The notes beneath the pieces are model-generated. The model did no database searches, was not told the origin of the DNA, and saw only the letters and a program-made list of their open reading frames with translations. Source: Sinomonas mesophila (lineage in GTDB: Bacteria; Actinomycetota; Actinomycetes; Actinomycetales; Micrococcaceae). From it: DNA of 64,000 nucleotides. Where the stretch lies: assembly GCF_001999765.1 (NCBI RefSeq), contig NZ_KV908323.1, positions 128,585 to 192,584 on the forward strand. The letters run 5' to 3'. The stretch's first letter is position 1. Each line of letters starts with the position of its first letter. The position numbers and the translations under genes are program-made. Below, piece by piece: positions 1 to 64,000 of this stretch.

Positions 1-279
1 GTTGAGGGCGCGCTTCGCCGCGAACGCGCCGTAGGCGGCGAGGAACGCGACGCCGGCCCAGCGGATCACGTCCAGGAGCCTCGGGGCGCCCTGCACCGCT
101 GCCCCGATTCCCGCGACGCCGGCAAAGATGAGCGCCGCGTCGCTCACCGCACACACGAGCACGACCGGCAGGATCCACTCGCGCCGGATGCCCTGGCGGA
201 GCACGAACGCGTTCTGCGCGCCGATCGCGACGATGAGGCCGAGGCTCGCCCCGAGGCCGGAGAAGAAGGAGAGGATCAC
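1..279 (-). CDS. lysE: LysE/ArgO-family amino acid exporter (partial, N-terminal part)
   Basis: The 93 visible codons read leftward from a GTG at 279 and run off the window edge, so the C-terminal half is missing. The product would be an inner-membrane exporter of basic amino acids such as lysine or arginine. The stretch IVAIGAQNAFVLRQG is the family hallmark and lies in the first membrane helix; a second hydrophobic helix follows (ILPVVLVCAVSDAALIF). In Corynebacterium lysE is divergent from its LysR-type activator lysG; here that regulator is found at 1503 but with another gene between. An AAGG lies immediately before the GTG, too close for an ordinary ribosome site, so the start is the likeliest rather than certain. 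Confidence 0.85.
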   Translation of the reverse strand, partial: MILSFFSGLGASLGLIVAIGAQNAFVLRQGIRREWILPVVLVCAVSDAALIFAGVAGIGAAVQGAPRLLDVIRWAGVAFLAAYGAFAAKRALN

Positions 280-299
280 CCTTCGACGGTAGGGTCCGG

Positions 300-366
300 T
301 CTGATGAAGATCAACTAACGATTTCTGGATCAACATTAGCATCTCTTCATAGCTTCAGACTGTGTG
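300..366. promoter_or_regulatory. AT-rich divergent promoter region between lysE and the propeller gene
   Basis: This stretch is far richer in A and T than its surroundings and separates leftward lysE from the rightward propeller gene. TTGATC-like hexamers occur twice on the lower strand in front of lysE. ArgP/LysG regulators bind such regions through a T-N11-A dyad, but I could not single out one convincing dyad. Assignment as the lysE promoter is inference. Confidence 0.35.
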
Positions 367-431
367 CAGCTCCGCCCGAGGGGTACAAACTCGTCAGGGA
401 GAGGAACCCCTACGAGCGGAAGGCGGACCCC

Positions 432-1493
432 TTGGCCGACCAGAGAACCCTCATCGCGATCGCGTGCGCGGGAGCGGGCGCGGTCGACACGCTCGCCCTC
501 GACCGGGAGACCGGCGAGCTCGAGCCGCTCGCCCGCACCGGCGGCCTGGACGGCGTCGCGGCGCTCGCCTTCGGTCCCGACGGCACGCTGTACGCGGCGT
601 GCAACGCGGTGCGGCCGCACGTCGTCGACCTCGCCCTCGACGACGCCGGGCGGGCCGCCGAGGGCCCCTCGCGGGAGCTGCCGGCCTCGACGTGCTTCAT
701 CTCGCTCGCCCCGGGCGGGCGGGAGCTGTACAGCGCCTCCTACGGCCAAGGCCGGCTCGACCGCGTCCCCCTCCCGGGGGCGGACGGCGCCGTCGCGACC
801 TACGCGTCCGGGCGGAACACGCACTGCGCCGCCGCGAGCCCGGACGGCCGCTTCCTCTACGCGACGTCCCTCGGCGACGACCGGATCAGCTGGTTCCCCG
901 CGGGCGCCGTCGGACCGGGGAGCGTGAGAGGGGGAACGGCGGACGACGGCGTGCTGGAGCCCACCGGGCACGTCGCGGCCGAGCCCGGCTCCGGCCCCCG
1001 GTACCTGCGGCTCAACGCCGCGGGGGACCGCGCCTACGTCAACCACGAGCTCTCCGGCGACATCGCGGTGTATGCCCGCGAGCCGGAGGACGGCAGGCTC
1101 GAGCTGCTCCAGCGCGTCTCGGCCGTCGAGGGCCTCGGCCTCGTGCCCGGCCCCATCCGCTCGGCGGGCATCGTGGACCCGGGCCCCGGCGTCGTCTGGG
1201 CCGCTGACCTCCGGCTCACCCCGGACGGGCGCTTCCTCTACACGACCGAGCGCTCCACCGGCACGCTCGCGTCGTTCGCGATCCGCGGCGGCCTGCTCGA
1301 GTACCTCGGCCGGATCGACACGGAGACCCAGCCGTCCAGCGCCGCCGCCGACCCCTCGGGCCGTTTCCTGCTCGTGTGCGGCGAGGGCTCGGCGCACGTG
1401 ACCTCGTACCGGATCGGGAACGACGGCTCGCTCTCCGCCGTGTCCCGGGCCGCGACGAGCGCCGGGCCGCTGTGGATCGAGTGCCGCGCGTAG
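432..1493 (+). CDS. Lactonase-family seven-bladed beta-propeller protein
   Basis: The 353-residue product resembles the 6-phosphogluconolactonase (Pgl/YbhE) beta-propeller family. Blade motifs recur, for example GPDGTLYAACN, SPDGRFLYATS, TPDGRFLYTTE and DPSGRFLLVCG, giving the SPDG.. pattern at regular spacing. No signal peptide is seen, so it is probably cytosolic. The TTG start at 432 is preceded by a weak AAGGCGG. It ends 9 bp before the regulator at 1503 and the two are probably co-transcribed. The substrate is unknown: many family members are not phosphogluconolactonases. Its position between an exporter and that exporter's usual regulator is odd. Confidence 0.75.
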   Translation: MADQRTLIAIACAGAGAVDTLALDRETGELEPLARTGGLDGVAALAFGPDGTLYAACNAVRPHVVDLALDDAGRAAEGPSRELPASTCFISLAPGGRELYSASYGQGRLDRVPLPGADGAVATYASGRNTHCAAASPDGRFLYATSLGDDRISWFPAGAVGPGSVRGGTADDGVLEPTGHVAAEPGSGPRYLRLNAAGDRAYVNHELSGDIAVYAREPEDGRLELLQRVSAVEGLGLVPGPIRSAGIVDPGPGVVWAADLRLTPDGRFLYTTERSTGTLASFAIRGGLLEYLGRIDTETQPSSAAADPSGRFLLVCGEGSAHVTSYRIGNDGSLSAVSRAATSAGPLWIECRA

Positions 1494-1502
1494 CATCCCC
1501 TC

Positions 1503-2411
1503 ATGGACTTGGAGCAGCTGCGGGCGCTGGCCGCCGTCGTGGACCACGAGACGTTCGAGGCCGCCGCGCACGAGCTGCGCCTCACGCCCTCGGCCGTGAG
1601 CCAGCGGATCAAGGCGCTCGAGCGCAGCGTCGGCAGCGTCCTGGTCCGCCGGCTCAAGCCCGTCGTCCCGACGCCGGCGGGGGAGCGGCTCCTGCGCTCG
1701 GCCCGCCAGCTCCTGCTCATCGCCGACGAGGCGCTCCTCGCCCTGCGCTCCGAGGAGGTGCACGACGGCGCCGGGCCGGGGGCGGCGGGCGGCGTCGCCG
1801 AGCGGCTGCGGGTGCCGATCGTGGCCAACGCGGACTCGATCGCGACGTGGCTCCCGCCCGCGATCCGCGAAGTCGCGCTGGGAGGGCGCATCGCCGTCGA
1901 GCTTCTCCGCGACGACGAGCACGCGACCGCGGACCTGCTGCGCTCGGGCGACGCCGTCGGCGCCGTGACCGCCGACCCGCGCCCCGTGCAGGGCTGCCGC
2001 GTGCGCCCGCTGGGGACGATGGTCTACCGGGCGAAGGCCTCGGCGGAGTTCGTCGAGCGCTGGTTCCCCGGCGGCGCGACGCCCGAGGCGCTCGCAGCCG
2101 CGCCGGTCATGCAGTACGACCGCAAGGACTCCCACCAGCTCGCGCTCCTCGCGCGCGTGGCCCCGGACGCCGCGCCGCCGCAGCACTTCATCCCGGATTC
2201 GGTGCAGTACGTCGAGGCCGTGGGGGCGGGGCTCGGCTGGGGCATGGTGCCGGACCAGCAGGACCCGGGCGGGCTGCTCGTCGAACTCGACCCGGCCTGG
2301 ACCGAGGACCTCGAGCTCTACTGGCAGGCCTGGACCCTCGACTCCCCGGGCCTCGCAGAAGTCACGGACGCGGTGATCCGGGCGGCGCGGGTCCTCCGCC
2401 CGGGCCGCTGA
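1503..2411 (+). CDS. argP: LysR-type regulator of the ArgP/LysG (IciA) group
   Basis: The 302-residue product starts with MDLEQLRALAAVVDHETFE, then a winged helix with LTPSAVSQRIKALE (about residues 3-60), which is typical of the ArgP/LysG/IciA branch, followed by a periplasmic-binding-protein-like effector domain (about 90-295). Members sense lysine or arginine and switch on the LysE/ArgO exporter. The exporter is at the left edge of the window, so the pairing supports the call, although a propeller gene lies between them. The ATG at 1503 follows the propeller stop by 9 bp. lysG would be an equally fair symbol. Confidence 0.85.
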   Translation: MDLEQLRALAAVVDHETFEAAAHELRLTPSAVSQRIKALERSVGSVLVRRLKPVVPTPAGERLLRSARQLLLIADEALLALRSEEVHDGAGPGAAGGVAERLRVPIVANADSIATWLPPAIREVALGGRIAVELLRDDEHATADLLRSGDAVGAVTADPRPVQGCRVRPLGTMVYRAKASAEFVERWFPGGATPEALAAAPVMQYDRKDSHQLALLARVAPDAAPPQHFIPDSVQYVEAVGAGLGWGMVPDQQDPGGLLVELDPAWTEDLELYWQAWTLDSPGLAEVTDAVIRAARVLRPGR

Positions 2412-2432
2412 GCCGGGGGACGTGACCTGGGG

Positions 2433-3215
2433 TCAGCGGGGCGCGAGGACGGCGCAGTAGCCGGGGATCCGCACGGGGACGCCGGGCTCGGCCATCGGGA
2501 CGGCCTCGATGACGACGTCGCGCTCCTCGAGCAGGCGCCACTCGGAGTCCGGGAAGGCCCGCCTGAGCTCGGACGCCCCGAAGTGCCTGGGCGGGGGGAG
2601 CGTCTCGATGGCCGCCCTGAGGGGGCCGGGGATATGGTCGCCGGTGGCGCCGAGGTGCTCGATGTAGGCGAGGCCGGAGCCGCGGAAGTTAGTCTCCGTG
2701 AGAAGAACCCGGCCGCGCGTGCCGACGACGTCGTGGAGGGTCGCGGCGAGCCGGTGCTGGGCCTCTGGCTTGAGGATGTGGAAGAGGCCGCGGATGAAGA
2801 CGTTGGCCTCGCCGAGCCGTTCACGGAGCGCGGCCCCGGCGCCCGGGCCGAGGGCGTCGACGGCGTCGAACTCCGCGTTCGGCACCCCGGCCGACTCCCG
2901 GGCCGCCTGGTGCACCGCGCTCGCGGACAGGTCGACGCCGAGGGCGAGCGGGAACCGCTCGGCGAGCCAGCGCGTCCAGGTCCCGTTGCCGCAGCCCACG
3001 TCTACGACGGGCAGCCGGGTGTCGAGGTGCCGCAGGACGAGCTCCTCGTAGGGGCGGCCCTCGTCGTGCCGCCCGGAGTCCCACAGGATCTCCGCGTCTT
3101 CGGTGCCGACGGTGTTCCAGTAGCGCTCCCAGGCCTCGCCCGGGTTCCGCGGGGCATGCGAGGCAAGCCTCATGACCTTCGGCAGGAGCCGGATCCGGTT
3201 GGCAAGGCGTCGCAT
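2433..3215 (-). CDS. Class I SAM-dependent methyltransferase
   Basis: Starting at MRRLANRIRLLPK the product is 260 residues. Motif I of Rossmann-fold methyltransferases is clear (VVDVGCGNGTWTRWLAE, about residues 71-87), followed by the acidic end of strand 2 (LGVDLSASAV). The substrate cannot be told. An upstream in-frame start at 3269 would overlap the GGDEF-EAL gene, so the ATG at 3215, 10 bp after that gene's stop, is preferred. It is the last gene of a four-gene leftward operon devoted to c-di-GMP signalling. Whether it modifies a signalling protein or is merely co-transcribed is unknown. Confidence 0.75.
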   Translation of the reverse strand: MRRLANRIRLLPKVMRLASHAPRNPGEAWERYWNTVGTEDAEILWDSGRHDEGRPYEELVLRHLDTRLPVVDVGCGNGTWTRWLAERFPLALGVDLSASAVHQAARESAGVPNAEFDAVDALGPGAGAALRERLGEANVFIRGLFHILKPEAQHRLAATLHDVVGTRGRVLLTETNFRGSGLAYIEHLGATGDHIPGPLRAAIETLPPPRHFGASELRRAFPDSEWRLLEERDVVIEAVPMAEPGVPVRIPGYCAVLAPR

Positions 3216-3225
3216 GTCCTCAACA

Positions 3226-4758
3226 CTAGCCGCGGGCTGCGGAGAACCCCGCCAGCACCTCCAGGACACGCTCCGGCGGCACCGGACGGCTGAAGTAGAA
3301 GCCCTGGGCGTAGGGGCACCCCATGCCGCGCAGCAGCTCCGCCTGCCGGGCCGTCTCGACGCCCTCGACGACGGCGCTGAGGCCCGCGGAGGAGATGAGG
3401 TGCAGGATCGCCTCGACGAACTGCGCCTGGTCCGGGTCGGAGTCGATGGTGCTGATGAGCGACTGGTCCACCTTGACCGTCTGGGCCGGGAGGTCGCGCA
3501 GGTAGCTGATGGACGAGTATCCGGTGCCGAAGTCGTCGATCTGGAGGCTGACGCCGAGGTCGTTCAGCCGGCCGAGCATGCGCGCCTCCTCGCTTCCGCG
3601 CGTCATGAGCACGGTCTCCGTGATCTCGAGCACCAGGCGGCTCGGGTGGACGCCGTACGTCTTGAGGCACGAGCCGATGTCGCGGTCGAGGCCTGGGCGC
3701 CGCAGCTCGGTGGCGGAGAGGTTCACGTGCACGGTGAAGGCCGGGAGATCGGGGGCCTCGTCCACCCACGCCCCCATCTGGGCTATCGCCTGCTCGAGAA
3801 CCGAGCGGCCGAGGTCGACGATGAGGCCCAAATCCTCAGCGATGGGGATGAAGGACCCGGGCATGACGACGCCGCGCGTCGGGTGGTTCCAGCGCACGAG
3901 GGCCTCGACGCCGACGGCGTGGCCCGAACCGAGGTCGACGACGGGCTGGTAGACGAGCTCGAGCTCGTCCCTCTGCAGCGCGGTGCGCAGCTCCGCCGCC
4001 GTCTTGGCCCGCTCGGTGGTCGCGTCGAGCATGTCCGGCCTGAAAATCTGGATGGTGTTGCGCCCGCGCGACTTCGCCTCGTACATAGCGATGTCCGCGT
4101 CCCGGACGCGCTGCGGCCAGTCTGGCGGGCCCACGCTCACGCCCATGCTCGCCGTCGCCCGCACCGAGACGTCGCCCACGCTCACGTTCTCCTGGAGCGC
4201 GTCGAGCGCGCGCCGGGCGATCTGCACGGCCTCCTGCTCGGTGGTGTCCCGGATGAGGATCGCGAACTCGTCCCCGCCCAGGCGGGCGACGACGTCGCTG
4301 CCGCGGACGGCCGACTTCAGCCGCCGCGAGACCTCGACCAGGACCGTGTCGCCCGTGTCGTGGCCGAGGGTGTCGTTGATCTCCTTGAACGAGTCGAGGT
4401 CCACCATGATGACGGCGGTCTCGTGGGCCGCCCGGGTCGCGATGTTGCTCAGGATCGAGCGGTTGGGCAGCCCCGTGAGCACGTCGGTGACGGCCAGCTG
4501 CTCGAGTTCAGCCTGGGTCCGCAGGAGCATGGCCGTCCGCTCGTCGACCCGTTCCTCGAGCTCAATGTAGACGTAGTGGAGCTCCTCGGCGAGGAGGTTC
4601 ACTCCCGTGATGACGGCGTCGAGCTCGTCCCCGGCCTCCGAGGGCTCGACGCGCGCGCTCAGGTCCCCCGAGGCGAGGGTCAGGATCGCTTCGACGAGCT
4701 TCTGCAGGCGCGGATCGGAGAGGATGCCCCGCTCGTCGTCCGGCGGACTGGGGTCCAT
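3226..4758 (-). CDS. Bifunctional-looking GGDEF-EAL c-di-GMP enzyme
   Basis: This 510-residue cytosolic protein has a helical N-terminus (about 1-85, with coiled-coil character near ELEERVDERTAMLL), a GGDEF domain (about 86-245) and an EAL domain (about 255-500). The GGDEF domain keeps the metal- and GTP-binding residues (MVDLDSFKEINDTLGHDTGD and RLGGDEFAIL). The EAL domain keeps EALVRW, EITETVL, DDFGTGYSS and EGVET. Both synthesis and breakdown of c-di-GMP are therefore possible. No membrane segment is present, so input must come from partner proteins; the STAS-like protein encoded 3 bp upstream and the receiver protein before it are the obvious candidates. Confidence 0.92.
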   Translation of the reverse strand: MDPSPPDDERGILSDPRLQKLVEAILTLASGDLSARVEPSEAGDELDAVITGVNLLAEELHYVYIELEERVDERTAMLLRTQAELEQLAVTDVLTGLPNRSILSNIATRAAHETAVIMVDLDSFKEINDTLGHDTGDTVLVEVSRRLKSAVRGSDVVARLGGDEFAILIRDTTEQEAVQIARRALDALQENVSVGDVSVRATASMGVSVGPPDWPQRVRDADIAMYEAKSRGRNTIQIFRPDMLDATTERAKTAAELRTALQRDELELVYQPVVDLGSGHAVGVEALVRWNHPTRGVVMPGSFIPIAEDLGLIVDLGRSVLEQAIAQMGAWVDEAPDLPAFTVHVNLSATELRRPGLDRDIGSCLKTYGVHPSRLVLEITETVLMTRGSEEARMLGRLNDLGVSLQIDDFGTGYSSISYLRDLPAQTVKVDQSLISTIDSDPDQAQFVEAILHLISSAGLSAVVEGVETARQAELLRGMGCPYAQGFYFSRPVPPERVLEVLAGFSAARG

Positions 4759-4761
4759 AGG

Positions 4762-5187
4762 TCAGCTCAGGCCGCGACGCCGCATGTCCCCGGAGCCCGG
4801 GGTCCAGCCCTCGTCTGTGCTGTCGACAAGCCAGGCCATGGCCTCGGAGCGGGACGTGAAGAAGCGCGTGGGGCACGGGGGCGTGTGCAGGCCCAGGAAG
4901 AAGTTCGCGAGGAGGCGGTCCACGGGGCTCGAGCCGAGCAGGGCGATCCGGTTCGCGTCGCACGGGATGGAGAAGACGGCGCGGGCCTCCCGGGACGTCG
5001 CCTTCGTCGACGCCATGTCCACGAGCATGGGGTGCGGGGTGCCCTGGCAGAGCTCGTTGACCTTGGCCATGGCCGCCTTGGCGTCCGCGCCCTCCACGAC
5101 GATCCGCTCGTCCCACTGCAGATGCAGCAACCCGTCCGGTCGCAGCGTGAGCCGCCCCTTGCCGCCCGGGATCTCTACTGGTTCCAT
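4762..5187 (-). CDS. STAS/SpoIIAA-like small protein (DUF7793-like)
   Basis: The 141-residue product, starting MEPVEIPGGKGRLTLR, has the size and alternating strand/helix pattern of SpoIIAA-like STAS proteins: a strand pair (RLTLRPDGLLHLQW), then PMLVDMASTKATSREARAVF, where the segment after the third strand would carry the switch residue. The assignment is by pattern and is only moderate. It lies 7 bp after the receiver-GGDEF gene and 3 bp before the GGDEF-EAL gene, so all three are surely co-translated. A role as an adaptor between the receiver protein and the c-di-GMP enzyme is inference. Confidence 0.6.
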   Translation of the reverse strand: MEPVEIPGGKGRLTLRPDGLLHLQWDERIVVEGADAKAAMAKVNELCQGTPHPMLVDMASTKATSREARAVFSIPCDANRIALLGSSPVDRLLANFFLGLHTPPCPTRFFTSRSEAMAWLVDSTDEGWTPGSGDMRRRGLS

Positions 5188-5194
5188 GTGCGCC

Positions 5195-6133
5195 TCACCA
5201 TCCCTGCTTGACGGTCTCCTGGTCCGGTTCGGCGAGCACCACCGTGTTCGCCCCCTTGGACCGGGCCCGGGAGAGTGCTTGATCGGCTTCCTCGATGAGC
5301 CGCTCCGACGTGACGGGCCGCGCGGGGCTGTAGGTGGAGACGCCCACGCTGAGGGTGAGCACGCCTTCCGGATTGGCCTCGTGCTCGATGCCCAAGTCCT
5401 GCACCGTCTGCCGGATCCTGTCCATCGCCGCGAGGGCACCCGCCCACGCCTGGTGGGGGAGGACGACGGCGAACTCCGCGCCGCCGAACCGGTACAGCTG
5501 GTCGCTCTTCCGCACGGCCGCCGCGATGGCCGAGGCGACGACCCCCACGGACCGGTCCGCGGCCGCCTCGCCCTGCTGTTCCCTGTAGCCCGTGTAGCCG
5601 TCGATGCTGCACACGGCGACCGCGAAGCGTTCGCTGTAGCGCTGGCCGCGCTCGTGCATGCTCGCGAGGTCTTCGCTCAGGCGGAGCCTGTTGCTCAGCG
5701 CCGTGAGGGGGTCGGTCCTGGTCCGGTCGGAGAGCGCGGACCGGTAGCGGGCGAGCTCGGCCTGGAGCGTTGTGACCCGGTGCGCGACCATGAGCCGGCT
5801 GTGCAGGGCCGCGGGGTCGATGGGCTTCACGAGGTAGTCGTCCGCTCCCGCGCGCAGCCCGGCGAGCACGTCCTCGCTCGTGGTGGGGGAGACGAGGACC
5901 AGCAGGTAGGTGCGGCCGGCGGCGTCCTGCGCACGGATCCTGCGGCACAGCGCGAGTCCGTCGTGGCCGGGGAGCAGCAGGTCAGCCACCACCGCGTGCG
6001 GGGACCTTTCGAGGTAGAGCTCCCACGCGGCGTCCCCATCGGACGCCGCGATGCTTTCGTGGCCCGCCTTCCGCACCGCGGACTCGAGCGCCTCCCGGGA
6101 CTCCTGGTCCCCATCCGCCACGAGGACCCTCAT
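5195..6133 (-). CDS. Response regulator: receiver domain plus degenerate GGDEF domain
   Basis: Beginning at MRVLVADGDQE the 312-residue product has a receiver domain (about 1-118) with the acidic pocket (DGD), a phospho-acceptor Asp in VVADLLLPGHDG, the switch Ser (LVLVSPTT) and Lys (DDYLVKPID). A GGDEF-like domain follows (about 145-300), but the signature reads RFGGAEF, with the catalytic acidic residue replaced by Ala, and the usual DxDxFKxxND segment is SIDGYTGYREQQG. It is thus PleD-like in layout but probably not a cyclase. Longer starts as far up as 6256 lack support. It is the first gene of the operon; no partner kinase lies next to it. Confidence 0.85.
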   Translation of the reverse strand: MRVLVADGDQESREALESAVRKAGHESIAASDGDAAWELYLERSPHAVVADLLLPGHDGLALCRRIRAQDAAGRTYLLVLVSPTTSEDVLAGLRAGADDYLVKPIDPAALHSRLMVAHRVTTLQAELARYRSALSDRTRTDPLTALSNRLRLSEDLASMHERGQRYSERFAVAVCSIDGYTGYREQQGEAAADRSVGVVASAIAAAVRKSDQLYRFGGAEFAVVLPHQAWAGALAAMDRIRQTVQDLGIEHEANPEGVLTLSVGVSTYSPARPVTSERLIEEADQALSRARSKGANTVVLAEPDQETVKQGW

Positions 6134-6392
6134 GCCGAGCTCCCTGCGCCGATGTGTCCCATCTCTCCCCCTTGAGGCCAGCGGCGCGCTGCGCTGGCCC
6201 AACCCTGCTGTGCTGACCGATCCTCCCCGTGGGAGCCATTCTCGCGCTCGCACCACGGGTTCGCGCTAGGGATGAGGCAGGTTTACCACAGGATTGGCCG
6301 GGCATCCCAGAGGACATGACCCGTCAGCCGCCGTCGGCCGTGTTGCCTTCAGACCGCTCGAAGCCGGGCTTCTCGGTTGCCATCATGGAGCC
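6134..6392. promoter_or_regulatory. Divergent intergenic region, c-di-GMP operon / proline dehydrogenase
   Basis: This 259-bp stretch separates the leftward signalling operon from the rightward proline dehydrogenase gene and must carry both promoters. I saw no strong inverted repeat or clear -10/-35 pair and no small gene with a ribosome site. Confidence 0.3.
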
Positions 6393-7271
6393 ATGTCGAT
6401 TGATCGTTCGCTCCTGTTCCGCCTGGCCACCAGCACCCGATTCGAGCGAACCGTCAAGGCCGTGCCTCGAGGGCAGGACGCGGCCTGGCGGGCGGCGGCA
6501 CGCTATGTTGCCGGTACCGAGGCCGGCGACGCCGTCCGGGCGGCCCGGGAGCTGCACGCGCGGGGAATCGGCTGCAGCGTCGACCAGTTCGGCGAACAGG
6601 TCCATGACCCGGCCGTCGCGCGGCGGGTCGCCGACGACTATCGACGTCTGGCCGGTGACCTTGCCGGGCTCCCAGAGGATGTGTGGCTGTCGGTCGACCT
6701 GTCCCACCTTGGCCTCGACGTCGACCCGGCAGCCTGCGCCGACGATCTCGCCGTGATCGCCCAGGCGCTGCCGCCGGGCCGGCGGATCCAGGTCGGCGCC
6801 GAGGACCACGCGCGCGCCGACGCCGTGCTGACGTGCGTGCTCGACGTCGCCGGCAGAGGGTTGGCCGACCGTCTCGGTGCCACGGCACAGGCCAACCTCC
6901 GTCGCACCCCTGACGACGTGGGGCGCCTTCTGGACGCCGGTGTCCACCTCCGGCTCGTCAAGGGTGCCTATGTCGAGCCACCCGATCTGGCCTTGCCCTT
7001 CGGCGAGCCCACGGACATCGCCTTCCTGCGCTTGGCGCACAGGATCGCCGCGACGAACGTGCCCTTCGCCCTCGCCACCCATGACGGCGTGCTGCGCGAA
7101 GCGCTTCTGGCCGCGCTCGGCCCCGTGCCCATCGAGCAGGTGCTCGGGGTTCGGCCGGAGGTCCTCCACGACCTCACCGCCCGCGGCATACCGGTGCGCG
7201 TGTACGTGCCCTTCGGCGAGAACTGGTTCCGCTACTGGATGCGCCGCCTCGCAGAATCCCGAGGCAGGTGA
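6393..7271 (+). CDS. Proline dehydrogenase (monofunctional)
   Basis: The 292-residue product starts MSIDRSLLFRLATS. It carries the proline dehydrogenase barrel signatures LRLVKGAYVE (about 187-196) and RVYVPFGENWFRYWMRRLAE near the C-terminus, the latter holding the Arg pair that grips the substrate carboxylate. It would oxidise L-proline to pyrroline-5-carboxylate with FAD. The P5C dehydrogenase partner is not adjacent, unlike fused PutA proteins or the usual two-gene Gram-positive operons. An upstream in-frame start at 6294 would add 33 residues of poor quality. The next gene overlaps its stop codon, which suggests co-translation. Confidence 0.88.
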   Translation: MSIDRSLLFRLATSTRFERTVKAVPRGQDAAWRAAARYVAGTEAGDAVRAARELHARGIGCSVDQFGEQVHDPAVARRVADDYRRLAGDLAGLPEDVWLSVDLSHLGLDVDPAACADDLAVIAQALPPGRRIQVGAEDHARADAVLTCVLDVAGRGLADRLGATAQANLRRTPDDVGRLLDAGVHLRLVKGAYVEPPDLALPFGEPTDIAFLRLAHRIAATNVPFALATHDGVLREALLAALGPVPIEQVLGVRPEVLHDLTARGIPVRVYVPFGENWFRYWMRRLAESRGR

Positions 7272-7978
7272 ACATCCCCGCCGACAGGGCCTCCGGCCCG
7301 GCTCCCAAGCCGGATCAGCAGGTGCGGCAGCCGCCCGTGGACCTCGACGGCCTCGCCCGCCGGGCCGCCGCCCTCGTGCCCGGGGACGGCGGCCGCGCGA
7401 TCCTGGGCATCTGCGGCGCGCCCGGCGCCGGTAAGTCCACCCTCGCCGAGGAGATCCTCCGCCGCGTGCGCCAGGAGCACGGCGAGCATTGGGCCGCCCA
7501 TGTGCCCATGGACGGGTTCCACCTCGCGGACGTCCAGCTCGAGCGGCTCGGCTTCGCCGACCGCAAGGGCGCGCCGGAGACGTTCGACGCCGACGGGTAC
7601 GCCACGCTCCTGGCCCGCCTCGCGCGGGGCGGGGGCGGCGTCGTGTATGCGCCGGGGTTCGAGCGCGAGCTCGAGCAGCCCATCGCAGCGGCCATCGCCG
7701 TCCCGCCCGAGGCCCGCCTCGTCGTCACCGAGGGGAACTACCTGCTGTTCGAGGACGCGGCCTGGGCCGCGGCAAGGTCGTGGATGAGCGAGGTCTGGTA
7801 CGTGGACGCGGACCCCGCCCGCCGGGTCGAGCGGCTCATCCGCCGGCACGTCCAATTCGGCAAGTCGCCCGAACACGCCCGCGACTGGGTGCTCCGCTCC
7901 GACGAGGCCAACGCCAGGCTCGTCGAGGCGACCAGAGGCCGGGCGGACCTCGTGGTCACCTCATATCCCCTGGCATGA
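7268..7978 (+). CDS. Nucleoside/nucleotide kinase family P-loop protein (YggC-like)
   Basis: This 236-residue protein has a Walker A loop GAPGAGKST (about 59-67), the substrate-site segment VPMDGFHL, and the segment LVVTEGNYLLF followed by WYVDADPARRVERLIRRHV. These match the uridine kinase/pantothenate kinase-like YggC/fructokinase-type family annotated as nucleoside kinases. The phosphorylated substrate is not known. The GTG start lies inside the GTGA overlap with the proline dehydrogenase stop. No functional tie between the two genes is evident. Confidence 0.8.
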   Translation: MNIPADRASGPAPKPDQQVRQPPVDLDGLARRAAALVPGDGGRAILGICGAPGAGKSTLAEEILRRVRQEHGEHWAAHVPMDGFHLADVQLERLGFADRKGAPETFDADGYATLLARLARGGGGVVYAPGFERELEQPIAAAIAVPPEARLVVTEGNYLLFEDAAWAAARSWMSEVWYVDADPARRVERLIRRHVQFGKSPEHARDWVLRSDEANARLVEATRGRADLVVTSYPLA

Positions 7979-8015
7979 GTGGTCGCCGCGCGCTCCCATG
8001 GCGAGGTAGGTCGGT

Positions 8016-8228
8016 CTACGTGACCAGACCGTGCAGATCGACAGCAAAGAAGGCCACGAGTGGCCAGAGCACAATGGCCGCCAGTCCTTCCACAAAGTTG
8101 CCGGGTATGTTCCATGCGACCAGGTACCCGTGCGTGCTGGCGACCACTACCCCGATGGCCAGATACACCGCCCCGATGAGGCCTATGCCGCGTCTGCCCA
8201 TCGGGCGCCCGCCTATTCTGCGCATCAT
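8016..8228 (-). CDS. Small two-helix membrane protein of unknown function
   Basis: The 70-residue product has a basic N-terminus (MMRRIGGRPMGRRG) and two hydrophobic segments, IGLIGAVYLAIGVVVAS and VEGLAAIVLWPLVAFFAV, separated by a short polar loop. The layout is that of small actinobacterial membrane proteins of unknown role. It lies 8 bp after the SRPBCC gene on the same strand and is probably in its operon. I do not recognise a named family. Confidence 0.6.
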   Translation of the reverse strand: MMRRIGGRPMGRRGIGLIGAVYLAIGVVVASTHGYLVAWNIPGNFVEGLAAIVLWPLVAFFAVDLHGLVT

Positions 8229-8236
8229 CGCACGCC

Positions 8237-8689
8237 CTAAGGGTGTGGATGCTCGGCGAGGTACTCGGCGAGGCTCTCGAGGTTGGCACGGACGGTGCGG
8301 GCCTGCACCTTCTCCACGAGCGGGTCCCCGATGCGCCCGAAGATGCCGCCGAGCCCCGAGGCCGCCTCGATCCGCTGTGTCAGCCGTGTTCCGCCGTCCT
8401 CCGCCTCGCAGGTCATCGACACGGTGAAGTCCAGCTTCCCCTCCACGGATTTGGAGGTGGATCTCCGCGGCGGATCGTGCTCGACGATCTCTGCCGTCCA
8501 GTCGAAGCTCCGGCCCAGGACCTTGCTCGTGCCCCGGAAACGGGTGCCGACGCCCACGGGGCCGCCCCCGATGAGCTCCGTGTGGATCACCGACGAGTCG
8601 AACATGGGGATGTTCTCGGGATTGCTGACGACGTCGAAAACCTCCTGCGGCGGACGGGAAATGGAGACGCTCTCTTCGATCTCAGGCAC
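8237..8689 (-). CDS. SRPBCC/polyketide cyclase-like ligand-binding protein
   Basis: Starting at the GTG of MPEIEESVSI the product is 150 residues with the START/Bet v1-type helix-grip pattern: an opening strand (VSISRPPQEVFDVVSNPENIPMF split by the first helix), a central sheet, and a long C-terminal helix ending RANLESLAEYLAEH. Members bind hydrophobic ligands or act as cyclases; no ligand can be named. A longer reading from ATG 8704 is rejected because its second and third codons are themselves a perfect AGGAGG, correctly spaced (7 nt) from the GTG. Confidence 0.75.
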   Translation of the reverse strand: MPEIEESVSISRPPQEVFDVVSNPENIPMFDSSVIHTELIGGGPVGVGTRFRGTSKVLGRSFDWTAEIVEHDPPRRSTSKSVEGKLDFTVSMTCEAEDGGTRLTQRIEAASGLGGIFGRIGDPLVEKVQARTVRANLESLAEYLAEHPHP

Positions 8690-8695
8690 GGTAAG

Positions 8696-8701
8696 CCTCC
8701 T
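8696..8701 (-). promoter_or_regulatory. Shine-Dalgarno AGGAGG that decides the SRPBCC start
   Basis: On the lower strand AGGAGG stands 6-7 nt before the GTG at 8689. An in-frame ATG lies just upstream at 8704 and would place this motif inside the coding region, so the GTG is the better start. Confidence 0.65.
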
Positions 8702-8812
8702 CATTTGAAGTGGTCCCGCCCCATGCCTCCCTGAGACCGATGCTGCGCCTCTGCACCCCGGATCGCAATGGCCCGCGCGCCGGGCGAGGCCGCCGCGGCG
8801 TGGGCGTCGTGC

Positions 8813-9886
8813 CTACCGTTCGGCGGCCGCGGTGACGGAGGGCGGCGGTGCCGTGCTCTCCCGCACGACGAGCTCGGTGGGCAGCATGTGGTGCCTCGCG
8901 CGCGCGGGGGCGGCACCCTGCGCGAGGGCCTCGGTCAGGAGCGTTGCCGCGAGCCGGCCCTTCTCCGTGAAGTCCTGCCTCACGGTGGTCAGGGTGGGCC
9001 GCAGCTGCAGCGCCACCGGGCTGTCGTCGAAGCCGACGACCGAGAGGTCCTCGGGCACCCGGAGCCCGAGGTCCTGCGCCGCGCGGACGACGTCGGTGGC
9101 CATGACGTCGGAGAAGCACAGCACCGCCGTCGGCCGGTCCGGCCGGTCGAGGAGCGCCCGGCCGGCGCGGTAGTGGTGGTCACGTCCGCCGATCGGGACC
9201 CCGATGTTGACGGTCTCGGCGCCGGCGGCCCCGAGCTCTTGCTTCCAGCCGAGGTAGCGCTCGCGGGTGGCATGGGCCAGGGCCGAGGGCTGCGGGTCGG
9301 CATCGACCTCGAGCTCGCTGCCGAGGATGCTGTACAGGAGCCCGACCCGGCGGTGCCCTAGGTCAATGAGGTGCCGGGCGGCCGCACGGGCGCCCCCGCG
9401 GTCGTCCACATTCACGCTCGGGATGCCGGGCCGGTCGGTCTGGTCGACGTAGACGAGGGGCAGGTGGCGCTTCAGCAGCCAGTCCACGGCGGGGGACTTG
9501 GGGTCGCACGAGTAGACGAGGGCGCCGTCCATGCTGACGTCGCGCGCCGGCACATGGCCGTCGGTCTCGGCCGCGGACAGGAGCGTCAGCGCGAGGCCCC
9601 GCCGCGTGAGCTCCTCGGCGATGGCGCTGAAGAAGCGCATGGCCACCTCGTCGGTGAAGGCATAGGCGAGGGAGTCGGTGAGCAGCACGCCGACCGCCCC
9701 CGTGGTGCCCCGCTTGAGCGCGCGGGCGCGGGGGTCGGGGCCGACGTAGCCGAGCTCGGTGGCCGCCGCGAGAACGCGCTCACGGAGCTCGGCAGAGAGC
9801 TGGTCGGGGCGCGAGAAGGCGTTGGAGACCGTCATCCGGCTCACGCCGAGCGCGTCGGCGATGGTCTGCAGCGTCACCTTGCCCAT
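8813..9886 (-). CDS. LacI-family transcriptional regulator
   Basis: The 357-residue product has the LacI helix-turn-helix at its start (VTLQTIADALGVSRMTVSNAFSRP, about 4-27), the hinge helix (DPRARALKRG) and a periplasmic-binding-protein-like sugar domain (about 62-345) with VVGFDDSPVALQLRPTLTTVRQ, the usual LacI C-domain signature. It should repress a sugar-related gene set in response to an effector. It lies 12 bp after a small unknown gene on the same strand and is probably transcribed from that gene's promoter, which overlaps a perfect palindrome. The nearest carbohydrate gene is the GH31 enzyme 1.5 kb away. Confidence 0.88.
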   Translation of the reverse strand: MGKVTLQTIADALGVSRMTVSNAFSRPDQLSAELRERVLAAATELGYVGPDPRARALKRGTTGAVGVLLTDSLAYAFTDEVAMRFFSAIAEELTRRGLALTLLSAAETDGHVPARDVSMDGALVYSCDPKSPAVDWLLKRHLPLVYVDQTDRPGIPSVNVDDRGGARAAARHLIDLGHRRVGLLYSILGSELEVDADPQPSALAHATRERYLGWKQELGAAGAETVNIGVPIGGRDHHYRAGRALLDRPDRPTAVLCFSDVMATDVVRAAQDLGLRVPEDLSVVGFDDSPVALQLRPTLTTVRQDFTEKGRLAATLLTEALAQGAAPARARHHMLPTELVVRESTAPPPSVTAAAER

Positions 9887-9898
9887 GTGGCCAGTATT

Positions 9899-10123
9899 TC
9901 AGCCCATCTGCCTCGCGGGTGCGACGGCGTCCGCGACGCCCGTCGGGGCGATCGCCTCGGCGGCGCGGTGCAGCGCGGCGGACATAGCGGCTCGCGTGGA
10001 GTGGGCCCACGAGCGTTGCCGGGGAGCGGTTTCGTCCTCGATGACAGGCGCGTCCGGGAGGGCGGACTGCGCGAGGCTCGCCGTGAAGGCGGGGGTGTGT
10101 GCTGCGTACTGAAGAAGTTCCAC
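9899..10123 (-). CDS. Small protein of unknown function preceding lacI-type gene
   Basis: Reading from the GTG at 10123 gives 74 residues: a hydrophobic-flecked start (MELLQYAAHTPAFTASLAQ), an acidic proline-rich middle and an alanine-rich helix (AAMSAALHRAAEAI). AAGGAG precedes the GTG by 9 nt, and a good promoter stands further upstream, which supports a real gene. A longer reading starting at 10189 would cover the -35 box and the operator and is rejected. No family is recognised. It is the first gene of an operon with the LacI-type regulator. Confidence 0.5.
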   Translation of the reverse strand: MELLQYAAHTPAFTASLAQSALPDAPVIEDETAPRQRSWAHSTRAAMSAALHRAAEAIAPTGVADAVAPARQMG

Positions 10124-10149
10124 GACTTCTGGCTCCTTTCGAGATTTTT

Positions 10150-10189
10150 CTATATCGATATAGTACGAGCCACGCTCTTTATCGGTCAA
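10150..10189 (-). promoter_or_regulatory. Promoter with 14-bp perfect palindromic operator
   Basis: On the lower strand TTGACC (10189-10184) and TACTAT (10165-10160) are separated by 18 bp and form a near-consensus housekeeping promoter for the small gene and the LacI-type gene. The perfect palindrome CTATATCGATATAG (10150-10163) overlaps the -10 box and the expected start of transcription. That is a classic repressor position. Which regulator binds is unknown; the LacI-type product is a candidate for autoregulation, although LacI sites are usually GC-centred but less AT-rich. Confidence 0.65.
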
Positions 10190-10284
10190 GAGGCGTCAGA
10201 AAGGAGCCTCGGAGGCTGGCCCGGCCGTTCGGGGTACTCGCAGGGCCTCCCTCACGTCAGTGCGGGGTGCCTACGGTGGAGGCT

Positions 10285-11019
10285 GTGGCACTGATCCTGG
10301 TAACCGGAGCATCCGCGGGGCTCGGCCTCGCGACGGTGACGTCGCTCGCCCGGGCGGGGCACGACGTCGTCCTCCACGCCCGCCGCCCCGGCCGCGTCGC
10401 CGACCCTGCGCTCCGCGGCGCCATGCGCGCCGTCGTCTACGGGGACCTCGGGGACCTGGAGGAGACAGTGAGCGTCGCGCAGCAGGCGAACGAGATCGGG
10501 CGGTTCGACGCCGTCATCCATAACGCGGGGGTCCTCCGAGGGCCCGAGGTCATGGCCGTGAACGCCGTCGCGCCCTATGTGCTGACCGCCCTCATGGCGC
10601 CGCCGGCGCGGCTCGTCTACCTGAGCAGCTCGATGCACCTCTCGGGCTCCGCCGACCTTCGCGGCCTCGATCCGTCCCGTGCGCGTGGACGGGCCTATGA
10701 GGACAGCAAGCTCTACGTCACCGCCCTGGCGATGGCGTACGCCCGGCTGCGACCGGACTCGATGGCCCACGCGGTCGATCCCGGCTGGGTCCCGACCCGC
10801 ATGGGCGGCCCCGGCGCGCCGGACGACCTCGACGAGGGCCACCGTGCGCAGGAATGGCTCGCCACCGCCGACGCCGGAGAGATCACCCCGCGCTCGGGCG
10901 GCTACTGGCGCCACGGCAGGGCGCGCGGACCCCACCCCGCCGCCACGGACCCCGGGTTCCAGGACGCGCTCCTGCGCAGGCTGGAGGCATACACGGGCAT
11001 CGCGCCCGCCGTGGGCTGA
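10285..11019 (+). CDS. Short-chain dehydrogenase/reductase
   Basis: The product (244 residues from the GTG at 10285, MALILVTGASAGLG) has the TGxxxGxG cofactor loop, the NAG segment (VIHNAGVL), an active-site Ser in YLSSSMHL and the catalytic YEDSK (Tyr and Lys four apart). The chain between the cofactor and catalytic parts is shorter than in classical SDRs. In-frame GTG codons at 10267 and 10276 are alternative starts; none has a strong ribosome site. The substrate is unknown. It is divergent from the operon with the palindromic operator. Confidence 0.82.
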   Translation: MALILVTGASAGLGLATVTSLARAGHDVVLHARRPGRVADPALRGAMRAVVYGDLGDLEETVSVAQQANEIGRFDAVIHNAGVLRGPEVMAVNAVAPYVLTALMAPPARLVYLSSSMHLSGSADLRGLDPSRARGRAYEDSKLYVTALAMAYARLRPDSMAHAVDPGWVPTRMGGPGAPDDLDEGHRAQEWLATADAGEITPRSGGYWRHGRARGPHPAATDPGFQDALLRRLEAYTGIAPAVG

Positions 11020-11185
11020 CCCGACGCGAATCCGGCGCAGACCTTGCCCAAATGTGACGGCTGAGGCAGCCGAAGACTGGGCCGATCCTCGCCGTTTCCT
11101 TCCCCACTTCGCCGCGCCCCGGAGGCATTCTGTAGCGAGGGGGCCCGAGATCCACAGAGCACCCACCAGTCTCGAGGAGGATCCC

Positions 11186-11353
11186 GTGGTCAAGTTCCGG
11201 AAGGCGAGCAAGCCCGGCGTGACGGTGAAGTTCATCGGCGGCCGGTTCATGGTGACGCGCGACGGGTCCACGGTTGCGGTGGCCGTCGAGCGGCAGCCGC
11301 ACGGCGATGCCGAAATCATGGCCGCGCTCCAGGGCATCCTCACGCGATACTGA
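11186..11353 (+). CDS. Small basic protein of unknown function (55 residues)
   Basis: A GTG at 11186 preceded by GAGGAGG at a 5-nt gap opens a 55-residue frame, MVKFRKASKPGVTVKFIGGR and onward, ending ALQGILTRY. The predicted fold is a short strand-rich domain followed by a C-terminal helix. The perfect ribosome site makes translation likely. It faces the GH31 gene, ending 6 bp before that gene's stop codon on the opposite strand. No family is recognised. Confidence 0.6.
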   Translation: MVKFRKASKPGVTVKFIGGRFMVTRDGSTVAVAVERQPHGDAEIMAALQGILTRY

Positions 11354-11359
11354 CGTCCC

Positions 11360-13777
11360 TCAGAGGCTCACGCGCAGCGTGAACGACTCTCCCGTGTTGG
11401 GAATGGTCACTCTGCGGCCGTCCGCGAGCCGAGGTGCGCCGTCGACGTCGACGGCCGAGGGCTCCGCGCCGTGGAGGACGACGACGAACTCGCGGCGGGC
11501 GAAGCCGTCGAACCCGTCCCCGGTGGCCTCGGCCTCGAGCGTGACACGGCTGCCGGTGCGCGTCACGGTGAAGCGAGTGCGGATGCTCGCTCCGGCGAGG
11601 GCCTGTCGGGTGAGTCCATCGTCCTCCTGCAGGAAGGACCGGTGGACGCCGTCGACGGAGGGCACGAACAGGTGGAGCTCGACGGCGGCCGGGGCGTGGC
11701 CCTGGGTGGTGGGCGGGGCGTCGTGCCACAGGGGCACGACGGCGCCGGCGCGGGCATAGAGCGGAATGCGGTCGAGCGGGGTCTGGGCGACGACGTGCCG
11801 CCGGCCCGGATGGACCTCGTCGCTGTGCCAGTCGTACCAGTGCCCCTCGGGCAGATAGACGTGCCGGGCGGTGACGCCCCTGTCGAAGACCGGGGCCACG
11901 AGCAGGTCTGGGCCGAAGAGGTACTCGTCGTCGATGTCGGCGGTGATCTGGTCGTACTGGTAGTCGAAGACGAGGGGCCTCTGCACGGGCGCACCGGTCT
12001 CGGAGGCGGCGACGAAGCTGGCGTAGATGTACGGCAGGAGCCGGTAGCGCAGCTGCAGCGCCTCCCTGGCGATCTGCAGCACGGCCTGGCCGAACGACCA
12101 GGGGTACTGGTCACGGGTCGCGATGACGGAGTGGTTGCGGCAGAACGGCGTGAGCGCCCCGTACTGGATCCAGCGCGCGAACAGCTCGGGGTCGCTGTTG
12201 CCGAAGAACCCGCCGATGTCGGCCCCGACGAACGCCTGCCCGGAGATGCCGAACCCGGTGGCCATGGGAATGCCAACCCTGAGGTGGTCCCAGTTGGCCA
12301 GGTTGTCGCCCATCCAGTTCGCCGCGTAGCGCTGGATGCCGGGGGAGCCGGCACGGGAGAGGACGAACGTGCGCCTGTCGGGCATGGCCTTGAGCAGCCC
12401 CTGCGTGGTGCCCATGGCCATGAGGGTCGCGTACTGGTTGTGGAAGCGCTCGTGCGAGTGCTGGCCCTTGCCGAAGCGCATCCCCAGCGGGGAGATCTCG
12501 CCGGTGGTCGGCTCGTTCATGTCGTTCCAGATGCCGGCGAGGCCGGACGCGACGTGGGCGGCGTTGAGCTCGCCCCACCATTGCCGCGCCTCCTCCGTCG
12601 CGAAGTCCGGGAACGCGGTGTTCCCGGGCCAGACCTGGCCGATGTAGACGTCGCCACCCTCGGTGCGGCAGAGGACGCCGCGCTCGACGGCGTCGTCGAA
12701 GACCGCGTAGCCCGGCTCGGCCTTCACTCCCGGGTCGACGATCGTGATGAGCCGGTAGCCGTGCTCGTCCAGGCGGGCGAGGAGGCCCTCGACGTCGGGG
12801 AAGAGGTCCCTGTTCCACGTGAAGACGCGGTACCCGTCCATGTACTCGATGTCGAGCCACAGGGCATCGCACGGGATGCCCTCCTGGCGCAGCCGGAGGG
12901 CAAGCCTCTCGATGTCCCCCTCCGAGTAGCTGTGCCAGCGGCACTGGTGGTAGCCCAGGGCCCAGAGCGGGGGCAGCTGCGTGCGCCCGGTCAGCCAGGT
13001 GTAGGCCTCGAGGACATCGGGCATGTCCGGGCCCGAGAAGACGTACTCGGTGTACTGGCCACCCGCGAAGTGCACCCGGTAGTGCTGGGCGGGGATGAAG
13101 TCGTAGGCGCCCCGGTAGCCGTTGTCGATGAAGGACGCCGAGACATTCCCCGTGACGGCGTTCTGGTGGTAGTGGAAGGGGATGGAGACGTAGTAGGGAT
13201 CGAATTCGGCGCTGGTCCGGTCGGCCCTTGGGTCGCCGGCCTGTCGGCCGAGGGTGAACTCGCCGGCCGCGGACGGGTTGAGCACGTCGGTGTTCCAGAG
13301 GGTGAAGTCCCGGCCCTTGCGGTTCTGGCGGCCGGTCTTCTCCCCGAGCCCGAACATGGAGTCGTCGGGACGGCAGGTCCGGGCGAAGGTGAAGGCGTCG
13401 TTCAGCGTGGCGTAGGTCTGGTAGCTGCCGTCCACGTCGCGGGCAGTCTCCAAGACAACCGTCCCGTCCGTGCGCCGGATGTCGATCCGGAACGGGTCGG
13501 TCCAGAGCGTGACCACCATGGCGGACGTCGCCAGGCGCGCGGCGTCGGGCTCGAGCGTCACCTCGAACGCCGCACCGAAGCCGGAGGCGTCGGCGCTCAC
13601 GGCCACGGTCGGCTGTTCGTCGAAGACCCCGCCGCGGCTGATCTTGATCCGGACGACGTCGTGCCGGATGACGTCGATGCGCAGCTTCTCGCCGTGCAGC
13701 TCGGCGAGGAGGCCGGAGGCGGTCTCGCGGATCGCGTCGATGCGGGTGAAGTGCAGATAGTTCTCGTACCGGTTCAC
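11360..13777 (-). CDS. Glycoside hydrolase family 31 (alpha-glucosidase/alpha-xylosidase type)
   Basis: The 805-residue product has the GH31 order: N-terminal beta-sandwich (about 1-230), catalytic barrel (about 235-580) and two C-terminal beta domains. The nucleophile region GIWNDMNEPT is intact, as are WLDIEYMDGYRVFTW and VGADIGGFFGNSDPELF. No signal peptide is seen, so it acts on imported oligosaccharides such as maltose, isomaltose or xylosides; the specificity cannot be fixed by eye. The GTG at 13777 follows an AGGA at 5 nt; an ATG at 13819 (MARRRDWPR) is a fair alternative. No transporter lies beside it. Confidence 0.9.
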   Translation of the reverse strand: MNRYENYLHFTRIDAIRETASGLLAELHGEKLRIDVIRHDVVRIKISRGGVFDEQPTVAVSADASGFGAAFEVTLEPDAARLATSAMVVTLWTDPFRIDIRRTDGTVVLETARDVDGSYQTYATLNDAFTFARTCRPDDSMFGLGEKTGRQNRKGRDFTLWNTDVLNPSAAGEFTLGRQAGDPRADRTSAEFDPYYVSIPFHYHQNAVTGNVSASFIDNGYRGAYDFIPAQHYRVHFAGGQYTEYVFSGPDMPDVLEAYTWLTGRTQLPPLWALGYHQCRWHSYSEGDIERLALRLRQEGIPCDALWLDIEYMDGYRVFTWNRDLFPDVEGLLARLDEHGYRLITIVDPGVKAEPGYAVFDDAVERGVLCRTEGGDVYIGQVWPGNTAFPDFATEEARQWWGELNAAHVASGLAGIWNDMNEPTTGEISPLGMRFGKGQHSHERFHNQYATLMAMGTTQGLLKAMPDRRTFVLSRAGSPGIQRYAANWMGDNLANWDHLRVGIPMATGFGISGQAFVGADIGGFFGNSDPELFARWIQYGALTPFCRNHSVIATRDQYPWSFGQAVLQIAREALQLRYRLLPYIYASFVAASETGAPVQRPLVFDYQYDQITADIDDEYLFGPDLLVAPVFDRGVTARHVYLPEGHWYDWHSDEVHPGRRHVVAQTPLDRIPLYARAGAVVPLWHDAPPTTQGHAPAAVELHLFVPSVDGVHRSFLQEDDGLTRQALAGASIRTRFTVTRTGSRVTLEAEATGDGFDGFARREFVVVLHGAEPSAVDVDGAPRLADGRRVTIPNTGESFTLRVSL

Positions 13778-14027
13778 GGCGGTCCTGTGGGTGCGGGGCC
13801 AGTCTCGACGACGTGCCATGGGTGGGCCAGGAGCATCACCTTCATTTGACTGCGGAGCTGGCGGCTCCGGCAATGAAGCACCGCTGGAAGATGGCGCCGC
13901 CTCGGTTAAGCGGTCACTGCAGGAAAGCCGATGGATATCGGTCATGAAGCGTCGCTTTTCCTGCCCGGTGCGATCCCGAATACTCTTCAGGGACACCACT
14001 TCACAATGACGAGAGGCGGTCCCTTCC
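13778..14027. promoter_or_regulatory. Divergent region between GH31 gene and GNAT-AAA+ gene
   Basis: About 250 bp separate the two starts. A TTGACT hexamer occurs near 13846 on the upper strand and could be a -35 box, but no matching -10 box is convincing. The region carries no other supported gene. Confidence 0.3.
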
Positions 14028-15305
14028 GTGGCCCAATGGCAGATCCGAGAGTTCCACGCCGACGACCTCGACCAGGTCGTCCGAGTCTGGGAGGAGACGA
14101 GGGACACCGACGCCGCCCCGGCCCACGGGCTCAACGAGATCCTGCACGCGTGCCCCGAGGGGCTCTCGTTCGTCGCGCTCGTGCAGGAGACGGTGGTCGG
14201 CGTCGTCGTCGCCCGCGCCATCAGCGACAGGGCACACGTGCTCATGCTCGGCCTCGCCAAGTCCTGGCGCGGCCAGGGGCTGGGCAGCGCCCTGCTCGCC
14301 GAGCTCGAGAAGCGCCTCCTCGCACGCGGCCTCTTCCACATCTCGGCGCTCCTGCCGGCGGGGGAGACGGGGGCAAAGGCGTACCGCAACAGCGGCTACG
14401 AGACCCGCGATCTCGCCTACTTCGAGCGCACCATCCCGTTGCAGCCGCAGGAGGCGGCCCGCCTGACCGACCTCGGCGGCAGGATCCTGCCCAAGGGCCT
14501 CTGGGACCAGCTCGCCGGCATGCGCGAGGAGAAGGAGATCATCGAGCGGCGTCTTGTGCTCCCGCTCGCCAAGCCCGAGGTCGCGGAGAACTTCGGCGTG
14601 CGGCCGCCGCGCGCCGTCGTGCTCTTCGGCCCTCCCGGCACCGGGAAGACGACCTTCGCGAAGGCCGTCGCGTCCCGACTCGCTTGGCCCTTCGTCGAGG
14701 TCTCACCGTCCCGGCTCGCCGCGGACCCTGCAGGCCTCGCCTCGGCCCTGCGGCAGACGTTCCACGAGATCCAGGACCTCGAGCACGCCGTGGTGTTCAT
14801 CGACGAGGTCGAGGAGATCGCCGCCCATCGGACGGGCGAGGCCTCCTCGCGGATGCAGGGTGTCACGAACGAGCTGCTCAAGATCATCCCGGCCTTCCGC
14901 GAGCAGAACGGGCGCATCCTCATCTGCGCCACGAACTTCATCCGCTCCCTCGACAAGGCCTTCCTGCGCCACGGCAGGTTCGACTACCTCATCCCGATCG
15001 GGCTGCCCGACGCCGAGGCCCGCCGCGCCATCTGGCGCCGCTACCTGCCGCCCGTGGGCGTGGAGGCCATCGACGTCGACCTCCTCGTGGACAGCTCCGA
15101 GCGGTTCACCCCCGCGGACATCGAGTTCGCCGCCCGCAAGGCCTCGCAGCGCGCCTTCGAGGCCGCCGTCTACAGCGGGACCGAGGACTCCGCTGCGGTC
15201 GCGACTGACGACTACCTCATCGCCATCAAGGAGACGAGGGCCACCGTGACGCCGGCGGTCCTGGACGACTTCAGCGAGGACATCGCAGCCATCGCGCGGA
15301 CCTGA
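14028..15305 (+). CDS. Fusion protein: GNAT acetyltransferase domain plus AAA+ ATPase
   Basis: The 425-residue protein joins two domains. Residues about 3-140 form a GNAT domain with the acetyl-CoA loop LAKSWRGQGLGSALL and the late motif AYRNSGYE. Residues about 185-400 form an AAA+ module with Walker A GPPGTGKTT, Walker B VVFIDEVEE, sensor 1 ICATNFI and an RHGRFDYLIPIG arginine-finger region as in FtsH/Cdc48-type ATPases. Such bifunctional GNAT/ATP-binding proteins occur in actinobacteria, but their targets are unknown. The GTG start follows GAGAGG. Acetylation coupled to protein remodelling is inference only. Confidence 0.88.
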   Translation: MAQWQIREFHADDLDQVVRVWEETRDTDAAPAHGLNEILHACPEGLSFVALVQETVVGVVVARAISDRAHVLMLGLAKSWRGQGLGSALLAELEKRLLARGLFHISALLPAGETGAKAYRNSGYETRDLAYFERTIPLQPQEAARLTDLGGRILPKGLWDQLAGMREEKEIIERRLVLPLAKPEVAENFGVRPPRAVVLFGPPGTGKTTFAKAVASRLAWPFVEVSPSRLAADPAGLASALRQTFHEIQDLEHAVVFIDEVEEIAAHRTGEASSRMQGVTNELLKIIPAFREQNGRILICATNFIRSLDKAFLRHGRFDYLIPIGLPDAEARRAIWRRYLPPVGVEAIDVDLLVDSSERFTPADIEFAARKASQRAFEAAVYSGTEDSAAVATDDYLIAIKETRATVTPAVLDDFSEDIAAIART

Positions 15306-15315
15306 CGGGCGCACT

Positions 15316-15331
15316 GCCCACTTGGGTGGGC
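15316..15331 (+). terminator. Short hairpin after the GNAT-AAA+ gene
   Basis: GCCCAC and GTGGGC form a 6-bp stem with a TTGG loop 10 bp after the stop codon. No clear T run follows, so the terminator call is weak. Confidence 0.3.
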
Positions 15332-15403
15332 TCGGCCGTCCGAACGGGTAGTTCCTTTGCCTCGTGGGCGGATTCACTCTGGTGGGGCTGGGTCTGAGGA
15401 AGC

Positions 15404-15469
15404 ATGTCTGATATCACTCAAGCCCAGACGGACAAGGTCCTGGCGGTGGGCGCTGTAGCGCTGGGCTAG
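15404..15469 (+). CDS. Possible 21-residue leader peptide ahead of fdhA
   Basis: An ATG at 15404 preceded by GAGGA at about 4 nt opens MSDITQAQTDKVLAVGAVAL plus one Gly, then TAG, ending 34 bp before fdhA. The ribosome site is good and the frame is not part of any larger gene. It could be a regulatory leader peptide or the relic of a longer gene. Expression is not shown by the sequence. Confidence 0.4.
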   Translation: MSDITQAQTDKVLAVGAVALG

Positions 15470-15503
15470 CCAATACGCGGCGAACGAGCACGAAGGAGTG
15501 GTC

Positions 15504-16721
15504 ATGGCTGGAAACAGGGCAGTTGCGTACAAAGAGCCGGGGGTCGTCGAGGTCATCGACACCGAGTACCCGACGTTCGAGCTCAAGGACGGGCCCGGGG
15601 TCAACCCGGCCAACGTGGGCCGGAAGGTCCCGCACGGGGCGATCCTGCGGACGGTGACGACGAACATCTGCGGCTCGGACCAGCACATGGTGCGCGGGCG
15701 CACGACGGCGCCGAAGGACCTCGTGCTGGGCCACGAGATCACCGGCGAGGTCGTCGAGGTCGGGCCCGACGTCGAGTTCATCAAGGTCGGGGACATCGTC
15801 TCGGTGCCGTTCAACATCTCCTGCGGCCGGTGCCGGAACTGCAAGGAGCGCAAGACCGGCATCTGCCTCAACGTCAACCCCGACCGGCCCGGGTCCGCCT
15901 ACGGGTACGTGGACATGGGCGGCTGGGTCGGCGGGCAGGCCGAGTTCGTTCTGGTCCCCTACGCGGACTGGAACCTGCTGAGGTTCCCGGACCGGGACCA
16001 GGCGCTGGAGAAGATCATGGACCTGACCATGCTCTCGGACATCTTCCCCACCGGCTTCCACGGCGCCGTCACCGCCGGCGTCGGCGTCGGCTCCACGGTC
16101 TACATCGCCGGCGCCGGGCCGGTCGGGCTCGCCGCCGCCGTGGGCGCGCAGCTGCTGGGCGCCGCCGTCGTCATCGTCGGGGACATGAACGAGGGCCGCC
16201 TGGCCCAGGCCCGCTCCTTCGGCTGCGAGACCGTGGACGTCTCGAAGGGGGACCCGAAGGACCAGATCGAGCAGATCCTGGGCGTGCCCGAGGTCGACTG
16301 CGGCGTCGACGCCGTCGGCTTCGAGGCCCGCGGCCACGGCCGGGACGCCTCGCACGAGGCCCCCGCGACGGTGCTGAACTCGCTCATGGACCTCACCGCC
16401 GCCGGCGGCGCCCTGGGCATCCCGGGCCTCTACGTCACCGGCGACCCGGGCGGCATCGACGAGGCCGCCAAGCACGGCTCGCTCTCGCTTTCCCTCGGCA
16501 CCGGCTGGGCCAAGTCGCTGTCCTTCACCACCGGCCAGTGCCCGGTCATGAAGTACAACCGGCAGCTCATGATGGCGATCCTGCACGACAAGGTCCAGAT
16601 CGGAAAGGCAGTCAACGCCAAGGCCATCACCCTCGACGACGCACCCCGCGGCTACGCCGAATTCGACGCCGGCGCCGCCACCAAGTACGTCCTCAACCCC
16701 AACGGCTACGTCAAGGCCTGA
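15504..16721 (+). CDS. fdhA: Glutathione-independent formaldehyde dehydrogenase (zinc alcohol dehydrogenase family)
   Basis: The 405-residue product matches the zinc-dependent, glutathione-independent formaldehyde dehydrogenase of Pseudomonas putida type. It has the catalytic zinc site (NICGSDQHM, GHEITGEV), a structural zinc cluster (CGRCRNCKERKTGIC), the long formaldehyde dehydrogenase insertion (NPDRPGSAYGYVDMGGWVGGQAEF) and the NAD motif GAGPVGLAAAV. It oxidises formaldehyde to formate, or dismutates aldehydes, with tightly bound NAD. AAGGAG stands 5 nt before the ATG. A GlcG/HbpS-like gene follows by 71 bp. The RuMP genes at 35.5-36.8 kb offer an assimilatory route for the same toxic substrate. 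Confidence 0.92.
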   Translation: MAGNRAVAYKEPGVVEVIDTEYPTFELKDGPGVNPANVGRKVPHGAILRTVTTNICGSDQHMVRGRTTAPKDLVLGHEITGEVVEVGPDVEFIKVGDIVSVPFNISCGRCRNCKERKTGICLNVNPDRPGSAYGYVDMGGWVGGQAEFVLVPYADWNLLRFPDRDQALEKIMDLTMLSDIFPTGFHGAVTAGVGVGSTVYIAGAGPVGLAAAVGAQLLGAAVVIVGDMNEGRLAQARSFGCETVDVSKGDPKDQIEQILGVPEVDCGVDAVGFEARGHGRDASHEAPATVLNSLMDLTAAGGALGIPGLYVTGDPGGIDEAAKHGSLSLSLGTGWAKSLSFTTGQCPVMKYNRQLMMAILHDKVQIGKAVNAKAITLDDAPRGYAEFDAGAATKYVLNPNGYVKA

Positions 16722-16792
16722 ACATTCCCCTCTCTGCGAGCACCCAACAACCGACGCAACCCGTCACAACCCCATCACGATAGGAGTCAGGC

Positions 16793-17194
16793 ATGACCTC
16801 GCCATCCCTTTCCGAGGCCCGCGACATCATCGCTGCAGCCGAGAAGCGCGCCGCCGAAATCGGGCAGCCCATGAACATCGCCGTCGTCGACGAGGGTGGA
16901 AACCTCGTGTCCCACGCCCGCATGGACGGCGCGTGGATCGGCAGCGTCGACATCTCCATCAACAAGGCCTTCACCTCCAGGGCCTTCAATATCCAGACCA
17001 AGGACCTGGGGGACAACTCCCAGCCTGGCAACCAGTTCTACGGCATCCACGCGAGCAACCAGGGCCGGATCATGATCTTCGCCGGTGGGATCCCCCTGAC
17101 CCGCGACGGGCAGGTCGTCGGCGCCATCGGCGTCAGCGGCGGGTCAGGAGACCAGGACCAGACCGTCGCCGAAGCCGGAGCAGCTGCGTTCTAG
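16793..17194 (+). CDS. GlcG/HbpS-like heme-binding family protein
   Basis: This 133-residue product has the GlcG/HbpS/PduO-C fold signature: an N-terminal helix (SEARDIIAAAEKRAAEIG), NIAVVDEGGNLVSHARMDGAW, KAFTSRAF and the closing IGVSGGSGDQDQTVAEAGAAAF. Related proteins bind heme or corrinoid, or act in uncharacterised catabolic operons. There is no signal peptide. AGGAG precedes the ATG. It shares the fdhA transcript and is followed by a strong terminator, so a role alongside formaldehyde oxidation is likely but undefined. Confidence 0.85.
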   Translation: MTSPSLSEARDIIAAAEKRAAEIGQPMNIAVVDEGGNLVSHARMDGAWIGSVDISINKAFTSRAFNIQTKDLGDNSQPGNQFYGIHASNQGRIMIFAGGIPLTRDGQVVGAIGVSGGSGDQDQTVAEAGAAAF

Positions 17195-17216
17195 GCATGC
17201 GCTGATCACGGACATC

Positions 17217-17253
17217 GAGAGGGTCTTGGCGCATCTTGCGCCAAGACCCTCTC
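17217..17253. terminator. 17-bp perfect-stem terminator between the GlcG-like gene and davB
   Basis: GAGAGGGTCTTGGCGCA and TGCGCCAAGACCCTCTC pair perfectly around a TCT loop. It lies between two convergent genes and can serve both strands. Confidence 0.85.
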
Positions 17254-17294
17254 GCATGGTCCCCCAGTGGTCGTCGCGGCGTCGACGCCTCGCG

Positions 17295-18992
17295 TCAGTC
17301 GAGGCTGATCGGGCCGAGCTCATCCAGCAGGTCTCCCGGCCCCCGGTTGCCTGGCGCCGAGGAGCCGCCGAGGTGCTTCATGACGCCCCACACGGCGTTG
17401 AGTCCCGTGGTCACGGCACCCTCCGCCCAGCCGGCCGTGAAGGACACGTCGTCACCGGCGAGGAAGATGCCCCGCTGGTCCTCCGGCAGCTGGTCCTGCT
17501 TGAAGTGCGTGAAGAGCCGCTGCTGGTAGCGGTAGTGGCCCGGCAGGTTGGCCTTGAACGCCCCCATGAAGTTCGGGTCCGCCTCCCACGAGACCGTGAT
17601 GGGCCGGCCGATGATGTGGGCCGCGATGTCCACGTCCGGGTAGATCTGCTTGAGCGAGTGGAGCATGAGGCGGGTGCGCTCGTCGGCGTCGAGCGCGAGC
17701 CACTTGAGGGCGTCGTCGTTCCACGTGTAGGAGAGCAGGATGACGGCGGGCCGGTCCGGGCCGTCGTCCAAGAGGTACACGGCGCGGTTGAGTCGGTCGG
17801 TCAGCGTCATCGACAGCGCCTCGCGCCCGGTCTCCGGGTCGCGGTCCTTCCAGAAGGGGCGGTCCACCATGACGAACGTCTTCGACGACTGCATGTAGTG
17901 CGACTTCTCGATCGCGGTCCACAGCTCCGGCGCGAACAGGGTCTCCTCGGTGTCGATGCGGGTCGAGAGCAGCCACGACTGGCACGTGGTGACGACGGCG
18001 GGGAAGGCCGTCTCGCGCCCCCACCGCTCGCGGACCACGAGGTTCCCGTAGGCGGCCCTGCCGATCCGGGCCACGGCCCCGCGCGGGGACCCGTCATGCA
18101 GCGACGCCAGGGAGGTCCCTTGGGGCCAGTGGGCCATGGACGACGGCGCGTGGTGCCACAGCGCTTCGGGCAGGCGCTGGGCGCCGCCCACAATGAGGCG
18201 GTGATGGTCGTCCGCGTCCGTATAGACGACGCGGAGGATCTCGAGGATCGAGTTCGGGAAGTCGGTGTCCCAGCCCCCGGTGCCGAACCCGACCTGCCCG
18301 AAGGCCTCCCTGTGGGCGAACCCGGCCTTGCGGAAGGCGTCGCTCGAGGAGATGAAGCCGTAGAACGTCTGCTCGTCCATGGTCGGGAGCAGCTCGTTCC
18401 AGATCGCCTTGATCCGGGCCACATCGCGCGCCCGGAGGGCGGCCTGCATCTCGGAGAAGCGCGCGCCGTCGTCGACCGCGGCCCGCCACGCCTCGGCCAC
18501 CTCCCGGAAGAAGGGCGGCAGGTCCGCCGGCGTCTCGGCATAGTGCTTCGTTCCGGCGAGCTCGATCACCGTGCTCGACGTGGCGGGGGCGAGCGGGTTG
18601 GGGAACTCCCTCGTCTCGAGCCCCAGGAGGTCGATGTAGTGGTAGAAAGCCCTCCCGGAAGCAGGGAAGCGCATGCCGCCGAGATCGGCCGTGACCCCCG
18701 GCGAGGACGGGAAGCGGGCCGTGCGCAGGCGGCCGCCGATCTGGTCGGCCTCGTAGACCACGGGCCTCAGTCCGAGCTTCATGAGCTCGTACGCGGCCAC
18801 GAGGCCGGACAGGCCGGCGCCGATCACCGCGATCTGGGTGCCGTGGAGCTCCGGCGGCACGGACCCGAGGCCGCCCGGGTGCGCGAGGTATTCGTCGTAG
18901 CTGAATGGAAAGTCCGGGTTCAGCATCGTGAGCGGAGCCTCGGGCTCCGTGACGGTGAAGACGTCGGGGTTCAGTGCTGCGGCGGCGGTCAT
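17295..18992 (-). CDS. davB: Lysine 2-monooxygenase-type flavoprotein (DavB-like)
   Basis: The 565-residue flavoprotein shows the FAD dinucleotide motif VIGAGLSGLVAAYEL (about 54-68) and the ADLGGMRFP block of the tryptophan/lysine 2-monooxygenase branch of flavin amine oxidases. Segments such as FGQVGFGTGGWDTDFPNS, QSSKTFVMVDRPFWKDRDP and GAFKANLPGHYRY recall P. putida DavB rather than monoamine oxidases. The reaction would be L-lysine plus O2 to 5-aminovaleramide plus CO2. It overlaps the permease gene by 4 bp and a DavA-like amidohydrolase lies nearby, both supporting the call. Tryptophan or phenylalanine 2-monooxygenase is the alternative. Confidence 0.85.
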   Translation of the reverse strand: MTAAAALNPDVFTVTEPEAPLTMLNPDFPFSYDEYLAHPGGLGSVPPELHGTQIAVIGAGLSGLVAAYELMKLGLRPVVYEADQIGGRLRTARFPSSPGVTADLGGMRFPASGRAFYHYIDLLGLETREFPNPLAPATSSTVIELAGTKHYAETPADLPPFFREVAEAWRAAVDDGARFSEMQAALRARDVARIKAIWNELLPTMDEQTFYGFISSSDAFRKAGFAHREAFGQVGFGTGGWDTDFPNSILEILRVVYTDADDHHRLIVGGAQRLPEALWHHAPSSMAHWPQGTSLASLHDGSPRGAVARIGRAAYGNLVVRERWGRETAFPAVVTTCQSWLLSTRIDTEETLFAPELWTAIEKSHYMQSSKTFVMVDRPFWKDRDPETGREALSMTLTDRLNRAVYLLDDGPDRPAVILLSYTWNDDALKWLALDADERTRLMLHSLKQIYPDVDIAAHIIGRPITVSWEADPNFMGAFKANLPGHYRYQQRLFTHFKQDQLPEDQRGIFLAGDDVSFTAGWAEGAVTTGLNAVWGVMKHLGGSSAPGNRGPGDLLDELGPISLD

Positions 18993-20515
18993 GCGTCAAC
19001 CTTCACGGGTTCGGGGCGCTCCTCGCGGAGGGCCAGGATGTAGTCCTCATCGCTGAGGGAAGCGAGAATCGAACGGCGGCGGCCGTAGCCCAGGTAGAGG
19101 CCGGCCCCGACCGCCATCCATGCGCCGAAGACGAGCCAGGTGTCCGCCCCGAGGTTCGCCATGAGATATGCGCACATGAGGGCGCCGAGCACGGGGGTGA
19201 GCGGGTAGAGCGGCACGCGGAACGGGCGACTGAGGTCGGGCCGGCGGCGGCGGAGGTAGATCACGGACACGTTGACGAGGGCGAACGCGAACAGGGTGCC
19301 GATGCTGGTCGCGTCAGCCAGCGCCCCGAGCGGCACGACGCCGGCGGTGATGGCGACGGCGATGCCGACGATGAGCGTTCCTGCCACCGGGGTGCCGGTG
19401 CGGGGCGAGACCCTCGCGAAGATGGGAGGCACGAGGCCGTCGCGGGACATGGAGAGGAGGATTCTGGTCTGCCCATAGAGGACGGTCAGGACGATCGAGG
19501 CGATCGCGAGGACTGAGCCCACGGCGAACACGAGGGCGATCCACGGCTGGTGGGTGATCTCCTCGAGGATCTTCACGAGTGCGGCCTCCGTGCCCTCGAA
19601 CCACTGCCAGTCGCGGGCGCCGATCGCCGCCACGGCGACGAGGACGTAGAGGCCCGTCACGATCGCCATGGACAGCATGATGGCCCGCGGAAGGTCCCGC
19701 TTCGGGTTCCGGGCCTCCTCGCCCGCCGTCGAGGCGGCGTCGAAGCCGATGTAGGAGAAGAAGACGCGCGAGGCCGCGGCGGAGACTCCGGCGGCGCCCA
19801 TCGGGAAGAGCGGCTCGAAATTCCCGGCGTGGAAGGCCGTGAAGGCCACGGCGCAGAAGAACAGCAGGATGGCGACCTTGACGACGACGATCGCCGTGTT
19901 GGCCCACGCGCTCTCGCGGGCCCCGCGGACGAGCAGGGCCATGGCCAGGAGGACGATCACCACGGCGGGGACGTTGAGCACGCCTCCGTCGCCCGGCGGC
20001 TGCGACACGGCGTCGGGGAGCGATCGGCCGAAGGCGGCCAGGGTCTCGTTGACGTACTGCCCGGCCCCGACGGCGACCGCGGCGACAGAGACCGCGTACT
20101 CGAGGACGAGGCACCAGCCGCAGACCCACGCGATGCCCTCGCCGAGCGTCGCGTAGGCATAGGAGTAGCTCGAGCCGGACACTGGCACGAGGCCGGCCAT
20201 CTCCGCGTACGAGACCGCCGAGAGGAGTGCCGCAAGGCCGGCGATCACGAACGAGATCCACACGGCCGGCCCCGCGATCGGCACGGATTCCCCGAGGATC
20301 ACGAGGATGCCGGTGCCGAGCGTGGCTCCCACGCTGATCATGGTCAGCTGGAGGACGCCGAAGCTGCGGACGAGGCGCGGCCCGCCCTCGCCGCCGGCGT
20401 CGCTGATCATCTGGGAGATGGGCTTGCGGCGCGTCAGCTGCGCGCCGAGCGAGGGCCGGGCACCGCTCGCCCTCAGGGGTGGTCTGGTGGGTGCAGGCGT
20501 TGTCATCATCGACAT
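18989..20515 (-). CDS. APC-superfamily cationic amino acid permease
   Basis: This 508-residue membrane protein has about 12-14 hydrophobic segments and the cationic amino acid transporter features FGVLQLTMISVGATLGTGILV in helix 1, SYAEMAGLVPVSGSSYSYAYATLGE, and FFSYIGFDAASTAGEEARNPKRDLP. A short cytosolic tail follows. It overlaps davB by 4 bp (ATGA), so the two are co-translated and it is very likely the lysine importer. Translation may start at any of the clustered ATGs at 20515-20506. The promoter lies in the 106-bp gap shared with the racemase gene. Confidence 0.88.
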   Translation of the reverse strand: MSMMTTPAPTRPPLRASGARPSLGAQLTRRKPISQMISDAGGEGGPRLVRSFGVLQLTMISVGATLGTGILVILGESVPIAGPAVWISFVIAGLAALLSAVSYAEMAGLVPVSGSSYSYAYATLGEGIAWVCGWCLVLEYAVSVAAVAVGAGQYVNETLAAFGRSLPDAVSQPPGDGGVLNVPAVVIVLLAMALLVRGARESAWANTAIVVVKVAILLFFCAVAFTAFHAGNFEPLFPMGAAGVSAAASRVFFSYIGFDAASTAGEEARNPKRDLPRAIMLSMAIVTGLYVLVAVAAIGARDWQWFEGTEAALVKILEEITHQPWIALVFAVGSVLAIASIVLTVLYGQTRILLSMSRDGLVPPIFARVSPRTGTPVAGTLIVGIAVAITAGVVPLGALADATSIGTLFAFALVNVSVIYLRRRRPDLSRPFRVPLYPLTPVLGALMCAYLMANLGADTWLVFGAWMAVGAGLYLGYGRRRSILASLSDEDYILALREERPEPVKVDA

Positions 20516-20581
20516 CCCTCCTTAGTAGTCCGGGTCACCGCATAGTCCGGGTCACCGCTCCCCAGCCTAGGGTTGTGAGGC

Positions 20582-20638
20582 ATGTCTCATGGGAGTGCAA
20601 AATGCCCTATAGTCATCCTTCATGGGACATATTGCACT
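20582..20638. promoter_or_regulatory. Inverted-repeat operator and likely leaderless promoter of the racemase gene
   Basis: AGTGCAAAATG (20594-20604) and CATATTGCACT (20628-20638) are inverted copies with 10 of 11 matches, and ATGTCTCATG (20582-20591) and CATGGGACAT (20621-20630) form a second inverted pair, 9 of 10. Between them TATAGT (20608-20613) is a good -10 box placed 8 nt before the ATG, so transcription would start at or next to the start codon. No -35 box is apparent, as expected for an activated promoter. The PucR-type regulator two genes on is the natural candidate to bind. Confidence 0.6.
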
Positions 20639-21824
20639 TCAGGAGAACCTGGCCGGATGGAGCCTGGGCGGACAGGTCAGCGTCGATCTATCTGCGATCT
20701 CAGACAACGTCAAGGCCCTGCGGAGCCTCACGCGGGCCCCGCATTTCATGGCCGTCGTCAAGGGCAACGCGTACGGGCACGGGCTCGTGGAGGTCGCCCG
20801 GACGGCGCTCGCCTCCGGCGCCGACTGGCTCGGGACCGCACAGCTCACCGAGGCGATCGCGCTCCGGCGGGCGGGAATCGCCGCCCCGGTGCTGTCGTGG
20901 CTCTATCTGGCAACCCAGACGAGCGCGGCGATTCGCGAGGCCCTGGAACACGACGTCGACCTGTCCCTCGGCAGCGTCCACCAGCTCGAGGCCACGGTCG
21001 GCATCGCCCGCGGCCTGGGGCGCCCCGCCGTCGTGCATCTCGAACTGGACAGCGGCCTCAGCCGCGGCGGCGCCCGCGCCGAGGACTGGCCCGAGCTTGT
21101 GGCCCGCGCCCGCCAGGCCGAGCTCGAGGGGACGCTCAAGGTGCGCGGCGTGTGGACGCATCTGGCGTGGGCTGACATCCCCGCCCACCCGGGGAACGCA
21201 ACCGCCGTCGCCGGCTTCGAGGCCGCCGTGCAGGCGGCCAAGGACGCGGGGCTCGAGCCCGAGCTGAGGCACGTCTCGAGCTCGGCGAACATCCTTCAGC
21301 GCCGGGAATTCGACTTCGACATGGTGCGGGCCGGGCTGGCCATCTACGGCCTGTCCCCGGCAGACCACGTGGACCCCGCCGAGCACGGCCTCAGGCCGGC
21401 CCTGACGGTCACCGCGCCGATCGTCATGGTCAAGAAGGTCCCGGCGGGCACGGGAGTGAGCTACGAGCACCGGGCCATCACGCACGAGCCGCGCCTCCTG
21501 GGCCTCGTACCCCTCGGCTATGCGGACGGGATCCCGAAGGAGATCAGCGGTAGGAACGTCGTCCTGATCGGCGGACGGCGGGTCCCCGTGATCGGCAAGG
21601 TCTGCATGGACCAGTTCATGGTCGATCTCGGCCCGAGCGGAGACGGCGCGGCCGTGGGCGACATCGCGGTGCTCTTCGGCGACCCGGCAGCGGGCGCGGC
21701 GAGCGCCGACGAATGGGGCGCAGCGATCGGCAGCCACGGCGACGAGATCATCAACCGCATCGCCCCCCGGCTCCCTCGGGCCTACGAGTGCCCGGACTAC
21801 CAGGAGCCCGGACATGTCGCCTGA
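20622..21824 (+). CDS. alr: Alanine racemase family (possible lysine/broad-specificity racemase)
   Basis: The 400-residue product is a fold-type III PLP racemase. The PLP lysine is in FMAVVKGNAYGHG, the second catalytic Tyr in GVSYEHR, and VCMDQFMVD is conserved. Alanine racemase supplies D-alanine for peptidoglycan, but here the gene sits divergent from a lysine 2-monooxygenase and overlaps a PucR regulator by 11 bp, so conversion of D-lysine to L-lysine is plausible. There is no signal peptide, unlike the periplasmic broad racemase of P. putida. The ATG lacks a ribosome site, which agrees with a leaderless message. Confidence 0.85.
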   Translation: MGHIALQENLAGWSLGGQVSVDLSAISDNVKALRSLTRAPHFMAVVKGNAYGHGLVEVARTALASGADWLGTAQLTEAIALRRAGIAAPVLSWLYLATQTSAAIREALEHDVDLSLGSVHQLEATVGIARGLGRPAVVHLELDSGLSRGGARAEDWPELVARARQAELEGTLKVRGVWTHLAWADIPAHPGNATAVAGFEAAVQAAKDAGLEPELRHVSSSANILQRREFDFDMVRAGLAIYGLSPADHVDPAEHGLRPALTVTAPIVMVKKVPAGTGVSYEHRAITHEPRLLGLVPLGYADGIPKEISGRNVVLIGGRRVPVIGKVCMDQFMVDLGPSGDGAAVGDIAVLFGDPAAGAASADEWGAAIGSHGDEIINRIAPRLPRAYECPDYQEPGHVA

Positions 21825-23388
21825 GACGGCCGCCGCCCTGAGCCATGTCACCCTCGACCAGTTCCTCGCCAAGCTCCCGCCGGGGCTGCGCGTCCTGCAC
21901 GACGGCGGCAGCGGTCCGGAGCCGCTGCGCTGGGTCGAGCCGAGCGAGCTCGTGGACCCGACGCCGTATCTCGTCGAGGGCGAGCTGATCCTCACCACGG
22001 GCCTGCCGTTCCTGGGCGGCGGCGCGCAGGGAGGCCCGGACGCCTATGCCCGGCGACTTGTCGACGCCGGCGTCCGGGCTCTGGGGTTCGGGCTCCAGCC
22101 GCACTTCGACGCCGTGCCGGACGAGGTGGTCGAGGCGTGCCGCCGGCAGAACCTGACCCTGCTGGAGATCCCGGAGTCGATTCCCTTCGCCGCGATCGGC
22201 CTCGAGTTCTCCCGCCTGCTCGAGACGGACAGCGCCCGCGTCTTCCGGGAGCTGGCCGAGGCGAACCGGCAGCTCATGCGGGCCGTCCTCTCGGGGCGCC
22301 CCGAGCACGAGCTCCTGGCCGTGCTCGTGCAGCGCGTCCCGGTGTGGGCCGTCCTCTTCGGCGCGGATGGCAGGATCCGGGCCCGGAGCCACGGGGCGAG
22401 GGGGCAGGCGGGGGTCGGCTCAGCGGCCCTCGCGCCGCTGCTGGAGCGGCTGCTGTCCGGGCACGGCCCGCGGGTCGAGACGGACAGCTTCGACGCGCCG
22501 GAATCGGCGAGGGTCGTCGGGCACCCGCTGCGCAGCACGAAGGACGCCACCCTCGGCGCGCTCGTGCTGGGCTCCGACGCCGCACTGACCCCGGCCCAGA
22601 ACAACGTGGTCTCGTCTGCGGTCGGCCTGCTCGAGCTGCTCTTCCGCCAGCGGACGAGCGGCTCGCTCGCCCCCAGCCAGCTCGCGACGACGATGCTCCT
22701 CCACCCCGAGAGCGTGACGACCGCTGGGACCCGGCTCCTCAATGGGCTCAAGGATCTCCTCGCGCAGAGCACGTCCTCGAGCCGCTCGGCACCCCTGCGG
22801 GTCGTCCAGGGCATCAAGCCTGGCGCGCCGGAGTGGCCCTCGGGCGAGAGCCCCGTGCGCGAGGTGCTCCAGTGGCGGCGCGTCTTCGACACGAAGCTCG
22901 TCGAGCTCACCGAGTACGGGTTTGCGGCCATCACGCGGCTCAAGGTCGACGACGCGCTCCTGGCCGACGTCGAGCGGCTCGGCTGGCGCCTCGTCGTGGG
23001 CGACCAGACCGAGCTCTCGGACCTGCCCGACGCCTACCAGCGCGCGAGCGCCCTGCGTCCGCGGGTGCAGTCCAGCGGGCGCAGCGCCAGGCTGGACGAG
23101 GAGAACTGGACGGTGGCGGGCCTTCTCGGTCCCGTCGCCGGGTCCATGCTCGCGTCGAGGCTGCTCGCGCCCTTGCTCGCGCTCGAGCCCGGGCGCCGGG
23201 ACCCGCTCCTGGCGGTGCTCCGGGGCTGGCTCCACGAGAACGGCAACTGGGACGCGACGGCGAAGGCCCTCGGCCTGCACCGGAACAGCGTGAGGCGCCA
23301 GATCGGCGTCGTGGCCGACCTGCTCGAGCTGGACTTGGGGCAGGCCCAGACGCGGGCCGAGCTGTGGTTCGCGCTGCAGTATGCGTAA
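21814..23388 (+). CDS. PucR/CdaR-family transcriptional regulator
   Basis: The 524-residue product opens with a PucR N-terminal domain (about 12-140; LRWVEPSELVDPTPYLVEGELILTTG split across strand and helix), has a middle GGDEF-like/effector region and ends with the PucR helix-turn-helix (GNWDATAKALGLHRNSVRRQI, about 480-500). The family activates purine or amino acid catabolic genes. Its start overlaps the racemase gene by 11 bp. It probably controls davB, the permease, the racemase and davA through the inverted repeats at 20582-20638; that link is inference. Confidence 0.9.
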   Translation: MSPETAAALSHVTLDQFLAKLPPGLRVLHDGGSGPEPLRWVEPSELVDPTPYLVEGELILTTGLPFLGGGAQGGPDAYARRLVDAGVRALGFGLQPHFDAVPDEVVEACRRQNLTLLEIPESIPFAAIGLEFSRLLETDSARVFRELAEANRQLMRAVLSGRPEHELLAVLVQRVPVWAVLFGADGRIRARSHGARGQAGVGSAALAPLLERLLSGHGPRVETDSFDAPESARVVGHPLRSTKDATLGALVLGSDAALTPAQNNVVSSAVGLLELLFRQRTSGSLAPSQLATTMLLHPESVTTAGTRLLNGLKDLLAQSTSSSRSAPLRVVQGIKPGAPEWPSGESPVREVLQWRRVFDTKLVELTEYGFAAITRLKVDDALLADVERLGWRLVVGDQTELSDLPDAYQRASALRPRVQSSGRSARLDEENWTVAGLLGPVAGSMLASRLLAPLLALEPGRRDPLLAVLRGWLHENGNWDATAKALGLHRNSVRRQIGVVADLLELDLGQAQTRAELWFALQYA

Positions 23389-23397
23389 CGACGCGCT

Positions 23398-24192
23398 TCA
23401 GACTCCCCAGGCGCCGTAGGCCTCCGGCCGGCGATCATCGAGGTACGGAACCGCTGTGCGGGCGTCCCCGACGGCTCGAGTGGAGACCTCCGCGAAGAGC
23501 AGCTCCGCAGCCGGTCCGGCCTCTGCCGCCACGGATCCATCCGGTGCGGCGACGACGCTGCCGCCGATGAGCCTGCCGCCCGAGAAGGCACCGCAGTGGT
23601 TGGCGTAGGCGACGTAGACGTGGTTCTCCAGAGCTCGCGCGGGGATCAGGACGCGTGTGACGGCGAGGCTGTCCCCGGCCAGGGCGGTGGGCACGAGGAC
23701 GAGCTCCGCCCCGCGCACGGCGGCCGCCCGCACGGACTCGGGGAACTCGGCGTCGTAGCAGATGAGCATCGACACCCGGACCCCCGCGATGGAGGCGACG
23801 CCGGGAGCTGCGTCCGCGGGCGAGAACGCGGCGCGCTCCTCGTCGCCGAAGAGGTGGACCTTGGAGTAGTCGAGCAGCACCTTGCCCTGGGCGTCGAGGA
23901 GGGTCGAGGAAATATGCCATGCTCCGTCCGGCCCGACCGACGGCAGGCTGTAGACAAGCCCGATACGGTGGCTCGCGGCGAGGGCCGCCAGCGATGCACG
24001 GAGGGACGGGAGCACCGCCGGATCCAGCTCCCGGCGGATGCGGAGCGGCTCGTAGCCCACGGGGAAGAGCTCGGGGGTGAGGAGGAGGTCGGCCCCTTCC
24101 GCTGCAGCCTTGGCGGCTGCAGCATCGATGGCCTCCACATTCCGTTCGGCGTCCAGCGACGTCGCGCTGGCCTGCATCACGGCAAGCAGCAT
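23398..24192 (-). CDS. davA: Nitrilase-superfamily amidohydrolase, probably 5-aminovaleramidase (DavA-like)
   Basis: The 264-residue enzyme has the catalytic triad of the nitrilase superfamily: Glu in LLTPELFPVGY, Lys in DYSKVHLFG, and Cys in LICYDAEFPE. Its length equals that of P. putida DavA, and the C-terminal block ARTAVPYLDDRRPE resembles DavA's end. With davB nearby it would hydrolyse 5-aminovaleramide to 5-aminovalerate and ammonia. It converges on the PucR gene, ending 9 bp from that gene's stop. Starts further upstream (up to 24351) are not supported. Other carbon-nitrogen hydrolase specificities remain possible. Confidence 0.8.
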   Translation of the reverse strand: MLLAVMQASATSLDAERNVEAIDAAAAKAAAEGADLLLTPELFPVGYEPLRIRRELDPAVLPSLRASLAALAASHRIGLVYSLPSVGPDGAWHISSTLLDAQGKVLLDYSKVHLFGDEERAAFSPADAAPGVASIAGVRVSMLICYDAEFPESVRAAAVRGAELVLVPTALAGDSLAVTRVLIPARALENHVYVAYANHCGAFSGGRLIGGSVVAAPDGSVAAEAGPAAELLFAEVSTRAVGDARTAVPYLDDRRPEAYGAWGV

Positions 24193-24468
24193 GTGCAGCC
24201 TTCCTCTCGTCTGATCCGGGCTGGCCGCGTCCGCGACGGGGCCCCTGCCTTGTGACACGAGCCTAGAAGCGACAGGGCATTGCCGGCGTGGACGATTGGA
24301 CCCGCAGCACGTGCCGCGAGGACGCTCTGCACATGGACGTGGCTGGGCCATGGCCTCCGACCCGCGGGGGCGTCCCTAAACTGCCCTATCCAGCTCCTTG
24401 AAGGTCTCTCAGGGCATGTGCTACGCCAGATGGGCGCCCGCCGGGCGCGCTTTCGAGGAGGAGGATCA
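24193..24468. promoter_or_regulatory. Divergent region between davA and the duplicated-ABM gene
   Basis: The 276-bp gap carries the promoters of both genes. I saw no palindrome matching the one in front of the racemase gene and no further small gene. Confidence 0.25.
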
Positions 24469-25092
24469 ATGTTCTACGCGAGAAGGACTGTTACCAAGGC
24501 CTCACCTGACAGGCTCGATACCGCGATCAAAGTCATCCAGGACCAGATCATCCCCGCTGCCCAGAGAATCCCGGGCTTCATGGGTGGTTACTGGCTCGCT
24601 GACCGCGCCACGGGAGACGGCGTGGGGTTTACCTTCTTCGACACCAAGGAGGCGCTCGAGACGAGCCGAGCCGCAGCGGACCAGATCCGGACCGATGCTG
24701 CCCAGGCGATTGGCGCTGAGGTTGTATCGGTGGACCATTTCGAGGTGCTGGCGAACACCGGCGAAAAGGTGCACGAGACCGCAACCCATGCTCGCGTTGC
24801 GGAGGCCGGTGGCAGCGGTGATCAAGTTGAGACAGCCGCTCGACGGATGAAAGAGAACGTCATCCCGGCGGTCCGCCAGCTCCCCGGTTTCCAGGGCGGC
24901 TTCTGGCTGATCGATCGCGACTCGAACCAAGCCACGGGTGTGACGCTCTTCGATTCCGCTTCGAGTCTCGAAGCCTCGCTCGCTGCATCGGAGAAGATCC
25001 GCAGCGCAAGTAACGAGGCTGGTGCCATGGTGGGTGAGTTCCGCCACTACGAGATCATCGCGAGGGCGCTCACGCCAGCGAGGTCAACGTAG
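24469..25092 (+). CDS. Tandem dimeric alpha-beta-barrel (ABM-like) protein
   Basis: The 207-residue product is an internal duplication. Each half (about 1-100 and 108-205) has the ferredoxin-like pattern: helix with a conserved QDQIIPAAQRIPGFMGGYW or KENVIPAVRQLPGFQGGFW, then a D(R)...GVTFFD or GVTLFD strand, a helix rich in Ala (SRAAADQIR, SLAASEKIR), and a last strand (VSVDHFEVLA, VGEFRHYEIIA). Such domains occur in antibiotic biosynthesis monooxygenases and heme-degrading proteins; function here is unknown. GAGGAGGAGGA precedes the ATG. Base composition is slightly lower in GC than in the neighbouring genes. Confidence 0.75.
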   Translation: MFYARRTVTKASPDRLDTAIKVIQDQIIPAAQRIPGFMGGYWLADRATGDGVGFTFFDTKEALETSRAAADQIRTDAAQAIGAEVVSVDHFEVLANTGEKVHETATHARVAEAGGSGDQVETAARRMKENVIPAVRQLPGFQGGFWLIDRDSNQATGVTLFDSASSLEASLAASEKIRSASNEAGAMVGEFRHYEIIARALTPARST

Positions 25093-25123
25093 TCATCGGG
25101 AGCCCGATCGGCGTTGCATTGGG

Positions 25124-25159
25124 CTGGCTGCCCGGAACCCCGTGGTCCCGGGCAGCCAG
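25124..25159 (+). terminator. 12-bp perfect-stem terminator after the ABM gene
   Basis: CTGGCTGCCCGG and CCGGGCAGCCAG pair perfectly around a 12-nt loop, 31 bp after the stop codon. Confidence 0.75.
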
Positions 25160-25280
25160 TCTCACTGCGAGAAGAACCGAACCAGCTATTCCGGCTCTGA
25201 CATGTAAGAGCAACTAACACTTTCGTGTCAGCAACTTTCGCTTTTCTCTGCCTTTTGGCCTATATACGGTTGCTTCACCT

Positions 25281-25300
25281 AGCGGGCGAACTCGCCCGCT
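25281..25300 (+). promoter_or_regulatory. Hairpin in the 5' leader of the permease gene
   Basis: AGCGGGCG and CGCCCGCT pair around an AACT loop. The hairpin ends 17 nt before the GAGGAG ribosome site of the permease and follows a TATATA-containing AT-rich stretch (25259-25267) that may hold the promoter. It is too close to the ribosome site to be an ordinary upstream terminator and may influence translation. Confidence 0.45.
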
Positions 25301-25329
25301 GAGGAGACCTTTTCCATGAGGAGCAGCCC

Positions 25330-26724
25330 TTGACCCAAAAGCTGAGAACCCGTCACGTCACCATGATCACGCTCGGCGGGATCATCGGTGCGAGCCTTTT
25401 CGTGGGCTCGGCCAATATCGTCCGCAGCACCGGGCCAGCGGCCATCATTTCCTATGCCCTCGGCGGACTGTTGGTCTTCCTGGCAATGCGCATGCTGGGC
25501 GAGATGGCAGCCGCTCGGCCGGCGGTCGGTTCATTCATGGAGTACGCCCGCGTGGGCCTTGGAAACTGGGCCGCCTACGTTGTTGGCTGGCTGTACTGGT
25601 ACTTCTGGGTGGGGGTCATCGCCTATGAAGCCGTTGTCGGCGGCGGCATTCTTCACGGCTGGTTTCCCGCGCTGCCCGCGTGGGCTGGTTCGCTCGCGCT
25701 GCTCGCGATCTTCGTCTGCAGCAATCTCATCTCCCTGAGAACCTTCGGGGAGACCGAGTTCTGGCTGGCGAGCATCAAAGTGATCGCGATCGTCGTGTTC
25801 CTCGTGGTTGGCGCTCTGTTCGCGCTGGGCCTTTGGCCCGATGCCACCTTCTCGGTATCGAATCTGTGGGAACACGACGGATTTGTGCCGAACGGAGTGG
25901 GCGTGATCTTCTCCAGCATTGCGCTGGTCCTGTTCTCCTACTTCGGAACGGAGATCGCCGTCATGGCAGCAGCGGAATCGGAGAACCCCGCAAAGGGAAT
26001 CCGGCAGGCCGCGAATACCGTCATCTGGCGCGTCATGCTCTTCTACGTCGGAGCGATCCTCGTCATCGTCACGGTCGTCCCGTGGAACCAGCTCCCCGAA
26101 CCCTCCGTCGTCGCCCCGTTCACCTATCTGTTCTCGCTTTTCGGTGTCCTCGGAGCGGAGGTCATCATGGGTCTGGTGATCTTCACCGCCGTGATCTCGG
26201 TGCTCAACTCGGGGACGTACTCCGCCTCGCGGATGTTCGCCGCCCTCGCCGAACAGGGGCTTGCACCGGCCGCCGTTGCAAAGCGCACGAAGCACGGCGT
26301 TCCGGCCCTCGCGGTGATTGCCTCGACGATCGGCGGCCTCGTCGCGACGCTCGTGAATTTCGTCGCGCCGAGCTCGGGAATCTACGACTTCATCATGAAT
26401 TCCACGGGATTGGTGGCCCTCTTCGTGTACGTCTTCATCGCAGTCACCCAGTGGCGCCTGAGGGCCGCAATGTCCGCTGAGGAGCGCTCGAACCTCAAGC
26501 TGAAGGTGTGGCTTTTCCCGTGGCTCAACATCATCCTGATCGCCGGTGCCATCGGCATCGTAGCGATCATGATGCTGACCGAGAGCGGACGCACGCAGGT
26601 ATGGACGAGCTTTGTCGCGGCCGGTGCCCTCCTCCTGTTCTGGCCGATCGTGCGCAAGCGGCACGCTCTTCAGAAGCAGAAGGAAGCGGTCCCATCCTCG
26701 GCTCTGGCCGACAGCCGCCAGTAG
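25330..26724 (+). CDS. Amino acid permease, AAT/GabP-like
   Basis: The 464-residue product has 12 predicted helices and the amino acid transporter signature MITLGGIIGASLFVGSANIV, followed by MRMLGEMAAARPAVGSFMEYA and FSYFGTEIAVMAAAESENPAKGIRQA. It belongs to the GabP/AnsP/LysP branch. Given the lysine cluster to its left and the aminotransferase and semialdehyde dehydrogenase to its right, uptake of GABA or 5-aminovalerate is plausible but unproven. The TTG start is fixed by GAGGAG at 6 nt. A bidirectional terminator follows. Confidence 0.85.
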   Translation: MTQKLRTRHVTMITLGGIIGASLFVGSANIVRSTGPAAIISYALGGLLVFLAMRMLGEMAAARPAVGSFMEYARVGLGNWAAYVVGWLYWYFWVGVIAYEAVVGGGILHGWFPALPAWAGSLALLAIFVCSNLISLRTFGETEFWLASIKVIAIVVFLVVGALFALGLWPDATFSVSNLWEHDGFVPNGVGVIFSSIALVLFSYFGTEIAVMAAAESENPAKGIRQAANTVIWRVMLFYVGAILVIVTVVPWNQLPEPSVVAPFTYLFSLFGVLGAEVIMGLVIFTAVISVLNSGTYSASRMFAALAEQGLAPAAVAKRTKHGVPALAVIASTIGGLVATLVNFVAPSSGIYDFIMNSTGLVALFVYVFIAVTQWRLRAAMSAEERSNLKLKVWLFPWLNIILIAGAIGIVAIMMLTESGRTQVWTSFVAAGALLLFWPIVRKRHALQKQKEAVPSSALADSRQ

Positions 26725-26738
26725 GCATCAACGAGTAA

Positions 26739-26769
26739 GAGACCGGCGCCCCTATCGGGCGCCGGTCTC
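26739..26769. terminator. 13-bp stem terminator between convergent permease and kinase genes
   Basis: GAGACCGGCGCCC and GGGCGCCGGTCTC pair perfectly around CTATC. The same two arms recur at 30130-30160 in the terminator of the aldehyde dehydrogenase operon. It can act on both strands. Confidence 0.85.
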
Positions 26770-26801
26770 GACTCGGTCTAAACCTGCGTTGGGAAACCGG
26801 A

Positions 26802-29927
<3,126 letters not shown>

Positions 29928-30121
29928 TCGGCACCCCCATGTTTGATCTCCACATGCCCGAGCGGCGGGGCCTCCACCGACGATCCTCGCATCCGTGGCC
30001 CCCTTCCGGCAGCCTACTCGGCGAATCCTTGGCAAGTTCTGCGCCGAATTTGAATTCCATATTCAAGCTGACGCGCAGGAAGAGCGGATAATTAGGGCGA
30101 AAACCCTTCCGATGGGAAACT
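29928..30121. promoter_or_regulatory. Upstream region of the hybrid kinase gene with TTGAAT/ATTCAA dyad
   Basis: This AT-richer gap precedes the leftward kinase gene. TTGAAT (30050-30055) and ATTCAA (30061-30066) form an inverted repeat with a 5-nt spacer and may be an operator or part of the kinase promoter. No small gene is supported here. Confidence 0.35.
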
Positions 30122-30168
30122 AACGCCTTGAGACCGGCGCCCGCTACGGGCGCCGGTCTCAAGGCGTT
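30122..30168 (-). terminator. 21-bp perfect-stem terminator downstream of the aldehyde dehydrogenase gene
   Basis: A perfect 21-bp stem (arms 30122-30142 and 30148-30168) closes on a GCTAC loop, 15 bp after the dehydrogenase stop. The inner 13 bp of each arm are identical to the terminator at 26739-26769. Arms this long are unusual for an intrinsic terminator. Confidence 0.85.
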
Positions 30169-30183
30169 GAGGTGGGGGTGGAA

Positions 30184-31671
30184 CTACGCCGTGGCGCGGC
30201 GGGCCACGTTGTAGAAGCGGATGTTCTCGTACTCTTCGAGGCCCTCGGAGCTGCCTTCGCGGCCGAGGCCCGACTGCTTGATGCCGCCGAACGGGGCCGC
30301 AGCGTTGGAGGGCACGCCCTGGTTGATGCCCACGATGCCCGTCTGGAGGCTGTCGGCGACGTTGAAGGCGCGGTCGAGGTTCTCCGTGAAGACGTAGCCT
30401 GCGAGGCCGAACTCGGTCGCGTTCGCACGGGCGATGACCTCGGCCTCCGAGCTGAACCGCTGGATGGCGGCAATGGGACCGAAGATCTCGGACGTGGCGA
30501 CGTCGGAATCGGCCGAGACCCGGTCCAGGACGGTCGGGGCGAAGAAGTTGCCCGGCGAGTCGTACCCGTGGCCGCCGGTCAGCAGCTCGGCACCGAGGCT
30601 CACGGCGTTCTCGGTGTAGGCCTTCATCTCGGACACCGCCCGGTCGTCGATCAGCGCACCGAGGCCCGTCCCCGTGCCGAGGCCGTGCCCGACCTTGATC
30701 TGCGCGAAGCGCTCGGTGAGCGCGGCCACGAAGTCATCCGCGATGCCGTCCTGGACGTAGATGCGGTTGGCACCGATGCAGGACTGTCCGCCGTTGCGGA
30801 GCTTCGCCGCGAACGTCCCCTCCACGGCGCGCTCCAGGTCGGCGTCGTTGAAGACGATGAGCGGGGCGTTGCCGCCGAGCTCCATCGAGCTGCGGAGCAC
30901 GTTCTGCGAGGCGAGCTCGAGGAGTCGGCGACCCACCGGCGTCGACCCGGTGAAGGAGACCTTCCGCACCCGCGGGTCGCGGAGGACGGCCTCGCTGAAG
31001 GCCCCCGACTTCGACGTGGTGACGACCTGGACCAGCTCCTCCGGCACCCCGGCCTCGACGGCGAGCTGCACGGCAAAGTACGTGGTCAGCGGGGTCAGGG
31101 TCGCGGGCTTGATGACCGCGGGGCAGCCCGCTGCCAGCGCCGGTGCGATCTTCCGGGTCGCCATGGCCAGGGGGAAGTTCCACGGCGTGATGAGCACCGC
31201 GAGGCCGACGGGGGAGCGGCGCGTCAGGAGGTTCGCGCCGCCGTCGGGCGTCTCGCGGAAGTTGCCCACCGGGCGGACCGCCTCCTCGGCGTACCAGCGC
31301 ACGAAGTCGTTGCCGTACTTGACCTCGCCCCGGGCCTCCGCGAGCGGCTTGCCCATCTCGCGCGAGATGAGGTGCGCGAGGTCCTCAGCGTGGGCGACGA
31401 GCTTGTCGTACCACGCGCGCAGGACGTCGGCGCGGTGGCGGAGCGAGGTCTTCGCCCACTCGGCCCCGGCCTTGTCCGCCGTGCTGACGGCCTCGAGCGC
31501 CGCCTCGACGTCGGCGTCGGGGATGTGCGCAATGGTCTCAGCGGTGGCCGGGTCCTGGACCGCGATGCCCTCGCTGGGGAGCTTGATGGACTGGATGACG
31601 GCGTCGGCGCGCCGAACACTCTCCGGGTCCGCCGCGATGAGGGGCGTAGCAGTGGTGGCGGTGAGGCTCAT
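30184..31671 (-). CDS. gabD: Succinate/glutarate semialdehyde dehydrogenase (aldehyde dehydrogenase family)
   Basis: The 495-residue NAD(P)-dependent aldehyde dehydrogenase has ITPWNFPLAMATRKIAPALA, the catalytic Glu in MELGGNAP and the catalytic Cys in GGQSCIGANR, as in GabD/DavD enzymes. It would oxidise succinate or glutarate semialdehyde to the diacid. Its ATG overlaps the aminotransferase stop by 4 bp, so the two act together: transaminate an omega-amino acid, then oxidise the semialdehyde. With the lysine block nearby, 5-aminovalerate is a possible substrate besides GABA. A strong terminator follows. Confidence 0.88.
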   Translation of the reverse strand: MSLTATTATPLIAADPESVRRADAVIQSIKLPSEGIAVQDPATAETIAHIPDADVEAALEAVSTADKAGAEWAKTSLRHRADVLRAWYDKLVAHAEDLAHLISREMGKPLAEARGEVKYGNDFVRWYAEEAVRPVGNFRETPDGGANLLTRRSPVGLAVLITPWNFPLAMATRKIAPALAAGCPAVIKPATLTPLTTYFAVQLAVEAGVPEELVQVVTTSKSGAFSEAVLRDPRVRKVSFTGSTPVGRRLLELASQNVLRSSMELGGNAPLIVFNDADLERAVEGTFAAKLRNGGQSCIGANRIYVQDGIADDFVAALTERFAQIKVGHGLGTGTGLGALIDDRAVSEMKAYTENAVSLGAELLTGGHGYDSPGNFFAPTVLDRVSADSDVATSEIFGPIAAIQRFSSEAEVIARANATEFGLAGYVFTENLDRAFNVADSLQTGIVGINQGVPSNAAAPFGGIKQSGLGREGSSEGLEEYENIRFYNVARRATA

Positions 31672-32969
31672 CGATTTTCCCTTTCGGTAATGGCCTGCTC
31701 GAGGGCGGTGACAAAGAGCGAGAGTTCGTGGTTGCTGATGATGAACGGCGGGCTGACCTGAACGGTGTTGCCGCGCAGGGGCCGGGCGATGTACCCGAGC
31801 TCGATCAGGTCGTCGCAAACGTGCTCGGCCTTGAGGTGGTCGGCGAGGGTGACGCCACCGAGGAGTCCGGCGACACGCACGTCGGTGACCGCCGCCTGCC
31901 GCTGGGCCAGCTGGGCGAACTCGTTCTCGAGCACGGTCTCGAGTTCCCTGACGCGGGGGATCAGCCCGTCGCGCTCGAGGATGTCCAGATGCCGCAGGGC
32001 CACCGCGGCGGCGGTGGCATGCCCGGCGTAGGTCGCACCGTGGCGGAAGATCGGCGTCTCCGGGGAATCGACGTAGAACGGCTCCCACACTCGCGGGCTG
32101 ACCAGGACGCCGCCCAGCGGGGCGTAGCCCGAGGTGATTCCCTTGGCGAAGGTCACCAGATCGGGTTCGATGCCGTAGCGCTCGGCGGCGAACATGGTCC
32201 CCAGGCGGCCGAAGCCCGTGATGACCTCGTCCAGGATCAGGAGGATGTCGTTCTCGCGGCAGATCGTCTGAATGGCCTCGAGATAGCCGGGCGCTGGCGG
32301 GTTGACGCCCCCCGTGCCCTGCACCGGCTCGGTGACGATCGCCGCGATGTTCTCGGGCCCCACCTCGGCGACCACCCGTGCGACATCCTGGGGGTCATTG
32401 AAGGAGACCCGAGCCGTCTCGGGCACGAGGGACTCGGTGCCGTAGCCCTCGCGGTTGAAGTCGAGGCCAGCGATGCTCGTGCCGTAGGCGTGGAGGCCGT
32501 GGTAGGCGAACTCGCGGCTGAGGATGACCTTCTTGTTGGTCCGGCCTTCGCGCTGCCAGTGGCGGCGGGCCAGCTTGCAGGCGACGTCGATGGCGTCGGA
32601 GCCACCGGAGTTCAGGATCACCTTCGGGCGGTCGATCGGCGAGATCCCGGCAAGCCGCTCGCCGAGGGCCAGGGCCTTGTCGTTCGTGAAGCGCGCGAAG
32701 ATGTGATAGGTCTCGAGCCGCTTCATCTGCTCGTAGGCGGCTTCGGCGAGCTCCGGATGCGCATGGCCGATGTTGGCGTGCCAGAGGCCCGCGGTGCCGT
32801 CGAACAGGCGGCGCCCGTCGGCGGTGAAGACGTAGGACCCCTCACCGCGCTCGACGACGAGCTGGCGCCCCAGCACTGTCGGCGTGTGGGCCTGGGCAGG
32901 CCATAGGGCCGGCCCGTCCACCAGCCGTGGGCCAGGCGTCGCCGCGGACGAAACGTCGATGAGGGACAT
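31668..32969 (-). CDS. Class III omega-amino acid aminotransferase
   Basis: The 433-residue PLP enzyme has GTAGLWHANIGHAHPEL, SGGSDAIDVACKLARRHW, YHGLHAYG, the PLP-Asp segment LLILDEVITGFGRLG and the PLP lysine in FAKGITSGYAPLGG. It belongs to the beta-alanine/GABA/omega-amino acid:pyruvate group of fold type I. Paired with the semialdehyde dehydrogenase (4-bp overlap), it probably handles GABA or 5-aminovalerate. The start at MSLIDVSS has GGAAGGGAG upstream. The LysR-type gene lies 143 bp upstream on the same strand, and the gap holds a TGACA/TGTCA dyad. Confidence 0.85.
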   Translation of the reverse strand: MSLIDVSSAATPGPRLVDGPALWPAQAHTPTVLGRQLVVERGEGSYVFTADGRRLFDGTAGLWHANIGHAHPELAEAAYEQMKRLETYHIFARFTNDKALALGERLAGISPIDRPKVILNSGGSDAIDVACKLARRHWQREGRTNKKVILSREFAYHGLHAYGTSIAGLDFNREGYGTESLVPETARVSFNDPQDVARVVAEVGPENIAAIVTEPVQGTGGVNPPAPGYLEAIQTICRENDILLILDEVITGFGRLGTMFAAERYGIEPDLVTFAKGITSGYAPLGGVLVSPRVWEPFYVDSPETPIFRHGATYAGHATAAAVALRHLDILERDGLIPRVRELETVLENEFAQLAQRQAAVTDVRVAGLLGGVTLADHLKAEHVCDDLIELGYIARPLRGNTVQVSPPFIISNHELSLFVTALEQAITERENR

Positions 32970-33089
32970 GTGCGCTCGCTCCCTTCCGGTCTCGCTTGAG
33001 GAACCGCAGGAACAACCGCATGAGTGCGGGGGGATTCCGGCGTGTATCAAACGTAGCCGCGGCCATCGGTCAGGACAAGCGAACGTTCA

Positions 33090-33105
33090 TGACATCTATG
33101 TGTCA
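33090..33105. promoter_or_regulatory. TGACA-N6-TGTCA dyad upstream of the aminotransferase operon
   Basis: TGACATCTATGTGTCA is an inverted repeat (TGACA ... TGTCA) of the size and T-N11-A form recognised by LysR-type regulators. It sits 8 bp past the LysR gene's stop and about 120 bp before the aminotransferase start, in an AT-rich patch. Binding by the adjacent LysR protein is inference. Confidence 0.5.
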
Positions 33106-33112
33106 GTGATGC

Positions 33113-34003
33113 TTACATATTGTGCGCTTGGAAGGCTTGGACGATGGCCTCCCGTACGGCGACAAGTGCCGGGCTGTTCTCCGATCCGGACCTCACGACG
33201 TACTGGATGCTCCGCTGGTCGGCGGGCAGCCAGGAGCTCGGCACGATCGTGCTGCCCATTTCCCGCACGACCATGTCGGGCAGAAACGCTGCGGCCAGGC
33301 CCTGCTCAACCATCCTGAGGTGGAAGAGAAGGTCGGAGGAAAAGTGCGCGACATTCGGCTCGATGCCCCGTTCGCGGCAGACCCGCAGGGCCCATTGGGC
33401 GGACGCCGCGCTCAGGGGTTCCAGGACCCAGCGCGCAGTGCGAAGCTGATCGAAATCATCGAAGGCCACGCCGTGAGGGAGATAGCCCCGAACGGGGTCC
33501 TGGCCGATCACCGTGGTGTGGATGCCGCCGTCGGGAGCACCTTGGGTGCCGGGAAAAGCGTCAGTCACCACGGCATCAACCTGCCGCGACATCAGCTGCA
33601 TGACGGCCGCTTCGGGTTCCTCACGGCGGAGGCGCACATCGAGGCCCGGGAACCTCCGGGCCAAGTCGGCCATGGCGGCAGGCATGACACTGCGGCTGAT
33701 CGAGGCGAAGGCGGCGATTGTCACGACGCCGTGGGCCCGCTCGTGTGCCGTGGCCAGATCGGATTCCGCGCGCTCGATGGCCGCGAGGATAGCTTCGGTG
33801 TTCCGCACGAGCTCCTCGCCGGCCGGGGTGAGCCTGACGCTGCGGCCGACCTTCTCCAGGAGCACGACGCCGGTCTCCTTCTCCAGCACTCCCAGCTGCT
33901 GCGAAATGGCGGAATGGCTATACCCGAGTTCCCGTGCTGCGGCGCTCATGCTGCCGTGCAGCTTGACTCCCCTCAGCAGCGTGAGGCGGTGAAGGTCCAG
34001 CAC
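33113..34003 (-). CDS. LysR-family transcriptional regulator
   Basis: The 296-residue product has an N-terminal winged helix (HGSMSAAARELGYSHSAISQQLGVLEKE, about 16-43) and a LysR effector domain. It is of the branch whose HTH begins DLHRLTLLRGVKLHGS, common in actinobacteria. The GTG start uses an AGGAAA that lies within the last codons of the LuxR-type gene 5 bp upstream, so the two are probably translationally coupled. It most likely controls the aminotransferase/dehydrogenase operon downstream. Confidence 0.88.
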   Translation of the reverse strand: MLDLHRLTLLRGVKLHGSMSAAARELGYSHSAISQQLGVLEKETGVVLLEKVGRSVRLTPAGEELVRNTEAILAAIERAESDLATAHERAHGVVTIAAFASISRSVMPAAMADLARRFPGLDVRLRREEPEAAVMQLMSRQVDAVVTDAFPGTQGAPDGGIHTTVIGQDPVRGYLPHGVAFDDFDQLRTARWVLEPLSAASAQWALRVCRERGIEPNVAHFSSDLLFHLRMVEQGLAAAFLPDMVVREMGSTIVPSSWLPADQRSIQYVVRSGSENSPALVAVREAIVQAFQAHNM

Positions 34004-34008
34004 TGTGT

Positions 34009-35322
34009 TTATTTCCTGACTGTCTGCTGCCGAGGGCGCTGGCCATGGCCGGGCGGCCCTGCGAGGGCCACGGCCTCCGCGCGGGACGCGACGCCGAGCT
34101 TGCGGAACAGGTTCCGCAGGTGGAACTTTACGGTGTTCTCTGAGACGTGCAGCTCCGCCGCGATGGCGCGGTTCCGCAGCCCGGCGGCGAGGAGGCGCAA
34201 GACCTCCTCCTCACGCGGCCCGAGCCCCCACCCCGCGGCCGCGGCAGAGGGCGGCTCGGGGGCGTCGAGCGGCAGGACGACGGCGACGTCGGCCCCCCAG
34301 CCTGACATGACCTCGACGTTCAGCCGCCCGTTGAGCGCCTCGACCCGCTGCCCGATGCGGCGCAGGCTCTCGGCGTCAAGCGAGAGTTGGCCCTTGCCGT
34401 CGTCGCGCACGTTGATCAGAAGGTTCGTCCCGTCGCAGTCCCACTGCGTGCGCACGCGGCTCACGTCGTCCTGCTCGACCATGGCGAGCACGAGGGCCCG
34501 CACGATCGCCCGCGCCGCGTGCGCAACCTCCCCGGGCAGCGCCCGCCCGTCCGCGGGCGGCTCGACGAACTGCACGTCGATCCCGCTGAACCGCACGAGC
34601 GGGCGCAGGTCCTCGAGCAGCCGGGCGAACGCGCTCGCGACCGGTTCCTCGAGCAGCGCCGTGGTCCGCTCGCCGAGGCTGCGCAGGCGCACGAGCGCCG
34701 CGGCGGCGAGGTCGACGGCGGTGCGGCGCGCGGCGCCGTCGTCCATCGCGCTGGATCGCAGCGCCGCGAGGATCGTCTCGAGCGTCGTCGAGTGCTGGTC
34801 CGTGAGCTCGGCCGTGAGCCGGGCCCGCTCGGCGGACGCGGCGCGGGACTCGCGCAGGTACGACGGCGGCGCTTCCGCCACCTTCTCGCGGATCCGCACG
34901 GCGGCGAGGTGCCACAGGCGCACGACGGCGGGCAGGTCCACCCGCTCGTCCCACCCCGGCGCGGGGGTGGGGTCGGTGAGGATGAGCAGCGCGTTGGTGC
35001 TCGAGCGCAGGGCCAGCACGGGCCGGACGCGGCCGGCGACCTCCTCCTCGGCCCAGCGCGGCTCGAGCCCGGGCAGCGAGTCGCGGATCCGGTCGAGCTC
35101 CTCGATCGAGACGCGCGAGATGACCTCCTCCGCGCCGGCCTTCTTCTGCGGCCGGCCGGTGCAGTCCTCGGTGAAGATGACGAGCGCGCGGCAGCGGACG
35201 TAGGGCTCGAGGGCAGTGCGCAGCCGCTCGGCGATCTCGAGGAGCGGGGCGTCGGCGAGCAGGGCCGCGGCGTCGAGCAGGTCCAGGCGCTCGTCCTTGA
35301 GCGCTGCGGGCGAGGCAGTCAT
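34009..35322 (-). CDS. LuxR-type regulator with a histidine-kinase-like central region
   Basis: The 437-residue product has an N-terminal sensory region of GAF-like size (about 10-160), a helical stretch resembling the dimerisation part of NarX-type kinases ([17 protein letters not shown]), an ATPase-like fold with a weak DDGKG motif (about 250-360) and a C-terminal LuxR helix-turn-helix ([20 protein letters not shown] through [13 protein letters not shown], about 370-425). No full kinase N and G boxes are visible, so it may bind rather than hydrolyse nucleotide. It is divergent from hxlB-hxlA and is the best candidate for their formaldehyde-responsive control. Confidence 0.8.
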
Positions 35323-35358
35323 GCGCTCGAGCGTAACCCGCCAGCACCCGCCCTGCCT

Positions 35359-35370
35359 ACCCGAAAGGGT
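35359..35370. promoter_or_regulatory. Small palindrome ACCCGAAAGGGT in the regulator/hxlB intergenic region
   Basis: ACCC and GGGT surround GAAA in the 163-bp gap between the divergent LuxR-type gene and hxlB. A binding site for the LuxR-type protein is conceivable; evidence is positional only. Confidence 0.3.
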
Positions 35371-35485
35371 GGCAAGGACTGTCCTGAATGGCAGCTTTCC
35401 CCGCCCGTTCGGGCCGCGACGATGGATACAGCCGCCGGGGACGAGCCCGGACCGGGACATGACACTGAGACAGACAGGAGCGAGC

Positions 35486-36103
35486 GTGAGCATCGACGTT
35501 TCCCGCAGCGACGCGGACGTTTCCCTCGCCGGGGCAGCCATCGCGCCGGACACCGTCCACAGCAACCTGAGCCTCATCCAGGCCGAGATCGCCGCGACCG
35601 CCGCAGAGCTCGACCGCCTGCAGCTCGCCGACCTCGCGGCCCTCGTGCGCCGCGCCGAGCGCGTCTTCGTCGCCGGCGCCGGCCGCAGCGGCCTCGTGCT
35701 CCGCATGGCCGCCATGCGGCTCATGCACCTCGGCCTCGAGGTGCATGTCGTCGGCGACACGACCACCCCCGCGATCCGCTCCGGCGACCTCCTGCTCGCC
35801 GCGTCCGGCTCGGGGACGACGGCGGGCGTCGTCAAGGCGGCCAGCACCGCCTCCGCCGTGGGCGCCACCATCGGGGTGTACACGACCGACCCCGAGTCGC
35901 CGCTCGCCGCGCGGGCCGACGCCGTCGTCGTCGTCCCCGCCGCCCGCAAGACCGACCACGGCGGCGCGCTCTCGCGCCAGTACTCCGGCAGCCTGTTCGA
36001 GCAGGCGCTGCTGCTCGCCTCCGAGGCCGTGTTCCAGAGCCTGTGGGGCGCCGACGGCACCCCGGCCGAGGAGCTGTGGCTGCGCCACGCCAACCTCGAG
36101 TAG
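35486..36103 (+). CDS. hxlB: 6-phospho-3-hexuloisomerase
   Basis: The 205-residue SIS-domain protein has [47 protein letters not shown] and a C-terminal [13 protein letters not shown], matching PHI of the ribulose monophosphate pathway. It isomerises D-arabino-3-hexulose-6-phosphate to fructose-6-phosphate. The GTG at 35486 with AGGAG at 5 nt is the best start; an ATG at 35459 is possible. It lies 47 bp before hxlA on one transcript. Together they fix formaldehyde on ribulose-5-phosphate. Confidence 0.92.
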
Positions 36104-36150
36104 CCCCAGAACCACCCCCACCAGCCCACCGCAAGAGAAAGAAGGAACCT

Positions 36151-36774
36151 ATGAAGCTCCAGGTCGCCATGGACGTGCTCACCACCGAAGAGGCCCTCAC
36201 CCTCGCCAAGCAGGTCGCCGAGCACGTCGACATCATCGAGCTCGGCACGCCGCTCGTGAAGAACGCCGGCCTCTCCGCCGTGACCGCCGTCAAGGAGGCC
36301 CACCCGGACAAGGTGGTCTTCGCGGACCTCAAGACGATGGACGCGGGCGAGCTCGAGGCGAACCTCGCCTTCACGGCCGGCGCAGACCTCGTCTCCGTGC
36401 TCGGCTCCGCCGATGACTCCACGATCGCTGGCGCGGTCAAGGCCGCCCGCGCGCACCAGAAGGGCGTCGTCGTCGACCTCATCGGCGTCGAGGACAAGGT
36501 GACCCGCGCTCAGGAGGTGCGCCAGCTCGGCGCCAAGTTCGTCGAGTTCCACGCCGGTCTCGACGAGCAGGCCAAGCCCGGCTACGACCTCAGCGTCCTG
36601 CTGACGGCGGGCGAGCGCGCCCGCGTGCCGTTCTCCGTCGCCGGCGGCGTGAACCTCTCCACGATCGCCTCGGTCCAGCGGGCCGGCGCGGACGTCGCCG
36701 TCGCAGGCGGCTCCATCTACGGCGCCGAGAACCCGGCCGAGGCCGCCCGCCAGCTCAAGGAGGCCATTATCTGA
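36151..36774 (+). CDS. hxlA: 3-hexulose-6-phosphate synthase
   Basis: The 207-residue barrel protein has the HPS signatures [43 protein letters not shown] and [16 protein letters not shown], with the Asp-Lys pair of the OMP decarboxylase superfamily. It condenses formaldehyde with ribulose-5-phosphate. GAAGGAA precedes the ATG. In a non-methylotrophic actinobacterium the pair usually serves formaldehyde detoxification, or ribulose-5-phosphate supply, and it complements fdhA at 15.5 kb. Confidence 0.95.
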
Positions 36775-36805
36775 CCCCATTCTGGACATCCCTCGCAACC
36801 AACGT

Positions 36806-36839
36806 AAGGGGACGGCGCCCGGGAGGCTGCCGTCCCCTT
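36806..36839 (+). terminator. Terminator after hxlA
   Basis: AAGGGGACGGC and GCCGTCCCCTT form an 11-bp perfect stem 31 bp after the stop codon, ending in two T residues. Confidence 0.8.
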
Positions 36840-37000
36840 CGTGGTTTAAGACGAGGGCTGGATCGGGAGGACTGGTATTTAGCGGCTACCATAAACCACG
36901 GTGTGTCGTGGGACACGAGCCCTTCCCGCCCTTCTCCTTGGAGGCCTTCCATGCCCATCCCAGAAGCAGCCGACCACGGAGCCCTCGCGCGGGTTGGGGT

Positions 37001-38260
37001 GTGAGCGCCCGCCCTGCGCGCGCCCTCGGCGCCTGGCTGTGGCTGCTGGTCGCGGCCGCCTTGGCAACGCAGACCGCGCTGAACCTGGTGCGGCCCGTGA
37101 CGACGTACAAGCTCCTGGCCCTTGAGGCAGGACCCTTCGCCGTGGGGCTCGTGACGGCGGTGTACGCGCTCCTCCCGCTCGTGAGCGCCATGGCGCTCGG
37201 CCGGCTCGCGGCGCGGCTGGGCGGGCTCCGTCACATGATGGCCATCGGCGGCATCCTGCTCGCGGCAGGGTCGGCCGGCATAGCCCTCGCGCCCACGGTC
37301 GTCCTCGTCGCGGCCGGGAGCGCGCTTCTCGGCATGGGGCACCTCATCTTCACCGTGGCCGGGCAGGCGGCGGTCGCGAGGCACGTTCCCGACGACCGGC
37401 TCGACGCGGGTTTCGGCTGGTTCACCGCCGCCTATTCGGCCGGGCAGCTCGTGGGCCCGCTGATCGCCGGGCTGCTCCTCGGGGCGGACGACGGCGGGTC
37501 CTCGCCGGGGCGGGAGCCCGGGATCGCGCTCGCGCTGGCGATCGCGACCGGCGTCGCCCTGCTCGCCCTCCCTGCCCTGTGGGCCCCCTGGGCCCAGCCC
37601 GGCCGGCCCCGCCGATCGGCGGCCAGGGCGGCCGCGGATCCGGTCGAGACACAGGCCCAGGCCAGCAGCCTGCCCCGGGCGGCGGGCCCGGCCGGCCGCG
37701 CGACGATGGGCCGGATCCTCCGGGTGCCGGGCGTCGGCTCCCACCTCCTCGCCTCGCTGGCTCTGCTGGGGATGGTGGACATCCTCACGGCCTTCTTGCC
37801 GATCGTCGCCGAGCAGGCGGGCGTCGGGCCGGCGGTCGTGGGCGCGCTGCTCGCCGTCCGCGGCGCGGCGTCGATCCTCTCCCGGGCGTTCCTGCCGTGG
37901 CTGTCCTCCCGGCTGTCGTCCAAGGCGCTCCTGCTGACCAGCCTCTACGGTGCCGGACTGGCCCTCGCGGCCCCTCCCGCGCTCGTGGCCGAGCCCTGGC
38001 TGGCCGGAGCGTGCCTGTTCGCCGGCGGCTTCTGCCTCGGGCTCGGGCAGCCGATCACGATGTCCCTCGTCTCGATCGCGGTTCCCGCCGCGTGGCGCGG
38101 GCCTGCGCTCGCCGTGCGGCTCGTGGGCAACCGGCTGGGCCAAGTCGTCCTGCCGCTGGGAGCGGGCCTCGCGACGGTCGGGCTGGGGCCGGCGGGAGCG
38201 ATCTGGTTCAGCTGCGCGCTCCTGGCGCTCAGCGGCGTGGAGAAGTCCCTCCGGCGCTGA
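37001..38260 (+). CDS. Major facilitator superfamily transporter
   Basis: From the GTG at 37001 the product has 419 residues and about 12 hydrophobic helices with a cytosolic loop near the middle (about 205-245, rich in Ala, Arg and Pro). The helix 2-3 loop ALGRLAARLGGLRHMM resembles the MFS motif A, and GQPITMSLVSIAVP lies in helix 10. The substrate is unknown. In-frame upstream starts reach 36908, and none has a good ribosome site, so the N-terminus is uncertain. Its end overlaps the convergent GntR gene by 32 bp. Confidence 0.8.
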   Translation: MSARPARALGAWLWLLVAAALATQTALNLVRPVTTYKLLALEAGPFAVGLVTAVYALLPLVSAMALGRLAARLGGLRHMMAIGGILLAAGSAGIALAPTVVLVAAGSALLGMGHLIFTVAGQAAVARHVPDDRLDAGFGWFTAAYSAGQLVGPLIAGLLLGADDGGSSPGREPGIALALAIATGVALLALPALWAPWAQPGRPRRSAARAAADPVETQAQASSLPRAAGPAGRATMGRILRVPGVGSHLLASLALLGMVDILTAFLPIVAEQAGVGPAVVGALLAVRGAASILSRAFLPWLSSRLSSKALLLTSLYGAGLALAAPPALVAEPWLAGACLFAGGFCLGLGQPITMSLVSIAVPAAWRGPALAVRLVGNRLGQVVLPLGAGLATVGLGPAGAIWFSCALLALSGVEKSLRR

Positions 38261-39194
38261 TGGCCGCCCCAGGTCCTTCGGCGCCGTGCTCTGGCGCCGG
38301 TTCCGTCTCCCCGGCCGGCTCCGTCTCCCGCGTCTTCTCCACCGTGACGCTCCGCAGGTGCTCGCGCATGAAGGCGGCGGCGGCCTCGTTGTGGCCGGCC
38401 AGCAGCAGGTCGATCAGCTGGACGTGCTCGCGGCACCGGACGAGGGCGCGCTCGCGGGGGAGGGACTTCTTGTACTCGATGAGACGGCGGAGCCGGTCCA
38501 CCCTGCGGAGGCCCTCCGACAGGAACGCATTGTTGGAGCACTCCATGATCGCCTCATGCAGGGCCGTGTTGGAGTCGAACAGCGCGGCGTTCGAGACGTC
38601 CCAGATGTCGCCGTCGATCAGCCGCTGCTGGTCCTCGCGGCACCTCTGCAGCGCCTCGACGTTGAGCACGAACGTCGGCTCGAGGATCGCCGCCGGCTCG
38701 ATGACGAGCCGGAACCGGTAGCTGTCGCGGTACTTCGCGAGCGAGTCGAGGATGGGCAGGAACTCCCAGCCGTAGCCCGGGGTGCGGTCGATCCAGCCCT
38801 CGGCGGACATCCGCCGGAGCGTCTCGCCCAGTTCCGTCCGGGTGAACCCGTACCTGCGCAGGAGGTAGTTCTCCGTGACCCGGTCGGGGAGCCGGCCCTC
38901 GAGGCGGTCGGCCGCGACCTGGTAGTAGCGCTCGTCGGTGGACGGCTCCCTCTGGACCGGCGGAGCCTCCGGAAGCCGGGCGACGACGTAGCCGCCCCGA
39001 TCGGCCTTGCGGACCACGCCCTCGGCCTCGAGGATCCGGAGCGCCTCGCGCACGGGAGAACGGGAGACCTTGAAGTGCTCGCCGAGCGTCCGCTCGACCA
39101 GCCGCGCGCCCTCGGGCTGCCCGGTCGCCACGACGTACCTGACGATCTCGGACGCGACCGAGGCCACGAGGGGCGACGGTTCGGCGAGAGGCAT
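38229..39194 (-). CDS. GntR-family regulator with two winged-helix segments and an FCD domain
   Basis: The 321-residue product begins with a GntR winged helix (GEHFKVSRSPVREALRILEAEGVV, about 38-61). A second winged-helix-like segment follows (LLRRYGFTRTELGETLRRMSAEGWIDR, about 110-136), and then an all-helical FCD domain (about 150-290) with the metal-ligand pattern around NTALHEAIME and RCREHVQLIDLL. The tail is Pro/Glu-rich. Ordinary FadR-type regulators are about 230-250 residues with a single HTH. The divergent neighbour is a decayed M20 amidohydrolase, so the original target may be lost. Confidence 0.85.
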   Translation of the reverse strand: MPLAEPSPLVASVASEIVRYVVATGQPEGARLVERTLGEHFKVSRSPVREALRILEAEGVVRKADRGGYVVARLPEAPPVQREPSTDERYYQVAADRLEGRLPDRVTENYLLRRYGFTRTELGETLRRMSAEGWIDRTPGYGWEFLPILDSLAKYRDSYRFRLVIEPAAILEPTFVLNVEALQRCREDQQRLIDGDIWDVSNAALFDSNTALHEAIMECSNNAFLSEGLRRVDRLRRLIEYKKSLPRERALVRCREHVQLIDLLLAGHNEAAAAFMREHLRSVTVEKTRETEPAGETEPAPEHGAEGPGAAISAGGTSPRR

Positions 39195-39289
39195 CCGACG
39201 TCCTTCCGAGAGCCAGACCAGAGGTGTATTCCTGTCTCAAAATACCAAAAGGTGAGCCGGGCGGGGCTGCTATCCGGCGGCGGTCCTCG

Positions 39290-39500
39290 ATGTGCAGCTC
39301 CGTCGACAAGGTGCTCACCGACCGCGTGCTCGACTCGCTGCCCGGCGCCCGTGCTCGACCCGGGCGCCGGGCACGACGCAGGAGTCCTGGCGGCCTACCT
39401 GCCCACGGCGTCCCACTCGCCCGAGGAGCACCTCGTGGACGAGGATGCGGAGGTCGGCGCCGCGGCGCTCGCGGACGCGCTGGGGCCGCTGCTGGGCTGA
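39290..39500 (+). pseudogene. Relic of an M20-type amidohydrolase (AllC/HyuC-like C-terminus)
   Basis: The frame ending at 39500 reads DPGAGHDAGVLAAYLPTA directly followed by SHSPEEHLVDEDAEVGAAAL. M20 carbamoylases have PSGAGHDA..PTAMIFVP..GGISHSPEE, so the zinc-site GAGHDA and SHSPEE motifs are present but the strand between them is deleted. Upstream, in a different frame, SVDKVLTDRVLDSLPGA fits the preceding helix, giving a frameshift near 39345. Only about 70 residues' worth of a roughly 410-residue gene remains. It is divergent from the FCD regulator. Confidence 0.65.
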
Positions 39501-39824
39501 CTCTCCTCCAGATGCGGGGTCACCTCCCAACGTTGCGGGGTCATGTCCCTACGTTGCGGGGTCATCCCCCTGCAATGCGGTTGCGTAGGAGCGAGCGCCC
39601 TCGTGATGCTCACGTGAAGATGAGGGCGCCGACGACGGCGGGCGAGTCGGCCGGGACGGCCGAGTGGCGCGGTCGTGCGCCCCGGAGCGCAGGGGGCTCG
39701 TCCCGCTGCAACAGTGACCCCGCATCGTTGGGAGGTGACTCCGCATCGTTGGGAGGTGACTCCGCATCGTTGGGAGGTGACCCCGCAACGTTGGGAGGTG
39801 ACCCCGCAACGTTGGGAGGCGTGC
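39501..39824. repeat. Array A of 21-bp repeats in two opposed arms
   Basis: Left arm: 21-bp units at 39511-39531, 39532-39552 and 39553-39573 plus partial ends, core GCGGGGTCACCTC. Right arm: the reverse complement repeated at 39727-39747, 39748-39768, 39769-39789 and 39790-39810 plus partial ends. About 140 bp of unrelated sequence lies between them. Each unit is itself nearly palindromic (GTTG ... CAAC around GGTCACC). The right arm stops a few bases from the LCP gene's stop codon. No gene is supported inside. Apparent proteins such as those containing MRGHLPTLRG are translations of the repeat. Confidence 0.9.
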
Positions 39825-39827
39825 CTC

Positions 39828-40979
39828 CTAGTTCCCGTCCTCCAGCCCGTTCGCCTGGACGAACTGGGGCACAGTCCCCTCAGCCATTGCGGCGGCGAGG
39901 GCGTTCGTCGAGACGCCGTCGAGGAGCACGATGGACTGCCCGTCCGCGGACGTCCCGATCCCGCCCGTGGGGAGCGTGAAGCTGACCAGCTCGGAGGGCC
40001 GCACGTCGCGCAGCTCGAAGGCCAGCTGCGCGAGCGTGCGCGAGTCGAAGCCCTGATCCACGGCGAGGTACGGGGAGAAGCCGTCCACGAGCTTGGCCAG
40101 CATCACCGGGTTGGCCAGCACGCTAGGCTGCGCCACCTTGCCGAGCACCGCCTTCACGAACGCCTGCTGGTTCCGCACCCGCTGGTAGTCCCCGTCCGGG
40201 AAGGCATAGCGCTCGCGCACGAACGCCAGCGCCGTCTCCCCGTCCATGGCCTGGGTCCCGGCCTCGAAGCGCTGGCCCTCGAGGATGCTCGAGGTGAACG
40301 GCGCCGGCACATCGAGGGTCACGCCGCCGATCGCATCCGTGAGCACCTCGAACCCGGCGAAGTCCACGAGCGTGACGTGGTCGATCCGCTGCTTGAGCAG
40401 GGACTCGAGCGTCTGCACGAGCAGCGGCACGCCGCCGGACGCGAGGGACGCGTTGATCTTCGCCTGGCCGTGTCCCGGGATGGTCACCCAGAGGTCCCGC
40501 ATCACCGAGATGAGGTACGCGCCCTGCCGGTCCGCCGGGATGTGCAGGAGCATCATCGTGTCCGAGCGCTGGTCGGACGGCTCGCCCGCGCCGGCCTGCG
40601 GCCGGCCGGACGTGTCGCGGCTGTCGCTGCCGACGAGGAGGATATTCACTGCCGCGCCGGACGACGCCGGCCGCGCGCCGCCGTCGTCCGCCGGGCCGTC
40701 CGCGGGGGCGGGGGCGGCGCCGCCGGGCGAGGGCGCGGCGCCAGCGGACCCGCCCGGCTGTTGCTTGGGCGGGCGGGTGGACCCGTCCGGGAAGGCCTGC
40801 TCGATCTTCTCGGTCTGGGCGTCGAAGCGGCTGCCCGCGTACCCGAGGTAGCCGACGACGGCCACGAGCGCGAGCAGGATGGCGAGGACGACGGCGCGCG
40901 CCGCCCTGAGCGCACGGCGTCGCCGGGGTCGCTGTCCCCCGGGCCGGTCGTCGAGCAGGGCGGAGGCTCGCTGGGGCAT
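39828..40979 (-). CDS. LytR-CpsA-Psr (LCP) family cell-wall glycopolymer transferase
   Basis: The 383-residue product has a short basic cytosolic tail, one membrane helix (ALRAARAVVLAILLALVAVVG split near 25-45), a Pro/Gly/Ala-rich linker (about 65-110) and an extracellular LCP domain (about 110-370). Hallmarks are NILLVGSDSR, RSDTMMLLHI, ISVMRDLWVTIPG..KINASLA and the late RVRNQQAF. LCP enzymes move teichoic-acid-like or arabinogalactan-type polymers from lipid carriers to peptidoglycan. The start is the ATG at 40979. Array A abuts its 3' end. Confidence 0.92.
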   Translation of the reverse strand: MPQRASALLDDRPGGQRPRRRRALRAARAVVLAILLALVAVVGYLGYAGSRFDAQTEKIEQAFPDGSTRPPKQQPGGSAGAAPSPGGAAPAPADGPADDGGARPASSGAAVNILLVGSDSRDTSGRPQAGAGEPSDQRSDTMMLLHIPADRQGAYLISVMRDLWVTIPGHGQAKINASLASGGVPLLVQTLESLLKQRIDHVTLVDFAGFEVLTDAIGGVTLDVPAPFTSSILEGQRFEAGTQAMDGETALAFVRERYAFPDGDYQRVRNQQAFVKAVLGKVAQPSVLANPVMLAKLVDGFSPYLAVDQGFDSRTLAQLAFELRDVRPSELVSFTLPTGGIGTSADGQSIVLLDGVSTNALAAAMAEGTVPQFVQANGLEDGN

Positions 40980-41038
40980 GTGCTCACGGGTCCTTCCGAG
41001 GCCGAGGCAACCCGTCCCAGCTCGGGGAAACCGTCAGT

Positions 41039-41054
41039 CATAACAGTCGTTATG
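41039..41054. promoter_or_regulatory. CATAAC-N4-GTTATG palindrome upstream of the LCP gene
   Basis: CATAAC and GTTATG flank AGTC, 60 bp before the LCP start, in the only AT-rich spot of the 344-bp gap between the LCP and PPK2 genes. It looks like an operator (the TAAC/GTTA form is used by TetR- and MarR-type proteins). The binding protein is unknown. Confidence 0.5.
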
Positions 41055-41170
41055 AGCCTAGGGTCCGCAGGGCCCGGGCACACCGGGGATCGGTACCCGT
41101 TTGCGGAGCCGGCGACTACTTGCCCCCGCACCCACCGTTCACCCGGCAGCGGCCCAGGGCAGCTGGCGGC

Positions 41171-41223
41171 GCGCACGACGGCGGGTGGGCCGGGAGCGCA
41201 GCTGGCCCGCCGCCGTCGTGCGC
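41171..41223. other. Long hairpin in the LCP/PPK2 intergenic region
   Basis: GCGCACGACGGCGG (41171-41184) pairs perfectly with CCGCCGTCGTGCGC (41210-41223), and GGGCC (41187-41191) pairs with GGCCC (41204-41208) inside it, giving an interrupted stem of about 19 bp. It ends about 100 nt before the PPK2 ATG, probably inside the PPK2 leader. It might be a terminator, a leader structure or part of an unrecognised element. Confidence 0.6.
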
Positions 41224-41323
41224 TGTTCCATCATCTGCGGCAGCCCCGTGGAATCCGCGGCCTGGCAGGCGGATCATGTGGGCAGGGAACGGCGGAGAAG
41301 GTATCTGGGAGGGTGAACGAAGG

Positions 41324-42259
41324 ATGAGTGATGCCGAGGTCCGCTGGCCGGGCCAGAACCAGTGGTGGGTCAGGGAGAACCTGAGGGAGGCGATCGACGA
41401 TCTCGTTGATCGTGGCTACACCGTTAGGGGCGGCCAGGGGGAAGACCCCGAACTCATCGACCCGCTGGGCTCGGCGGTCGAGACCTGGCGGGAGGACTTC
41501 CCCTATGACGAGCGGATGACCCGCGAGGAGTACGAGCTGGAGAAGTACCGGCTCCAGGTCGAGTTGCTCAAGTTCCAGTACTGGGGCCAGGACCATGGCC
41601 TCAGGCAGGTCATCGTCTTCGAGGGCCGCGATGCCGCCGGCAAGGGCGGGACCATCAAGCGGTTCACGGAGCACCTGAATCCGCGCTCCGCACGGGCGGT
41701 CGCGCTGGGCACCCCCTCCGACAGGGAGCATGGGCAGTGGTACTTCCAGCGCTACGTCCAGCACCTGCCCACCTCGGGGGAGATCGTGATGTTCGACCGC
41801 TCCTGGTACAACCGGGCGAACGTCGAGCGCGTCATGGGATTCTGCACGGACGAGGAGTACGAGACCTTCATGCGGCAGGCCCCCGAGTTCGAGAAGATGC
41901 TCGTCGACTCGGGGATCCACCTGACCAAGTTCTGGTTCTCGGTGACCCGCCACGAGCAGCGGACCCGCTTCGCCATCCGGCAGATCGATCCGGTCCGGCG
42001 TTGGAAGCTCTCGCCCATGGACCTGGCATCCCTGGACCGGTGGGAGGACTACACGAGGGCCAAGGAGGCCACCTTCCTCCGCACCGACACTGATCACTCC
42101 CCCTGGATCACGGTCAAGTCGAACGACAAGAAGCGCGGGCGGATCAACGCCATGCGGTACTTCCTGCACCAATTCGACTACGAGGGCAAGGACCCCGGGG
42201 TCGTCTACGAACCAGACCCGCTGATCGTCCGCCGCGCCCGGCACGCCATCGGCGACTGA
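41324..42259 (+). CDS. ppk2: Polyphosphate kinase 2 (PPK2 family)
   Basis: The 311-residue protein has a Walker A loop VFEGRDAAGKGGTIKRF, lid region TPSDREHGQWYFQRY, the Walker B Asp in MFDRSWYNRANVERVMGF and the conserved PEFEKMLVDSGIHLTKFWFSV. PPK2 enzymes phosphorylate nucleoside di- or monophosphates with polyphosphate. A class I single-domain form is suggested by length. The ATG at 41324 follows GAAGG closely; a GTG at 41313 with GGGAG is out of this frame. A CHAD-domain protein, likely polyphosphate-binding, is encoded 6 kb away. The last codons are caught in an 18-bp tandem repeat. Confidence 0.93.
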   Translation: MSDAEVRWPGQNQWWVRENLREAIDDLVDRGYTVRGGQGEDPELIDPLGSAVETWREDFPYDERMTREEYELEKYRLQVELLKFQYWGQDHGLRQVIVFEGRDAAGKGGTIKRFTEHLNPRSARAVALGTPSDREHGQWYFQRYVQHLPTSGEIVMFDRSWYNRANVERVMGFCTDEEYETFMRQAPEFEKMLVDSGIHLTKFWFSVTRHEQRTRFAIRQIDPVRRWKLSPMDLASLDRWEDYTRAKEATFLRTDTDHSPWITVKSNDKKRGRINAMRYFLHQFDYEGKDPGVVYEPDPLIVRRARHAIGD

Positions 42260-42297
42260 CGCGCCATCGGCGACTGACGCGCCATCGGCGACTGAAC
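42244..42297. repeat. Three tandem 18-bp repeats across the PPK2 stop codon
   Basis: CGCCATCGGCGACTGACG occurs at 42244-42261 and 42262-42279 exactly, and at 42280-42297 with only the last two bases changed. The first copy contains the PPK2 stop, so each further copy repeats an in-frame TGA and leaves the protein unchanged. Confidence 0.95.
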
Positions 42298-42313
42298 AGG
42301 CGGAGGCGAAGCC

Positions 42314-43171
42314 ATGGAACCGTTGGACGCGCGCGTGGCCCTCGTGACGGGCGCGACCGGCGGCATTGGCGGGGCGGTGGCGACCGGGCTGGCCCGCGCG
42401 GGGGCGACCGTCGTCGTCGTCGGGCGCTCGCAGGCCCGGGCGGAAGGCGCGATGCGGGACATCCGCGCCGTCGTCCCTTCCGCCAGGCTCGAGCCGCTCG
42501 CCTGCGACCTCTCCTCGCAGGCCTCGATCCGCTCCGCCGTGCGGGAGTTCCTGTCCCGTCACGACCGGCTCGACGTGCTCGTCAACGCCGCCGGTGTGTT
42601 CCGCAAGGACCGCCATGTCACTCGCGAGGGACTCGAGCTGACCTTCGCGACCAACGTCATGGCCTACTTCCTGCTCATGGACCTGCTCTCTGACGCGCTC
42701 AGGCGGGCGGCCACCGCGGCCGGGACTGCGCGCGTCGTGAACATCGCCTCCAAGTACGGGCGGACGAGGCTCGACTTCGACGATCTGCAGACGGCGAAGG
42801 GCGAGTACAGCTACCTTCGCTCGACGCCGCCCACAATGCTCGCGCGAGTCCTCCTCACGCAGGAGTTCGCCGAGCGCCTGCGGGGAACGGGCGTGGTGGT
42901 CAACGCCGTGCATCCGGGCCTCGTCCCGGGCACGTCCCTGCTCACGGACGTCGGCGGGCCCTTCCGCTGGGTCACGGACACCTTCGGCAAGCCCGCCGGG
43001 GTGGGCGCCGACACCCCCGTCTGGCTCGCCACCTCGGACGAGGCGGCGGCCGTCACGGGGAAGCTGTGGATGAAGCGCCGGGAGCTGCCGACGCCGGGCA
43101 TGGGCTCGGACCCCGACGCGCGGCGGCGGCTGTGGGAGGAGTGCGCGCGGCTCGCAGGCGTCAGCCGTTGA
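42314..43171 (+). CDS. Short-chain dehydrogenase/reductase with altered YxxxK site
   Basis: The 285-residue product has the cofactor loop VTGATGGIGGAVA, CDLSSQASI and VLVNAAGVF, as in retinol dehydrogenase-like SDRs. The catalytic Ser is in VVNIASKYG. The usual YxxxK reads YSYLR, with the lysine replaced by Arg, followed by an unusual STPPTMLARVLL where YSxSKLANLLF is expected. Activity is therefore doubtful or changed. It overlaps the MoaF-like gene by one base (TGATG), so the two are co-translated. Confidence 0.82.
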   Translation: MEPLDARVALVTGATGGIGGAVATGLARAGATVVVVGRSQARAEGAMRDIRAVVPSARLEPLACDLSSQASIRSAVREFLSRHDRLDVLVNAAGVFRKDRHVTREGLELTFATNVMAYFLLMDLLSDALRRAATAAGTARVVNIASKYGRTRLDFDDLQTAKGEYSYLRSTPPTMLARVLLTQEFAERLRGTGVVVNAVHPGLVPGTSLLTDVGGPFRWVTDTFGKPAGVGADTPVWLATSDEAAAVTGKLWMKRRELPTPGMGSDPDARRRLWEECARLAGVSR

Positions 43172-43932
43172 TGACCTGCGGGACGGCGACGTGCTTGAGG
43201 CCCTCGACGCCGAACTCGAGGCTCACGTGGACCATCCGCGGCGCTGCGGGGGAGCAGCGGGGCGAGGCCTCGTACGAGGTCTTCGAGATGCAGCCCGGCC
43301 TGTTCTTCCTGCACTACCTGCGCGAGGAGGCTGACCACCCGGTCGCCGTCACGATGGCCCTCGACCTCACGAGCGGCCTCGCGACCGGCGCCGTCGGGGA
43401 GCTGGGACTCGAGCCGAACCCCCACCGGGCCCGCCAGCAGTGGTTCCAGGGCAGGCTCGACGGCGTGGCGGCCGACGGCGTTACGACCGACTGCGCCGGG
43501 GCGCGGCCCCTCCACGAGCCCACCGACGAGCTCATCGGCCACCGCCTCCGCTACGCCTACAGCAGCGACGACGTCTACGACCACGTCTATCTCAACCGCC
43601 GGCTGTTCACCTGGCTGTGCGTCGGCGGGGCCGAGGCGGGCCTCGGCGACACCGACGCCTGCACCTACTGGAAGCTGCGCGAGAAGACGTACCTGTTCTC
43701 GTGGCTCGAGAAGAACGTCGGGGTCGAGGGGATGGTCCTGATCGACCTCGGGGCGATGCGGACCGTCGGCATCCAGTTCGGCCTCGACCAGCTCACGGGC
43801 GACCTCGTCAACCTCACGATGGGGGCCTACGCCCAGCATCTGGGGTTCGCGCCGGGCGTCGACGCGGCGCGCCCCGTGCGCGAGACCAGCCGTGCGCGGG
43901 ACGAGGAGGGAAGCCCCGCTAGCGGCCCGTAG
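43171..43932 (+). CDS. MoaF-like protein (MoaF C-terminal domain)
   Basis: The 253-residue product contains the MoaF lipocalin-like pattern: SYEVFEMQPGLFFLHYLREE, LIGHRLRYAYSSDDVYDHVYLN, TWLCVGGAEAGLGDTDACTYWKL and VLIDLGAMRTVGIQFGLD. Family members were first linked to molybdenum cofactor genes but also accompany SDRs in catabolic loci. The first about 20 residues do not resemble the family's N-terminus (GRxFxLxFDDG), and another frame over 43172-43245 reads more naturally (DDLRDGDVLEALDAELEAHV), so an early frameshift or a shortened N-terminus is possible. Confidence 0.7.
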   Translation: MTCGTATCLRPSTPNSRLTWTIRGAAGEQRGEASYEVFEMQPGLFFLHYLREEADHPVAVTMALDLTSGLATGAVGELGLEPNPHRARQQWFQGRLDGVAADGVTTDCAGARPLHEPTDELIGHRLRYAYSSDDVYDHVYLNRRLFTWLCVGGAEAGLGDTDACTYWKLREKTYLFSWLEKNVGVEGMVLIDLGAMRTVGIQFGLDQLTGDLVNLTMGAYAQHLGFAPGVDAARPVRETSRARDEEGSPASGP

Positions 43933-43973
43933 AATTGAAGGCGATCCCCTTTCGATGCACCCCTTGGAGACCC

Positions 43974-45494
43974 ATGCCTGCCCCCGCCCTCCGGACCGAG
44001 AGCCCTGAGGAGGCCCGGTCCCTGCGGCGGGCGCTCCGATCCCCGTCCCGCCTCAGGACCGAGGCCTTGGCCGGCCTCGTGGTGGGCTTGGCCCTGATCC
44101 CCGAGGCGATCGCGTTCTCGGTCATCGCCGGGGTCGACCCGAGGCTCGGCCTGTTCGCCTCGTTCACGATGGCCGTGACGATCGCCGTCGTCGGGGGGCG
44201 GCCCGCGATGATCTCCGCCGCCACGGGCGCCGTCGCCCTCGTGATCGCCCCGCTCGTGAAGTCCCACGGCGTGGACTACCTCATCGCGGCCATCATCCTC
44301 GCCGGCGTGCTCCAGATCGTCCTCGGCCTCGCGGGCGTGGCGCGGCTCATGCGGTTCATCCCGCGCTCGGTCATGGTCGGCTTCGTCAACGCCCTGGCCA
44401 TCCTCGTCTTCATGGCCCAGGTGCCCGAGCTGATCGGCGTCCCGTGGCTCGTCTACCCGCTGACAGCGCTGGGGCTGGCCATCGTCGTCGGACTCCCCAG
44501 ACTGACGACGGCGGTGCCCGCACCGCTCGTGGCGATCGTCGCCGTCACGCTCATCACCGTCCTGGCCGGCATCTCGGTCCCGACCGTGGGCGACAAGGGC
44601 GAGCTCCCCGACTCCCTCCCGCAGCTGTTCACCCCTGACGTCCCCTTCAGCCTCGAGACGCTGCAGGTGATCTTCCCCTACGCCCTCGCCGTGGCCTTCG
44701 TGGGACTGCTCGAATCGCTCATGACGGCCAAGCTCGTCGACGACATCACCGACACGCGCTCGCGGAAGTCCCGCGAGGCCTGGGGCCAGGGCGTGGCGAA
44801 CATCGTCACGGGCTTCCTCGGCGGCATGGGCGGCTGCGCGATGATCGGCCAGACGATGATCAACGTCAAGGCATCCGGGGCGCGGACGCGGATCTCGACG
44901 TTCCTGTCCGGCGTGTTCCTGCTCGTCCTCGTCGTCGCCCTCGGACCGCTCGTGTCCCTGATTCCGATGGCGGCCCTCGTCGCGGTGATGATCTTCGTCT
45001 GCGTCGCGACCTTCGACTGGCACAGCATCCACCCCCGGACGCTCAAGGCCATGCCCAAGAGCGAGACCACGGTCATGGCGGCGACCGTCGTCGTCGTCGT
45101 GCTCACCCACAACCTCGCCGCCGGCGTCGGCGTCGGGGTGCTCGTCGCGACGGTGCTCTTCGCGCGGCGGGTGGCCCACTTCGTGACCGTCCGGCGGGCC
45201 GTCGCGACGGTCGAGGGGCGCGAGACGGCGACCTACACCGTGGAGGGCGAGCTGTTCTTCGCCTCCTCCAACGACCTCTACACGCAGTTCGAGTACGCGC
45301 ATGACCCGCAGGACGTCGTGATCGACCTGCACGCCTCCCACCTCTGGGACGCCTCGACCATCGCCGCCGTGGACGCGATCCTCGAGAAGTACCGCCATCA
45401 CGGCAAGCGCGTAGAGATCGTTGGCCTCAACGAGGCCAGCGCGGCCATGCGCGAACGGCTCGCGGGCAGGCTCGGTGCGGGCACCCCGCAGTAG
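43974..45494 (+). CDS. SulP-family anion transporter with STAS domain
   Basis: The 506-residue protein has about 10-12 membrane helices from about residue 25 to 400 and a C-terminal STAS domain (about 415-500; VEGELFFASSNDLYTQF, VVIDLHASHLWDASTIAAVDAI). SulP marks include LVVGLALIPEAIAFSVIAGVDP, LLESLMTAKLVDDIT and the GGMGGCAMIGQTMINVKASGARTRIS block. It probably carries sulfate, bicarbonate or dicarboxylate. The ATG at 43974 has GGAGA at 5 nt; a TTG at 43935 is less likely. It lies 41 bp after the MoaF-like gene. Confidence 0.92.
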   Translation: MPAPALRTESPEEARSLRRALRSPSRLRTEALAGLVVGLALIPEAIAFSVIAGVDPRLGLFASFTMAVTIAVVGGRPAMISAATGAVALVIAPLVKSHGVDYLIAAIILAGVLQIVLGLAGVARLMRFIPRSVMVGFVNALAILVFMAQVPELIGVPWLVYPLTALGLAIVVGLPRLTTAVPAPLVAIVAVTLITVLAGISVPTVGDKGELPDSLPQLFTPDVPFSLETLQVIFPYALAVAFVGLLESLMTAKLVDDITDTRSRKSREAWGQGVANIVTGFLGGMGGCAMIGQTMINVKASGARTRISTFLSGVFLLVLVVALGPLVSLIPMAALVAVMIFVCVATFDWHSIHPRTLKAMPKSETTVMAATVVVVVLTHNLAAGVGVGVLVATVLFARRVAHFVTVRRAVATVEGRETATYTVEGELFFASSNDLYTQFEYAHDPQDVVIDLHASHLWDASTIAAVDAILEKYRHHGKRVEIVGLNEASAAMRERLAGRLGAGTPQ

Positions 45495-45519
45495 GGCCTG
45501 ACCCGAGTCCGGAGGGCGG

Positions 45520-45834
45520 CTACTGGTCCGACCAGCGGCCGTCCTCTGAATAGCGCGCGACCAGCCGGCCGCTGCCGGCGTCCAGGCTGTCCGTCTCGTC
45601 GTCGTACAGCTCGGCCCGGGTCGCGCGGCTGTGCGAGATAACCTCCTCCGCCGCCTCCTTGGCCTCGGCGAGGCTCGCGCCGAAGACGGCGCTCCTGACC
45701 GGTAGCTCGGCGGTGTGCACGTGCTCGGCGGGCACCTGTGTCAGCCGGACCGCGCCTGACGTTTCGGCGTCGTTGACCGGAAGGTCCGCGTCGCCGCCTT
45801 CGGCCGGGACCGAGTACTCGATGTAGAACGTCAT
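45520..45834 (-). CDS. Small acidic protein of unknown function
   Basis: The 104-residue product is acidic, begins MTFYIEYSVPAEGGDADLPV, and has a predicted strand-helix pattern with a helix SLAEAKEAAEEVISHSRA followed by AELYDDETDSLDAGSGRLVARYSEDGRW. The final part resembles a strand pair with a Trp. It lies 62 bp after the GAF-ANTAR gene and is probably in its operon. No family is recognised. Confidence 0.6.
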   Translation of the reverse strand: MTFYIEYSVPAEGGDADLPVNDAETSGAVRLTQVPAEHVHTAELPVRSAVFGASLAEAKEAAEEVISHSRATRAELYDDETDSLDAGSGRLVARYSEDGRWSDQ

Positions 45835-45896
45835 GGTCCCGACCTTCCCAGTGTGGTTGCCCGGAAGACAAGGGCCGGTGGCACGACTGACGCGGA

Positions 45897-46625
45897 TCAG
45901 CTCAGCCGCGCCCTCGGATCGTCGCGGCCGAAGTGCGTCAGCATCGAGGAGGCCACGTCCCCGAGCTCCTGCTCGCCGTCGCTCGAAGCGCTCCGGAGCT
46001 CTTCCATGGCCTGCTGGGGATTGCAGCCCGTGCGGGCCATGATCAGCCCGAGTGCCAGGCTGACCGCCGTGAGCGACTCGACCTTGGCGGCCAGCTCGGC
46101 GGTCCTGTCCGACTGGTTGGCAACCCTGATCGCGAGAAGCAAAGACTTGGACGCGAGCCGCGCCAGCTCCTGGGCCATGGCACGCCGCTCCTCGGGGAAG
46201 CCGCCGGGGCCCTCGGCATAGCAGTTCAACGCCGCGAGGGCGTGCGAGGCGGCAGTGACGGCGATGGGGATCCCGAGGACCGACCGGATTCCGCTCCCCG
46301 TCATGGCCTTCCTGTAGCGCGGGTAGCGCGGGTCCGTGAGCAGGTCCGGGACGTCGATGAGCTGTCCGGTCACGAGGGCGTCCTGGCAGGGTCCCTCCCC
46401 GCATGAGTATTGGAGTTCGTCCATTCTGGCGGCCGAGCTGCTGCTGTTGGCCATCGTGGCCTTCCGCCGCTCGCGCTCGACCGTGACACTGCAGTGCACC
46501 TCATCCGGGCCGGAGAGCTCCTCCGCGCAGACGTGCGCGAGCCGCTGCAGGAATCCGGCCAGGTCCGTGCTTTCGAGGAGCAGGTTCATGAATTCCTCTG
46601 CTCCGGTTCGGGTGAGCTTGTCCAT
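45897..46625 (-). CDS. GAF-ANTAR RNA-binding antiterminator-type regulator
   Basis: The 242-residue product has a GAF domain (about 25-160; YSCGEGPCQDALVTGQLIDVPDL, GIRSVLGIPI) and a C-terminal ANTAR three-helix domain (about 175-235; LAAKVESLTAVSLALGLIMARTGCNPQQAMEELRSAS, where the Ala/Gly-x-x-x pattern marks the RNA-binding face). ANTAR proteins bind paired hexanucleotide-loop hairpins in leader RNAs to prevent termination. The start at 46625 has AAGGCGG at 8 nt; earlier ATGs at 46652 and 46649 are possible. Its RNA targets are unknown. Confidence 0.88.
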   Translation of the reverse strand: MDKLTRTGAEEFMNLLLESTDLAGFLQRLAHVCAEELSGPDEVHCSVTVERERRKATMANSSSSAARMDELQYSCGEGPCQDALVTGQLIDVPDLLTDPRYPRYRKAMTGSGIRSVLGIPIAVTAASHALAALNCYAEGPGGFPEERRAMAQELARLASKSLLLAIRVANQSDRTAELAAKVESLTAVSLALGLIMARTGCNPQQAMEELRSASSDGEQELGDVASSMLTHFGRDDPRARLS

Positions 46626-46788
46626 GTCCGTAACCGCCTTTCCTGCCATCACCAGAGGAACGGCTCAGCCCCATACCGAGCCGAGCCGTGGGCCGCGACC
46701 GCCGGTCTTCATTTCTTGTACTTCTGTTTTCCCCCCTGCTGGCTGTCCTAACGCGCCCGGACACGATTGCTCGGATCGGGGTGGCGCT

Positions 46789-47199
46789 TCAGCGGATCTC
46801 TTGGATGCGGATCTGGTTGCCGGCCGGGTCGCGGAACGCGCAGTCGCGCATGCCGTACGGCTGCAGGGTGGGTTCCTGGATGACCTCGGCGTCGGTGGCC
46901 TGGACCTTCTCGAAGACCTCGTCGAGGTTGGGCGTGGCCAACAGGATCCAGCCGTAGGTGCCCTTGGCCATCATCTCGGAGATGGTGCGGCGCTCGTCGT
47001 CGGTAATCCCCGGATCGGTGGCCGGCGGGGCGAGGAGGATCGAGGTGTCCGGCTGGTTTGCCGGGCCGACGGTGATCCAGCGCATCGTGCCCTGGCCGAC
47101 GTCCTGGCGGACCTCGAAGCCGAGGGCGTCGCGGTAGAACGCGACCGAGGCGTCGGGGTCGGTGTGGGGGAGTGCGGTTGCATGAATGGTGAGTTCCAT
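46789..47199 (-). CDS. VOC-family (glyoxalase/bleomycin resistance-like) protein
   Basis: The 136-residue product has the paired beta-alpha-beta-beta-beta units of the vicinal oxygen chelate fold: ATALPHTDPDASVAFYRDALGFEVRQD and the closing QPYGMRDCAFRDPAGNQIRIQE. The metal-ligand positions suggest a His near residue 6, with a Glu near the end. Function within the fold (dioxygenase, isomerase, resistance) is unknown. It lies 10 bp after the AraC-type gene on the same strand, a combination common in actinobacteria. Confidence 0.85.
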   Translation of the reverse strand: MELTIHATALPHTDPDASVAFYRDALGFEVRQDVGQGTMRWITVGPANQPDTSILLAPPATDPGITDDERRTISEMMAKGTYGWILLATPNLDEVFEKVQATDAEVIQEPTLQPYGMRDCAFRDPAGNQIRIQEIR

Positions 47200-47209
47200 G
47201 ACCATCACG

Positions 47210-47653
47210 CTAGGACGTGCGGGGGGGCCATGCTTCTCGATTCCTGATCGGTCTGTACACCTGCTTGGCGATGCACGGCAGCATGCCCTCGGTGACGTCA
47301 ACACCGTGGTCCCGGTAGACGCTCGGCGGCACGCCGACGAGTTCGGAGAAGCGTGTGCTGAAGGTGCCCAAGGAGGAGAAACCGACCTCGAAGCACACGT
47401 CGGTGACGCTGAGCTCTCCGATACGCAGCAGGGCCATGGCCCGCTCGACGCGCCGCGTCATGAGGTACTGGTACACCGACTCGCCGTACGCGGCCCGGAA
47501 CTGCCGGCTCAGGTGGCCCGCCGACATGTGGACGCCGAGGGCCAGCGCCTCGACGTTGAGCGGCTGTGCGAACTCGCGGTCGATCCGGTCCCGCACGCGT
47601 CGTAGCAGGGTGAGATCGCGCAGGCGCGGGTCGGAACTCGCTCCAGTGGTCAC
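47210..47653 (-). CDS. AraC-family regulator, HTH domain only
   Basis: The 147-residue product consists almost wholly of the AraC double helix-turn-helix (about 20-120): LNVEALALGVHMSAGHLSRQFRAAYGES and SVTDVCFEVGFSSLGTFSTRFSELVGVPPSVYR. There is no separate sensor domain. The GTG start is at 47653. It probably controls itself and the VOC gene 10 bp downstream. Confidence 0.9.
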   Translation of the reverse strand: MTTGASSDPRLRDLTLLRRVRDRIDREFAQPLNVEALALGVHMSAGHLSRQFRAAYGESVYQYLMTRRVERAMALLRIGELSVTDVCFEVGFSSLGTFSTRFSELVGVPPSVYRDHGVDVTEGMLPCIAKQVYRPIRNREAWPPRTS

Positions 47654-47743
47654 GTTCCCGATCGTTTCAGGCAGGGCGGATGCTGTCGAGGGCCACCCCG
47701 GCCGCCGGGGCCCTGGCCCGACGTCGTGGCCCGACGTCGTGGA

Positions 47744-47992
47744 TCAGGCGAGGACGACGGCGAGCCCGTCGCCAGGATGCAGCATGCGGCGCCCGCCGCC
47801 GTCGGCCACGATCCAGACGACGGTGGAGTCGGGCGTGCGCGCGTCGAACGTACCGTCGAGCTCGATGCCGTCGGGGAAGGTGACGCGGACCCGGTCGCCG
47901 GTGTCCAGTGTGTGCCAGACCGGATCGATGGGTCGGGTCGACGTCGAGAGAAGTGCTTGCTCCAGAGCCAGTCCGTTCTTGCGGCGTGCCAT
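47744..47992 (-). CDS. Small conserved-looking protein of unknown function
   Basis: The 82-residue product starts MARRKNGLALEQALLSTSTR; a purine-rich AGGGGA lies before the ATG. The rest is strand-rich with DTGDRVRVTFPDGIELDGTFDA and VVWIVADGGGRRMLHPGDGLAVVLA, a pattern compatible with a small SH3-like beta barrel. Longer starts up to 48028 lack a ribosome site. No family is recognised. Confidence 0.55.
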   Translation of the reverse strand: MARRKNGLALEQALLSTSTRPIDPVWHTLDTGDRVRVTFPDGIELDGTFDARTPDSTVVWIVADGGGRRMLHPGDGLAVVLA

Positions 47993-48073
47993 GTGGTCCC
48001 CTTCCTGTGGCATACGGCCTGAGGGCACCGTATCCGCGGCGGATGAACCGCCGGTGAAGGCAATCTCTCCGGC

Positions 48074-49600
48074 ATGGCCACGCCTGAGCTGCGGATCCTA
48101 GAATGCTGCATGGTCAAGATGCTGGCTGAGCATGCCCCTGCCGTCCTCGATGCGGCCCCCGGGGACAGGTTCCCCGCGCTGCAGGCGCTGCCCGGCGTCG
48201 CGGCTGTCGGCCAAACGGCCGAGGCCTTTGAGCGGGACGAGTACTTCGACACGCAGGATCTCCGCCTCGCAGGCAGCCGAGTCGTCCTCTTCCGGCGTAC
48301 CGGCGGGCAGCGGGAAGGCTGGCACCTGGAGCGGGATTCCGACGGCGGGCAGGGTCACCGCGTCGAGCCACTGGGAGACGGCGACGGCCCTCCTGCGGCC
48401 CTCGTGGACGCGGTGCAGGCCCATGTGCGCGGGTCGGCCCTGAGCCCCGTGGCCACGGTTGAAGTACGACGGCGGACCTCGCCGCTGCTGGGCAGCGACG
48501 GCCGGCTCGTGGCGGAGGTCAGCGACGATCACGTCCGGGGCGAGCCGTTGACCGGCGTAGGCGCCCCGGAGGAATGGCGCCGGTGGAGGATCGAGCTCGC
48601 CGATGGCTCCGAGGATCTGGGCAGCGCGCTCGCCGAGGCCTTCCCCGAGGCGGAGCCGGACCGGAATGTCGAGAGCCTCGTCCGGACCCTGGGCACGGCG
48701 GTGGCTGACCGGGGCCGCGGCAGGTGGCCCCGCTCCCGGATCGTCAGGGCCTTCCTCGCGTACGCGGGGGAGCAGGCGGACACGCTGCTCGAGCTGGATC
48801 CGCTTGTCCGCGAGGACGCCCCGGACTCGGTCCACCAGATGCGCATCGCGTGCCGGCGGCTGCGCTCCGCCCTGTCGACGTACCGCGTGGTGGTGGGCAC
48901 GGAACGCAGCCAGTCGCTGCGGGACGAGCTGCGCTGGCTGGGGAAGGTCCTCGGCCGGGTCCGCGATGCCGAGGTGATGCGCGAGCGGCTGGAAGGTCTG
49001 CTCCGGGAGGAGCCCGCGGACCTCGTCGTCGGGCCCGTGGCCCAGAGCATCGCCGAGGACCTCGGCGCCGAGTACCAGGAGGGATCGGCCGAGCTCGCCG
49101 AGGCGCTGCGATCGCATCGGTACTTCGCGCTGCTGGACAGGCTCGACGCCCTCGTCGCGGATCTGGCCGCAGACACAGGGCCGAAGGGCAAGAAGCCGAG
49201 CGTCAAGAACGTCACGCGGCGGGACACGACGAGGCTGTGCAAGGCCATCCTCGCCGCCGACGAGGCGCGCGGGAACGAGGACGCGGACGAGCACCTGCAC
49301 GAGGCGCGCAAGGCCGCCAAGCGGGTGCGCTATGCGGCTGAATGCGCCGCTGTGTTCGGCGCCGGCAAGGCTGGCAAGCTCGAGAAGCGGGCTCACGAGA
49401 TCCAGCAGGTCCTCGGCGAGCACCAGGACGGCATCGTCACCGCGGACCTCCTGCGCCGCCTTGCCACGGACGCGCACGCGCGCGGCGAGAGCGCCTTCAC
49501 CTACGGCCGGCTGCAGGCGCACGAGCAGCGCCTCGCACAGGAGAGCGAGGCGGCCTTCTTCACGCTCCGCAGCAAGCTGCCCAGCAGGCTCGGCGGCTGA
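48074..49600 (+). CDS. CYTH-CHAD domain protein
   Basis: The 508-residue product joins an N-terminal CYTH-like triphosphate tunnel domain (about 10-200) and a C-terminal CHAD domain (about 220-500). The CYTH part is degenerate: EYFDTQDLRLAGSRVVLFRR and WHLERDSDGG are recognisable but the EXEXK opening is not. The CHAD part has VHQMRIACRRLRSALSTYR, WLGKVLGRVRDAEVMRERL and HLHEARKAAKRVRYAAE, whose basic residues bind polyphosphate. A second ATG lies at 48110. A polyphosphate-binding role fits with the PPK2 gene at 41.3 kb. Confidence 0.88.
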   Translation: MATPELRILECCMVKMLAEHAPAVLDAAPGDRFPALQALPGVAAVGQTAEAFERDEYFDTQDLRLAGSRVVLFRRTGGQREGWHLERDSDGGQGHRVEPLGDGDGPPAALVDAVQAHVRGSALSPVATVEVRRRTSPLLGSDGRLVAEVSDDHVRGEPLTGVGAPEEWRRWRIELADGSEDLGSALAEAFPEAEPDRNVESLVRTLGTAVADRGRGRWPRSRIVRAFLAYAGEQADTLLELDPLVREDAPDSVHQMRIACRRLRSALSTYRVVVGTERSQSLRDELRWLGKVLGRVRDAEVMRERLEGLLREEPADLVVGPVAQSIAEDLGAEYQEGSAELAEALRSHRYFALLDRLDALVADLAADTGPKGKKPSVKNVTRRDTTRLCKAILAADEARGNEDADEHLHEARKAAKRVRYAAECAAVFGAGKAGKLEKRAHEIQQVLGEHQDGIVTADLLRRLATDAHARGESAFTYGRLQAHEQRLAQESEAAFFTLRSKLPSRLGG

Positions 49601-49638
49601 GGCCGAGCCCGCGAACCGTCAGCTGCTGGCGCGGCCGG

Positions 49639-50892
49639 TCAGCTGCTGGAAGCGGCGTAGACACGGACCCAGTCGACCCTCATCTCCCCCGCCCCGTTGG
49701 TGGTGCCGTCCGGGAACCAGTCGAGCTGGAGAGTCTGGTGCATCGAGCCGGGCGGCTGATGCGCCGGGTCGGTGTCGCGGAACCACTCGACGCCGTCGAC
49801 GTAGCCGATCATCCCCGCCGGTGACCAGTCAATGGCGTAGTTGTGGAACCGTGCGACGTCGAGCGTCTTCTGCGCAGACACCTGCGAGTTGGAGCACGAG
49901 TAGTGCAGGAAGAACCTGATGACGTCCCACGCGCCCGTCGTCTCCGCGTAGTCAACCTCGCCGTCGCACGGCCAGTTCTCAGAATCGGGCCAGAGGATCG
50001 AGACCAGGTGGTACTCGTTGTCTCCCGAACCAGCGGCGCGGACCTCCCAGCGCCCATACTTCTGGTTGGCGAACTTGGCGCCCATGCCAGCAGTGGTGCC
50101 GTCCGGCGTGCCGGTCATGACCATCGTGGAGCCGTCGACCGTGACCTGCTGCGGGCTGCGGATGCCGTTGCCAGCATGGCCAGGGCTGTCGTAGACATTC
50201 CACTTGGCGGCGTCCGGAGCCCCGGTGTAGTTGAACTCGTCTCCGGCGACGACCGGTCCCCAGCCCAAGGTGCCGGCGGCGGTGGGCTGTTCCGTAGGCG
50301 TTGGGGTCGGTGTGGGCGTCGGGGTTGAGTCGGCCGCGGTGGTGACGACAAGCTGGGGCCGCTTGGTCGCGTCGGTGGCCTCCTTGGACTTGAAGCCGAG
50401 CCATTTCTTGGCGTTCGACTCCAGCTTGAGGTTCACCTCGCCACCCGTCGCGCCCACGCCCTGGGTCACGTCCCACTCGACCCACGCGCCGTTGGCGAAG
50501 CCGCCCGTCTTGCCCAGCCACGTGCCGCGCGCCGGGGCGTTGTTCCAGGTGACGCCGGTCTCGGTCCAGCCGCCCGCGGTCGTGTAGATGTCCACGAACT
50601 CGGTGGATCTGGCTGACGCCTCGGAATAGGCGCGGAGCTTCGCGGAGACGACGTGCTCGCCGGCCGGGACGGCCACCTTGAACCGGAGAAGCGCGTTGCG
50701 CCACATGCCGGTGCGGCCGTCTGTGGACCACCGGGCAGAGGTGCCGAAGTTCTGCGTCGCCCTGTCGTGCTGGACATACGTGTCCGCGACGGGGGAGAGG
50801 GTCACGGGTCCGGTGGCTTGGGCGCCGACCCCCATGACCAAGGCTGCGGCGGCGAGGACGCCAGCCGCAACGATCGACACAACGCGCTTCAT
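49639..50892 (-). CDS. Secreted glycoside hydrolase family 16 enzyme with N-terminal DNRLRE-type domain
   Basis: The 417-residue protein opens with a signal peptide (MKRVVSIVAAGVLAAAALVM, cleavage near AQA). Residues about 30-190 form a DNRLRE/carbohydrate-binding-type beta domain (PVADTYVQHDRATQNFGTS; TEFVDIYTTAGGWTETGVTWNNAP). A TPTPTPTPTP linker follows, then a GH16-like jelly roll (about 215-415) with the catalytic ExDxxE as GEVDYAET. It probably cleaves an extracellular beta-glucan or related polymer. It is transcribed alone. Confidence 0.88.
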   Translation of the reverse strand: MKRVVSIVAAGVLAAAALVMGVGAQATGPVTLSPVADTYVQHDRATQNFGTSARWSTDGRTGMWRNALLRFKVAVPAGEHVVSAKLRAYSEASARSTEFVDIYTTAGGWTETGVTWNNAPARGTWLGKTGGFANGAWVEWDVTQGVGATGGEVNLKLESNAKKWLGFKSKEATDATKRPQLVVTTAADSTPTPTPTPTPTEQPTAAGTLGWGPVVAGDEFNYTGAPDAAKWNVYDSPGHAGNGIRSPQQVTVDGSTMVMTGTPDGTTAGMGAKFANQKYGRWEVRAAGSGDNEYHLVSILWPDSENWPCDGEVDYAETTGAWDVIRFFLHYSCSNSQVSAQKTLDVARFHNYAIDWSPAGMIGYVDGVEWFRDTDPAHQPPGSMHQTLQLDWFPDGTTNGAGEMRVDWVRVYAASSS

Positions 50893-50926
50893 GACGGACC
50901 TCGAAGATCGTGGTCGAGCCGCGGTC

Positions 50927-51220
50927 TCAGGCGATCGTGACGGCGCCCTCTGGAGACGATCGGGATGTTTGTGCCTGTGGCTGCTCGCCGAGGCCGAAGA
51001 GCTCCTCGGCCACGTCCGAGCGGAGCCGATAGTCCCTCGTCTCCCTGGGGAACAGCGGGCCGCGGACCACGTAGTAGCCCCGCCCCTCGCCGGGGCCGCC
51101 AGCGGCCCTGTCGATGGCGTCCCGGAGCGATGCATCCAACACCTGCTCCGGCCCGCCTGCCCTCAATTGCTCGAGCTCCTGCGGGGACAGCGCCCCGAGA
51201 ACTCCTTGGATATCAACCAT
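50927..51220 (-). CDS. Protein of unknown function, 97 residues
   Basis: From the ATG at 51220, preceded by AAGGA at 8 nt, the product begins MVDIQGVLGALSPQELEQLRAGG and continues with a helical half, then GRGYYVVRGPLFPRETRDYRLRSDVAEELFGLG and a polar tail. It lies 34 bp upstream of the GH16 gene on the same strand. No family is recognised. Confidence 0.5.
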   Translation of the reverse strand: MVDIQGVLGALSPQELEQLRAGGPEQVLDASLRDAIDRAAGGPGEGRGYYVVRGPLFPRETRDYRLRSDVAEELFGLGEQPQAQTSRSSPEGAVTIA

Positions 51221-51340
51221 CTGCCTGGTCCTTCCACGACGCCTTTCGGCAACCCACGCGGCCCCCCAAACAAGTGGACGGCCATCATAGGACGCTGAGG
51301 CGAACATGCGAAAGGGGCTCGACAGAGGCCCCAATCCCCG

Positions 51341-52317
51341 CTACGGCCTCCGCACCAGATCGCCGGGATCCGTGGTGGCCCCGCAGAGGAGGACGCACAC
51401 CGTCTCCCCGCCCGCGGGCCGGTAGTCCTCGGGGCCGAGGATCCCGGCCAGGGCGGTGCCGGCGCCGTGTTCGACTGCGAGCCGGCGGTCGTCCCGCAGC
51501 GCCTGCCGGGCCCGCACGATCTCGGCGTAAGGCACGAGGATCGAGCTGACCAGCCCATGCTGTGCGGCGCGCAGCGCCATCTCGGACGCGCGTCGCGCGC
51601 CGAGGGAGTCGGCGGCGACGGACGCCACGGGCACGTCGACCGGCGTGCCGGCCTTGAGGGCCGTGTTGAGCGCCCGGCAGTTTTCCGGTTCGACGGCGAC
51701 CGTCCGGATGCCGTGGTGCTGCGCGGCCGTCGCGGCGCCGGCAAAGAGCCCACCACCGCCGACGGCGACCACCACCACCGTATCGAGGCCGGGCACCTGG
51801 GCGCGGATCTCCTCGAGCAGCGTCCCGGCACCGGCAGCGATGAGGGGATGGTCGTAGGCGTGCGAGGCGAGGGCTCCGGTCGCCGTGGCGAAGTCCTGGC
51901 ACGCGGCGAGCGCCTCGGCGTACTGGCGCCGACGAGCCGCGCGTCCGCGCCGTAGCCGCGCAGCCGCTCGACCTTCACGTGCGGGGCGCTCGCGGGGAGG
52001 AAGACGGTCGCAGGGATCCCTTGGTCTCGGGCGGCCCACGCGCAGGCCAGCCCCGCGTTCCCGCCGGACGCGATCGTGATGCCGGCCGCGGGCAGCGTCC
52101 CCGCCTCGCGGTGGGCCTGGATGAAGTTCTGCGCGCCTCGGGCCTTGAACGTCCCGGTGTGCTGCATGAACTCGAGGGCGAGGTGGACGCCGCCCTGCCG
52201 CCCGCCGTCGTCCGCGGCCGCCGCAACCTGGTCCGCGGGAGCGACGACGACGCGCCGCACCCGGCCGGCGATCCGCCGTGCGGCGGCCTCGATGTCCGTA
52301 TAGCTCAGGGCATGCAT
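51341..52317 (-). pseudogene. Threonine/serine dehydratase-like PLP gene with a one-base frameshift
   Basis: The first part, from the ATG at 52317, reads MHALSYTDIEAAARRIAGR, then the PLP lysine segment GTFKARGA and the phosphate loop ASGGNAGLA, typical of fold type II dehydratases. Near 51926 this frame ends in nonsense, while the next frame continues exactly where it should (QYAEALAACQDFATATG, then VAVGGGGLFAG and a C-terminal CGATTDPGD). Losing one G (upper strand) from a GGG run in CTGGCGCC explains it. It is either a recent pseudogene or a sequencing error; all motifs are otherwise intact. Confidence 0.8.
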
Positions 52318-52457
52318 GCCTCAGTCTCCTCATGTCGGGCCAAGGGGAGGCCCCTACGCACTGAAGCGCGGTTTCCCCAGGCGGGCAAAAGCCAGGCTGG
52401 TTCGTTCGAGTGGGACTCCGCGCGAGAATTGTCGGAGGTGCGTGCGATCGTTATGTC

Positions 52458-54092
52458 ATGGGAGGGGAACACTGCTTCGACGGAGGGCCGGGTGAAGAGG
52501 ACCCGGATCCGTGGCTGGCCTCGGTGCCGCCGGATCCTGCGCCGTGGGACGAGGACCCGGGGGACACGCGGTTCATCGACCCGGACCGGATGGACCCGTG
52601 CGAGCCGGGGTACGAGCGGATGATGGAGGGCTGGGCCGAGGCGGAGCTGGCGGCCCTGGCCCGGGACGTTCCGGACTTCGATCCCGACGCTGCGCTGATG
52701 GACTGCACCCTGACCAGCCCGGCCGTGGGCGGCATGCCCCGGGTGCGGGTGATGCACGCCGCGGGGCTGGTCGACTCCATCGCCGGCACCGAGGCTGCCA
52801 TCGCCAGACTGGAGGCCGGGCGGGCGTTCGACATCGCCGGGCTCGTGCGCGCCTACGGCGGCGCGGCCGAGAGCGCAGGAGAGCGCCTCGAGGCCCCGGC
52901 CCTGGCCGCGTCCGAGATCGCCGCCCGGCTCAGGCTCTCCCAGCGCACCGCCCGGGCCATGGTCGAGGAATCCCTCGCCTTGACAGACCCGGCGTTCGCC
53001 CCGGTGCTCGAGGCGATGCAGCAGGGCCGGTTGACCCGCCGCCGCGCCGCCGTGATCCTCGACGCCGCCGTCCCCGTCCCCGTGGCACAGCTGGCAGACT
53101 TCGCCGCCGCCGCCACAGGCATCGCGGCCCCGCAGGACCCGGACCGGGTCCCCACCGTGCCCGCTTTGGGGCGGCGGCTGCGACGCCTGGCCGAGGACTA
53201 CGCCGACGAGCCCCTCGCCGCCCGGAAGGCCAAGGCCGCCGCCGACCGGCGGGTGGACCTCGTCCCGGCCGGGGACGGCATGTGCCACCTCACCGCTTAC
53301 CTGCCCCTGGAGACCGGCGCGCTCATCGACACCCGGCTCAACGCGATCGCCCGCGCCCTCCAGAGCCCGAACGAGGCCAGGACCGTGAACCAGCTCCGCG
53401 CCGACGCCCTCGCCGATCTCCTCCTCGGCGCCGGGACCGGCTCGCCCGCAGCCTCGCCCGCGGGCGGGGTGCGGACCGAGCTCGTGGTCACCGTCCCGGC
53501 CGCGACGCTGGCCGGGGCCTCGGACACGCCCGGGGAGATCCTCGGCTACGGGCCCATCGACCCCGAGGCCGCCCGCCGGATCGCCGCGCAGACCAAGCAC
53601 TGGAGCGAGCTCGTCGTTGCGCCCCTCACCGGGGCGCCCCTGGCCATCGGCCGCGTCCGCTACGCCCTCACCGCCGCCATGCGCCGTTTCCTGGCCCTGC
53701 GGGATGCGACGTGCCGCTTCCCCGGCTGCGACAAGCCGGCCGCGGCGGCCGAGGCCGACCACACCCACGAATGGGCCCACGGCGGCGAGACCGACACCGA
53801 CAACCTCGCCCTCCTCTGTCCCGAACACCACCGACTCAAAACCCTCGGCCACTGGGCCGTCCGCCAGATCGGCAGCCCCCAGAACTCAGACAGCGAAGGC
53901 GAGGGCCCTGCCGATGCCGCAGTCGCCGCGGCCAGGGACGAAGCGACGGACCGAAGCGGGGACGATGCGAAGGGCGGGAACACGACGGCTGCCCCGGAGT
54001 CCAACACCCCACCCGGCACCCTCGAATGGACCTCGCCCTCGGGCCGCCGCTACATCACCTACCCCCACGCCGACCCACCGCCACCGTTCTAG
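52458..54092 (+). CDS. DUF222/13E12-repeat HNH endonuclease family protein
   Basis: The 544-residue product has an N-terminal acidic segment, a DUF222 (13E12 repeat) domain (about 90-400; SEIAARLRLSQRTARAMVEESLAL, GRLTRRRAAVILDAA, NQLRADALADLLLG) and an HNH nuclease domain near 415-470 (CRFPGCDKPAAAAEADHTHEWAHGG and NLALLCPEHHRLK, two zinc-binding Cys pairs and the HNH histidines). The family is multicopy in Micrococcales and of unknown role. A Ser/Asp/Glu-rich linker and Pro-rich tail follow. The start is uncertain: GTG 52410 and ATG 52458 are both in frame. Confidence 0.9.
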   Translation: MGGEHCFDGGPGEEDPDPWLASVPPDPAPWDEDPGDTRFIDPDRMDPCEPGYERMMEGWAEAELAALARDVPDFDPDAALMDCTLTSPAVGGMPRVRVMHAAGLVDSIAGTEAAIARLEAGRAFDIAGLVRAYGGAAESAGERLEAPALAASEIAARLRLSQRTARAMVEESLALTDPAFAPVLEAMQQGRLTRRRAAVILDAAVPVPVAQLADFAAAATGIAAPQDPDRVPTVPALGRRLRRLAEDYADEPLAARKAKAAADRRVDLVPAGDGMCHLTAYLPLETGALIDTRLNAIARALQSPNEARTVNQLRADALADLLLGAGTGSPAASPAGGVRTELVVTVPAATLAGASDTPGEILGYGPIDPEAARRIAAQTKHWSELVVAPLTGAPLAIGRVRYALTAAMRRFLALRDATCRFPGCDKPAAAAEADHTHEWAHGGETDTDNLALLCPEHHRLKTLGHWAVRQIGSPQNSDSEGEGPADAAVAAARDEATDRSGDDAKGGNTTAAPESNTPPGTLEWTSPSGRRYITYPHADPPPPF

Positions 54093-54135
54093 GCAGGGCC
54101 CACAGGGCGCACAGGGCCCGCCGGGACGACCAGGC

Positions 54136-54717
54136 CTACCCCCGATCGGGCGCGTAGTCCGCGATCAGCACCCCGGTGTCTGTCGCGCGGCTGTGGGCGA
54201 GCTGCAGCGACGCCCGCGCGCCGTCGGCGAACAGTCGCCGTCCGGCGCCCAGCACGATCGGGTGGATGAACAGGAGATACTCGTCGATCACGTCCGCGGC
54301 GATGAGCGATCCGATCAGCTCCCCGCTGCCCATGATCACGAGGTTCGTCCGCGAGGCATGCCTGAGGTCCGCCACGGCGGCCGGAACGTCGCCGTGCAGG
54401 AGGGTCGAGTTCGGCCACTCGAGCGTCGCGGCGTCGTCGCGGGAGGCGACGTACTTGGGCGTGCTGTTGAGCGCGTCCTTGAACGTGCCGCCCTGGGTGT
54501 TCCAGGACGAGAGCAGCTGATCATAGGTGCGCCGACCGAACAGGAACGCGTGGTCGGCCCCCATCCGCTCGCGCATCACGGCTGGAATCGACTCGTCGCT
54601 GCGCGGCACGGCCCAGCCGCCGTCCTTGAACCCGTCCCGCGTGTCCTCGTCCGCGGTCCCGGGCCCCTGCATCACGCCGTCGAGCGTTACGTGGTTCATC
54701 ACGATGACCTTGCCCAT
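54136..54717 (-). CDS. Dihydrofolate reductase-like (RibD C-terminal domain) protein
   Basis: The 193-residue product has the DHFR/RibD-C pattern: VIVMNHVTLDGVMQGPG, HAFLFGRRTYDQL, NLVIMGSGELIGSLIAADVIDEYLLFIHPIVLGAGRRLF. Such stand-alone proteins (YyaP/YwjB group) are common and mostly uncharacterised NADPH-binding reductases. Its ATG shares one base with the stop of the exonuclease gene (TGATG), so the two are co-translated. Confidence 0.88.
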   Translation of the reverse strand: MGKVIVMNHVTLDGVMQGPGTADEDTRDGFKDGGWAVPRSDESIPAVMRERMGADHAFLFGRRTYDQLLSSWNTQGGTFKDALNSTPKYVASRDDAATLEWPNSTLLHGDVPAAVADLRHASRTNLVIMGSGELIGSLIAADVIDEYLLFIHPIVLGAGRRLFADGARASLQLAHSRATDTGVLIADYAPDRG

Positions 54718-55661
54718 CAGATTTCTCCCTTCGCATCGAGCGCCCCGAGAAGCCTTCCCACCGAACCGCCCAGGTTCCACTCTGTGGCGAGCCGCTCGAG
54801 CTCGGCGCGCGGCTCGCCGACGACGGGGCGAAGCCGGGCGCCGGCCTCCTCGGGCGTGGGCAGGTCCAGGTCCCGCACCACGTTGACGACGGCTGGTGCC
54901 ACCGCGAGGTAGTCCGCGGCCGCGGCGAGCCTCATGCGCACGGGTGCGGGCAGACCTCCCGTAGGGTCGGCGGCCGCCTCGAGCAGACCCTCGAGCGTGC
55001 CGTGCTCGGCGAGCAGCGTCGCCGCGGACTTCTCGCCGATGCCGGCGACACCGGGCAGCCCGTCGGACGCGTCGCCGCGGAGCGTCGCGAAGTCGGCGTA
55101 CTGCTCGGGGAGCACCCGGTACTTGCCCACGACGACGGCGTCGGTCACCACCTCGAGATTCCTCATCCCGCGCGCGGTGTAGACCACGCGGACTCCGCGC
55201 GCGTCGTCGACCAGTTGGAAGAGGTCGCGGTCGCCGGTGACGACGTCGGTGGGGACCTCGGCACGGCTCGCGTAGGTCCCGACGACGTCGTCGGCCTCGT
55301 GTTCCGGCGCGCCGACGACGGCGATGCCCGCGAGCCCGAGGACGTGGCGGATGAGGGGGACCTGCGCCTCGAGCGCGTCAGGGACGGTCTCGACGTCGGG
55401 CCCGCCCGCGACCTCGCGCGCGACCCGGTGGGCCTTGTAGGTCGGGATGAGGTCGACGCGCCACTGCGGGCGCCAGTCGTCGTCCCAGCAGGCGATGAGC
55501 TGCGTCGCGGCGAAATCCGCGGTGAGCCGGGCGATCATGTCGAGCAGGCCGCGGACCGCGTTGACCGGGGTGCCGTCCGGGCGGCGGATCGAGTCCGGCA
55601 CGCCGTGGAAGGCGCGGAAGTACAGCGAGGCGGTGTCGAGCAGCATGAGTCTCTCGGCCAT
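54717..55661 (-). CDS. Stand-alone 5'-3' exonuclease (DNA polymerase I N-terminal type)
   Basis: The 314-residue protein is a flap-nuclease-fold exonuclease: LMLLDTASLYFRAFHGVPD with the first metal-binding Asp, APEHEADDVVGTYA, VVTGDRDLFQLV and the helix-hairpin-helix region LRGDASDGLPGVAGIGEKSAATLLAEHGTL. It removes RNA primers or flaps and is equivalent to the N-terminal domain of Pol I, but separate. Mycobacteria and many actinobacteria carry such a protein besides Pol I. The ATG at 55661 lies 34 bp from the divergent MFS gene. Confidence 0.92.
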   Translation of the reverse strand: MAERLMLLDTASLYFRAFHGVPDSIRRPDGTPVNAVRGLLDMIARLTADFAATQLIACWDDDWRPQWRVDLIPTYKAHRVAREVAGGPDVETVPDALEAQVPLIRHVLGLAGIAVVGAPEHEADDVVGTYASRAEVPTDVVTGDRDLFQLVDDARGVRVVYTARGMRNLEVVTDAVVVGKYRVLPEQYADFATLRGDASDGLPGVAGIGEKSAATLLAEHGTLEGLLEAAADPTGGLPAPVRMRLAAAADYLAVAPAVVNVVRDLDLPTPEEAGARLRPVVGEPRAELERLATEWNLGGSVGRLLGALDAKGEI

Positions 55662-55695
55662 AGCTGATCCTGACACATCGGCGCATGCTTGAGGC

Positions 55696-57024
55696 ATGGA
55701 CCGCGCGGAGGCGAAGCGTCTGCAGAAGCCCGCACGCGCCAGACATCTTTTCCTGGCGAGGCTGACCGCGGTTCTGATCGGCGGGATGTTCCTGGACGGC
55801 TACATCCTCGGGATCATCGGCCCGGTCACCGGAACGCTCACCGAGGACCTGGGCCTCTCCCCGCTCGAGGAGGGCCTCACCGCGGCGGCGGCACTGCTGG
55901 GCATCCTGTTCGGGTCGCCGCTCGGTGGCTACCTCGGGGACAAGTTCGGCCGCAAGCCGCTGTTCATGGCGGATATGGCCCTGTTCGTGGTCGCGTCGGC
56001 GCTGCAGTTCGTCGTGGACTCGCCGGTCCAGCTGATCCTCGTGCGCTTCCTCATGGGCGTCGCGATCGGGACGGAGTACTCGGTCGGCTGGCCGCTCATG
56101 TCCGAGTTCGCCCCGGCACATCTCAGGGGGCGGCTGCTGGGGGTGACCCTCATCGCGTGGTACACGGGCTTCATGGCCGCGTTCCTCGTCGGCTACCTGC
56201 TCACGGAATTCACTGGGATGGACTGGCGGGTCATCCTGGGCACGAGCACGGTCATCGCCGTGATCCTGCTCATCGCGCGGATAGGCCTGCCCGAGTCGCC
56301 GCGGTGGCTGTGGAACGTCGGCAGGCGGGAGGAGGCGCTGGGCGTCGCCCGCCGGTTCCTCGAGAGTGGGGACATGGCCGACGTCGAGCACGAGGACGTG
56401 AAGCCGGGGACCTTCGGGATGCTGTTCTCGCGGCAGTACTGGCGGGCGACGCTGTTCACCTCGATGTTCTGGTTCTGCGGCGTCGCGCCCTACTTTGCTA
56501 TCGCGACCTTCGCGGACAGCGTGCTCCGGAGCTACGGGCTCGGCGGCGGGCTCGCGGGCGGCGTCGGCCTCTCCGCGGTGGCGCTCGCCGGCGCGATCAC
56601 CACGGCCCTGCTCATCGACAAGGCCGGCCGGCGGATCCTGACCGTACCCCCGCAGTGGCTCTGCACCGTGATCCTGGCCGCCATCGGGCTGTGGGCGGGG
56701 GCGCCGCCCGTCGTCGTGCTCGTGCTGTTCCTCGTCTTCTCGTACTTCAACACCATGTACAACACGCTGACCGGGGTCTATCCGGGCGAGGTGTTCCCGA
56801 CCGAGATCCGCGGGATCGGCACCGGGTTCGCCGCCGCCGTCAGCCGCGTGGGCGCCGGCATGGGCACGTTCCTGCTGCCGTACTCGATGACGACGCTCGG
56901 GACCGGGCCGTCGATGCTCATCGCCGCGGGGGTGGCGTTGGTGGGCGCCGCGCTCTCGCAGTGGCTCGCGCCGGAGACGAAGGGCAAGAGCCTCACCGAG
57001 ACGGCGGCTGTGCTGACCCACTGA
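55696..57024 (+). CDS. MFS transporter of the sugar-porter type
   Basis: The 442-residue protein has 12 predicted helices with MFS signatures: GGYLGDKFGRKPLFMADM (motif A), VRFLMGVAIGTEYSVGWPLMSEFAPAHLRGRLLG, LPESPRWLWNVGR and the late APETKGKSL, the PETKG mark of sugar porters. The substrate may be a sugar or organic acid (its N-half resembles sialic or shikimate-type porters). Only 34 bp separate it from the divergent exonuclease gene, so promoters must overlap the coding ends. It is followed by gene debris. Confidence 0.88.
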   Translation: MDRAEAKRLQKPARARHLFLARLTAVLIGGMFLDGYILGIIGPVTGTLTEDLGLSPLEEGLTAAAALLGILFGSPLGGYLGDKFGRKPLFMADMALFVVASALQFVVDSPVQLILVRFLMGVAIGTEYSVGWPLMSEFAPAHLRGRLLGVTLIAWYTGFMAAFLVGYLLTEFTGMDWRVILGTSTVIAVILLIARIGLPESPRWLWNVGRREEALGVARRFLESGDMADVEHEDVKPGTFGMLFSRQYWRATLFTSMFWFCGVAPYFAIATFADSVLRSYGLGGGLAGGVGLSAVALAGAITTALLIDKAGRRILTVPPQWLCTVILAAIGLWAGAPPVVVLVLFLVFSYFNTMYNTLTGVYPGEVFPTEIRGIGTGFAAAVSRVGAGMGTFLLPYSMTTLGTGPSMLIAAGVALVGAALSQWLAPETKGKSLTETAAVLTH

Positions 57025-57035
57025 CGGGGCAGGCG

Positions 57036-57122
57036 GTGCCCCTGCGCATCAACCTCGGCTGCCCCCGGAGTACCGTCGACGAGGCCGTCCGCCGCCTGGC
57101 CACCCCCGTCGCGAGCCTCTGA
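57036..57122 (+). pseudogene. C-terminal relic of a MalY/PatB-type aminotransferase
   Basis: The frame from 57036 to the TGA at 57122 reads VPLRINLGCPRSTVDEAVRRLATPV. MalY/PatB cystathionine beta-lyase-type enzymes end in (F)VRLNFGCPRxxLEEALxRM, so this looks like the last 25 or so residues of such a gene. No upstream portion remains: the MFS gene stop is 12 bp away. The piece is short, so chance is not excluded. Confidence 0.5.
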
Positions 57123-57130
57123 CAGCCTCC

Positions 57131-57227
57131 TTGATTTCGGGTACGTATCTGGACGCCGAAACGGCGCTCCGGGTACGCAGCCGCGTACCCGGAATGGTGT
57201 TTTGCCGTCGAGATCCGTACCCGAAAT
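57131..57227. repeat. 97-nt imperfect palindromic element
   Basis: The outer arms (about 57131-57162 and 57196-57227) are inverted copies with 27 of 32 matches, sharing ATTTCGGGTACG at their ends. The core CCGGGTACGC (57169-57178) pairs perfectly with GCGTACCCGG (57183-57192). It carries no gene, lies directly after the aminotransferase relic and has the size of a MITE- or REP-pair-like element. Confidence 0.75.
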
Positions 57228-57233
57228 AAAGCG

Positions 57234-57271
57234 GAGGACGACGGCGCGCGGCGACTCCCGTCGTCGTCCTC
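57234..57271. terminator. Hairpin, possible terminator of the zinc-ribbon gene
   Basis: GAGGACGACG and CGTCGTCCTC pair as a 10-bp stem with an 18-nt loop. It lies 157 bp downstream of the leftward small-protein gene. The remainder up to 57427 holds no supported gene. Confidence 0.35.
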
Positions 57272-57427
57272 GCCCCCAGCCGAGCCCCTCCATACCGGGC
57301 ACCGCCGCACCCCGACCGCCATGGCTGGCTGAGGCGCGCGGCATAGGGGACGGCCGGCGCCGGGCCAGACCAGCTGGTCCAGTCTGTCCAGCTGTCTCGG
57401 GGCCGTGCCGGCCGCTGCGGGAATGCC

Positions 57428-57664
57428 CTAGGACACCCTGTCCGCGAGCCCGCTCACGCCCGTCGCCTCGGCGCAGTGGGCGCAGCAGAAGATGCCTGCG
57501 CCGGATTCCACGCCGTGCCCGAGCACGCGGCAGCCGCAGTGGGCGCACGTCGGGGCGAAGGCGTGGATCGCGCACTCGAAGCTGTCGAAGGTCATGGAGC
57601 GGTCGCCCTGGGTCAGGGTGAAGGCCTTGTCGTAGTCGTTGCCGCAGATGTCGCACGTAGCCAT
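57428..57664 (-). CDS. Small cysteine-rich zinc-ribbon-like protein
   Basis: The 78-residue product contains nine cysteines: C4-x2-C7 (ATCDICGN), a single Cys in FECAIHAF, C-x2-C-x-C (PTCAHCGCRV) and CC-x2-C (IFCCAHCAEATG), with several His. It resembles small treble-clef/prokaryotic metallothionein-like proteins of actinobacteria. It probably binds zinc; its role is unknown. It lies 36 bp after the HAD gene on the same strand. Confidence 0.75.
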   Translation of the reverse strand: MATCDICGNDYDKAFTLTQGDRSMTFDSFECAIHAFAPTCAHCGCRVLGHGVESGAGIFCCAHCAEATGVSGLADRVS

Positions 57665-57700
57665 GCCGGCTCGTTACCCCTGCCCGCGCCCGGGAAACGC

Positions 57701-58381
57701 CTACCCGCCGGCGAGTCCGCGCCCGATCGCGCTCTCGCCGAACCGATCGAGCAGCTCCCGCGGCGTGGCGTAGACCTCGACGGCCCCCGCCTCCGTGAGC
57801 TCCGCGCCGCTGTACCCGCCGGACGTGACGCCCACGGTGTCGATTCCGAGCGCCGCGGCGGCCTGGACATCCCACACGGCGTCGCCCACGTAGAGCACCT
57901 CGGAGGCGTCGAGGCCCCCGGCCCTGAGCGCCGCGACGAGGATGTCCGGGGCGGGCTTGGACTCCCCGGCGTCAGCCGCGCTCGTGGCGGCGTCGACGGC
58001 GTCGTCCGCCCCGACCGCCTCGCGCAGCACGGCGAGGTCCTGGTCCCGCGCCGACGAGGCGAGGACGACGGCGAGGCCCGCCTCCTTGCACGCGACGAGC
58101 AGCTCCCGCGCGCCGTCGAACCGGCGCAGATACGGCCAGTAGGTCGAGAAGACCGCCGCGTGCGCGTCGGCGATCCCCCCGTCCTCGTCCGTGTCCCGGT
58201 CCGGCCCGAGCAGCTCCGCGACGAGCCTGTCCGCGCCCATGCCCACGCAGCGGTGGATCGAGTTCATCCGCACGTCGTGCCCGAACTGGCGGAACGCGTG
58301 CCACCAGGCGAGCGTGTGGAAGTAGGTCGAGTCGACGAGCGTGCCGTCCACGTCGAAGAGGATTCCGCGCAGCGCCGCCAT
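57701..58381 (-). CDS. HAD-family hydrolase, phosphoglycolate phosphatase-like
   Basis: The 226-residue product has HAD motif I (GILFDVDGTLVDST), a four-helix cap (about 20-90), motif II Ser (VVLASSAR), motif III Lys (GESKPAPDIL) and motif IV (VLYVGDAVWDVQAA, GD then D). It hydrolyses a small phosphate ester that cannot be named. The ATG at 58381 has GGGAGG at 6 nt; an upstream ATG at 58402 is less likely. Confidence 0.88.
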   Translation of the reverse strand: MAALRGILFDVDGTLVDSTYFHTLAWWHAFRQFGHDVRMNSIHRCVGMGADRLVAELLGPDRDTDEDGGIADAHAAVFSTYWPYLRRFDGARELLVACKEAGLAVVLASSARDQDLAVLREAVGADDAVDAATSAADAGESKPAPDILVAALRAGGLDASEVLYVGDAVWDVQAAAALGIDTVGVTSGGYSGAELTEAGAVEVYATPRELLDRFGESAIGRGLAGG

Positions 58382-58451
58382 GGGCCGCCTCCCTGCTGTC
58401 ATCGGGTCGGTGTGCGCCCCAGCCTATTTCGCCTCCAGCTAGCCTGTGGTC

Positions 58452-59180
58452 ATGGGGTGGCACATCGGCACGTCGGGGTGGAGCTACGACCACTGGGAGC
58501 ACGTGCTCTACCCGCCGGGCACGGCACCGTGGCAGCGGCTCGGGCACTACACGGCCGCATTCCGGACGGTCGAGCTCAACGCGAGCTTCTACCGCTGGCC
58601 GCGGAACACGTCGTTCGGGAGCTGGCGCCGGCGCCTGCCCGAGGGCTTCCTCATGTCGGTCAAGGCCCCGCGCGGCCTCACCCACGCGAAGCGGCTCTAT
58701 GCCCCCGAGGCCTGGGCCGGGCGGATCGCGGACTCGTGGCACGAGCTCGGAGTGCGCCGCGGCGTCCTCCTCGTCCAGCTCTCGCCGCTGCACGCGCGCG
58801 ACGACGCGCGGCTGGACTGGTTCCTCGGCTCCCTCCCGCCGTGGATCCGGACCGCGGTGGAATTCCGCCACCCGAGCTGGCACGCCCCCGAGGTCTTGGG
58901 CATCCTCCACCGGCACGGCGCCGCCTACTGCGTCATGAGCGGGGCCGGGCTGCCCTGCATCCTCGAGACCACGGCCCCGCACGTCTACGTGCGCCTCCAC
59001 GGCCCCGACCACGACCACCTCTACGCGGGCTCGTACTCCGACGCGGACCTCGGCTGGTGGGCCGAGAGGATCCGCGAGTGGGACGCCGCCGGCCATGAGG
59101 TCTTCGCCTACTTCAACAACGACGGCGGTGGCAACGCCGTGCGGAACGCGCGCACCCTGGAGTGGATGCTCGGGGGCTGA
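58452..59180 (+). CDS. DUF72-family protein (YecE-like)
   Basis: The 242-residue protein matches DUF72: GWHIGTSGWSYDHWEHVLYPPG, TVELNASFYRWPRNTSF, FLMSVKAPRGLTHAKRL, VEFRHPSWHAPEV, PHVYVRLHGPDH and EVFAYFNNDGGGNAVRNARTL. The fold is a TIM barrel; the biochemical role is unsettled. The start codon has no ribosome site (GTG 58446 is also in frame), so the message may be leaderless. Confidence 0.9.
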   Translation: MGWHIGTSGWSYDHWEHVLYPPGTAPWQRLGHYTAAFRTVELNASFYRWPRNTSFGSWRRRLPEGFLMSVKAPRGLTHAKRLYAPEAWAGRIADSWHELGVRRGVLLVQLSPLHARDDARLDWFLGSLPPWIRTAVEFRHPSWHAPEVLGILHRHGAAYCVMSGAGLPCILETTAPHVYVRLHGPDHDHLYAGSYSDADLGWWAERIREWDAAGHEVFAYFNNDGGGNAVRNARTLEWMLGG

Positions 59181-59370
59181 CGCCGCCTCTCCCGGCCGCC
59201 GCTCCCGGCAGCCAAACCGCCCCCGCAGCCAATCCGCCCCCGGCGGGGCTCCGAAGCATCCGTGCAAGCCACCGAACCGCCGGCGGATTCCGGCGGGACG
59301 GGTGAGCCGGGGCGCTCGGCCCGCTACCGCGCGTCGGGCGCCGACTCGCCCACGGATGCTGGAGACGGCC

Positions 59371-59979
59371 GTGGCCCCACGTGAGACAGTGGTCTACATG
59401 CCGGACCGTGAGCGCGGGACCCATGCCTCGGCACCCGACCTCGACGAGCTCATGGCCCGCGTGGCGCGGGGGGACCATGCCGCCTTCGGGCACCTCTACG
59501 ACGCACTCGCCCCGCTCGTGCACGGGCTCGTGCTGCGGGTGGTCCGCGACCGGGCGCAGAGCGAGGAGGTCACCCAGGAGGTCTTTCTCGAGGTGTGGCA
59601 GCAGGCCCGGAGGTTCGACGCCGACCGCGGCCGCGCCCGCGCCTGGATCACCGTCATGGCGCACCGCCGGGCCGTTGACCGGGTCCGGGCCGCTCAGGCC
59701 GCGGCCGACAGGGACCTGCGCGAGGGCATCAAGGAGTTCCAGGAGAGCTACGACGACGTCGAGGACCGTGTCGAGGTGGCACTCGAGAGCGAGCGGGTCA
59801 GCCGGGCCCTGGACTCGCTCACGGACGTCCAGCGGCAGGCCATCCGGCTGGCCTACTACGGCGGCTACACCTACGGGGAGGTCGCCGACGCCCTGGGGCT
59901 TCCCCTGGGCACCGTGAAGACGAGGATCCGCGACGGGATGATCCGCCTGAGGGACGTGTTGGGAGTGAGCCATGGATGA
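59371..59979 (+). CDS. sigK: ECF RNA polymerase sigma factor SigK-type
   Basis: The product has a region 2 (DHAAFGHLYDALAPLVHGLVLRV, EEVTQEVFLEVWQQARRFDADRGRARAWI) and region 4 (LTDVQRQAIRLAYYGGYTYGEVADALGLPLGTVKTRIRDGMIRLRD) that resemble mycobacterial SigK closely, including AHRRAVDRVR. It is held by the anti-sigma factor RskA encoded immediately downstream (8-bp overlap). The GTG at 59371 has GGAGA at 5 nt; an ATG at 59398 is also in frame and would give 193 residues. Confidence 0.92.
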   Translation: MAPRETVVYMPDRERGTHASAPDLDELMARVARGDHAAFGHLYDALAPLVHGLVLRVVRDRAQSEEVTQEVFLEVWQQARRFDADRGRARAWITVMAHRRAVDRVRAAQAAADRDLREGIKEFQESYDDVEDRVEVALESERVSRALDSLTDVQRQAIRLAYYGGYTYGEVADALGLPLGTVKTRIRDGMIRLRDVLGVSHG

Positions 59980-60790
59980 TCAGCTGCATCTGCTGACCGG
60001 CGCCTACGCCCTCAATGCGCTCGACGACGACGAGCGCGCCCGCTTCGAGGGCTCGCTCGCGTACGGGCACCCGACCGCGCAGGAGGCGCGCGAGCTCGCC
60101 GAGACCGCGGCCCTGCTCGCGTCCGGGGCGACGCCCAAGGTCCCGCCCTCGGACCTCAAGGCCCGGCTCATGTCCCAGATCGAGGGGACCCCCCAGTTCG
60201 AGGCTGGGCCACGCCTCAGCAACGCGGGGTCACCTCTCAGCGATGCGGGGTCACCTCCTGCGCGCGCCGACCTCAGGGCCGTTCCCCCCGCCCACGCCCC
60301 GCGGCTCGCGCGCCCGGCCCGGTGGCTCCCCGCCGCGGCGGCAGTCCTGCTCGCCGCCGCGCTCGGCGCCGGGACGTGGGGCCTCCGCGCCCAGCAGGAG
60401 CGCGACGACGCCCTCCGCCAGCTCGCCGCGGCGCAGGGCGCCCCGAGCGCCGTCATGGGCAGGATCCTGGCCGCCCCGGACGCCAGGCTCCGGGAGGCCA
60501 CGCGGCCCGAGGGCGGGACCCTCCTCATCGCGCACTCGCGGCAGGACTCGCTCGCGGGCGTCATGACGCTCGGCCTGCCCGCGCCTGGCGAGGGCAAGGT
60601 CTACGAGCTGTGGCTCATCGACGCCGCGGGGAACGCGACGCCCGCAGGCCTGATTGTCGGGGACGGCACCACGTGGAACGAGCTCACGGGAGGCGTGGGC
60701 GCGGCGTCGTACCTCGGGGTCACGGTCGAGCCAGCGGGCGGCTCGCCGCACCCGACGACCAAGCCGGTCATGCTTGAATCCATCCCGTGA
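59972..60790 (+). CDS. rskA: Anti-sigma K factor RskA with an in-frame repeat insertion
   Basis: The 272-residue protein has an N-terminal anti-sigma zinc-less domain (LTGAYALNALDDDERARFEGSLA, about 6-60), one membrane helix (WLPAAAAVLLAAALGAGTWG, about 118-137) and an extracytoplasmic RskA domain (about 150-270; GKVYELWLIDAAGNATPAGLIVGDG). It sequesters SigK and is released by regulated cleavage. In the linker before the helix, 42 bp of 21-bp repeats add two 7-residue units, NAGSPLS and DAGSPPA. It overlaps sigK by 8 bp. Confidence 0.92.
   Translation: MDDQLHLLTGAYALNALDDDERARFEGSLAYGHPTAQEARELAETAALLASGATPKVPPSDLKARLMSQIEGTPQFEAGPRLSNAGSPLSDAGSPPARADLRAVPPAHAPRLARPARWLPAAAAVLLAAALGAGTWGLRAQQERDDALRQLAAAQGAPSAVMGRILAAPDARLREATRPEGGTLLIAHSRQDSLAGVMTLGLPAPGEGKVYELWLIDAAGNATPAGLIVGDGTTWNELTGGVGAASYLGVTVEPAGGSPHPTTKPVMLESIP
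60221..60262. repeat. Array B: two 21-bp repeats inside rskA
   Basis: Units at 60221-60241 and 60242-60262 share the core GCGGGGTCACCTC with arrays A and C. A partial unit end precedes them. Because 21 is divisible by three the insertion keeps the reading frame and lies in a flexible linker. Confidence 0.88.
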
Positions 60791-60895
60791 CGTGTGAAGC
60801 CAATCCGTGCTGGGAAAGAGCTCCGAACTAGGAGTGCGGGCATACCGCACCGGCGCGCCGGAGGACGCCGCCGGACGATAGTGAAGGAGCGTCTC

Positions 60896-61336
60896 ATGTC
60901 CACCTCAGCCATCTCGCACCGCACGCCGCTCGAGATCGCGGCCATGGCGGTCGGGGCCGTGTTCCTGCTCGTGGGAGTCCTCGGCTTCATCCCCGGCATC
61001 ACAACCGGTTCGGGACTCGGCATCGCGGGCCACGGCTCGGACGCCTTCCTGCTCGGCGTGTTCCAGGTCTCGGTGCTGCACAACATCGTCCACCTGCTGT
61101 TCGGCATCGCCGGGATCACCCTCGGCCGCACGAGCTCCGGCGCGAAGGCATACCTCGTCTACGGCGGCATCATCTACCTCGTGCTGTTCGTCTACGGACT
61201 CATCTTCAGCGGTCCCATGGCTGCAAACTTCGTCCCGCTCAACGCGGCGGACAACATCCTGCATGTGGTCCTCGGCATCGGCATGCTCCTCCTCGGCCTC
61301 GTGCTGGGTCGGGCGATGCCGGGCACGCGCCGCTGA
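60896..61336 (+). CDS. DUF4383 membrane protein
   Basis: The 146-residue product has four predicted helices and the DUF4383 pattern: AVFLLVGVLGFIPGITT, LLGVFQVSVLHNIVHLLFGIAGI, AYLVYGGIIYLVLFVYGLI, LNAADNILHVVLGIGMLLLG. Its function is unknown. AAGGAG stands 10 nt before the ATG. It may belong to the SigK regulon by position, 105 bp after rskA. Confidence 0.88.
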   Translation: MSTSAISHRTPLEIAAMAVGAVFLLVGVLGFIPGITTGSGLGIAGHGSDAFLLGVFQVSVLHNIVHLLFGIAGITLGRTSSGAKAYLVYGGIIYLVLFVYGLIFSGPMAANFVPLNAADNILHVVLGIGMLLLGLVLGRAMPGTRR

Positions 61337-61361
61337 GCGCGGTCCGCACCTTCCATCCGGT

Positions 61362-61389
61362 GGCCACCTCCCGGTGACGGGAGGTGGCC
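61362..61389. terminator. 11-bp stem terminator between the DUF4383 gene and trpF
   Basis: GGCCACCTCCC and GGGAGGTGGCC pair perfectly with a 6-nt loop, between two convergent genes; it can serve both strands. Confidence 0.75.
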
Positions 61390-61431
61390 TAACACCGTCC
61401 ATGTCCGGGCCGGCGTCGTGCTGGTGAGGAG

Positions 61432-62103
61432 TCAGGCGGGCCGGGCGTTCGCGATGAACTCCCGGATGAGGCCGAGGTCCTTGACCCCGCGCGAGGACTC
61501 GACGCCGCTCGAGACATCCACACCCCCGGGCCGCAGGCCCGCGACGGCCTCGGCCACGTTCGCGGGGGAGAGGCCGCCGGCCAGGATCCAGAAGCCGTCG
61601 GGCGCCTCGGTGAGCTCCTCGGCGGTGATGCGTGTCCCCGAGCCGGGGACGGCCGCGTCGAGCAGGAGCCTGTCCGGAGTCGTCCACCCGGCGGCGCGCC
61701 GGGCCGTGTAGTCGCCTGCGGCGAGGGCGCGGATCACCCGGAATCCCAGGGCGCGCAGTCCGTCCGCGGCCGAGTCCGGCTCCTCGCCGTGCAGTTGGAC
61801 CGTGTCGACGCCAGCCTCGCGCGCGAGCCGCTCGACGACGTCGGGCGCCTGGTCCCGCACGACGGCGACCGTCTCGACGTCCCGGCCCGCGCGGCGCGCC
61901 GCGTCCCGGGCCACGGCGACGAGCTCGGCCGCGCGGCCGGCGTCGACCGTCCGCGGACTGCGCTCGGCGAGCACGAAGCCGAGGGCGTCCGCCCCCGCGG
62001 CGACGGCGGTCTCGACCGATTCGGGTGTGGACAGCCCGCAGATCTTGACCCACAGGTGCGCGCCGAGCGGCGCGTGGGTGGGCTGGGCGGAGGGCTGAGT
62101 CAT
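61432..62103 (-). CDS. trpF: Phosphoribosylanthranilate isomerase
   Basis: The 223-residue barrel has WVKICGLSTPESV with the catalytic Cys, ADALGFVLAERSPRTV, VDTVQLHGEEP and the phosphate loop ILAGGLSPANVAEAV followed by GVDVSSGVESSRGVKDLGLI, the C-terminal TrpF mark with the catalytic Asp in LLLDAAVPGSGTRI. It catalyses the Amadori step of tryptophan synthesis. No other trp gene is adjacent. The 21-bp repeat array C begins 45 bp upstream of its start. Confidence 0.93.
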   Translation of the reverse strand: MTQPSAQPTHAPLGAHLWVKICGLSTPESVETAVAAGADALGFVLAERSPRTVDAGRAAELVAVARDAARRAGRDVETVAVVRDQAPDVVERLAREAGVDTVQLHGEEPDSAADGLRALGFRVIRALAAGDYTARRAAGWTTPDRLLLDAAVPGSGTRITAEELTEAPDGFWILAGGLSPANVAEAVAGLRPGGVDVSSGVESSRGVKDLGLIREFIANARPA

Positions 62104-62148
62104 CCCTCCAGTCTAAAGTTCCTCCCAGTCCGAGCTCGTCACTCCCAA

Positions 62149-62324
62149 GATGCGAGGTCACCTCTCAACGTCCCGGGGTCACCTCGCAAGGTTGCGGGGT
62201 CACCTCTCAACGATGCAGGGCCAATGTCAGTTCAATGACTCCGCAACGCAGGGAGGTGACCCCGGAACGTAGGGACGTGACCCCGCATCGCTGGGAAGTG
62301 ACCCCGCAAAATTGGGACGTGGCG
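62149..62324. repeat. Array C of 21-bp repeats in two opposed arms
   Basis: Left arm: units 62149-62169, 62170-62190 and 62191-62211 plus a decayed fourth, core GCGGGGTCACCTC. Right arm in the opposite orientation: 62248-62268, 62269-62289 and 62290-62310 plus partial ends. The units are more diverged than in array A and the arms meet within about 25 bp. The array fills most of the gap between divergent trpF and the FCD regulator gene. No gene is supported inside. Confidence 0.9.
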
Positions 62325-62348
62325 TGGTTGTGGATCACTGGCCCTTTG

Positions 62349-62363
62349 ATTGGACGAGCCAAT
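62349..62363. promoter_or_regulatory. ATTGG-N5-CCAAT dyad upstream of the FCD regulator gene
   Basis: ATTGG and CCAAT flank ACGAG about 90 bp before the start codon. Size and form (TGG ... CCA) are compatible with a FadR/GntR-type operator, suggesting autoregulation; this is inference. Confidence 0.5.
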
Positions 62364-62453
62364 AGGACACTGGGCCTCCTTGTGAGTGCTTGGGTACGAT
62401 AAGACCGGGCCCGAGGGGCGAGGCCCACGGTCATCGGAAGGCGATGGGGAAGC

Positions 62454-63149
62454 ATGGCTGCTGGAGGAAAGATCGACCGGGTCGAACGCCCGCGGCTCTA
62501 TGAGCAGGTCGTGGAGCGGCTGATCAACCACGTCATCGCGCAGCGCCTCGAGCCGGGGGACCGGCTCCCGCCCGAGCGCGACCTCGCGGAGAACCTCGGC
62601 GTCTCGCGGGCCACCGTCGCGCAGGCGCTCGTCGCGCTCGAGGTGCTCGGGGTCATCAACGTCCAGCACGGCAACGGCGCCGTCCTGCTCTACCGCCCCT
62701 CGAACGCCGCCGTCCTGCGCGGTCTGCGCGAGCACACGGACCGTCTTCCGGACATCGTCGACGCGCGCAGCGCCGTCGAGACCAAGATCGCTGCCCTCGC
62801 CGCGTCCCGCCGCACCGACGAGGACCTCGAGCAGATCGAGGACGCCCTGCACGTCATGGGCGAGGACATCGCCGTCGGCGGCCGCGGCCTCGAGGGGGAC
62901 GAGCTCTTCCACGCCGCCATCACCGCCGCCGCCCACTCCTCGGTCCTGGCCCGCATGATGGGCCAGATCGCGGACCTCGTGCGCGAGACCCGCATCGAGT
63001 CCCTCGGCCAGGAGGGCCGGCCGGAGAAGTCCCTCGAGTCCCACCGCGCGATCGTCGAGGCGATCCGCGCCCAGGATCCCGACGCCGCGGCGCGGGCCAT
63101 GGCCGAGCACATCGAGCTCGTCTCGGACGTCGCGCTGCTGAGGCCGTAG
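62454..63149 (+). CDS. GntR-family regulator of the FadR/FCD type
   Basis: The 231-residue product has the GntR winged helix (LYEQVVERLINHVIAQRLEPGDRLPPERDLAENLGVSRATVAQALVALEVLGVI split over about 15-70) and an FCD effector domain (about 95-225; DELFHAAITAAAHSSVLARMM, LESHRAIVEAIRAQD, carrying the Asp/His metal ligands). Typical effectors are carboxylic or sugar acids. GGGGAAGC precedes the ATG. Its target may be the dehydrogenase gene downstream, 64 bp away on the same strand. Confidence 0.9.
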   Translation: MAAGGKIDRVERPRLYEQVVERLINHVIAQRLEPGDRLPPERDLAENLGVSRATVAQALVALEVLGVINVQHGNGAVLLYRPSNAAVLRGLREHTDRLPDIVDARSAVETKIAALAASRRTDEDLEQIEDALHVMGEDIAVGGRGLEGDELFHAAITAAAHSSVLARMMGQIADLVRETRIESLGQEGRPEKSLESHRAIVEAIRAQDPDAAARAMAEHIELVSDVALLRP

Positions 63150-63213
63150 CCCAAGGTCCCGCCGCCCGCCCCTCTGGCTTCACCCCCGACACCATGGGTA
63201 GGGTCGGGGGACC

Positions 63214-64000
63214 ATGGCGACTGCGCGCGACGGCACGGACCTCTCCGCCACGGCCTACTGGACCACGGGTCCGTGCCGGGGCGAGCTCCGCCGTGAGCGG
63301 CTCCCCGCGCCGGGCACCGGCGAGGCCCTCGTCCGGACCCTCTACTCGGGCCACTCGCGCGGCACGGAGACCCTCGTGCACACGGGCCACGTGCCCGAGC
63401 GCGTCGCGGGGATCATGCACGCCCCGCACCAGGAGGGCGAGTTCCCGGCCCCCGTGAAGTACGGCTACCTCTCCGTCGGCGTCGTCGAACAGGGCCCCCC
63501 CGGGCTCGAGGGCCGCACGGTCTTCTGCCTCTTCCCGCACCAGGACCGGTACGTCGTCCCAGCCTCGGACCTCGTCCCGCTGCCCGACGGCGTCCCTCCC
63601 CGCCGCGCCGTCCTGGCCGGCGCCGTCGAGACCGCCGTCAACGCTCTGTGGGAGGCCGGGCCGTGCATCGGCGACCGCATCGCCGTCGTGGGCTGCGGGC
63701 TCATCGGCGCCTCGCTCGCCGGGCTCCTGCGCCGCTTCCCGCTCGCCCGGCTCGAGGCCGTGGACAGGGACCCCGCGAAGGGCCGGCTAGCGGCCGCCCT
63801 CGGCGTGCCGTTCGCGTCCCCCGAGGACGCCGCCGCCGACTGCGACATCGTCTTCCACGCCTCCGCAAGCCCAGAGGGCCTCGCCCGCTGCCTCGAGATC
63901 GTGGGGGACGACGGCGACGTCATCGAGCTGTCCTGGTACGGCGACGGCGGCGTGAGCGTTCCGCTGGGCGCGGACTTCCACGCCCGGCGCCTGACGCTGC
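63214..64000 (+). CDS. Zinc-type alcohol dehydrogenase-like protein (partial, runs off the window)
   Basis: The 262 visible codons from the ATG at 63214 belong to the medium-chain dehydrogenase superfamily: ALVRTLYSGHSRGTETLVHTGHVPE replaces the usual CGTD zinc region, KYGYLSVGVVEQG follows, and the cofactor motif is IAVVGCGLIGASLAGLL (about 150-166). The layout (SGHSRGTE, no GHE) is that of the BchC-like zinc-dependent alcohol dehydrogenases found beside 6-pyruvoyl tetrahydropterin synthase-like genes in actinobacteria. The C-terminus lies beyond the window. Confidence 0.8.
   Translation, partial: MATARDGTDLSATAYWTTGPCRGELRRERLPAPGTGEALVRTLYSGHSRGTETLVHTGHVPERVAGIMHAPHQEGEFPAPVKYGYLSVGVVEQGPPGLEGRTVFCLFPHQDRYVVPASDLVPLPDGVPPRRAVLAGAVETAVNALWEAGPCIGDRIAVVGCGLIGASLAGLLRRFPLARLEAVDRDPAKGRLAAALGVPFASPEDAAADCDIVFHASASPEGLARCLEIVGDDGDVIELSWYGDGGVSVPLGADFHARRLTL

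Follow-up and report, generated by a model that had tools for sequence, protein, structure and literature searches.

Interspersed extragenic repeats are well described in Proteobacteria (PMC3733652). That paper reports that most conv-REPs of two genomes lie no more than 20 bp from either stop codon, and that some REP copies occur inside genes. The repeat arrays of Sinomonas resemble REP, BIME, and REPIN elements, as characterized in PMC3733652 and PMC3116915, in their high copy number, extragenic position, opposed orientation, hairpin potential, and preference for convergent gaps and 3′ ends. The REP unit is a palindromic hairpin of 20-40 bp with a GTAG or CGTC tag, whereas the Sinomonas unit is neither such a hairpin nor so tagged, and stands in tandem at 21 bp. 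Bacterial MITEs, BOX elements, and Rickettsia palindromic elements (RPEs) are also small and dispersed, and RPEs occur in frame within genes as well, both according to PMC10969869; the Sinomonas arrays differ in that no target duplication and, among the elements inspected, no related insertion sequence was found, and in that the number of units per arm varies.

The ends of IS481-family elements from the same genus offer a further likeness, with short tandem units at one or both ends that are opposed between the ends, but their steps are 23-26 bp or irregular, their words are different, each end has about 2-4 units, and a transposase is present. In eukaryotic rDNA, transcribed by Pol I, the Sal-box terminator arrays recognized by TTF-I place repeated protein-binding words just downstream of genes. 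With these the Sinomonas arrays may be said to share a gene-end niche of repeated words, by analogy only.

The window analysed here is a stretch of 64,000 nucleotides from Sinomonas mesophila, and its 21-bp arrays and the features beside them are as follows.

39351-39500, plus strand: short predicted open reading frame, called a relic gene in the original prediction, ending next to the left arm; no Pfam match
39511-39580, minus strand: left arm, with an outer half-unit, two full 21-bp units, and one decayed unit
39581-39713, no strand: unit-free centre of 133 bp separating the two arms
39714-39819, plus strand: right arm, with five full 21-bp units (TRF, 5.0 copies, 96% matches)
39828-40979, minus strand: LytR-CpsA-Psr (LCP) gene (Pfam PF03816), its stop codon 8 bp from the right arm
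60212-60253, minus strand: one-armed array of two units, in frame in an RskA-type anti-sigma gene (59972-60790)
62140-62223, minus strand: left arm of a second two-armed array, four units
62224-62235, no strand: centre of the second two-armed array, 12 bp
62236-62319, plus strand: right arm of the second two-armed array, four units

In plus orientation the 21-bp unit reads TGACCCCGCAACGTTGGGAGG, and the arms at 39511-39819 point outward from each other. In the left arm the half-unit begins at 39513; the two full units occupy 39523-39543 and 39544-39564, and the decayed unit runs to about 39580. The full units of the right arm span 39715-39819, and the step is exactly 21 bp. The opposed arms and strict 21-bp spacing announced in the original prediction were thus recovered, with five units on the right where it had counted at least four; its description of each unit as nearly palindromic applies solely to variants that have CAACGTTG at the centre, and unit positions 13-15 vary across the family. 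On its own, a unit shows no more folding than shuffled sequence (z of +0.78, +0.56, -0.55, and -0.58 for four single strands), and two tandem units fold better than shuffles (z of -3.3 and -2.4). The window contains 14 units with at most three mismatches, compared with 0.01 expected from 100 dinucleotide-preserving shuffles. The second two-armed array (62140-62319) occupies an exceptional site, where a PRAI gene and a GntR/FCD gene diverge. The units stand head to tail without spacers, which agrees with the earlier statement that this is not a CRISPR, and a covariance-model search of 39100-40000 against Rfam gave no match up to an E value of 1. Elsewhere in the window, at 42244-42295, 2.9 exact copies of an 18-bp unit, CGCCATCGGCGACTGACG, lie at or just past the end of the open reading frame 41324-42259.

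Further copies, on which the original prediction depended, are plentiful: the genome (4.0 Mb, 47 contigs) holds 169 close units (84 + 85) with at most two mismatches to an 18-base core, and a reversed control pattern found none. Within 800 kb of contigs C2 and C3 (the first 400 kb of each), there are 128 matches scoring at least 12 against 2 in the reversed sequence, and 138 units make up 44 arms in 32 clusters. Nor are the arms an assembly artefact, as the repeat family also occurs in independent assemblies, including the single-contig G006 (R1AF57) and G011. Genomes listed under the genus match named Sinomonas records without a difference over kilobases, which places the genome in Sinomonas. 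A single-unit pattern drawn from the S. mesophila genome detects the 21-bp family in 8 of 15 genomes of the genus, and a looser two-unit pattern finds it in 9 of 295 genomes of the bacterial family and in 1 of 32 genera, namely Sinomonas, being absent from 6 of the 15 Sinomonas genomes. All 65 stretches found in a scan of 84,980 species carry Sinomonas in their titles, and of 396 genomes sampled from the order, a more general core occurs in 2, which are the only Sinomonas among them. Plasmids, phages, and viral contigs gave no convincing match in collections that may omit records of or near the S. mesophila genome; a plasmid search at E values up to 10 returned eight records with short matches, the best at an E value of 2. 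No description of these 21-bp arrays appears in the titles or abstract starts of the open-licence literature among the matches listed; one listed paper that mentions Sinomonas along with a repeat and a transposase is on another topic, judged by its title and the start of its abstract. The 21-bp family was seen only in Sinomonas in the collections searched.

The anatomy of the unit was described starting from an unweighted search with up to four mismatches. Positions TGACCCC are 92-99% constant and positions 11 and 13-15 are variable, a contrast that is less affected than the absolute levels, which are inflated because matches were picked by likeness. Neighbouring units are spaced by 21 bp in 91 of 94 steps, a figure slightly flattered by the retention of weak matches only where a neighbour lay at 20-22 bp. 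Across 52 arms, a half-unit lies beyond the last full unit at the outer end, matching at 0.73-0.87 over positions 1-8 and at 0.52-0.79 over positions 9-13 before dropping towards background, and arms stop outward after TGACCCCGC(A). The inner end is weaker, its GGGAGG positions matching at 0.42-0.62 in the same 52 arms. We would read an arm as a series of modules, GGGAGGTGACCCCGCA, joined by 5-bp linkers. Terminal inverted repeats are present in the form of opposed arms with the conserved outer half-unit. At 29 junctions of a minus arm with a plus arm, in a search limited to 60 bp, the arms are 0-57 bp apart, 10 of them by 12-15 bp; the centre of the first window element, at about 133 bp, is unusually long for the 21-bp family. 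Eighteen junctions of the plus-minus kind were listed, some of them doubtful.

Genes were predicted with a simple codon-pair model, giving 722 genes in the 800 kb, where 30 of 37 arms with at least two units are intergenic and 7 lie inside predicted genes. Mapped against these genes, as the original prediction had proposed, the arrays are enriched in convergent gaps and depleted in divergent ones. In S. mesophila, convergent gaps hold 19 of 30 intergenic arms and make up 118 of 587 gaps (Fisher P 7.5e-7). Among 65 loci from relatives, they hold 42 of 67 intergenic arms and make up 68 of 344 gaps (Fisher P 9e-12), where the gap counts include the array gaps, the loci were selected for holding a two-unit match, and 10 arms inside predicted genes and 4 at a locus edge had been dropped from 81. 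Divergent gaps hold 5 of 97 arms and make up 189 of 931 gaps (Fisher P 1e-4); all of these gap P-values are too small, since neither the units within an array nor the paired arms of an element count as independent observations. Twenty-three intergenic S. mesophila arms follow a gene in the expected sense, and 14 of them start within 20 bp of its stop codon. Tandem gaps contain arms in both orientations, in S. mesophila and in relatives alike, and an orientation-dependent roadblock is not supported in these gaps, the orientation of arms relative to the neighbouring gene not being fixed there.

Translated in frame, the array inside rskA gives a seven-residue repeat containing A/E-G-S; it is present in 9 of 15 genomes of the genus, the same nine that contain the two-unit pattern. 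The rskA units of R1AF57 are degenerate, and the array-free G012 has one unit-like word in its gene; the RskA linker of G012 (locus L226) carries a different, longer amino-acid repeat at the position of the array. Orthologues of rskA are 59-66% identical in protein, yet GGG-TCA for Gly-Ser is kept in the same frame. TCA accounts for 22 of 28 repeat serine codons over 12 of the 15 rskA loci, and for 22 of 26 in array-bearing genomes, against a background of 2.4% of 12,861 serine codons counted; the corresponding probability of 7e-31 is not literal, as the units of one array are related. Of the six exceptions, R1AF57 and S. notoginsengisoli contribute two each, and the array-free G007 and G001 one each. 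Three array-free loci (L219, L222, and L225) were left out of the codon count, the anchor word not being found; they yielded just the C-terminal part of the protein, and the absence of an array there rests on the DNA scan. Because the orthologues are only 59-66% identical in protein, silent sites should have drifted, and the retention of TCA therefore indicates that the word was kept, or re-copied, as DNA and not for the peptide. This points to conservation of the rskA array at the DNA level. When the contrast between unit positions is also considered, a word recognized by a protein is favoured over a repeat that is wholly neutral. The comparison suggests that a putative protein recognizes the 21-bp DNA word, which is kept even within a gene.

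The word itself has changed between species. At position 8, G is found in 95 of 110 units of S. mesophila and in 41 of 46 of ASV486, and T in 53 of 54 units of DS1015, 50 of 62 of DS1018, and 35 of 45 of S. notoginsengisoli, a species-wide shift that occurred although several array sites are common to species. One such site, beside a DUF559-like gene, is common to DS1015, DS1018, S. notoginsengisoli, and R1AF57, and arrays flank a similar gene on both sides in S. mesophila. The S. mesophila units at this locus show 4.84 differences from units elsewhere in the same genome, against 7.21, 7.12, and 6.46 from the same locus in DS1015, DS1018, and S. notoginsengisoli, respectively; the distances to other loci of these three species are 6.34, 6.87, and 6.41, so that the shared place adds no likeness in a comparison covering three species pairs. 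A shift of this kind at position 8 might also be produced by gene conversion among loci.

The sister genomes G010 and G011, 98% identical, have all four clusters of the 21-bp family in common in their aligned part (a fifth shared match is a 22-bp array, and a sixth G010 cluster lies outside the alignment), no empty site was seen in about 0.32 Mb aligned, and their arrays differ by whole units at fixed sites. Further 21-bp words in these two genomes, GGGTGAnnTCGGCG and GAGGTCACCCnGTGTGG, vary by 1, 3, or 5 whole units. The array beside the LCP gene was seen in S. mesophila alone, with no units within 700 bp after the gene in any of the twelve other genomes that have a close LCP homologue. Two further sites, located inside genes or at gene edges, have arrays in relatives and none in S. 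mesophila. Certain arrays of ASV486 and of DS1015/DS1018 are absent from S. mesophila, with junctions that are unclean at about 80% identity.

Alongside the 21-bp family, Sinomonas has other arrays of like build whose words are different, among them families with a step of 22 bp or 31 bp. These include 22-bp CCAGAGACCCCGCAACG arrays in ASV486, 22-bp GGCCACTC arrays in S. mesophila and G014, and 31-bp TCGGGTAC arrays in G014, a genome without the 21-bp family; further 21-bp words occur in ASV486 and G011. Located members are as follows.

G010, contig C1, 31312-31476 and 147693-147856, and locus L322 (G001), about 1287-1480 and 8246-8450: second two-armed family, 22-bp step, CCAGAGACCCCGCAACG or GGGACCCCGCAACGGGCCGCAC
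G000 (S. mesophila), contig C3, 331686-331835: third family, 22-bp step, GGCCACTCAACGCGCGAGAGGT-like
G014, contig C1, 237687-237854 and 356657-356919: third family, 22-bp step, GTGCCCACTCGTCGGGCGAGAA-like
G014, contig C1, 44017-44663, 108395-109029, 161358-161721, and 348014-348391: 31-bp arrays, TCGGGTACGCCAACTC or TCGGGTACAGAT, with opposed arms

The best reading of the 21-bp arrays, held tentatively and at a little less than an even chance, is that they are arrays of binding modules acting at gene ends. The arms would serve a putative sequence-specific DNA-binding protein, with a module of approximately GGGAnnTGACCCC(G/T)CA repeated every 21 bp, which is close to two helical turns; the repeats form either a single arm or an opposed pair. 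We infer that the protein would read the DNA word, that modules would be bound side by side on one DNA face, and that the complex would block or insulate transcription units converging at gene ends, or else serve as a topological anchor there. Judged from sequence comparison, the 21-bp step and the signs of DNA-level conservation fit protein binding on one face, but the sister families step by 22 or 31 bp. Since several families have their own words and steps, binding would require several proteins, and this coexistence weakens the argument from one protein and one step length. Counted in favour of binding modules are the constant as against variable unit positions, the retention of TCA in rskA, the shift at position 8, the outer half-unit ends, the convergent enrichment, and the divergent depletion; counted against them are the 6 of 15 genomes without the two-unit pattern, the variable orientation, the plus-then-minus arrangements, and the weaker inner end. 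A fuller version, in which phased 21-bp operator arrays mark gene ends through a genus-specific reader forming an orientation-tolerant roadblock or insulator, with word and reader co-evolving per species and several word-reader pairs in the genus, is doubtful as a whole.

The main rival is an origin from transposon ends, a possible but on balance unlikely reading, by which the arrays are non-autonomous MITE-like elements or worn transposon ends. On this view each arm would be a multi-site end belonging to an IS481/IS21-like element, and a DDE transposase, since lost or unrecognized, would have supplied movement in trans. In its favour are the two opposed arms with conserved outer half-units and the dispersal over dozens of sites, including the LCP-gene array without a counterpart in twelve other genomes and the two gene-internal or gene-edge sites that are array-free in S. 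mesophila and not in relatives. Elements of the genus with rve transposases also have tandem 23-26 bp units at one or both ends: L300 is assigned to IS481 by the cut-off (253.7 bits, cut-off 224) and has tandem units at both ends; L308 (G007) matches IS481 best, at 197.1 bits and below the cut-off, with tandem units at the one end looked at; and L325 (G005) is an unclassified rve element with 25-bp tandem ends on both sides that lies within an 18-bp array. The IS481-like elements of L308 (850-1080 and 2380-2410) and L325 (3680-5260), with end units of 25-26 bp, appear to be inserted in arrays of other families.

The end words of these elements are unlike the 21-bp unit, however, and S. mesophila, which has the most two-unit matches of the 15 genomes, has just three rve matches (two IS30, one unclassified), none of them over the IS481 (NF033577) or IS21 cut-off. 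The 133-bp centre is too short for an IS481 transposase. Among the 52 of 84 rve matches in the 15 genomes that were inspected, as places of 3 kb to 20 kb, some of them ended by contig ends, none has arms of the 21-bp family on both sides, and two (L294 and L332) have such an array on one side within about 1.5 kb; the kinds of transposase covered were rve and Y1. The tips of 24 two-armed elements show no direct repeats that would mark a target duplication (P 0.41), in a test where tips are not always sharp and old elements could have lost the duplication. The four clusters in common between sister genomes also speak against mobile ends, which moreover leave the in-frame retention of the DNA word in rskA unexplained. 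A mobile host gene between the arms (ArfB by eye, DUF559 just below cut-off) was rejected, as the arms at the DUF559-like locus are orthologous in several species. Binding arrays and transposon ends are compatible readings, given takeover of a transposon end.

The original prediction had offered REP/REPIN-type mobile repeats as a second reading. A search for the Y1 transposase (RAYT, PF01797) was negative in all 15 genomes of the genus and positive in 5 of 14 control genomes, the lone unit forms no hairpin, and a GTAG or CGTC end tag is absent by eye from the unit consensus, although the opposite strand of variants ending in ACG reads CGT where two units join. REP/REPIN identity is not supported; the genomic niche is nevertheless the REP one, since the Sinomonas arrays are extragenic and lie at 3′ ends and in convergent gaps.

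It is distinctly unlikely that the arrays are REP-like RNA elements whose opposed arms form a long hairpin ending or protecting convergent transcripts, as a bidirectional terminator. The window element does fold at -203.8 kcal/mol against -139.4 (sd 6.0) for shuffles (z -10.7), several minus-plus centres are near-perfect hairpins, and the frequent start of downstream arms within 20 bp of a stop codon matches what PMC3733652 describes for REPs. Minus-plus centres pair with their own partner at 3.96 of 6 bases against 3.30 for partners shuffled within species (P 0.002; n = 25, one from a 22-bp family), whereas plus-minus centres do not stand out (P 0.18, n = 11), and whole arms show no covariation, the cross-arm distance being 4.84 within the same element and 4.58 between different elements (P 0.89, 11 elements). 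Selection on an arm-arm hairpin was accordingly set aside for whole arms, the pairing data favouring it at minus-plus centres only. With the arrays masked, 5 of 11 array-bearing convergent gaps retain a fold of -25 kcal/mol or stronger, a blunt measure that 84% of coding windows also reach. A hairpin role is possible for two-armed elements; one-armed and gene-internal arrays are unable to form an arm-arm hairpin and are left unexplained by it.

Very improbable is a neutral origin, with tandem repeats grown by slippage, homogenized between loci by recombination, and tolerated at the ends of transcription units. Units within an arm are indeed most alike (3.17 differences, against about 4.6 between elements), and the whole-unit differences between sister genomes, in the 21-bp family and in other 21-bp families, also fit this reading, but the contrast of constant and variable positions, the spread over many sites, and the retention of TCA in rskA all stand against it. 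Mimicry of an anti-Shine-Dalgarno sequence, suggested by TCACCTCC in the S. mesophila unit, was rejected, the consensus of three relatives having GGGACA or GGGACG before TGACCCC.

The Sinomonas arrays form a tandem, two-armed family of extragenic repeats, found in a single actinobacterial genus in the collections searched and lacking, in its 15 genomes, the transposase to which the spread of REPs is attributed. The rare codon retained in rskA separates conservation at the DNA level from conservation at the protein level, and the shift at position 8 means that a repeat word can change genome-wide while several of its sites remain fixed. If the operator reading is true, these arrays would be a bacterial counterpart of the Sal-box terminator arrays.
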